Virus record (IMG/VR): IMGVR_UViG_3300034071_003005
Span: 1-26,236 of that record
DNA: 26,236 nt
Source of the DNA: a virus
Direction: 5' to 3' (one strand)
The notes below the pieces were generated by a model. The model did not search any database and was not told the DNA's origin. It worked only from the letters and a program-made list of their open reading frames with translations. The translations under genes were made by a program, and so were the position numbers. Of this stretch, positions 1 through 26,236 are shown piece after piece; positions within the stretch are counted from its first letter, which is position 1, and each line of letters starts with the position of its first letter.

Positions 1-1
1 A

Positions 2-2443
2 GTTGGAACAGCAAATACTTTAGGAATATCTACTGATGGCAAAGTATTTGTAGTAACTGATAATGGAGATGTTGGTATTGGAACCACTAGACCAACATCA
101 AAACTTCATGTTGTTGGTGATGCATTAGTAACTGGTTTTTCTACCTTCGGTAACGATATTATACCATCTACAGATAATCTTTATAATATTGGATCTCCGA
201 CTAAACGATGGGGCAATTTCTATGTAAACTCTATTACAGGATCACTAGCTGGTGGTGCTTCTACTATTTCAGTTATATCAGACACACAAAATGCGACTAG
301 ATATTTAACTTTCTTTGAAGGAACCTCCGGTATAGGATCCATTAGAGCAAACACAAACCTAACTTATAATCCAGGCACAGTAACGTTATCTTTACAAAAT
401 GGACCTCTATTAATAGGTAGTGGAACATCAACAGGAACAGCATCGCAACCACTTCAAGTCACTGGTGGTGCTTATGTTTCTGGTTCTGTTGGCATAGGAA
501 CTACAAATCCACAAGCAAAATTAGATGTTATTGTACCGAATGGTGGGTCAATCTGGTCTAGACTTAGTGCAAGTACAAATTTAGGTGAGATTGGTGTAGT
601 AGATTTTGATTATAGTTCTGGACCCACTTATAGAGGTCTTTTATTAAGAAAATATGGAACAAATTATACTGACTCTACTGGATTTGTTGGTATTTCATCT
701 ACAAATCTTGGAGCATTAGTATTTCAAAATACCGATAATTCGGTCATTTATACAAATGGTCAAACGCCATTAATTTTTGGAACATTTGGATCAGAAGCAT
801 TTAGAATTGACGGATTTTCTAGAAATATTGGCATAGGAACAACAAACCCAACATCAAAACTTCATGTTGTTGGCAATATTTTAGTTGTTGGCGTAACTAC
901 TTCTAATGGTTATAATGTTACAACAGGTAATGATTATAAAATAAACAACACTTCAGTTCTTACATCAACTACATTAGGTTCTGGAGTAGTTAATTCTAGT
1001 TTAACTTCTGTTGGTACATTAACAAACTTAACTGTTGGAAATATAAACTCTACTGGTATTGTAACTTCTAATGGTTATAATGCTACAACAGGTAATGATT
1101 ATAAGATTAATGGAACTTCAGTTCTTACATCAACTACATTAGGTTCTGGAGTAGTTAATTCATCACTGACCTCTGTTGGTACATTAACAAACTTAACTGT
1201 TGGAAATATAAACTCTACTGGTATTCTTACAGCAACAAGAGGGAATTTTAGTGGTATTGTTACTTCTTCTGGTGCTGTTATTTCTGGTGTAACTACTTCT
1301 AATGGTTATAATGTTACAACAGGTAATGATTATAAAATAAACAACACTTCAGTTCTTACATCAACTACATTAGGTTCTGGAGTAGTTAATTCTAGTTTAA
1401 CTTCTGTTGGTACATTAACAAACTTAACTGTTGGAAATATAAACTCTACTGGTATTGTAACTTCTAATGGTTATAATGCTACAACAGGTAATGATTATAA
1501 GATTAATGGAACTTCAGTTCTTACATCAACTACATTAGGTTCTGGAGTAGTTAATTCATCACTGACCTCTGTTGGTACATTAACAAACTTAACTGTTGGA
1601 AATATAAACTCTACTGGTATTCTTACAGCAACAAGAGGGAATTTTAGTGGTATTGTTACTTCTTCTGGTGCTGTTATTTCTGGTGTAACTACTTCTAATG
1701 GTTATAATGCCACAACAGGTAATGATTATAAGATTAATGGAACTTCAGTTCTTACATCAACTACATTAGGTTCTGGAGTAGTTAATTCTAGTTTAACTTC
1801 TGTTGGTACATTAACAAACTTAACTGTTGGAAATATAAACTCTACTGGTATTCTTACAGCAACTAATGGAATTCGTGGTATTGGTATTCAATCTGGTGGT
1901 CTGAATATTGCTGTTGGAGTTATAACCTCACTTAATTTCATAGGTCTAGGAAATACTTTTAGTTACAATAGTGTAACTGGAAAAGTTGATATTAGTATTG
2001 GTGGAGGTAATTGGATCTATGCAGATCCCTCCAATTTATCTGGTAGTATATACAGATTAAGCAATGTTGGTATTGGAACCACAAATCCAGTAACAACATT
2101 ACAAGTGGAAAGATACGGTGTTTCTACTGGATTTGGAACTTTCAGTGCCTCTGTTGGAATTGCAACTGATATTGACACATTTACGATTGCCACAACAGAT
2201 TTCGAAACTGCAGAATATACTCTTCATTTCACAAATGGAAGTAATATTCAAGCACAAAAAGTTCTTGTGATGCAAAATGGAACAACCGCATACTCTCAGG
2301 AATATGCGGTTATGTCAGAACCAAACCTGATAGTTTCGGTTGGAGCAACTATTTCTGGGGGAGTTTGTAAATTAACAGCAACTCCTGAAGTGGGAATAAG
2401 TGGATTAACAACTTATAGATATACTAGACAAACAATGCTGTAA
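2..2443 (+). CDS. Large tail fibre / adhesin-like structural protein, 5' end missing
   Basis: The frame is open from base 2 to a TAA at 2443 (813 codons) with no ATG, GTG or TTG before 2105, so the true start lies upstream of the window. Four copies of a GIGTT-x-P-x-x-(K/T)L motif (near nt 71, 488, 830 and 2066) mark stacked fibre domains. A segment near nt 160-240 (LYNIGSPTKRWGNFYV) is typical of phage fibre shaft modules. The middle (nt 901-1863) is a nested tandem repeat of SNGY-x-x-TTGNDYKIN and GSGVVNSSLTSVGTLTNLTV units. The last ~110 residues form a separate beta-rich C-terminal domain. The composition (Gly/Thr/Ser/Asn-rich, almost no Cys or Met) fits an extended trimeric virion fibre. 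A role in host adhesion is inferred. It is followed after 1 nt by the subtilase gene. Confidence 0.8.
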   Translation, partial: VGTANTLGISTDGKVFVVTDNGDVGIGTTRPTSKLHVVGDALVTGFSTFGNDIIPSTDNLYNIGSPTKRWGNFYVNSITGSLAGGASTISVISDTQNATRYLTFFEGTSGIGSIRANTNLTYNPGTVTLSLQNGPLLIGSGTSTGTASQPLQVTGGAYVSGSVGIGTTNPQAKLDVIVPNGGSIWSRLSASTNLGEIGVVDFDYSSGPTYRGLLLRKYGTNYTDSTGFVGISSTNLGALVFQNTDNSVIYTNGQTPLIFGTFGSEAFRIDGFSRNIGIGTTNPTSKLHVVGNILVVGVTTSNGYNVTTGNDYKINNTSVLTSTTLGSGVVNSSLTSVGTLTNLTVGNINSTGIVTSNGYNATTGNDYKINGTSVLTSTTLGSGVVNSSLTSVGTLTNLTVGNINSTGILTATRGNFSGIVTSSGAVISGVTTSNGYNVTTGNDYKINNTSVLTSTTLGSGVVNSSLTSVGTLTNLTVGNINSTGIVTSNGYNATTGNDYKINGTSVLTSTTLGSGVVNSSLTSVGTLTNLTVGNINSTGILTATRGNFSGIVTSSGAVISGVTTSNGYNATTGNDYKINGTSVLTSTTLGSGVVNSSLTSVGTLTNLTVGNINSTGILTATNGIRGIGIQSGGLNIAVGVITSLNFIGLGNTFSYNSVTGKVDISIGGGNWIYADPSNLSGSIYRLSNVGIGTTNPVTTLQVERYGVSTGFGTFSASVGIATDIDTFTIATTDFETAEYTLHFTNGSNIQAQKVLVMQNGTTAYSQEYAVMSEPNLIVSVGATISGGVCKLTATPEVGISGLTTYRYTRQTML
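901..1863 (+). repeat. Nested tandem repeat: 165 + 231 bp units forming a perfect 396-bp duplication
   Basis: Units start at 901 (165 nt), 1066 (231 nt), 1297 (165 nt), 1462 (231 nt) and 1693 (171 nt). Read by eye, 901-1296 and 1297-1692 are identical over 396 bases. The 231-nt unit is the 165-nt unit plus a 66-nt insert encoding LTATRGNFSGIVTSSGAVIS. The last unit is a mosaic: its first part follows the 231-nt type (AAGATTAATGG) and then switches to the 165-nt type (TCTAGTTTAACTTC). All lengths are multiples of three, so the frame is kept. Confidence 0.9.
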
Positions 2444-2444
2444 T

Positions 2445-4349
2445 ATGTCAAAATATACTATTTGTGTAACTAAACCAGAATATTGGCAAGAAATACACGA
2501 AACTCTTTGTGGGATTTCTTCATGTGAGCATGTGCCCGATAGAGAGGTGATTTGTTGTGACGAAAAATTGCATAGTCCAACTAGAGGGACTTTTGAACTT
2601 GATGAACATGAAGCAGAGGCATTAAAAAATCATGAAATGATAGAGTGGATTGAATTATCTCCAACAGATCACCCCGAAGCATATCCTAAACCACAACCAG
2701 CAACAAAAAGATTTAAAAGCAGCGTAAAAATTTATAGAGATTTAGATACTAATGGACCACCTACAACAAATCCAACTCAAAGTGAGGATCGTAGAACTAA
2801 TTGGGCAATTAAAAGAGTAGGAATAAAAACAAATGGCGATTTTTGGAGTGGTGTAACCGGTGAACTAGCAGTAAAAAATGATGATGTGAGTTATAGTCTT
2901 ACTGGAAAAAATGTTGATATTGTAATTCATGATTCTGGAGTTCTTCAGTATCACCCAGAATTTTTGCAAAACAATGGACAATCTAGAGTTAGGGACATTG
3001 TTTTGGATGGACCATATCACATTGACCCTAGTTATTTTGATAATGTAATACCTGGAGTTAAGTATACAAAAGCAGATGGTAGAGTGGGAATTGCAACAAC
3101 TGCTGCATCAGAATGGTGGGGAGACGGCACAAAAAGGTCAGCACAATTTGCATCCATAGGAACTATAACAATTCCAGGTTCGTACACCCAAAATAATGCT
3201 ATGGGTATTGGTGGGACAACAAATGGACTATCAAGTGGTCACGGAACTGCTTGTGCAGGTCTTGCTGCAGGTAAAAACATGGGATTGGCTTTTGAGGCAA
3301 ACATTTGGAATATGCCTGGTATATCAGATAATGTCGGTATGGAGATTGAAGCAAATTATAACCTAATGAAACTTTTTCACAAATATAAACCAGTTAATCC
3401 ACAGACAGGAGTTAAAAATCCAACTGTTGTAAATGGTAGTTGGACATATCAAGCTGGATTTTATAGTAGCAGTACTGTACAATATCAATTTAGAGGGAGT
3501 GTTGATACTTTTATTGGAAATGCTGCAGTCACGAACCAAGTTACTGCAATGAAAGCGGGATTAGTTAATCAGGTTTTGGGTGCACATAGAACTTGGTCAA
3601 CTTCTTCTCGTTCAAGTTCTACAAATACTGCTGCTGATGAAATGATGGCAGAAGGAGTTATTTATGTTGCTGCAGCAGGAAACTACAATCAAAGACTAGG
3701 AATAGGTGTTAATGATCCGGATAGATTTAACTATATGTCAGATACATTATTTTCAGTTGGAGATCCTAGGTTTGGTGGAATAAATTGCCCATGCAATCAT
3801 CGTGATTGGATGAATCCACATGGAATTGGATTCGATTCCACGAATGATTTTCATCCAGTTATTTGCGTGGGTGCAATGGATGATACTGTAAATTCCGATT
3901 ATTCTGAGAGAAAAGCATTTTATTCAAATAATGGTCCTGGAATTGATGTTTGGGCGCCAGCAGATGAAACATTAGCACCAGGAACGAATTCAGTAAGTGG
4001 TTATGAAGATTATCAAAGATATGATGACACAAGATTTTATGATTGTTATTTCAACGGAACTTCTGCTGCTGCACCAGTAGTTGCAGGATTAGTTGCAGTA
4101 TATCTCCAAACAAATCCAAAGGCAACATCAGTACAAGTTAAAGATTGGTTGAAAATGCGTGGATCTGTTGGAGTTTCTACTGGATTATACCAAGACCAAT
4201 ATATTGATGATACAACAACTACCTACTGGACTGGTCAATATAATATGAGAGGTGCTGAAAAAAGAATTTTATATAATCCATATGCAAATGACACTGCCCC
4301 ATTGATGAGTGGTGTAAACATTTCTGGTATATCATTTTCACAAACCTAA
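2445..4349 (+). CDS. Subtilisin-like serine protease (S8 family) with I9-like propeptide, in the fibre module
   Basis: This 634-aa protein has the complete subtilase catalytic set: Asp163 in VDIVIHDSG, His266 in SSGHGTACAGLAAG, oxyanion Asn413 in VAAAGN and Ser540 in FNGTSAAAPVVAG. Residues 1-75, ending in ELDEHEAEALKNHEMIEWIE, resemble the inhibitor-I9 propeptide that folds and inhibits subtilisins until it is cleaved. No signal peptide is seen, so it probably acts inside the infected cell or as a virion protein. The insert between Asp163 and His266 is long. The gene starts 1 nt after the fibre stop codon and is followed by another fibre-like gene, so co-expression is likely. Plausible roles are maturation of neighbouring fibres or digestion of host surface proteins; both are inference. 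Subtilase-domain proteins are known in phage structural clusters, but the substrate here cannot be read from sequence. Confidence 0.88.
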   Translation: MSKYTICVTKPEYWQEIHETLCGISSCEHVPDREVICCDEKLHSPTRGTFELDEHEAEALKNHEMIEWIELSPTDHPEAYPKPQPATKRFKSSVKIYRDLDTNGPPTTNPTQSEDRRTNWAIKRVGIKTNGDFWSGVTGELAVKNDDVSYSLTGKNVDIVIHDSGVLQYHPEFLQNNGQSRVRDIVLDGPYHIDPSYFDNVIPGVKYTKADGRVGIATTAASEWWGDGTKRSAQFASIGTITIPGSYTQNNAMGIGGTTNGLSSGHGTACAGLAAGKNMGLAFEANIWNMPGISDNVGMEIEANYNLMKLFHKYKPVNPQTGVKNPTVVNGSWTYQAGFYSSSTVQYQFRGSVDTFIGNAAVTNQVTAMKAGLVNQVLGAHRTWSTSSRSSSTNTAADEMMAEGVIYVAAAGNYNQRLGIGVNDPDRFNYMSDTLFSVGDPRFGGINCPCNHRDWMNPHGIGFDSTNDFHPVICVGAMDDTVNSDYSERKAFYSNNGPGIDVWAPADETLAPGTNSVSGYEDYQRYDDTRFYDCYFNGTSAAAPVVAGLVAVYLQTNPKATSVQVKDWLKMRGSVGVSTGLYQDQYIDDTTTTYWTGQYNMRGAEKRILYNPYANDTAPLMSGVNISGISFSQT

Positions 4350-4352
4350 ATA
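4345..4352 (+). promoter_or_regulatory. Possible late promoter core (CCTAAATA)
   Basis: CCTAAATA differs from the T4-type late core NATAAATA at one position and contains the TAA stop of the subtilase gene. It lies only 14 nt before the ATG at 4367, closer than the other candidates here, so support is weak. Confidence 0.25.
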
Positions 4353-4366
4353 TTTAAAAAATTCTC

Positions 4367-5473
4367 ATGGCTGATAAGAGTTTTGGCGTAAAGCAATTAA
4401 ATTTAATCGGTGCTTCTGGAACTCCAACCATTACAAGCCCCAATGTTTTAAATTTAAATGCAACAACTGTTGCAATTAGTACAGACATTTCTATTGGAGG
4501 TCAAGTATCTTCCAATATTCTTGTAGGTAGTGCATATTCAGTTGGAATAGGAACAACATCTCCAAAAGCAAAACTCCATGTCGTTGGTGTTGTTTCCGCA
4601 ACCTCTTTTTATGGTGATGGTTCTCAACTGACAGGGACTGGAGGCGGAGGTTCTGGAAAGTTTGATACCGGAATTTCAACATCAATATATGTTTCAATTA
4701 CCTCAGGTATTGCAACTGGTATTGGAACACCGGGAATTTCGACTGCCAATTCTCAACTTATTAGAAATCTTAATATTTTTCTTGGACCTGGAATTGCATA
4801 CAGTTTTCCTTCCACATCAGGAGTAGAATATGTTGTAGAATCTATTCATATTTGCAATAAATCTGGAAATGAATTATATGTTAGTGGGAGACATGATTAT
4901 AATATATCAGCAAATACTTGGAATTCTGTTCCGATTGCAAATAAAGTTATTGTCCCATATCAAGGTGCATTAGAACTTTTAGAACAGCCAACTGTTGCTA
5001 ATCCTTCAGATATTATAAGATTACAAGCATTAAGTGGAGTCGGAACAAATGCAACTGGGGTTGATGGTGGTCTTGAGGCTTTTATAGTATATTCTAGAAA
5101 AACCGACACTAATTTTGTTGGAATTGGCACAACAATTACTGCAGTCGGCACAGGAACCACAACTCCAACAGAACAAGAAGTTTTTGTTTCAACCACAAAC
5201 CCTTCAGTCATTCAATCAATACATCTAGCAAATTATAGTGATAGTATTGATGTTGATGTGTCAGTTTCAATTTTTAGAGGAGGAACTGTAGGTCAAATAG
5301 CAACGACTGGTATTCGTCAAGGTTATCTTCTATATAATCTAACTGTTCCCAAAAATTCCACAATTGAAATTTGCGAGAAACCAAAATATCTTGCAAAGAA
5401 TGATTCAATTGTAATAACTTCAAGTTCATTTGGAACAGTTGGTGTTACAGTTGCAGGAAAATATATAGCGTGA
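4367..5473 (+). CDS. Fibre-like virion structural protein with GIGTT/KLHVVG motif
   Basis: This 368-aa Gly/Thr/Ser-rich protein opens with MADKSFGVKQLNLIG and carries one VGIGTTSPKAKLHVVG motif (about residues 60-75), the motif found four times in the upstream fibre gene. It then has SFYGDGSQLTGTGGGG, a typical phage fibre linker. The C-terminal two thirds are beta-rich and contain two similar halves (SVIQSIHLANYS and YVVESIHICNKS), suggesting two related jelly-roll-like domains. No catalytic motif is visible. A role as a virion fibre or neck/collar component is inferred from motif and position. The start is the only ATG near the front, 17 nt after the previous stop. Confidence 0.7.
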   Translation: MADKSFGVKQLNLIGASGTPTITSPNVLNLNATTVAISTDISIGGQVSSNILVGSAYSVGIGTTSPKAKLHVVGVVSATSFYGDGSQLTGTGGGGSGKFDTGISTSIYVSITSGIATGIGTPGISTANSQLIRNLNIFLGPGIAYSFPSTSGVEYVVESIHICNKSGNELYVSGRHDYNISANTWNSVPIANKVIVPYQGALELLEQPTVANPSDIIRLQALSGVGTNATGVDGGLEAFIVYSRKTDTNFVGIGTTITAVGTGTTTPTEQEVFVSTTNPSVIQSIHLANYSDSIDVDVSVSIFRGGTVGQIATTGIRQGYLLYNLTVPKNSTIEICEKPKYLAKNDSIVITSSSFGTVGVTVAGKYIA

Positions 5474-5498
5474 TATAATAATCTTATTTGAATAAAAT

Positions 5499-6077
5499 AT
5501 GTTTAGTATTAAGCATAGGAATTTATTTCCTACCGATTTTTATTTTGTCGATGTTTACAATCAAAAAGAAAATGAAAGTTATAAAAAAGAACTTTTAAAT
5601 CTTTCATTATCTCATAAAGGGGTTGTTCATAGTAACAGAAATGGGTGGCAAAGCGAAAATACTCTTTGGCAAAACGAAGTATTTAAACCACTTCTAGAAA
5701 AATCCTCTCATATTGTTCAGTCAATTATTTCAGATATTTCTTCAAATCGCCCAGAATTTGTAATTAGATCTATGTGGGGAAATATCAATCCCAAAGGTGG
5801 TTATAATTTTACTCATGTTCATCCGACTGGTTGGATAAGTGCTGTATATTATGTTTCTCTTCCAAAAAATTCTTCATTAATTACTTTTGAAGATCCGAGA
5901 CCAGCAAAACTAATGGATTTTCAAAATAATTGCTTAGTAAATAACAATCATTATACACACCAACCTGAAGTTGGTCAATTAATTTTATTTCCTTCTTGGT
6001 TACCTCATTTTGTAGATGCAAATCAAAGTAATGAAGAGCGTATTTCAATCTCATTTAATGTGGAGCTATTAGTATAA
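5499..6077 (+). CDS. 2OG-Fe(II) oxygenase-like protein
   Basis: The 192-aa protein matches the small 2-oxoglutarate/Fe(II) oxygenases common in cyanophages (the 2OG-FeII_Oxy_5 / TIGR02466 type). Visible signatures are the FTHVHPTGWISAVYYVSLP block (His106, His108), EDPR near residue 131, FPSWLPHFV with His160, and Arg171 in RISISFN, the usual 2-oxoglutarate-binding position. Such enzymes hydroxylate proteins or small molecules; the substrate is unknown. The stop codon overlaps the next ATG (TAATG at 6075-6079), so it is translationally coupled to the glycosyltransferase. It is the first of three oxygenases around the kelch genes, which suggests virion or glycan modification. The family call is firm and the function is not. 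Confidence 0.8.
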   Translation: MFSIKHRNLFPTDFYFVDVYNQKENESYKKELLNLSLSHKGVVHSNRNGWQSENTLWQNEVFKPLLEKSSHIVQSIISDISSNRPEFVIRSMWGNINPKGGYNFTHVHPTGWISAVYYVSLPKNSSLITFEDPRPAKLMDFQNNCLVNNNHYTHQPEVGQLILFPSWLPHFVDANQSNEERISISFNVELLV

Positions 6078-6736
6078 TGTCAGTTTTAATTGCAATGCCT
6101 TGTTATGGCGGAATGGTAAGTGATAAGACTGCTAAAGGTCTTTTTAATCTTGGAAAAGAATTAAGAACTGCTGGAGTCGATCATGGTCTTTTGACGATGG
6201 CAAATGAAAGTCTAGTAACAAAAGCACGTTCAAGAATCTCAAATTTTTTCATAAACAATACAGAATACGAAAGAATTTTGTTTATTGACGCTGATGTTGG
6301 GTTTACTCCAGAAGATGTTTTTAAATTGTTAATATCAAACAAAGATATTGTTTGTGGTGCATATCCAATGAAAGGAATACCTTTGAGGTACAACTACAAT
6401 ATCTCAAACCCAGAAGTTTCTGAAGGAGAATTGCTGAAGATTGAAAATATTGGATTTGGGTTTGCATTGATTCACCGTAAAGTTTTTGAGAACATTCAAC
6501 ATAAATATGGTGAAGAACTAAAATATTTTCCAGCAACAAATAATAGTTCATATCCACCAACAGAGAAAGAATATCACAATTCATACCATTACTTTCTTGA
6601 ACTTAAAAAAAATATGAGTTATTTGCCAGAAGACTTTTCATTTTTTGAACGAGCAAAAAGTGTTGGGTATACTGCTTGGTTAAATACTTCTATACGATTA
6701 TCCCATGTTGGTTCTCACGTTTATTCAGAAGAGTAG
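6077..6736 (+). CDS. GT-A type glycosyltransferase
   Basis: This is a 219-aa protein with a GT-A fold pattern: an MSVLIAMPCYGG first strand, the metal/sugar-nucleotide DxD motif FIDADVGF (Asp71, Asp73), an acidic PEDFSFFERAKSVGY segment of the kind that usually carries the catalytic base, and a closing LSHVGSHVY histidine motif. It would transfer a sugar from a nucleotide donor; donor and acceptor cannot be told. It overlaps the oxygenase by one base and precedes the first kelch gene by 4 nt, so all three probably share one transcript. Modification of the adjacent virion proteins is a reasonable inference. Acting on host surface glycans is an alternative. Confidence 0.82.
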   Translation: MSVLIAMPCYGGMVSDKTAKGLFNLGKELRTAGVDHGLLTMANESLVTKARSRISNFFINNTEYERILFIDADVGFTPEDVFKLLISNKDIVCGAYPMKGIPLRYNYNISNPEVSEGELLKIENIGFGFALIHRKVFENIQHKYGEELKYFPATNNSSYPPTEKEYHNSYHYFLELKKNMSYLPEDFSFFERAKSVGYTAWLNTSIRLSHVGSHVYSEE

Positions 6737-6740
6737 GTAA

Positions 6741-8630
6741 ATGGCAATCGGAGTTTTTGGTCTTAAAAAAGTTTATAAAAGACAATTACTAAATGTAGAC
6801 AATAAAAACTTCGCAAGTTGGCCAGAAGGTGGTCTTTATGGATATTATGGTGGTGGTGAGGTTTATCTTAATGTTTATGTTTGCACTATAGACCGTTTAG
6901 ATTTCTCTACAGAAACCGTAACAACTCCAACCCCTAAGTTATCTCAAGCAAGATGGTCTTTAACAGCAGTCTCAAGTAGTTCTTATGGTTACTTTAGTGG
7001 TGGTTTTTCCCCCAGTGTTCCTGGTAATGTTTGCACCATAGACCGTTTAGATTTCTCAACAGAAACTGTAACAACTCCAGGACCTCAGTTATCTCAAGCA
7101 AGAAGAGTTTTAGCAGCGGTCTCAAGTAGTTCTTATGGTTATTTTGCTGGCGGTTTTAATCCTACTCCTATTAGAGTTTGCACTATAGATCGTTTAGATT
7201 TCTCTACAGAAACCGTAACAACTCCAGGACCTAAGTTATCTCAAGCAAGATCTGCTTTAGCAGCGGTCTCAAGTAGTTCTTATGGTTATTTTGGTGGTGG
7301 CACATTTCCAACTCCTTTTTATGTTTGCACTATAGACCGTTTAGATTTCTCTACAGAAACCGTAACAACTCCAACTCCTCAGTTACGTATATATTTTAGC
7401 AGTCATGCAGCAACCTCAAGTAGTTCTTATGGTTATTTTGGTGGTGGTAACATTAGTTTTTGGACAAGTAGAATAGACCGTCTAGATTTCTTAACAGAAA
7501 CCGTAACAACTCCAACCCCCAAGTTATCTGGATCAAGAGAGGGTTTAGCAGCAGCCTCAAGTAATTCTTATGGTTATTTTGGTTCTGGTCTCAGTCTTGG
7601 TTTTACTCCTCCTGGTTATGTTTGCATCATAGACCGTTTAGATTTCTCCACAGAAACCGTAACGACTCCAGGACCTAAGTTATCTCAAGCAAACCGAAAT
7701 TATGCAGCAATCTCAGGAGGTCAAGCAGCACAAAGAGTTGGTGGAAATCCTACTTATGGTTATTTTGGTGGGGGTTATGTATTTTTTAATTATATCTGTA
7801 CCATAGACCGTTTAGATTTCTCAACAGAAACCGTAACAACACCAGGACCTCAGTTATCTCAAGCAAAAGGTGATTTAGCAGCAACTTCAAGTAGTTATTA
7901 TGGTTATTTTGGTGGGGGTTATGCTTCTACTCAAGTTTGCACAATAGTCCGTCTTGATTTCTCTACAGAAACCGTAACAACACCAGGACCTCAGTTATCT
8001 AGAGCAAGATATAGTTTAGCAGCAGTCTCAAGTAGTTATTATGGTTACTTTGGTGGTGGTAAAATTTTCTCACCTCCTACTTATTTTTGTACCATAGACC
8101 GTCTTGATTTCTCTACAGAAACCATAACAATACCAAGTTCCAAATTGGAAAGTACATCAAATTTTGCAGCAACTGCAAGTAAACTATATGGATATTTTGG
8201 TGGGGGAGAAAATAATAGTTTTGCTGCTCTAAGCACAATACAAAAATTTAATTTCTCAACAGAAACAAAATCAGTATTGAGCAGTAATTTATCTCAATTA
8301 ACAAATTCTTTATCTGCAACGTCAAATAATTCTTATGGGTATTTTGCTGGTGGTAACAATTCCCCCCCTAACTACTCTACAATAGACCGTTTAGATTTCT
8401 CAACAGAAACCGTATCAACACCAGGACCTAAGTTATCTCAAGCAAGAGGTTATTTAGCAGCAACTTCAAGTAATTCTTATGGTTATTTTGCTGGTGGTTT
8501 TATAGTTGATTTAAGTTCTATGGTTTGCACCATAGACCGTTTAGATTTCTCAACAGAAACCGTATCAACACCAGGACCCAAGTTATCTCAAGCAAGAAGA
8601 GGTTTAGCAGCAGTCTCAAACTCAAAATAA
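6741..8630 (+). CDS. Kelch-repeat virion protein, paralog 1 (12 repeats, 6+6)
   Basis: This 629-aa protein is almost entirely kelch-like repeats of 45-62 residues with the pattern YGYFGGG-(variable loop)-CTIDRLDFSTETVTTPGPKLSQAR-x-x-LAAVSSSS. I count twelve. Repeats 1-6 are separated from 7-12 by an extra SGGQAAQRVG segment at residues 325-334, so the likely structure is two six-bladed beta-propellers. The first ~33 residues (VFGLKKVYKRQ then NVDNKNFASWPEGGLYGY) are shared with the two paralogs and may be a virion anchor. Nothing follows the last repeat, so the ring is probably closed by the N-terminal YGY strand. The post-GGG loops differ in length and sequence, as expected for a binding face. 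Repeats 4, 5, 9 and 10 are degenerate. A receptor-binding or decoration role is inferred; the repeat family is directly visible. Confidence 0.85.
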   Translation: MAIGVFGLKKVYKRQLLNVDNKNFASWPEGGLYGYYGGGEVYLNVYVCTIDRLDFSTETVTTPTPKLSQARWSLTAVSSSSYGYFSGGFSPSVPGNVCTIDRLDFSTETVTTPGPQLSQARRVLAAVSSSSYGYFAGGFNPTPIRVCTIDRLDFSTETVTTPGPKLSQARSALAAVSSSSYGYFGGGTFPTPFYVCTIDRLDFSTETVTTPTPQLRIYFSSHAATSSSSYGYFGGGNISFWTSRIDRLDFLTETVTTPTPKLSGSREGLAAASSNSYGYFGSGLSLGFTPPGYVCIIDRLDFSTETVTTPGPKLSQANRNYAAISGGQAAQRVGGNPTYGYFGGGYVFFNYICTIDRLDFSTETVTTPGPQLSQAKGDLAATSSSYYGYFGGGYASTQVCTIVRLDFSTETVTTPGPQLSRARYSLAAVSSSYYGYFGGGKIFSPPTYFCTIDRLDFSTETITIPSSKLESTSNFAATASKLYGYFGGGENNSFAALSTIQKFNFSTETKSVLSSNLSQLTNSLSATSNNSYGYFAGGNNSPPNYSTIDRLDFSTETVSTPGPKLSQARGYLAATSSNSYGYFAGGFIVDLSSMVCTIDRLDFSTETVSTPGPKLSQARRGLAAVSNSK

Positions 8631-8633
8631 ATA
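8626..8633 (+). promoter_or_regulatory. Candidate late promoter core (AATAAATA)
   Basis: AATAAATA matches the cyanomyovirus/T4 late core NATAAATA and includes the TAA stop of the first kelch gene. It sits 21 nt before the ATG of the glycosyltransferase-FkbM gene, leaving a leader of roughly 15 nt. Confidence 0.5.
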
Positions 8634-8654
8634 AAACAACTATATGATTATCAT

Positions 8655-10331
8655 ATGAAATCTGGAGCAACTGAGAGTTGTTTTTATTATCTTGCTCAAC
8701 ATTATAAATTCCCAGAAAATGTTGACGTAAAGAGAACAACTTACGAAATTATACAATCAAATAAGCAATATAAGATTATTTGGGCACACGATAACTGTGA
8801 CCAAGCAGGACACGCAACACTTCCTCAACACATAGACAAAATTGATAAAATTGTTTGCGTATCTAACTGGGAAAGAGAGCAATATATCAAATACAATAGG
8901 GCTCCTGCAGAGAAACTTGTAGTTATTCCGAATGGCGTGGATGACACGTTCCGCCCATCAGTAAAATCAAAATCAAAAACTTGTATATTTTTCTCCGCAC
9001 CACATAAGGGAATTTCACCATTAGTTCCAATCTGGAAAGAAGTCATTAAGCACCATCCAGATGCAAAACTCAAGGTCTTTTCTTCTATGTCTCTTTATGG
9101 AGATATTCAACCAGGAGAAGGTGACAATGAGACAATTACAACCGATAAGGGACTAGAACCTTCTCCATTTATTCCCATCTACAAGGAACTTCAATCACTT
9201 CCAGGCGTAGAATATTCACCTTGTATTGATCGTGAAGAATTATTACCTCATATTCAGGATGCTGCGTTTTATATTCATCCTAATATATGGGAGGAGACCT
9301 TTTGTGTCTCATTAGCAGAGGCAATGTCCTGCGGATGTTTCCCGATTACGACTGATATGGGAGCACTTCCAGAAACATCAAATGGAATGGGCAAATATAT
9401 TCCAATGTCGGGACAGAACACTCTAAGGGGATGGATTACTGATGATACATTCCATCAAAACTTTGCAGAGGAAGTAATAAGAGCCCTACATTTCTTTGAT
9501 GTTGCAAAAGATGAATACGACCAAGCATCTTCAGCAATTTCAAAGTTTGCTGTTGAATCTTATAATTGGGAAAAGGTATCAAAATTATGGAAAAATTTAA
9601 TCAATAATATTACAAATAATGTTGATATTTTTGATGGAAAAAATATTCAAACTCTAGAAGATTATTATGAATGGTCTTCAAATATAAATATGGTTCCGTC
9701 AAAACACATTGATTATCTTTATCGCTTAAAGTATAAGCACAACTTTGAACCAAAAGTAATTTATGATATTGGTTCTGCAGTTCTTCATTGGGCAAAGTTT
9801 GCATCGTGTATATGGAATAATACTGAGTTTTATTGTATTGATGGATTTTCTGGATATGAAACTTTATATCAAAAAAATCAATTAAGATATGCAATTGAAG
9901 TACTAAGTGACGAACAAAAAGAGGTTACTTTTTATGAAAATTTAAAAAATATTGGCAGTTGTTCTTATTATGAAATGAACTATAAGGATTTTCCACATAA
10001 CTTAGAGTTTAAAAATAGTCCTTATTATCAGGAAAGAAAAGTTATTACTCAAACACTTGATAATTTGATTGAAAAAAGAAATTGGAAACTTCCTGATTTG
10101 ATCAAAATGGACATTCAGGGATGTGAACTTGATGTATTAAAAGGTGCAGAAAAGACTCTTGAATATTGTAATCATCTTATCCTGGAACTTCAAAGCAAAC
10201 AATATATGAAAGATGCCCCACTTAATCAAGATGTGATTTCATATCTCGAACAAAAAGGATACACTCTCATTTCTCATTTTGTTCAAAATCCAAGTGGTGC
10301 TGATGGGGACTATCACTTTATGAGAATTTGA
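8655..10331 (+). CDS. GT4-type glycosyltransferase fused to FkbM-type methyltransferase
   Basis: This is a 558-aa bifunctional protein. Residues 1-~315 are a GT-B glycosyltransferase of the GT4 kind, with VIPNGVDDTF (near 90) and the E-x7-E donor motif in EETFCVSLAEAMSCG (Glu204, Glu212). Residues ~365-550 are a FkbM-family SAM-dependent methyltransferase: VIYDIGSA (near 368) as the SAM-binding start and DLIKMDIQGCELDVLKGAEK (near 471) as the family hallmark. FkbM enzymes O-methylate sugars or natural products, so adding a sugar and then capping it by methylation is a plausible combined activity. The N terminus is short for a GT4 enzyme: it begins at the GATESCFYYLA helix with no preceding Rossmann strand, and no better in-frame start was found. 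It lies between kelch paralog 1 and the 289-aa unknown. Confidence 0.87.
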   Translation: MKSGATESCFYYLAQHYKFPENVDVKRTTYEIIQSNKQYKIIWAHDNCDQAGHATLPQHIDKIDKIVCVSNWEREQYIKYNRAPAEKLVVIPNGVDDTFRPSVKSKSKTCIFFSAPHKGISPLVPIWKEVIKHHPDAKLKVFSSMSLYGDIQPGEGDNETITTDKGLEPSPFIPIYKELQSLPGVEYSPCIDREELLPHIQDAAFYIHPNIWEETFCVSLAEAMSCGCFPITTDMGALPETSNGMGKYIPMSGQNTLRGWITDDTFHQNFAEEVIRALHFFDVAKDEYDQASSAISKFAVESYNWEKVSKLWKNLINNITNNVDIFDGKNIQTLEDYYEWSSNINMVPSKHIDYLYRLKYKHNFEPKVIYDIGSAVLHWAKFASCIWNNTEFYCIDGFSGYETLYQKNQLRYAIEVLSDEQKEVTFYENLKNIGSCSYYEMNYKDFPHNLEFKNSPYYQERKVITQTLDNLIEKRNWKLPDLIKMDIQGCELDVLKGAEKTLEYCNHLILELQSKQYMKDAPLNQDVISYLEQKGYTLISHFVQNPSGADGDYHFMRI

Positions 10332-10338
10332 TTTTTAA

Positions 10339-10346
10339 CATAAATA
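10339..10346 (+). promoter_or_regulatory. Candidate late promoter core (CATAAATA)
   Basis: CATAAATA fits the late core NATAAATA and lies in the only real gap of this operon (10332-10386), 40 nt before the ATG at 10387. That start also has a GGAG ribosome site at 10379-10382. Confidence 0.5.
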
Positions 10347-10386
10347 AAACAAATGAACTGAAGTTCTCTTAATTCTACGGAGTATT

Positions 10387-11256
10387 ATGTCTGAAACTTA
10401 TAAGGATATTGCACTTGCTAAAGCAGATGATGTTTTAGATAGTGGTAATGAGTTTATGTTTAAAGTTTATAATGAGTGTATGAAGTGGGAGAAAAGTGAA
10501 AAAGAACTTGCATCAAGTCGTTCAAATTTCCAAATTGAAAAGTTCGTAATTCATGATAACTTTACTATTCCTTCTGCGTTCAAAGCAGCAATTATTAATC
10601 GAAAGAGTGTTGCTGAAGGATTGCTTCAAGGTATTCAAGAAGCAAAAAGAATTGCAAGGGAGTTTCATTTTAAGTGGGACGGAAAAGATAAGACACAACC
10701 AATCTGGTGGAAAAATGGAAGAGGTGGGGAAGAACTTTGCTGGTATGATATTGATGAGTTTAATTTTCACCGTCTTATTCATGGTCTAAATCAAGGATTT
10801 CAGTCTCAAGTTGATGAACTTGAGTTTTTTGATAAATTGATTAAAAGATTAATTGAAATGAATGGTGGACAACTAATCACCAAAGAACAATATGATGCAG
10901 ACCAACCAGAATACTGGGAACGTCGTCTTGCAAACCAATCTCTGGATGATTTACTTGCTGCAAGAACTGGCGTAAATGCAGGCAATATTCGTTCTATGAG
11001 ACGTGCAAGTGCTCCTACAGTATTACCTGATGATGTGAATAGAACAAAAGGAACTTTTGGTGATCCCACAGATCCGATTAGTTTCCTAAATGCACTTCAA
11101 GACCACGTAGCAAAAGGTATTGAGGAAATCAGTGGATTGTCAAATATTTTTGCAGACAAATCCGAAGAAACAAAATTGATAGAGCAAGGTGAGCAATCAC
11201 AACCAATTCCTAAACTTTCTTTGTTTAATGAAAAACTTAAGCAAAATGTAGAGTAA
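10387..11256 (+). CDS. Unknown 289-aa protein, probably structural or assembly-related
   Basis: I do not recognise this family. The protein is soluble, with no signal peptide or membrane segment. It has a largely helical N-terminal half (residues 1-~100), a Trp-rich patch (WKNGRGGEELCWYDIDEFNFH, about residues 108-128) and a mixed C-terminal half with VLPDDVNRTKGTFGDPTDP followed by a charged tail. It has its own late promoter candidate and a good GGAG site, and it ends 5 nt before the second kelch gene. The context suggests a fibre accessory, chaperone or virion protein. Nothing in the sequence proves an enzyme activity. Confidence 0.6.
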   Translation: MSETYKDIALAKADDVLDSGNEFMFKVYNECMKWEKSEKELASSRSNFQIEKFVIHDNFTIPSAFKAAIINRKSVAEGLLQGIQEAKRIAREFHFKWDGKDKTQPIWWKNGRGGEELCWYDIDEFNFHRLIHGLNQGFQSQVDELEFFDKLIKRLIEMNGGQLITKEQYDADQPEYWERRLANQSLDDLLAARTGVNAGNIRSMRRASAPTVLPDDVNRTKGTFGDPTDPISFLNALQDHVAKGIEEISGLSNIFADKSEETKLIEQGEQSQPIPKLSLFNEKLKQNVE

Positions 11257-11261
11257 AAAAA

Positions 11262-13130
11262 ATGCAAGGGGATGTATTCGGTTTAAATCGTATTTACGAA
11301 CAACAGGTTAGAAATGTAGAGAATAAAAACTTTGCAAGTTGGCCTGAAGGTGGTCTTTATGGTTATTTTGGTGGTGGCACCCCCAATGGTCTTGCTCAGG
11401 TTTGCATCATAGATCGTTTAGATTTCTCTACAGAAACCGTAACAACACCAAGCCCTAAATTAAATCGAGCACTAAGTAATTTATCCGCAGTCTCAAGTAA
11501 TTCTTATGGTTATTTTGGTGGAGGTTCTTTTTCACCACCCACAACAGCTGTTTGCACTATAAACCGTCTAGATTTCTCCACAGAAACCGTAACAACATCA
11601 ACACCTCTTAATTTAACCAGAGCAGTTAGTTCAACTGCAGCATTATCAAATAGTTCCTATGGTTATTTTAGTGGAGGTATAAGACCTGTTGCATCCGGTG
11701 GTCCAACAATTTATGCAACAGGAGATAGATTAGATTTTTCTTCGGAAACATTGTCCAATTCTTTCGTTGTAAGTGGTCCATCATATGGTCATGCAGCAAC
11801 TTCAAGTAGTTCTTATGGTTATTTTGGATCTGTTGGCAATAACGGATTTCAATCTAGCACTTTAAATCGTTTTGATTTTTCCACACAAACAGTATCAATA
11901 CCAGGACCTAAGTTGTCTTCAGATAATCTTCAGTTATCAGCAACCTCAAGTAATTCTTATGGTTATTTTGGCGGAGGTCTTACGCCAACTGTTCGTGTTT
12001 GCACCATAGACCGTTTAGATTTCTCTACAGAAACCGTAACAACACCAGGACCTAAGTTATCTCAAGCAAAAGATAACTTAGCAGCAACCTCAAGCAATTC
12101 TTATGGATATTTTGGTGGTGGCACATCTCCAGTGACTTGCACCATAGATCGTCTAGATTTCTCCACAGAAACCGTAACAACTCCAGGACCTAAGTTATCT
12201 CAAGCAAGATCTAGTTTAGCAGCAATCTCAGGAGGTCAAGCAGCACAAAGAGTTGGTGCTGCTACTTATGGTTATTTTGGTGGTGGTACTTATTTTGGTT
12301 CGTTCGTATGTATTATAGACCGTTTAGATTTCTCTACAGAAACCGTAACAACACCAAGTCCTAAGTTATCTCAAGCAAAAAATGGTTTATCAGCAACCTC
12401 AAGTAATTCTTATGGTTACTTTGGTGGTGGTTATTCTCCTCCCATTTATCTTTGCACTATAGACCGTTTAGATTTCTCTACAGAAACCAGAACAACACCA
12501 GGTCCTAAGTTATCTCAAGCAAGAAGCAATTTAGCAGCAACCTCAAGTAGTTCTTATGGTTACTTTGCTGGTGGGTTTGTTCCCAGTGTTCCGGGTATTG
12601 TTTGTACCATAGACCGTTTAGATTTCTCTACAGAAACCGTATCAACTCCAACCCCTAAGTTATCTCAAGCAAGATTAGAGTTAGCAGCAACCTCAAGTAG
12701 TTCTTATAGTTATTTTGGTGGTGGTACAGGTCCTGTTTGCACTATAGACCGTTTAGATTTCTCTACAGAAACCGTAACAACACCAGGACCTAAGTTATCT
12801 CAAGCAAGATCTAGTTTAGCAGCGGTCTCAAGTAGTTCTTATAGTTATTTTGGTGGTGGTTATCTTCCTGGTAGTGTTTGCACCATAGACCGTTTAGATT
12901 TCTCTACAGAAACCGTAACAACACCAGGACCTAAGTTATCCCAAGCAAGAGGTTATTTAGCAGCAGTCTCAAGTAGTTCTTATGGTTACTTTGGTGGTGG
13001 TTATGAGGGTTTTGTTGGTAGTATTTGCACCATAGACCGTCTTGATTTCTCTACAGAAACCGTATCAACACCAGGACCTAAGTTATCTCAAGCAAGAGAA
13101 TTTTTAGCAGCAACCTCAAATTCAAACTAA
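11262..13130 (+). CDS. Kelch-repeat virion protein, paralog 2 (12 repeats, 6+6)
   Basis: This 622-aa paralog of the 6741 and 13962 genes again has twelve repeats, with SGGQAAQRVG at residues 323-332 between repeats 6 and 7. The N-terminal block NVENKNFASWPEGGLYGY is retained. Repeats 2-4 are the most divergent of all 36 in the window (for example GDRLDFSSETLSNSFVV and FGSVGNNGFQSSTLNRFDF), while repeats 5-12 are close to consensus. Repeats 10 and 11 carry YSYFGGG instead of YGYFGGG. The gene starts 5 nt after the 289-aa gene and is followed after 4 nt by the sulfotransferase. The three paralogs may be alternative or jointly assembled host-range proteins; this is inference. Confidence 0.85.
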   Translation: MQGDVFGLNRIYEQQVRNVENKNFASWPEGGLYGYFGGGTPNGLAQVCIIDRLDFSTETVTTPSPKLNRALSNLSAVSSNSYGYFGGGSFSPPTTAVCTINRLDFSTETVTTSTPLNLTRAVSSTAALSNSSYGYFSGGIRPVASGGPTIYATGDRLDFSSETLSNSFVVSGPSYGHAATSSSSYGYFGSVGNNGFQSSTLNRFDFSTQTVSIPGPKLSSDNLQLSATSSNSYGYFGGGLTPTVRVCTIDRLDFSTETVTTPGPKLSQAKDNLAATSSNSYGYFGGGTSPVTCTIDRLDFSTETVTTPGPKLSQARSSLAAISGGQAAQRVGAATYGYFGGGTYFGSFVCIIDRLDFSTETVTTPSPKLSQAKNGLSATSSNSYGYFGGGYSPPIYLCTIDRLDFSTETRTTPGPKLSQARSNLAATSSSSYGYFAGGFVPSVPGIVCTIDRLDFSTETVSTPTPKLSQARLELAATSSSSYSYFGGGTGPVCTIDRLDFSTETVTTPGPKLSQARSSLAAVSSSSYSYFGGGYLPGSVCTIDRLDFSTETVTTPGPKLSQARGYLAAVSSSSYGYFGGGYEGFVGSICTIDRLDFSTETVSTPGPKLSQAREFLAATSNSN

Positions 13131-13134
13131 TATT

Positions 13135-13962
13135 ATGAAAACTTTTTATTTTATGTCTGGACTTCCTCGTTCAGGTTCGACTTTATTATCAGCATTATTC
13201 AATCAAAACCCAGAAATACACGCATCCACAAATTCTCCCCTCTTAGACACAATACATTATACTGAAGAGTATCTTTTATATAATTCGGAACAATATAAAG
13301 CACATCCAAAACCAGAGTGTGCTAATAAAGTTTTATCTTCCATAGCACCCAATTATTATTTTAATACTCCACAAAATATTATTATTGATAAGTCAAGAGG
13401 GTGGGTCAATCAAATACAACATATTAAAGATTATATTACGGAAGAACCAAAAATTATTTGTTTAGTAAGAGATATTCAAGATATTTTAGTTTCTTTTCTT
13501 TCTTTGATTGAAAGAAGCAATACAATTTCATTTGTTGATAAAGGTTTGATAAGCAATTACATTGAAATTACAAATGATAATCGTTGCGATTATCTTATGT
13601 CACCTCAGGGTATTATTGGAATGTCCTATAATGCACTTTCAGAAGCATATCGTAAGGGCAATCAAAGACATTTATTACTTGTAGAGTATGACAATTTAGT
13701 TCAGAACCCACAAAAAGAATTGAATAGAATTCATCAATTTTTAAATATTTCTCATTTCTCTTATGACTTTCTTAACATTAAACCAAAGTTTAAGGAGAAC
13801 GATTCAGTTTATAATTTACATGATATGCATAAGGTGAGAAACAAAGTTCAAAAAGTATATAAAGATAATACAAAGTATCTTAGTGATTATATTATGAATA
13901 AATATAATCACATGGAGTTTTGGCGTAACATATCTCCAAGGTATTCTATATTTGGAATCTAA
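13135..13962 (+). CDS. PAPS-dependent sulfotransferase
   Basis: This 275-aa protein has both hallmarks of the sulfotransferase fold. The 5'-phosphosulfate loop is SGLPRSGSTLL (residues 8-18). The 3'-phosphate site is CLVRDIQDILVS, with Arg112 and Ser120 in the usual R-x7-S spacing. VEYDNLVQNPQKELNRIHQFL near residues 188-208 is also typical of the family. It would move sulfate from PAPS to a hydroxyl on a sugar, tyrosine or other acceptor; the acceptor is unknown. It sits between kelch paralogs 2 and 3 and overlaps the latter by one base (TAATG), so the two are translationally coupled. Sulfating a glycan built by the neighbouring glycosyltransferases, or the kelch proteins themselves, is a reasonable hypothesis. 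Confidence 0.88.
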   Translation: MKTFYFMSGLPRSGSTLLSALFNQNPEIHASTNSPLLDTIHYTEEYLLYNSEQYKAHPKPECANKVLSSIAPNYYFNTPQNIIIDKSRGWVNQIQHIKDYITEEPKIICLVRDIQDILVSFLSLIERSNTISFVDKGLISNYIEITNDNRCDYLMSPQGIIGMSYNALSEAYRKGNQRHLLLVEYDNLVQNPQKELNRIHQFLNISHFSYDFLNIKPKFKENDSVYNLHDMHKVRNKVQKVYKDNTKYLSDYIMNKYNHMEFWRNISPRYSIFGI

Positions 13963-15809
13963 TGGCTGGTATATTTTCTCTTAGAGAAGTTAGAACAGAG
14001 CAAATAAAAAATGTAGACAATAAAAACTTCGCAAGTTGGCCAGAAGGTGGTCTTTATGGTTATTTTGCTGGCGGTTTTAATACTACTCCTATTAGAGTTT
14101 GCACTATAGATCGTTTAGATTTCTCTACAGAAACCGTAACAACTCCAGGACCTAAGTTATCTCAAGCAAGATCTAGTTTAGCAGCGGTCTCAAGTAGTTC
14201 TTATGGATATTTTGGTGGTGGCACATTTCCAGCGACTTGCACCATAGACCGTCTCGATTTCTCAACAGAAACCGTAACAACTCCAGGACCTCAGTTATCT
14301 CAAGCAAGAAGAAATTTAGCAGCAACCTCAAGTAGTTCTTATGGTTATTTTGGTGGTGGTTATGCTCCGGGTATTGTTTGTACCATAGACCGTCTCGATT
14401 TCTCTACAGAAACCGTATCAACTCCAACCCCTAAGTTATCCCAAGCAAGAGAGGGTTTAGCAGCAGTCTCAAGTAGTTCTTATGGTTATTTTTGTGGTGG
14501 TTATCTTTTCTCACCTACTACTTATTTTTGTACCATAGACCGTCTTGATTTTTCTACAGAAACCGTAACAACACCAGGACCTCAGTTATCTCAAGCAAGA
14601 TATGGTTTAGCAGCAACTTCAAGTAGTTCTTATGGTTATTTTGGTGGTGGGGGGACATCTACACCACGATCCACCAGAGAACGTTTAGATTTCTCTACAG
14701 AAACAGTAACATCATTAACAACACCCACATCTCGGTTTGTAGAAAGATTAGCAGCAACCTCAAGTAGTTCTTATGGTTACTTTGGTGGTGGTATCACTCC
14801 CGCTATTCTTTGTACCATAGACCGTTTAGATTTTTCTACAGAAACCGTAACAACACCAGAACCTAAGTTATCTCAAGCAAGATTTAGTTTAGCAGCGACC
14901 TCAGGAGGTCAAGCAGCACAAAGAGTTGGTGCTGCTACTTATGGTTATTGGGGTGGTGGTGCTACTCCTACTGCTATTACCACCATAGACCGTATAGATT
15001 TCTCAACAGAAACAGTATCAGTACCAACACCTAAGTTATCTCAAGCAAGAAATGATTTAGCAGCAGTCTCAAGTAGTTCTTATGGTTACTTTGGTGGTGG
15101 ATCTGGTCCAGTTTGTACGATAGACCGTCTAGATTTCTTAACAGAAACCGTATCAGTACCAACACCTAAGTTATCTCAAGCAAGACAAGGTTTAGCAGCA
15201 ACCTCAAGTAGTTCTTATGGTTACTTTAGTGGTGGAGTTTTTCCTCCCAATACTAATAGTTCTATAGTAGATCGTCTAGATTTCTTAACAGAAACCATAT
15301 CAGTACCCACACCCAAGTTATCTCAAGCAAGATATGGTTTAGCAACAGTTTCGAGTAGTTCTTATGGTTACTTTGGTGGTGGTGGTGTTCCGGGATCACC
15401 TGGTCTCGTTTGTACCATAGACCGTTTAGATTTCTCTACCGAAACCGTAACAACACCAACACCTAAGTTATCTGAAGCAAGATCTAATTTAGCAGCAACC
15501 TCAAGTAGTTCTTATGGATACTTTGGTGGTGGTTTTGCTTCTACTGGCAGAGGTTGTACCATAGACCGTATAGATTTCTCTACAGAAACCGTATCAATAC
15601 CAACATCTAAGTTATCTCAAGCAAGAAATGCTTTAGCAGCAGCATCAAGTAGTTCATATGGTTACTTTGGCGGTGGGTATTTTACTTTTCCACCTGTCAT
15701 CATTTCAACTATAGATCGTCTAGATTTCTCTACAGAAACCGTATCAACTCCAACCCCCAAGTTATCCCAAGCAAGAGAGGGTTTAGCAGCAGTCTCAAAC
15801 GCAAACTAA
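13962..15809 (+). CDS. Kelch-repeat virion protein, paralog 3 (12 repeats, 6+6)
   Basis: This is the 615-aa third member of the family, again with twelve repeats and SGGQAAQRVG (residues 314-323) after repeat 6. It is the most regular copy; only repeat 5 (RERLDFSTETVTSLTTP) departs strongly from consensus. Repeat 4 has YGYFCGG and repeat 7 YGYWGGG. The N terminus is one residue shorter but retains NVDNKNFASWPEGGLYGY. Bases 14062-14231 (repeats 1-2) are nearly identical to 7141-7310 in paralog 1 (repeats 3-4), a sign of repeat exchange between genes at different blade positions. It begins inside the sulfotransferase stop codon and ends 26 nt before the prolyl-hydroxylase-like gene. Confidence 0.85.
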   Translation: MAGIFSLREVRTEQIKNVDNKNFASWPEGGLYGYFAGGFNTTPIRVCTIDRLDFSTETVTTPGPKLSQARSSLAAVSSSSYGYFGGGTFPATCTIDRLDFSTETVTTPGPQLSQARRNLAATSSSSYGYFGGGYAPGIVCTIDRLDFSTETVSTPTPKLSQAREGLAAVSSSSYGYFCGGYLFSPTTYFCTIDRLDFSTETVTTPGPQLSQARYGLAATSSSSYGYFGGGGTSTPRSTRERLDFSTETVTSLTTPTSRFVERLAATSSSSYGYFGGGITPAILCTIDRLDFSTETVTTPEPKLSQARFSLAATSGGQAAQRVGAATYGYWGGGATPTAITTIDRIDFSTETVSVPTPKLSQARNDLAAVSSSSYGYFGGGSGPVCTIDRLDFLTETVSVPTPKLSQARQGLAATSSSSYGYFSGGVFPPNTNSSIVDRLDFLTETISVPTPKLSQARYGLATVSSSSYGYFGGGGVPGSPGLVCTIDRLDFSTETVTTPTPKLSEARSNLAATSSSSYGYFGGGFASTGRGCTIDRIDFSTETVSIPTSKLSQARNALAAASSSSYGYFGGGYFTFPPVIISTIDRLDFSTETVSTPTPKLSQAREGLAAVSNAN

Positions 15810-15812
15810 ATA
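15805..15812 (+). promoter_or_regulatory. Possible late promoter core (ACTAAATA)
   Basis: ACTAAATA has one mismatch to NATAAATA, includes the TAA stop of kelch paralog 3, and lies 23 nt before the ATG at 15836, the same spacing as better candidates in this window. Confidence 0.35.
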
Positions 15813-15835
15813 AATTAAACTAGATCATTATTGAT

Positions 15836-16495
15836 ATGAATGATTTGCTATCTAATATTTTAATTCAACCAAAAGTAGTTACTAAAGAGAATTGTAAATA
15901 TCTTATTGATTATGCAAATAGTGTAGAGATGGAGCAGATGGGAGTCTTTGATCCCGATAAAACTAATCTCACAAAAGAATCTTCACATAAGGTAGATAAG
16001 TCTTCAAGAGATGTAAAGTGTGCGGATGTAACACCAATACTTCCACAAATTCAAGACTTGATGAAGAATACGATTGATCACATCATCAATCCTTTTTATG
16101 GATTTAAGATACGTGATAGTGAAATGCCTCAACTTCTTTATTATGAAAAAGGAGGTCACTATAAACCTCACTATGATGCAGAAGCGATGTGGACAAATCC
16201 AGATGGTACAAAGATGTGGAAGAAGAGTGTAGATCGGGATCTTTCTACAGTTCTTTTTCTTAATGATGACTTTGAAGGTGGTTATTTTTCTTTTCCAGAC
16301 TTAAGAATTAAAATTAAACCAGAACCAGGTCTTCTTGTTTGCTTTCCTTCTTCAAGATGGTTTAAGCATTGTGTAGAACCGGTTCTTTCCGGTAAAAGAT
16401 ACACTCTTGTAACCTGGATGAGAGTTCAAGGATTTAAAACAAAAGAAGAGCAAGATAAAGAAATAGAAAAAAAATATGGAATTGAAGTTATGTAA
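15836..16495 (+). CDS. Prolyl 4-hydroxylase-like 2OG-Fe(II) oxygenase
   Basis: This 219-aa protein has the P4Hc-type double-stranded beta-helix: Fe ligands His112 and Asp114 in HYKPHYDAEA, distal His178 in SRWFKHCVEPV and the 2-oxoglutarate-binding Arg188 in SGKRYTLVTW, with STVLFLNDDFEGG between them. Phage and bacterial members hydroxylate proline or other protein side chains. The kelch repeats next to it carry a conserved TTPGPKLS or TPTPKLS in almost every blade and are attractive candidate substrates, but this is inference. It is the last plus-strand gene of the operon. A hairpin terminator 32 nt beyond its stop lies inside the convergent gene. Confidence 0.87.
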   Translation: MNDLLSNILIQPKVVTKENCKYLIDYANSVEMEQMGVFDPDKTNLTKESSHKVDKSSRDVKCADVTPILPQIQDLMKNTIDHIINPFYGFKIRDSEMPQLLYYEKGGHYKPHYDAEAMWTNPDGTKMWKKSVDRDLSTVLFLNDDFEGGYFSFPDLRIKIKPEPGLLVCFPSSRWFKHCVEPVLSGKRYTLVTWMRVQGFKTKEEQDKEIEKKYGIEVM

Positions 16496-16496
16496 A

Positions 16497-17072
16497 TTAA
16501 TTGAGTAAATCAAAACATTTTTCATTACGGTCATATGCATAGTCTGCATATTGACCGTTTTTTCTTACAAAATGCAAGAACAATTGCATAAATCTATCTT
16601 TATCATGAGTTCTTAAAGGACTTCTCCAGTGCTCTACTTGAGTTCCAAGATAAGCAACTCCATCACCAGGGGGAGTTACAACCGATTGTTTATTTCCTTC
16701 CAGATCTTTAAGTTTAATTGGCCAAGCAGCATCACCACAGACATTCATAGTAATAGAGACTTCACATGAAGGTCTGTCCGTGTGACAGTTCATCCACCCA
16801 CGATTGTGATATGTTGTAGAAAACCAATATGTCGGAATCAATTCTTCTCCTATAATATTTTCAAGAATTGGTTGAATTCTTTTCATTACATAAGCACATG
16901 CAGGTGGAGCATAACACGTTAAAACTCTACCTCTTTCTGGGTCCCAATACCCCTCTAATGATCTTAAATCACTTATTGCTCCACAAAGATTTTGATATTT
17001 AATTGATATTGCTTCTTCTTCTGTTATTATTTTTGGAATATAGTGCCAACCCTTTTTAATAAAATCACTCAT
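16497..17072 (-). CDS. 2OG-Fe(II) oxygenase-like protein on the opposite strand
   Basis: This 191-aa protein has a 2OG-oxygenase-like core: His97 and Asp99 in NCHTDRPSCEVSITMNV, and GDGVAYLGTQVEHW with His148, followed by FMQLFLHFV. The HxD...H spacing (about 50 residues) fits the fold. It is the only clear minus-strand gene in the window. Its stop codon lies one base from the stop of the P4H-like gene. A late promoter core (AATAAATA) reads into it from 17101-17094. Low similarity to the other two oxygenases suggests an independent origin rather than recent duplication. The substrate is unknown; it may belong to the same modification set, expressed separately. Confidence 0.78.
   Translation of the reverse strand: MSDFIKKGWHYIPKIITEEEAISIKYQNLCGAISDLRSLEGYWDPERGRVLTCYAPPACAYVMKRIQPILENIIGEELIPTYWFSTTYHNRGWMNCHTDRPSCEVSITMNVCGDAAWPIKLKDLEGNKQSVVTPPGDGVAYLGTQVEHWRSPLRTHDKDRFMQLFLHFVRKNGQYADYAYDRNEKCFDLLN
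16527..16563 (+). terminator. Factor-independent terminator embedded in the convergent gene
   Basis: Left arm ACGGTCATATGCA (16527-16539) pairs with right arm 16545-16558, leaving one bulged A and a 5-nt loop, and a run of six T follows. The T-run is only on the plus-strand side, so the terminator acts on transcripts leaving the P4H-like gene. It lies within the last codons of the minus-strand oxygenase. Confidence 0.82.
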
Positions 17073-17093
17073 GATTATTTTCTATTTTTTGAT

Positions 17094-17101
17094 TATTTAT
17101 T
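17094..17101 (-). promoter_or_regulatory. Candidate late promoter core for the minus-strand oxygenase
   Basis: Read on the minus strand this is AATAAATA, 21 nt upstream of the ATG whose first base is 17072. Sequence and spacing are the same as at 8626-8633. Confidence 0.5.
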
Positions 17102-17114
17102 TTTGGTAACGCAA

Positions 17115-17170
17115 GACACTTTAAAAACCGTCCACTGACCTCTCCAAACCACCACAACACGGTTTATAGT
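17115..17170 (+). promoter_or_regulatory. Shared-element promoter A (GACACT-N5-AACCG ... TATAGT)
   Basis: GACACT (17115-17120) and AACCG (17126-17130) are followed by TCTCCA (17141-17146) and, 18 nt later, the -10 hexamer TATAGT (17165-17170). No TTGACA-like -35 is present. The same parts at the same spacing occur at 22291 and 24749. Expected transcription start is near 17177, so a start codon at 17192 would have a leader of about 15 nt. Confidence 0.6.
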
Positions 17171-17191
17171 AGGTGAAGACACATGAAACCG

Positions 17192-17296
17192 ATGAGGTAC
17201 TCAAATCTAAACCGACTGATTTTTGTTGGTAGTTTTATTTGGTTTGTACACTGGACAACAAAAATTTGTGAAGCAGTTTTGAATGCAATATTCTAA
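17192..17296 (+). CDS. Small single-span membrane peptide, 34 aa
   Basis: MRYSNLNRL is followed by a hydrophobic stretch (IFVGSFIWFVHW, about residues 10-21) and a short amphipathic tail. An in-frame ATG at 17183 is possible (37 aa) and has an AGGTGA site. That site would lie upstream of the predicted transcript start. The 17192 ATG has the AAACCGATG context also seen at 22369 and 22574, so I prefer it. The stop shares a base with the next ATG (TAATG at 17294-17298), so the peptide is coupled to the metallopeptidase gene. Function is unknown; a holin-like or membrane-anchoring role cannot be judged from a single short helix. Confidence 0.55.
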   Translation: MRYSNLNRLIFVGSFIWFVHWTTKICEAVLNAIF

Positions 17297-17721
17297 TGCT
17301 TACATTATACACGCATGGTTACAATTATAGCAAGAAACGTTGTATCAAAATTGTTGAGTGGTTTATCTCTAAAGAACTTCCAAGACACCATCTCGAAATT
17401 GTTATTAATCATCGTGGAATGATGCGTGATGGGGTATTTGGTTGGGTGGGAGTAACTGATTGTGATTATCGTCCTCGTGCATTTGAAATTGAGATGCACA
17501 ATCAGATGACTCCAGAACACTACACCAGAACCCTTCTACACGAACTCTGGCATGTTTACCAGCACGTTAAGGGTGCTCTAAAGGATAAACGTGGAAAGAG
17601 GTACTGGAGGGGCATAGACCACTCTGAGACGAACTATGAAGATCAACCATGGGAACAACAAGCGTTTCAAATGGAAGAAGTTCTTTATGAAGAATACCTA
17701 GACTACTTGACACAACTCTGA
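17296..17721 (+). CDS. Small HExxH zinc metallopeptidase-like protein
   Basis: This 141-aa protein has a zincin motif, LLHELWHVYQH (His82, Glu83, His86), and a probable third ligand, Glu120, in YEDQPWEQQAFQME. The distance and the D-x-P-W-E-x-x-A signature fit a gluzincin-like arrangement. Similar stand-alone HELWH proteins occur in cyanophages, resembling SprT/WSS1-type minimal metalloproteases. No signal peptide is visible, so it should act in the cytoplasm or virion. It is coupled to the upstream membrane peptide. The substrate is unknown; protein processing during infection or assembly is a guess. Confidence 0.78.
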   Translation: MLTLYTHGYNYSKKRCIKIVEWFISKELPRHHLEIVINHRGMMRDGVFGWVGVTDCDYRPRAFEIEMHNQMTPEHYTRTLLHELWHVYQHVKGALKDKRGKRYWRGIDHSETNYEDQPWEQQAFQMEEVLYEEYLDYLTQL

Positions 17722-17735
17722 AAACTCTATACAAT
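17707..17735 (+). promoter_or_regulatory. Sigma-70-type promoter (TTGACA-N17-TACAAT)
   Basis: A perfect TTGACA -35 (17707-17712) and TACAAT -10 (17730-17735) are separated by 17 nt at the end of the metallopeptidase gene. The expected start of transcription is near 17742, just before the GGAGG site at 17745-17749 of the next gene. Confidence 0.75.
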
Positions 17736-17760
17736 GACCTTTGTGGAGGTTAAAAAAATT

Positions 17761-17979
17761 ATGAATTCTATGCAAACACCTAAGTCCAAGAAGAAATTTG
17801 TAAGTGTAACACCACTGAGTTCCAAAGCAAAGAATCGCTTTGTGAATATCATGCAATCACTTCATTCAATGGAAGTTGAACAAGAAACTGATACGATGTT
17901 TTTCTTGGTTTCTATTAATCGAATGTACTGCACTTGGGTTCCTAAAATTGGTAACGAACATTGGGGAATTTCTAAATGA
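17761..17979 (+). CDS. Unknown basic small protein, 72 aa
   Basis: The frame could open at the ATG at 17734, but that codon lies inside the -10 hexamer. The ATG at 17761 follows a GGAGG site (17745-17749) and gives MNSMQTPKSKKKFVSVTPL. The N-terminal 30 residues are Lys/Ser-rich and the C-terminal half ends in FLVSINRMYCTWVPKIGNEHWGISK. No known domain is recognised. The stop overlaps the ATG of the RlpA-like gene (ATGA), so the two are coupled. Confidence 0.6.
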   Translation: MNSMQTPKSKKKFVSVTPLSSKAKNRFVNIMQSLHSMEVEQETDTMFFLVSINRMYCTWVPKIGNEHWGISK

Positions 17980-18287
17980 TTGAATTGATTGTTGGATTGA
18001 CTTGTGGTATTAGTACCTTTTATGGAGTAGGAGATGGATTTCATGGTCAAATTACTGCGAACGGTGAGCGGTTTAACGCTTATTCTTGGAGTGCAGCTCA
18101 TCCTTATCTACCTATGGGCACACGCATACGAGTAACTAATCAAGACAATGGAAAACAAGTTATCGTAAGAGTAAATGATAGGGGACCATATTCACACGCT
18201 GATTTGGATCTTTCTTATGCTGCTTTTGCTCAAATTGCTTCTGTGAAAAAAGGAAACGCTGTTGTTTGTTGGAGGGTCGTTGGATGA
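17976..18287 (+). CDS. RlpA-like double-psi beta-barrel protein (possible peptidoglycan-cleaving enzyme)
   Basis: This 103-aa protein consists almost only of an RlpA-like domain: STFYG, ITANGERF, SAAHPYLPMGTRIRVTNQDNGK and VIVRVNDRGPYSHADLDLSYAAF. Glu31, His42 and Asp68 have the same spacing (11 and 26 residues) as the Glu/His/Asp set that I recall for the Pseudomonas RlpA lytic transglycosylase, so activity on glycan strands is plausible. There is no SPOR domain and no convincing signal peptide; the domain starts almost at residue 8. Two cysteines (near 10 and 98) could pair. A lysis or virion-associated wall-cleaving role is inferred. The ATGA overlap with the secreted protein downstream supports joint expression. 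Confidence 0.82.
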   Translation: MIELIVGLTCGISTFYGVGDGFHGQITANGERFNAYSWSAAHPYLPMGTRIRVTNQDNGKQVIVRVNDRGPYSHADLDLSYAAFAQIASVKKGNAVVCWRVVG

Positions 18288-18655
18288 AAAAACTGATTGT
18301 TCTTGCTGCACTTCTGTTCTCTTCTCCTGCTTTTGCTCAAGAGACTAAAACCTATCGTCCATTTCGTTATGAAACTTCTTGTCTTCTAGAGGCAGGTATT
18401 CAAACTTATCCTGATGTCTGTGTTGTGGTTGAAACACGCGAAAAGGGTGGTGCATTGAGGACTCGTAACATTTATTCTAATAAACACGGATTGACTATCA
18501 AAGGACGATTTGATAAAGAACAAGGATATATGACGTGGGATAGTCACAACAAATTTGAATATAAGTGGGAATATAAAGTTGGTGGTAATCAGGAACTTGG
18601 TGTCTGGACTTACGTTATGCCTGGGTTCCTTGTTCAAAATGTGAGTTGGGATTGA
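18284..18655 (+). CDS. Secreted/periplasmic protein of unknown function, 123 aa
   Basis: The start at 18284 gives a textbook signal peptide, MKKLIVLAALLFSSPAFA-QE, with likely cleavage after residue 18. A TTG six codons earlier would spoil it. The ATG overlaps the RlpA-like stop (ATGA) and has GGAGGG at 18271-18276. The mature protein (~105 aa) is beta-rich, has two cysteines (in TSCLLEAG and PDVCVVVE) that could pair, and many aromatic residues in its second half (YMTWDSHNKFEYKWEYKVGG). No family is recognised. Position beside the RlpA-like gene suggests a cell-envelope role, perhaps as a partner or regulator of wall degradation. Confidence 0.68.
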   Translation: MKKLIVLAALLFSSPAFAQETKTYRPFRYETSCLLEAGIQTYPDVCVVVETREKGGALRTRNIYSNKHGLTIKGRFDKEQGYMTWDSHNKFEYKWEYKVGGNQELGVWTYVMPGFLVQNVSWD

Positions 18656-18657
18656 TT

Positions 18658-18804
18658 ATGCAATCGTTGAAAGAGTTTTTTACTATTCGTGAGTGGGATA
18701 TTATTCTAGATGCAGTGGAGCAAGAGGGAATATTAGAAGAAGAAGATTATGCTGATGAGTGTGGTATCATCGTTGATAAAATTCATTCAATTTTGAATAA
18801 TTAA
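18658..18804 (+). CDS. Unknown acidic small protein, 48 aa
   Basis: MQSLKEFFTIREWDIILDAVEQEGI is followed by an EEEDYADECG acidic stretch and a C-terminal helix. It begins 2 nt after the preceding stop. No domain is recognised. Codon use and the tight spacing are the main reasons to call it a gene. Confidence 0.5.
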   Translation: MQSLKEFFTIREWDIILDAVEQEGILEEEDYADECGIIVDKIHSILNN

Positions 18805-18863
18805 ATGATTTGATAGTTAGTAATTGTAATTGATGAGTTTTAAGGGTTGCTTGTTAAAACTAC

Positions 18864-18871
18864 CTTAAATA
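18864..18871 (+). promoter_or_regulatory. Possible late promoter core (CTTAAATA)
   Basis: One mismatch to NATAAATA, in the 89-nt gap 18805-18893 and 22 nt before the next ATG. I see no terminator in that gap. Confidence 0.35.
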
Positions 18872-18893
18872 GTAATAGAATAAGAGAATAGTT

Positions 18894-19064
18894 ATGGTTG
18901 TTCTAACTGCATCAACCATTATTACCTGCTCCCAAGCTTTGAATATCATCTATCGAATTCAAAGAGTTGTTGGATTAACTGAAGTTCAAAAAACAGAAAT
19001 AGTCCAAGAAATCCGTAAGGTTATTCCTTTCTGTCCCATTACAATTAAACAAGATGGAAAATGA
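18894..19064 (+). CDS. Unknown small protein, 56 aa
   Basis: MVVLTASTIITCSQALNIIY is followed by RIQRVVGLTEVQKTEIVQEIR and a PFCPITIKQDGK end. The first 20 residues are hydrophobic enough for an insertion or signal segment, but without an initial positive charge. It overlaps the next gene by 11 nt. It has a possible late core upstream. Confidence 0.5.
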   Translation: MVVLTASTIITCSQALNIIYRIQRVVGLTEVQKTEIVQEIRKVIPFCPITIKQDGK

Positions 19065-19266
19065 AGATTTAAATTCCTTTTTTGAAAAATATATGGAGGA
19101 AGAAACTGAAGATCTTAAATGGAATCGAGGACTTGATTTGTTTATTGAATCTGTGCATAAACCAGACTCTCATCTTCGCCAAGAAGCACACGATCAAAAT
19201 TGTTACAATCAACTCATGTCAGTTCGTGCAAATGTTTTAGAATATCTTAAAACATTGAGAAAATGA
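19054..19266 (+). CDS. Unknown acidic protein, 70 aa
   Basis: MENEDLNSFFEKYMEEETED is followed by a mostly helical remainder (LRQEAHDQNCYNQLMSVRAN). The stop overlaps the next ATG (ATGA). No family is recognised; it may be a small binding protein. Confidence 0.6.
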   Translation: MENEDLNSFFEKYMEEETEDLKWNRGLDLFIESVHKPDSHLRQEAHDQNCYNQLMSVRANVLEYLKTLRK

Positions 19267-19505
19267 GCATATCTTACATATACTTTATTATATTCTTTTG
19301 CGTTGCTTATTTGATTATCACAGATCAATCAGTAGCAAAGGGGTTTTATATGCTAACCCAACTTGCAAGAGTTCAATACGAAAAGGTTAAGTGGTGGGTT
19401 CGGCATTCACCTTCTAATATTTTTGTTCGTTGGTTAATTCACAGAAGGTCTATGAAACTTGCAAAGGAACTAATGGAAGAACTTGCAGAAAAGAATAAAG
19501 ACTGA
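19263..19505 (+). CDS. Small membrane-anchored protein, 80 aa
   Basis: The N-terminal hydrophobic segment (YIYFIIFFCVAYLIIT, about residues 5-20) is followed by a basic, Trp-containing region (YEKVKWWVRHSP) and an amphipathic charged C-terminal helix (SMKLAKELMEELAEKNKD). One membrane span with a cytoplasmic tail is likely. Function is unknown. Confidence 0.6.
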   Translation: MSISYIYFIIFFCVAYLIITDQSVAKGFYMLTQLARVQYEKVKWWVRHSPSNIFVRWLIHRRSMKLAKELMEELAEKNKD

Positions 19506-19535
19506 TAAAATAGTATAGTGATTGAGGATTAAAAA

Positions 19536-19760
19536 ATGTCCCGCACTTTTAGACGAACAGAAGGAATGCATCGGTACGCTTATCGCTTTCCGCATACATT
19601 CAGCGAAATCAGACAGTTAGATGGAATCTTACACGAAGAAGACTTGGAGGGTCTTCCTATTTCTGGTCTAAATCATATTAAATCAAGAGAACACAATCTA
19701 CCGACTGCTTGGGGTGATAAAGTAGTTTCTGCATATTATGAGGATGACTTTAAGTTCTAA
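19536..19760 (+). CDS. Unknown small protein, 74 aa
   Basis: MSRTFRRTEGMHRYAYRFP is a very basic start, followed by an acidic HEEDLEGLPISG middle and an AYYEDDFKF end. No domain is recognised, but the style (Arg-rich front, aromatic-acidic tail) is familiar from cyanophage small-gene clusters. A -10-like TATAGT at 19514-19519 lies just upstream without a convincing -35. Confidence 0.6.
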   Translation: MSRTFRRTEGMHRYAYRFPHTFSEIRQLDGILHEEDLEGLPISGLNHIKSREHNLPTAWGDKVVSAYYEDDFKF

Positions 19761-19763
19761 ATA
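19756..19763 (+). promoter_or_regulatory. Possible late promoter core (TCTAAATA)
   Basis: One mismatch to NATAAATA, overlapping the TAA stop of the 74-aa gene and 23 nt before the ATG at 19787. Confidence 0.3.
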
Positions 19764-19786
19764 ACACTATATCTGGTAATACATTT

Positions 19787-20089
19787 ATGTTATCAACTCA
19801 ATATCGCCTTCGTGTAGAATCAATCTGTGAGAAGATTGTAAAAGGTGAAAGTGTAGAGTTAAGTGAAATGATCTGGGTGGAAAAACTAGCAGCAGCAAAC
19901 AGAAGTGCTGCTACACTTTTGAGACAAGCAAGAAGAAGAGCAGCAAATCCTGAAATGACCGAAGATAGTCTGGATGGTTTTCTAAATGCCCTTGATTTGG
20001 GACATCCAGATCCAACAGAACATCGCACGAGATTTGATAGTGTTGATGATATTGTTGATTTCTTTCATAATGATGAAAGACCTGACTAG
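19787..20089 (+). CDS. Unknown helical protein, 100 aa
   Basis: The N-terminal half is helical and basic (VEKLAAANRSAATLLRQARRRAANP, about residues 30-54). The C-terminal half is acidic (LGHPDPTEHRTRFDSVDDIVDFFHNDERPD). The charge split suggests a small nucleic-acid- or protein-binding role, but no family is recognised. Confidence 0.6.
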   Translation: MLSTQYRLRVESICEKIVKGESVELSEMIWVEKLAAANRSAATLLRQARRRAANPEMTEDSLDGFLNALDLGHPDPTEHRTRFDSVDDIVDFFHNDERPD

Positions 20090-20112
20090 ATAATGTAAGC
20101 CTCTTAAAAGGT

Positions 20113-20586
20113 ATGAGTATAATCACGATACAACCAAATACTACGGTTTTAGTATTAAATTCTTCATTTGAACCTTTAAATATCACTAGTTGGAAAAGAG
20201 CAATAGTGCTATTGCTTAAAGAAAAAGCACAAGTTTTATCCAATCGAGTGATTCGTCTTTTGGATTATGTAAAGGTTCCTTTATCCAAGATTATCGCACA
20301 AAAACCATCAAGAGCGATGATTTATAAAAGAGATGGTCATATTTGTCAATATTGTGGAGCAACAAAAAAACTCACGATTGATCACGTAGTGCCAAGGTGT
20401 CGTGGTGGTGATGATAGTTGGGAAAATCTTGTAGTTGCATGTAGTTCTTGTAACACTAAGAAGGGACATACTCTTTTAGAGCAAACTGGAATGAAACTTG
20501 CAAGGAAACCAAGAGCACCTCATAATAAAATGCAGTTTGTCTTGAAAAATACATCTATTCTTGAATGGAGAGAGTACACATTTTAA
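20113..20586 (+). CDS. HNH endonuclease
   Basis: This 157-aa protein has a full HNH module: zinc cysteines Cys78 and Cys81 (CQYC), the catalytic Asp90-His91 in LTIDHVVPRCRGGDDSWENLV, Asn105, and the second cysteine pair Cys110 and Cys113 in ACSSCNTKKG followed by His119. The N-terminal ~65 residues (VLNSSFEPLNITSWKRAIVLLL) are shared with the cyanobacterial and cyanophage HNH family. It could be a free-standing homing endonuclease or a phage DNA-processing nuclease; no intein or intron is visible around it. The gene ends just before a region with two copies of the shared promoter element. Confidence 0.88.
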   Translation: MSIITIQPNTTVLVLNSSFEPLNITSWKRAIVLLLKEKAQVLSNRVIRLLDYVKVPLSKIIAQKPSRAMIYKRDGHICQYCGATKKLTIDHVVPRCRGGDDSWENLVVACSSCNTKKGHTLLEQTGMKLARKPRAPHNKMQFVLKNTSILEWREYTF

Positions 20587-20595
20587 ACTGTCCAC
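20575..20595 (+). promoter_or_regulatory. Orphan copy of the shared upstream element
   Basis: ACAC (20576-20579) and AACTG (20586-20590) followed by TCCACT match promoter elements A and D at the same internal spacing, but no -10-like hexamer lies 39-40 nt downstream. It overlaps the end of the HNH gene and precedes a full promoter at 20663. Confidence 0.35.
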
Positions 20596-20662
20596 TATCT
20601 CTTGATTTTTCGGTCAATTTGTAAGGAGTGTCCTGGCGATGGGTGGATTTTGGGTAGAATAA

Positions 20663-20719
20663 GACACTGGTAAAACTGGCACACTACAAATTGACACACC
20701 ACATAAATTCCACTATACT
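20663..20719 (+). promoter_or_regulatory. Strong promoter B (GACACT-N5-AACTG, TTGACA-N17-TATACT)
   Basis: GACACT (20663-20668) and AACTG (20674-20678) precede a perfect -35 TTGACA (20691-20696) and -10 TATACT (20714-20719), 17 nt apart. Expected start is near 20726, 20 nt before the ATG at 20746. The 159-nt gap 20587-20745 otherwise holds only the orphan element at 20575. Confidence 0.8.
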
Positions 20720-20745
20720 GAACTCATTGATTCAAACCTCTGACA

Positions 20746-21156
20746 ATGTACGAAGCGACTGTCCAATTCAAATTCGACGCAACCTGGACTCCCAGTTATA
20801 GTTCTTCATTCTCTGACGATGACTTTATTCCTGAAGAGCACTATTTGATTACTGCACCTGCTGCTGACTTGAACGCAAAGCAGTATTTCAAACTGTTTGA
20901 GAAGTTTATGCTTTGTGTTGGTATGAACCCTGCAAGTATTCGCAGTGGTGCGATGTCTTTGGTGTTTAATGACTGGACTAGTGAAGAAGAACAACGCAAG
21001 ATCTGTAAGGAGTATGAACTGACAATGGATGAAGACCTTGAAGAGAAGTTCAAGGAATGGAAAGTGCGTGATGAAGAGATTGCACGACTGCGGAAAGGTC
21101 CAATGGGAACTGTACTGAATGAAGAGGAACTGACGAATCTGGAAGAAGGTCAATGA
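20746..21156 (+). CDS. Unknown acidic protein, 136 aa
   Basis: The beta-rich N-terminal part (MYEATVQFKFDATW) is followed by YFKLFEKFMLCVGMNPASIRSGAMSLVFNDW and a long charged helix (about residues 85-125, KEYELTMDEDLEEKFKEWKV). It is the first gene behind the strongest sigma-70-type promoter in the window, so it is probably expressed early. Its stop overlaps the next ATG (ATGA). No family is recognised. Confidence 0.68.
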   Translation: MYEATVQFKFDATWTPSYSSSFSDDDFIPEEHYLITAPAADLNAKQYFKLFEKFMLCVGMNPASIRSGAMSLVFNDWTSEEEQRKICKEYELTMDEDLEEKFKEWKVRDEEIARLRKGPMGTVLNEEELTNLEEGQ

Positions 21157-21350
21157 GCGATAGGGCAAAAGAGTTTATGAGTGCTGTGTGGGAGCAACGA
21201 AACAATCAAGGTGCTGATACTGAAGAGAAACTAGTTGCTGCTATTCTTTCTATTGCTGCGGAATATGTAAGGTCTTATACAGCACAAAATGACCTTATTG
21301 TATTAGATAAAAATGACCTACTCCAACTTGCCGAGGAACTGAAACAATGA
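21153..21350 (+). CDS. Small helical protein, 65 aa; paralog of the 25267 gene
   Basis: MSDRAKEFMSAVWEQR at the start and DLLQLAEELKQ at the end match the plan of the 58-aa gene at 25267 (MTERAQKIMRAYEAED ... VLELCEELKAL), with KLVAAILSIAAEYV matching GVVAAIREVINQL in the middle. All-helical and acidic. ATGA overlaps on both sides. Function is unknown. Confidence 0.65.
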   Translation: MSDRAKEFMSAVWEQRNNQGADTEEKLVAAILSIAAEYVRSYTAQNDLIVLDKNDLLQLAEELKQ

Positions 21351-21625
21351 AACTGATTTCATTCAAACATCGTGAGGATTATGGGCACGAGTGGTATGTT
21401 CAAGTTCTTCATACCAAACGATGGGCACTTCTTCAAGCATCAGTTTCTTGGAATGATTATGCTTCTTGGCCTTATATCCAAATCAAATCAGGAAATGGTA
21501 GTCTTTTGAATTTTATGTTCTGGGCGTATAAGTTTGGGATTGATGCTGGTGTATGTGAACGCACCTGGAACTTTGATTATCTGAAAGACCTTGATGTTGA
21601 AGAGGAAGATGAAACCACTACCTGA
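21347..21625 (+). CDS. Unknown protein, 92 aa
   Basis: An aromatic-rich beta protein (WYVQVLHTKRWALLQASVSWNDYASWPYIQI) with an acidic tail (DLDVEEEDETTT). The order of features (LL, then S-x-x-G, then FG-x-D and a terminal aromatic-Asp stretch) weakly recalls the 88-aa protein at 23657, so the two may be distant paralogs. Overlaps the following gene by 17 nt. Confidence 0.65.
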   Translation: MKLISFKHREDYGHEWYVQVLHTKRWALLQASVSWNDYASWPYIQIKSGNGSLLNFMFWAYKFGIDAGVCERTWNFDYLKDLDVEEEDETTT

Positions 21626-21770
21626 TAAAAGAGAACTGGATATTATGTGGACTGTTGCCACTTCATCCGCAATTGAAAGTGGCATAAGACCCCACATTAT
21701 CTTTGCCCGACTGCTGTATGATGAGTTGTCGGACGAAGGGTTCCCTTACAAACTTGCTGATCCAAAATGA
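21609..21770 (+). CDS. Unknown small protein, 53 aa
   Basis: MKPLPDKRELDIMWTVATSS is followed by AIESGIRPHIIFARLLYDEL and a short GFPYKLADPK end. Helical and soluble. It overlaps the upstream gene by 17 nt and the downstream gene by ATGA, so translation is coupled both ways. I recognise the style of a cyanophage small conserved protein but no function. Confidence 0.6.
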   Translation: MKPLPDKRELDIMWTVATSSAIESGIRPHIIFARLLYDELSDEGFPYKLADPK

Positions 21771-22042
21771 GTTTCTCTAAAACTGTTTCTGTATTTGCTG
21801 CTCTTGCAAGTATCTTTGCTGCTGGTGCTACTGGTTGGAAACTGGCAGACTCTCAAAAAGAAGTTCCTTTGACTCCATTGGACCAAAAGGTTATGGAACT
21901 GGAAAAGAAACTTGAAGAAGTACAAGAACCACAAGTTGCTCCTGAACCAGTAAAACTCCCAGCACCTATCGTCCAAACACCACCACAACCTGCCGTACTG
22001 CCACCACCTCCACCAGTAACTACCACTGAGACAACACAATGA
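21767..22042 (+). CDS. Membrane-anchored proline-rich protein, 91 aa
   Basis: An N-terminal hydrophobic segment (TVSVFAALASIFAAGATGW, residues 6-24) is followed by a charged helix with coiled-coil character (LDQKVMELEKKLEEVQEP) and a long Pro-rich tail ending in PPPPPVTTTETTQ. This layout (anchor, short coiled coil, extended Pro-rich stretch) resembles inner-membrane spanin or periplasm-spanning proteins, but no lipobox partner gene was found nearby. Function remains unassigned. Confidence 0.65.
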   Translation: MSFSKTVSVFAALASIFAAGATGWKLADSQKEVPLTPLDQKVMELEKKLEEVQEPQVAPEPVKLPAPIVQTPPQPAVLPPPPPVTTTETTQ

Positions 22043-22299
22043 AAACTGAAATGAATAAGGACGCATACTACGACTGGATTGCTGAAAACGACACATATCC
22101 AGAACATTCTCATAAGTTCTTTGTGGCACTCTACACAAAATACGAAGGTATTGAAGGATATCACAGATATCTTGGTCCTTTTGATACAAGAGAAGAAGCA
22201 AAGGTATTCGCAGCAGATTATAAAGACAAATACACAAAACCTGGATTTATTTCTATGACTAGGATTTTTGCTATGTGTGAAGTAGTAAAGGACACTTGA
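22039..22299 (+). CDS. Unknown protein, 86 aa
   Basis: An alpha/beta small protein with FFVALYTKYEGIEGYHRYLGPFDTREEAKVFAADYKDKY, a pattern (beta strand, glycine turn, then EEA-initiated helix) also seen in the 75-aa gene at 23433. No catalytic motif. It is the last gene before the terminator at 22311; its stop lies inside the shared element of promoter C. Confidence 0.62.
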   Translation: MKTEMNKDAYYDWIAENDTYPEHSHKFFVALYTKYEGIEGYHRYLGPFDTREEAKVFAADYKDKYTKPGFISMTRIFAMCEVVKDT

Positions 22300-22346
22300 A
22301 GAACTGGCACAGGGCATCTCCACAGGTGCCCTTTTTGCCGTATAAT
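22291..22346 (+). promoter_or_regulatory. Shared-element promoter C (GACACT-N5-AACTG ... TATAAT)
   Basis: GACACT (22291-22296), AACTG (22302-22306), TCTCCA (22317-22322) and TATAAT (22341-22346) have the same spacing as promoters A and D. No TTGACA -35. The region between the element and the -10 is also a terminator hairpin. Expected start near 22353, 16 nt before the ATG at 22369. Confidence 0.65.
22311..22336 (+). terminator. Hairpin terminator between small-gene operons
   Basis: AGGGCA (22311-22316) pairs with TGCCCT (22327-22332); CC/GG inside the 10-nt loop can add two pairs. A run of five T ends at 22336. It would stop transcripts of the 20746-22299 cluster, directly before promoter C's -10. 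Confidence 0.72.
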
Positions 22347-22368
22347 GACTTCATAAGCAACCAAACCG

Positions 22369-22554
22369 ATGGAACGACCAAAAATTGGTGACATTAAAGT
22401 TCAAATTAGAGATGGTTCAAATGGAACTTTTATTGTTCAGGTTGATGAGTTCAAAGAAAACACTTTGCGAGGTGATGCTTACTGGGTAACCAAAGTATTC
22501 AAAAAATACAAGAAACAACAAGACGCAATTAAGTTTGCTTCCCGTTTTCAATAA
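22369..22554 (+). CDS. Unknown small basic protein, 61 aa
   Basis: MERPKIGDIKVQIRDGSNG opens a small beta-rich fold, followed by a Lys-rich helix (VFKKYKKQQDAIKFASRF). First gene behind promoter C. It starts in the AAACCGATG context without a GGAG-type ribosome site. Confidence 0.6.
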   Translation: MERPKIGDIKVQIRDGSNGTFIVQVDEFKENTLRGDAYWVTKVFKKYKKQQDAIKFASRFQ

Positions 22555-22573
22555 TCTCATACACATCAAACCG

Positions 22574-22831
22574 ATGACTAAAATCCAACTCAAAGCAATC
22601 ACAGTTACTTACACCCGAACTCTCACAGTTGCTCCCACAACTGAAATGTTTGATGACTGGGAGGATTATCCAGACCAAGAAGGATTTGAGAGTTTAGTGC
22701 TTGGAGAATTGTTTGATAAAATCCATTATGAGATGGGAGGACCTGCAAATCCTATGCCTTACACTAATGTAGAGCAGTTTGAAACCGTTGAGATTGACTG
22801 GGGGAGTGATGAAGAGGAGGATGAAGAATGA
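22574..22831 (+). CDS. Unknown acidic protein, 85 aa
   Basis: A TTG at 22535 could extend the frame, but the ATG at 22574 sits in the AAACCGATG context and gives MTKIQLKAITVTYTRTLTVA. The protein is beta-rich at the front, then acidic (DDWEDYPDQEGFES), and ends in GSDEEEDEE. Overlaps the next gene by 4 nt. Function is unknown. Confidence 0.6.
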   Translation: MTKIQLKAITVTYTRTLTVAPTTEMFDDWEDYPDQEGFESLVLGELFDKIHYEMGGPANPMPYTNVEQFETVEIDWGSDEEEDEE

Positions 22832-23007
22832 CTGACACTTGGAAGAAATGGACTATCTGGACTTCTATTCATCTCTTTGAGTATTGTGTGTATAGTTGGA
22901 GAAATCATATGTGGAACCATCTTGACGGATATCCAAATGAAGAAAGAATGAGAAAACTGTTCTGGTATTATTTGAACTACGGACACGCAAACACTTATTA
23001 TGACTAA
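22828..23007 (+). CDS. Unknown Trp/Tyr-rich small protein, 59 aa
   Basis: MTDTWKKWTIWTSIHLFEYC followed by VYSWRNHMWNHLDGYPNEER and RKLFWYYLNYGH. Fourteen of 59 residues are Trp or Tyr. It could associate with membranes peripherally. It overlaps its neighbours by 4 nt (upstream) and 8 nt (downstream). Confidence 0.55.
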   Translation: MTDTWKKWTIWTSIHLFEYCVYSWRNHMWNHLDGYPNEERMRKLFWYYLNYGHANTYYD

Positions 23008-23281
23008 CGAAGAACTCCCAGTATCAAACGAATTCGTCACATTTGTAAGAATTCAACTTAACCACGAACAAAGACAACAACTCCGTCGTTATCTAAATCT
23101 TCATTATCTTGGTGATGTGAATTGTAATGAGTATGATGAGAACTTCAAACTTGTTCCCAAATACCCAGAGAAAGAAACAGAAGAGTTCAAAGATGCTATG
23201 TGGAGAGCAGATATGTCAGTAGATTATCAAGTCAAAGTGGTTTATGATGTGAATGGTAAATGTAAAATGGAGTTGCTGTGA
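23000..23281 (+). CDS. Unknown protein, 93 aa
   Basis: Contains FVTFVRIQLNHEQRQQLRRY, a charged middle (KYPEKETEEFKDAMWRADMS) and a beta hairpin end (YQVKVVYDVNGKCKMELL). Soluble alpha/beta. The stop shares its A with the next ATG (TGATG). No family is recognised. Confidence 0.6.
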   Translation: MTNEELPVSNEFVTFVRIQLNHEQRQQLRRYLNLHYLGDVNCNEYDENFKLVPKYPEKETEEFKDAMWRADMSVDYQVKVVYDVNGKCKMELL

Positions 23282-23436
23282 TGAAATACTTTTTTCAAGA
23301 TTACCTTGCTATGCCTCTTAGCATTCTATTGTTTCTGTTGATTGCTCCAACTGTAATGCTTGGTGGAGTTATACTTGCCACACATAGTCTTGGAGTTCTT
23401 CCTGATACTGGTATTTGCCAAAAGGTGGAGAAATGA
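23281..23436 (+). CDS. Small membrane protein, 51 aa
   Basis: MKYFFQDYLAMPLSILLFLL is followed by IAPTVMLGGVILATHSLGVL and a short polar tail with one Cys. The hydrophobic stretch covers residues 11-36, enough for one long or two short spans. Overlaps the following ATG by ATGA. Function is unknown. Confidence 0.55.
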   Translation: MKYFFQDYLAMPLSILLFLLIAPTVMLGGVILATHSLGVLPDTGICQKVEK

Positions 23437-23660
23437 AACCTTATCTTTTGATTGTTGGGGACAACTACTACCCTTCTGCTTATACTGGTGATTGGGTTGC
23501 TTGTTATGCTACCGAAGAAGAAGCAAAAGAAAAATGGGAAGAACTATCTAAAAATGAGTATAGTAATGATTGGTATGAGATTGTTGATTTGAGAAAGTGG
23601 ATGGAAGACACTACATTTGATACTTTTGGACCTACTGGACTTATTGGAGACCCACAGTGA
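23433..23660 (+). CDS. Unknown protein, 75 aa
   Basis: A TTG at 23415 is in frame, but the ATG at 23433 follows a GGTGGAG ribosome site and gives MKPYLLIVGDNYYPSAYTGDW. A helix starts at CYATEEEAKEKWEELSKN, recalling the layout of the 86-aa gene at 22039. Acidic, soluble, unassigned. Confidence 0.6.
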   Translation: MKPYLLIVGDNYYPSAYTGDWVACYATEEEAKEKWEELSKNEYSNDWYEIVDLRKWMEDTTFDTFGPTGLIGDPQ

Positions 23661-23923
23661 AATTTTTTCAATATGATAAAAAAGTTTGGGATGATGGGGA
23701 TACTGACCACACCTGGCAGTTTGGCATCATCAACAATTGTTCATTACTTTGGGTGAATTATGAGAACCCCAGTAGGTTAGTTCATAGTAATGGTGGATTA
23801 CACATCATGCTCTCATTTCTTACTTCTTCTTCTCTTTTTGGAGTAGATTTTCAAGTTGGTAAGGTTGGTTTGAGTTTTAACTTTTTTACTGAATACTTTG
23901 ATGGGTTTGGAGAGGATGAGTGA
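23657..23923 (+). CDS. Unknown protein, 88 aa (GTG start)
   Basis: Begins at a GTG overlapping the preceding stop (GTGA). Aromatic-rich beta protein (WQFGIINNCSLLWVNYENPS; FGVDFQVGKVGLSFNFF) with an acidic end. Possible distant relative of the 92-aa protein at 21347. It is the last gene before the endonuclease cassette. Confidence 0.58.
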   Translation: MKFFQYDKKVWDDGDTDHTWQFGIINNCSLLWVNYENPSRLVHSNGGLHIMLSFLTSSSLFGVDFQVGKVGLSFNFFTEYFDGFGEDE

Positions 23924-23937
23924 TGAATTAGATTTGC

Positions 23938-23945
23938 TATAAATA
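23938..23945 (+). promoter_or_regulatory. Late promoter, exact TATAAATA (upstream copy)
   Basis: A perfect T4-type late core. Expected transcription start is about 23951. It faces a hairpin and then the terminator at 23987-24008, so its transcript might be only about 58 nt long. Confidence 0.65.
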
Positions 23946-23949
23946 AGAA

Positions 23950-24008
23950 TGTCTGTTTGGACGGCAATCTCTACAGACAAAGATTGGGTGTTCTTCGGGA
24001 CACCTTTT
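23950..24008 (+). ncRNA. Candidate short structured RNA between a late promoter and a terminator
   Basis: The stretch begins where a transcript from TATAAATA at 23938 should start. It holds a 7-bp hairpin (TGTCTGT 23950-23956 with ACAGACA 23973-23979) and ends at a strong terminator. A 22-codon frame (23949-24017) also crosses it. No homologous RNA family is recognised, so this is a hypothesis drawn from signal order alone. Confidence 0.3.
23987..24008 (+). terminator. UUCG-tetraloop terminator upstream of the GIY-YIG gene
   Basis: GGTGTTC (23987-23993), loop TTCG, GGACACC (23998-24004) and four T. The C(UUCG)G closure is an especially stable tetraloop. It would block read-through from the 22369-23923 operon into the endonuclease gene. 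Confidence 0.82.
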
Positions 24009-24012
24009 CTAT

Positions 24013-24020
24013 TATAAATA
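24013..24020 (+). promoter_or_regulatory. Late promoter, exact TATAAATA, for the GIY-YIG gene
   Basis: A perfect late core 25 nt before the ATG at 24046. The expected start (about 24026) falls at the first bases of the right arm of the inverted repeat, so late transcripts lack the left arm and cannot form the long stem. Confidence 0.72.
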
Positions 24021-24045
24021 ATAATGCCGTCCAAATAGAATAGAA

Positions 24046-24747
24046 ATGGAAACTCCAAGAGAGTATTATACTTACGCATATTTGCGTGAAGATAGAACAC
24101 CCTACTATGTTGGTAAGGGAAAGGGAAATCGTATATATGCAAATCATCAAAGGGGAATAAGTGTTCCCAAAGATAAATCAAGAATAATCTTCTTAAAACA
24201 AAACATAACAGAAGAAGAAGCATTCAAACACGAAATTTATATGATTGCTGTTTTTGGTAGGAAAGATTTAGGAACTGGTATTCTTCGCGATAAAAGTGAT
24301 GGTGGTGAAGGACCTTCTGGTGTTGTAAGAAGTGAAGAATGGAGAAGGAAAAAAAGTGAAGAAATGATTAAAAGTGGAAAATGGATATGTAGTATTGGTG
24401 GTAAAAAAGCAAAAGAACTTGGATTAGGTATTCACGCACTCACAACAGAAGAACGAAGAGAAATTGGTAAAAAATCAAGTGAAACTAACGAAAAAAATGG
24501 AACTGGTATATATGGAATGACATTTGAACAAAGGAGTAAAAATAGTAAAAGAACAAAAGAACTTGGTTTAGGAGTATTTGCTATGACTGCTGATGAATTA
24601 AGTGAAGTAGGAAAAAAAGGAGCAAAAATAACTAATTCTCAAAGATGGAAATGTACTGAAACTGGTTTCATTTCAAATCCTGGAAGTTTATCAAAATATC
24701 AAAAAGCAAGAGGTATAGACACCTCCAAAAGAGTAAAAATATCATAA
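24046..24747 (+). CDS. GIY-YIG homing endonuclease with C-terminal DNA-binding repeats
   Basis: This is a 233-aa protein. The N-terminal GIY-YIG domain is seen in YYTYAYLREDRTPYYVGKGK (the YxY...YVG pair, residues 8-23), Arg29 in GNRIY, Glu63 in KHEIYMI and GRKDLGTGILRDKSDGGEGP. Three spaced repeats follow at about residues 125-143, 152-169 and 174-191 (GLGIHALTTEERREIGKK, GTGIYGMTFEQRSKNSKR, GLGVFAMTADELSEVGKK), probably DNA-contacting NUMOD-like modules. A WKCTETGFI ... SLSKYQKARGID end resembles the small helix-turn-helix of such enzymes. This matches free-standing phage homing endonucleases (Seg/I-TevI type) that cut related genomes lacking the element and spread by repair. It has its own late promoter and an insulating terminator, as expected for a selfish insertion in an early-gene operon. 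Confidence 0.87.
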   Translation: METPREYYTYAYLREDRTPYYVGKGKGNRIYANHQRGISVPKDKSRIIFLKQNITEEEAFKHEIYMIAVFGRKDLGTGILRDKSDGGEGPSGVVRSEEWRRKKSEEMIKSGKWICSIGGKKAKELGLGIHALTTEERREIGKKSSETNEKNGTGIYGMTFEQRSKNSKRTKELGLGVFAMTADELSEVGKKGAKITNSQRWKCTETGFISNPGSLSKYQKARGIDTSKRVKIS

Positions 24748-24748
24748 G

Positions 24749-24804
24749 GACACTTCCCAAACTGTCCACTGACCTCACCACAGACCCTGTGGATGCCCTA
24801 TAAT
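24749..24804 (+). promoter_or_regulatory. Shared-element promoter D (GACACT-N5-AACTG ... TATAAT) with internal dyad
   Basis: GACACT (24749-24754), AACTG (24760-24764), TCACCA (24775-24780) and TATAAT (24799-24804) repeat the spacing of promoters A and C. A perfect 6-bp dyad, CCACAG-ACC-CTGTGG (24778-24792), lies between the -35 position and the -10 and could be an operator. Expected start near 24811, 17 nt before the ATG. Confidence 0.65.
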
Positions 24805-24827
24805 ACTTTCGTACACACAGAGGACTG

Positions 24828-25232
24828 ATGACCGAAAAACTAGAAACTAAAACTGTAAAGATAGTAAGTCTGAGTGATTGGGATGACTTTGTAATCCTCA
24901 CCTATGGAAAGCATTACAGGTTTCAACAGCAAGATGGATGGAAATCAAGAGGAACTGCTTACTTTACTGTTCCAAATCAATATGATGTGGAAGAGTTTGA
25001 TATTGAGGCAACTACAATCCCATTTGAAGTTAATGGTCAAAAAAAGGGTGTGAGTTTTGAAACTTGGTTGAATACAAATTTAGACGATACTGCTTCACAC
25101 TTTGAATCTAATTGGGAGAATGAGTTGTTCTGGGAAAGGAATTTTTATCCAGATGTAAACACAATTGTTTGGGACTTATACAAACGAGGATTGCTTGAAG
25201 AAGGTGAATATATGATTGATATTGATTGGTGA
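24828..25232 (+). CDS. Unknown acidic protein, 134 aa
   Basis: The protein runs from MTEKLETKTVKIVSLSDWDD through FVILTYGKHYRFQQQDGWK to a Trp/Asp-rich end (ENELFWERNFYPDVNTIVWDLYKRGLLEEGEYMIDIDW). Mixed alpha/beta and soluble; the last ~30 residues resemble the compact helical ends of other small proteins in this cluster. First gene behind promoter D, so probably early. No family is recognised. Confidence 0.65.
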   Translation: MTEKLETKTVKIVSLSDWDDFVILTYGKHYRFQQQDGWKSRGTAYFTVPNQYDVEEFDIEATTIPFEVNGQKKGVSFETWLNTNLDDTASHFESNWENELFWERNFYPDVNTIVWDLYKRGLLEEGEYMIDIDW

Positions 25233-25266
25233 CACCTGAAGAACTGGCAGAGTATTTGGAGGCACT

Positions 25267-25443
25267 ATGACTGAACGAGCACAAAAGATTATGAGAGCAT
25301 ACGAAGCAGAGGATACTTACAACTTTCCAAAAGATGGAGTTGTTGCTGCTATTCGTGAGGTAATCAACCAACTCCAACAAAGCCCTGGTGTGATTATGTG
25401 TGCTGATGTGTTAGAATTGTGTGAGGAACTGAAGGCACTATGA
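25267..25443 (+). CDS. Small helical protein, 58 aa; paralog of the 21153 gene
   Basis: MTERAQKIMRAYEAEDTYNF and CADVLELCEELKAL frame a helix GVVAAIREVINQL. The start has a TTGGAGG ribosome site (25255-25261). The stop overlaps the next ATG (ATGA). Similarity to the 65-aa gene at 21153 in order and motif argues for duplication of this gene type within the cluster. Confidence 0.62.
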   Translation: MTERAQKIMRAYEAEDTYNFPKDGVVAAIREVINQLQQSPGVIMCADVLELCEELKAL

Positions 25444-25628
25444 AAAAACAAGAACTCAAAGAACTTATAACACCAGAGTTTCTTTCCACACTTCATAGTG
25501 CTGTGGAGTGTTGTAATTGGAAGGTTGATATGATAGAAACGATGGAGTTTTGTAATTGGTGCTATAGGTTAGCAGGACAACCAGAACCATATTATGATGT
25601 GGATATTGAGATGGAGGACGAGGAATGA
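25440..25628 (+). CDS. Unknown acidic protein, 62 aa
   Basis: MKKQELKELITPEFLSTLHS is followed by CCNWKVDMIETMEFCNWCYR and an acidic tail (YYDVDIEMEDEE). The four cysteines (a CC pair, then C and C in EFCNWC) could bind a metal, but no known zinc-ribbon pattern is certain. Overlaps its neighbours by ATGA-type junctions. Confidence 0.58.
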   Translation: MKKQELKELITPEFLSTLHSAVECCNWKVDMIETMEFCNWCYRLAGQPEPYYDVDIEMEDEE

Positions 25629-25737
25629 GTGATTTTATTTCCTGCTATAATGAAAACAGAGAACTGGAACACTTGAAGAGATTTTCAATCTTATTCCAGA
25701 AGACAAACGAATTGTATTGGAGGTGAACCAGAAATGA
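25625..25737 (+). pseudogene. Small gene with an apparent single-base frameshift; relative of the 25960 gene
   Basis: Frame 1 from the ATG at 25625 reads MSDFISCYNENRELEH and then an unlikely tail to a TGA at 25726. In the -1 frame, from about 25672, a good continuation, LEEIFNLIPEDKRIVLEVNQ, runs to a TGA at 25735-25737 that overlaps the next ATG in the usual ATGA form. Joined at ELEH, the product aligns with the gene at 25960 (MSKSYISCYNNETKELEHDE then QLLNSL). One base appears to be missing near 25671. A sequencing error is as likely as a true mutation. No slippery site was seen. Confidence 0.55.
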
Positions 25738-25967
25738 AACTCATAGAAACGATTGAAAGGTGTGAGACCATACTATCTAAAAGATACGAATATCTTAAAC
25801 AAGAGTTAAGTCATCCAGAAGAAAAACTCAAATTAGTTTTTAGTGATAATCATCGTAATGAATTAATTGATGAGAAAACTGAACTTTTTGAGATGTTGTA
25901 TAACTTGAACTTTATAAAATTTGAGAGTAATATTCAAGAACTTGATGAAGTGTTAGATAATGAGTAA
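25734..25967 (+). CDS. Unknown coiled-coil-like acidic protein, 77 aa
   Basis: Almost entirely helical and charged (IERCETILSKRYEYLKQELS; NELIDEKTELFEMLYNLNFI), suggesting a helical hairpin or short coiled coil. Start chosen by the ATGA overlap with the frameshifted gene. Overlaps the following gene by 8 nt. Function is unknown. Confidence 0.6.
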   Translation: MKLIETIERCETILSKRYEYLKQELSHPEEKLKLVFSDNHRNELIDEKTELFEMLYNLNFIKFESNIQELDEVLDNE

Positions 25968-26208
25968 ATCCTACATTTCGTGCTATAATAATGAGACCAA
26001 AGAGTTAGAGCACGACGAACAACTACTCAATTCACTACAAGGAACTATGGCAACGATTGACCCGTATTCAGTTAAAAAAGAAGCAATTGATGAGTATCTT
26101 ATAGATACTATTGAGGAACGACTTACTCGTATTGAAGATAAAGTTGATTTACTCATTACTCAACTTAAAATAGAGTTTTATAAGAAAAATGATGGGACAT
26201 CCAGATGA
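25960..26208 (+). CDS. Unknown small protein, 82 aa, with an ISCYN-x-x-x-ELEH start
   Basis: MSKSYISCYNNETKELEHDE is shared with the broken gene at 25625. The rest is helical and acidic (IDEYLIDTIEERLTRIEDKV; DLLITQLKIEFYKK) and looks like a leucine-zipper-type coiled coil. Probably a small oligomeric protein; no known family. Confidence 0.58.
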   Translation: MSKSYISCYNNETKELEHDEQLLNSLQGTMATIDPYSVKKEAIDEYLIDTIEERLTRIEDKVDLLITQLKIEFYKKNDGTSR

Positions 26209-26236
26209 TATTATACTCACAAATCCCTCAAAGATG
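26189..26236 (+). CDS. Start of another small gene, cut by the window end
   Basis: Two overlapping starts are possible. ATG at 26189 gives MMGHPDDIILTNPSKM and stays open to the end. ATG at 26205 forms the usual ATGA overlap with the previous stop and gives MILYSQIPQR. The data do not decide between them; an overlap of the ATGA kind is the rule in this cluster, while the first reads more like a protein. Confidence 0.35.
   Translation, partial: MMGHPDDIILTNPSKM

Follow-up and report, generated by a model that had tools for sequence, protein, structure and literature searches.

Tandem six-bladed kelch propellers predicted in three tagged paralogous proteins of a marine phage

Three kelch genes and their neighbours

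The window (the whole stretch of DNA analysed, 26,236 nucleotides of an IMG/VR virus record) carries three paralogous kelch genes, K1, K2 and K3, interleaved with genes for putative modification enzymes (Table 1). The source is a marine phage. Among named viruses, Synechococcus phage S-SKS1 (genus Llyrvirus) is closest to it, which makes a cyanobacterial host probable, i.e., Synechococcus or a relative. No relatives were found in GTDB bacterial and archaeal genomes, so that this search gave no trace of a host origin for the kelch genes.

Each protein has exactly 12 kelch repeats (45–52 residues per repeat, the linker not being counted), and these have the form YGYFGGG-(variable)-TIDRLDFSTETVTTPGPKLSQARxxLAAVSSSS. 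Repeats of ~44–56 residues with a double glycine, kelch spacing and matches to kelch models place the three proteins in the kelch superfamily. The Pfam model PF24681 matches all three above cut-off (1e-15 to 6e-22) and PF13415 matches two. Pfam matches to SpdB, VP17 barrel, DUF1883 and FAM183 were short and driven by the repeats, and were rejected. In PHROGs, K1–K3 belong to phrog_19111, a family of unknown function.

Repeat 1 is preceded by a front of 31–32 residues, consisting of an N-terminal tag and a cap, and the motif NKNFASWPEGG lies directly N-terminal of repeat 1 in all three proteins. SGGQAAQRVG occurs once per protein, at residues 325 (K1), 323 (K2) and 314 (K3), always between repeats 6 and 7. 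Twelve repeats arranged as 6+6, with a single SGGQAAQRVG after repeat 6, had been claimed in the original prediction, and this count is borne out in each paralog. The linker had also been called invariant. It is identical in K1–K3, but relatives keep only its position and a looser pattern (SGGxxxxR...TYGY).

Table 1. Kelch genes, their predicted parts and partner genes in the window (all coordinates in nucleotides).
Feature	Position	Strand	Remarks
Small glycosyltransferase-like protein (phrog_1574)	6077..6736	+	alpha partner
K1 (alpha) ORF	6741-8630	+	629 aa
K1 N-terminal tag GVFGLKKVYKRQ and propeller cap NKNFASWPEGGL	6741..6836	+	
K1 predicted propeller 1 (repeats 1-6)	6837..7712	+	
K1 inter-propeller linker SGGQAAQRVGGNPT	7713..7754	+	
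K1 predicted propeller 2 (repeats 7-12)	7755..8627	+	
ORF10387, function unknown (weak phrog_1409)	10387..11256	+	beta partner
K2 (beta) ORF	11262-13130	+	622 aa
K2 N-terminal tag GDVFGLNRIYEQQ and propeller cap	11262..11357	+	
K2 predicted propeller 1 (repeats 1-6)	11358..12227	+	
K2 inter-propeller linker SGGQAAQRVGAAT	12228..12266	+	
K2 predicted propeller 2 (repeats 7-12)	12267..13127	+	
Sulfotransferase (PF00685/PF13469)	13135..13962	+	gamma partner
K3 (gamma) ORF	13962-15809	+	615 aa
K3 N-terminal tag IFSLREVRTEQ and propeller cap	13962..14054	+	predicted helix 7-20
K3 predicted propeller 1 (repeats 1-6)	14055..14900	+	also from structure model
K3 inter-propeller linker SGGQAAQRVGAAT	14901..14939	+	coil between strands 311-315 and 327-331 (model)
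K3 predicted propeller 2 (repeats 7-12)	14940..15806	+	also from structure model
2OG-Fe(II) oxygenase	15836..16495	+	after last kelch gene in most loci

Predicted fold and repeat numbers in sixes

The structure prediction proposed earlier was run on the K3 monomer, by AF2 on a 49-sequence alignment (K3 with 48 homologs from the retrieved loci). The model has a mean pLDDT of 86.9 and a pTM of 0.57, the pattern expected for two rigid domains without a fixed mutual orientation. At E <= 0.001, Foldseek pairs it with ~1,000 PDB chains, the best of which are solved six-bladed kelch propellers, including the kelch domains of KLHL12 and Keap1, aligned over ~283 columns with an rmsd of 1.7 Å, a target TM of 0.94 and a query TM of 0.42. 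The query TM over this length indicates that about half of the modelled K3 chain is one closed six-bladed ring, which half not being specified by Foldseek. A PDB sequence search with K3 returned a sole match, the designed kelch propeller SAKe6FR.

Each half of the protein opens at kelch strand 2 (YGYF) and closes at strand 1 (LAAxS), so that its final strand can close its own ring. The linker, 10–14 residues long between propellers, falls at this closure point, where the chain has to pass from one ring to the next. Strong support for the prediction that K1, K2 and K3 each form a pair of closed six-bladed kelch propellers with a linker between them comes from the K3 model, from repeat numbers in sixes in three repeat classes and from the exchange of individual propellers at this junction.

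Repeat numbers were tabulated in 68 IMG/VR loci retrieved with K3, every kelch ORF being segmented by a repeat HMM and near-duplicates being removed. A multiple of six is found in 70 of 75 complete genes of the K3 family, i.e., 6 (n = 2), 12 (n = 53), 18 (n = 12) or 24 (n = 3) repeats, with linkers at junctions 6, 12 and 18, which argues that the rule is not due to chance. Two linker types occur: a short one (SGGxxxxRxGxxTYGY) that precedes the last propeller, and a longer one, often with W-P-E, that precedes extra propellers. The metagenome tabulation proposed earlier thus places linkers at multiples of six; linkers at random repeat positions, named in advance as an outcome that would speak against the double propeller, were not borne out by this tabulation, and neither of the other such outcomes, a single 12-blade ring or an open solenoid, appeared in the K3 model.

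The five exceptions are two S-SKS1 genes split by frameshifts and genes of 17, 16 and 10 repeats. The latter three look intact, and the 16-repeat gene has exactly two repeats fewer than the 18-repeat gene of a near-identical contig. Since exact repeats of 77–111 bases are present in these genes or in their near-identical relatives, the odd numbers may stem from collapse during assembly or from a recent deletion. For a marine sample, long reads were reported to be ~9x richer in kelch-repeat proteins than the assemblies, which were fragmented by the repeats (PMC9238414).

The same numbers recur in two further repeat classes, for which only identical sequences were removed, so that related copies are counted. 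A sister class with DRIDYSNDTATAS repeats was drawn from 59 loci; of its 46 complete ORFs, 41 have 6, 12, 18, 24, 30 or 36 repeats, and a long linker follows each sixth repeat. When the N-terminal tag was searched against the non-kelch proteins of the fetched loci, the only good matches were to additional kelch-like propellers, whose NVIDYITIATTGNATDFGDLT repeats form a third class and provided a third test of the rule. Among the best 80 loci of 429 relatives, 118 ORFs of this class have six repeats and 15 have twelve (133/135). Pooled over the three classes, 244 of 256 complete ORFs have multiples of six. The single-cell virus AG-345-L05 encodes proteins with 18, 18 and 12 repeats by eye, the repeat HMM finding fewer in these divergent proteins, and the 12-repeat protein has a LamG domain between its halves; a scan with a divergent AG-345-L05 protein as query gave no match.

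Judged by these counts, the family rule is a predicted propeller of six repeats, strung one to six per chain, and the double propeller is one case of the series. Strings of more than two rings are suggested by repeat counts, the AF2 model of an 18-repeat relative having a pLDDT of 44 on an alignment of only 12 similar sequences. The sixes might merely have been inherited from a duplicated six-repeat ancestor, the number then saying nothing about rings, and one such ancestor could indeed underlie all three classes. This is highly improbable: the rule is obeyed by three repeat classes that differ greatly from one another, and because repeats homogenise and two were lost between near-identical contigs (although an assembly error is possible there), other numbers should be common unless selected against. 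A single 12-bladed ring or open solenoid with the linker as an incidental loop is conceivable on sequence alone, as the linker stands in for an ordinary strand 1–2 turn, but is barely credible given that half of the K3 chain matches closed six-bladed rings, that the model already contradicts a 12-blade ring, that natural relatives with exactly six repeats are single propellers, and that repeat numbers in sixes and exchange at the linker run contrary to it.

Propeller exchange, variable face and class-specific tags

Near-identical viruses differ mainly in their kelch genes: flanks are mostly 92–100% identical and kelch genes down to ~50%. The kelch genes thus diversify faster than their flanking genes, as is expected of a tail fibre or receptor-binding protein. 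Some differences are confined to one propeller. For example, propeller 2 of gamma is the one region in which loci L049 and L055 are not almost identical, and when L048 (nearly identical to L049) is compared with L055, the per-repeat identities in gamma are 98, 100, 100, 100, 100 and 98% for repeats 1–6 and 45, 43, 53, 35, 49 and 41% for repeats 7–12. An identity step between repeats 6 and 7, in either direction, is also seen in the pairs L060/L063, L060/L062, L006/L029, L027/L032 and L025/L030. These comparisons show that whole predicted propellers have been swapped at the linker.

Within the repeat, entropy is highest in the strand 2–3 loop (positions 8, 9 and 11–13), at the end of strand 4 (27, 30 and 31) and in the strand 4–1 connection (37 and 38), and conservation is found in the turns of the opposite face. 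The 2–3 and 4–1 loops of an antiparallel four-stranded blade share one face, which is the ligand face in Keap1. The predicted clustering of variable positions on this face corresponds to a constant scaffold bearing a variable face that would serve in binding.

Three orthologous groups are distinguished among relatives by their first ~18 residues, with the patterns GVFGLxxVYxxQ (alpha), GDVFGLxxVYxxQ (beta) and IFSLxEVRxxQ (gamma). Each group has a partner gene. In the relatives' loci, the beta tag is found in every kelch gene downstream of ORF10387, alpha is usually downstream of the small glycosyltransferase gene (in two loci, of a 2OG oxygenase gene), and gamma is usually downstream of the sulfotransferase gene; exceptions of tag or partner occur in L032, L034, L066, L038 and L047. 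With class labels taken from the upstream gene, tags are 65% identical between orthologs vs 35–41% between paralogs. Propeller bodies carry no class signal (orthologs 52% vs 51%), and same-genome paralogs are more similar (58/56%) than orthologs. Thus, it is the tag that is stable and specific to each class, and the propeller bodies undergo concerted evolution. As a guess from gene position, the kelch proteins might be modified by the interleaved glycosyltransferases, sulfotransferase and 2OG oxygenases.

The shared front NKNFASWPEGG had been put forward as the virion attachment point. This did not hold, as the W-P-E cap also appears inside longer relatives, as the linker that leads into an extra propeller (W-P-E in 16 of 21 long internal linkers), and the motif was rejected as a specific virion anchor. 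The class-specific tag upstream of the cap (residues 1 to ~18) is a better candidate for attachment.

Possible role on the virion and related proteins

The kelch cluster lies downstream of tail-fibre-like genes and is thus encoded with tail fibre genes. The product of positions 4367–5473 of the window has its first 81 residues in common with cyanophage proteins whose annotation reads virion protein or tail fiber. Locus L094 encodes a fusion of a six-repeat propeller with a glycine-rich region that matches a tail PHROG; this protein also has a weak C-terminal match to a tail protein and an N-terminus that reads as tail-type in translation. Other kelch relatives are joined to LamG or MAM domains. 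In phage CBB, the kelch protein CBB_552 was found in the virion by mass spectrometry (PMC5259590).

K1–K3 are most likely virion-borne receptor-binding proteins. Each tag would dock its paralog at its own site near the tail fibres, the face with the hypervariable strand-2/strand-3 and strand-4/strand-1 loops would touch the host surface, probably its glycans, and recombination would swap whole propellers and alter binding. A tag predicted to be helical, a cap and two tandem propellers, acting in receptor binding on the virion and exchanged as whole propellers, are together the explanation that we favour with reasonable confidence. A tentative extension, for which the odds are rather against, is a combinatorial adhesin kit, in which exchangeable propellers, strung in numbers of one to six and bearing antibody-like variable faces, would fill three fixed virion positions by means of their tags and might be decorated by the interleaved sulfotransferase, glycosyltransferases and hydroxylases.

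Alternatively, double six-bladed propellers may act inside the infected cell as scaffolds for protein interaction and not as virion parts. Kelch domains of eukaryotes and poxviruses are mostly protein-binding adaptors, those of KLHL12 and Keap1 are among the best structural matches, and the kelch genes lie among modification enzymes besides fibre-like genes. Such a role is unlikely, since Pfam finds no BTB, BACK or other adaptor domain in K1–K3, where only tag and cap precede repeat 1. The location after tail-fibre-like genes and the fusions to tail-type, LamG and MAM domains also run contrary to it, and one hypervariable face with swaps between near-identical viruses fits surface recognition.

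The propellers could also be enzymes acting on host surface sugars, as the kelch fold can be catalytic (galactose oxidase, sialate mutarotase NanM) and the neighbouring genes are sugar- and sulfate-related enzymes. This is improbable: variability is greatest at those loop positions that would form the lining of an active site, and K1–K3 match general kelch models only, with no enzyme-specific model above cut-off.

To our knowledge, the receptor-binding proteins of most marine phages have yet to be identified. If K1–K3 are receptor-binding proteins, a scaffold that is spotted by counting sixes, whose modules are exchangeable and whose variable positions are known, would allow annotation of candidate host-recognition proteins in many uncultured viruses whose proteins now read 'hypothetical'. 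The family resembles a modular and rapidly changing toolkit for attachment to host cells, and it offers a large natural set of kelch propellers with varied loop faces, near the designed SAKe scaffolds in fold.

The kelch fold (a classic one), phage kelch proteins and a phage kelch virion protein are already known. No description of tandem six-bladed kelch propellers in phages, of a three-tag cassette or of whole-propeller exchange was found in a literature search that covered few subscription journals and preprints. No isolate relative of K1–K3 is annotated beyond 'hypothetical protein', and no functional description of PHROG 19111 or the S-SKS1 proteins was found. The latter belong to the same family and cassette as K1–K3, the S-SKS1 kelch copies, which lie around SWZG_00286 to 00291, being frameshifted or cut by record ends.

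Propellers of the KLHL/Keap1 type and the designed SAKe6 resemble the phage proteins in their six four-stranded blades, kelch repeat grammar and fold match (~1.7–2 Å), whereas the phage proteins have two or more full propellers per chain (as predicted here), hypervariable loops and no BTB/BACK. Kelch proteins are likewise encoded by jumbo phages (CBB_550/552/554; PhiPA3 gp360; Pseudomonas phages Noxifer and Phabio), with ~12–20% identity. The CBB proteins are of single-propeller size, unlike K1–K3 with their predicted double propellers. PhiPA3 gp360, a 619-aa multi-kelch protein whose gene lies beside virion structural genes, is probably also a double propeller; the PhiPA3 stretch examined does not show the cassette of three tags and partner genes. 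The marine-virus NVIDYITIATTGNATDFGDLT proteins have six or 12 repeats, some with a GVW.L...WP tag similar to that of K1–K3, but differ in repeat sequence, are mostly single propellers, are often encoded by several consecutive genes and are fused to other domains.

Kelch relatives with added domains

MAM or LamG-type domains, placed C-terminally or between propellers (blocks of six kelch repeats), are carried by kelch proteins of four viral loci (L032, L027, L086, and L078). The long tail-type protein of a further locus (L094:2087-5209) encloses one six-repeat propeller and has a glycine-rich region, as well as LamG-like and Calx-beta-like regions, both read by eye from the translation.

Kelch proteins in named phages

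PhiPA3 gp360 is likely a double propeller in a jumbo phage, and virion structural genes adjoin its gene. In Synechococcus phage S-SKS1, the only isolate record, frameshifts split the kelch genes and one kelch gene spans the record ends, so that the family is understated by this record.

Kelch proteins of other viral loci
Feature	Location	Length	Basis
PhiPA3 gp360	L079:33154-35013	619 aa	matches several kelch models
Kelch protein with MAM or LamG-type domain	L032:7843-10434		
Kelch protein with MAM or LamG-type domain	L027:2793-5342		similarity to L032
Kelch protein with MAM or LamG-type domain	L086:839-2521		
Kelch protein with MAM or LamG-type domain	L078:16838-19585		

Other genes of the window

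Upstream of the kelch genes, a fibre-like ORF (2-2443) contains tandem repeats of 165 and 396 bases. A Subtilase-family (S8) peptidase gene (2445-4349), flanked on either side by tail-fibre-like genes, may encode a virion or maturation protease. Between kelch genes, a group-1 glycosyltransferase is fused to an FkbM methyltransferase domain (8655-10331). The ORF at 24046-24747 has a GIY-YIG-like N-terminus, seen by eye in the translation, and is a possible homing endonuclease.
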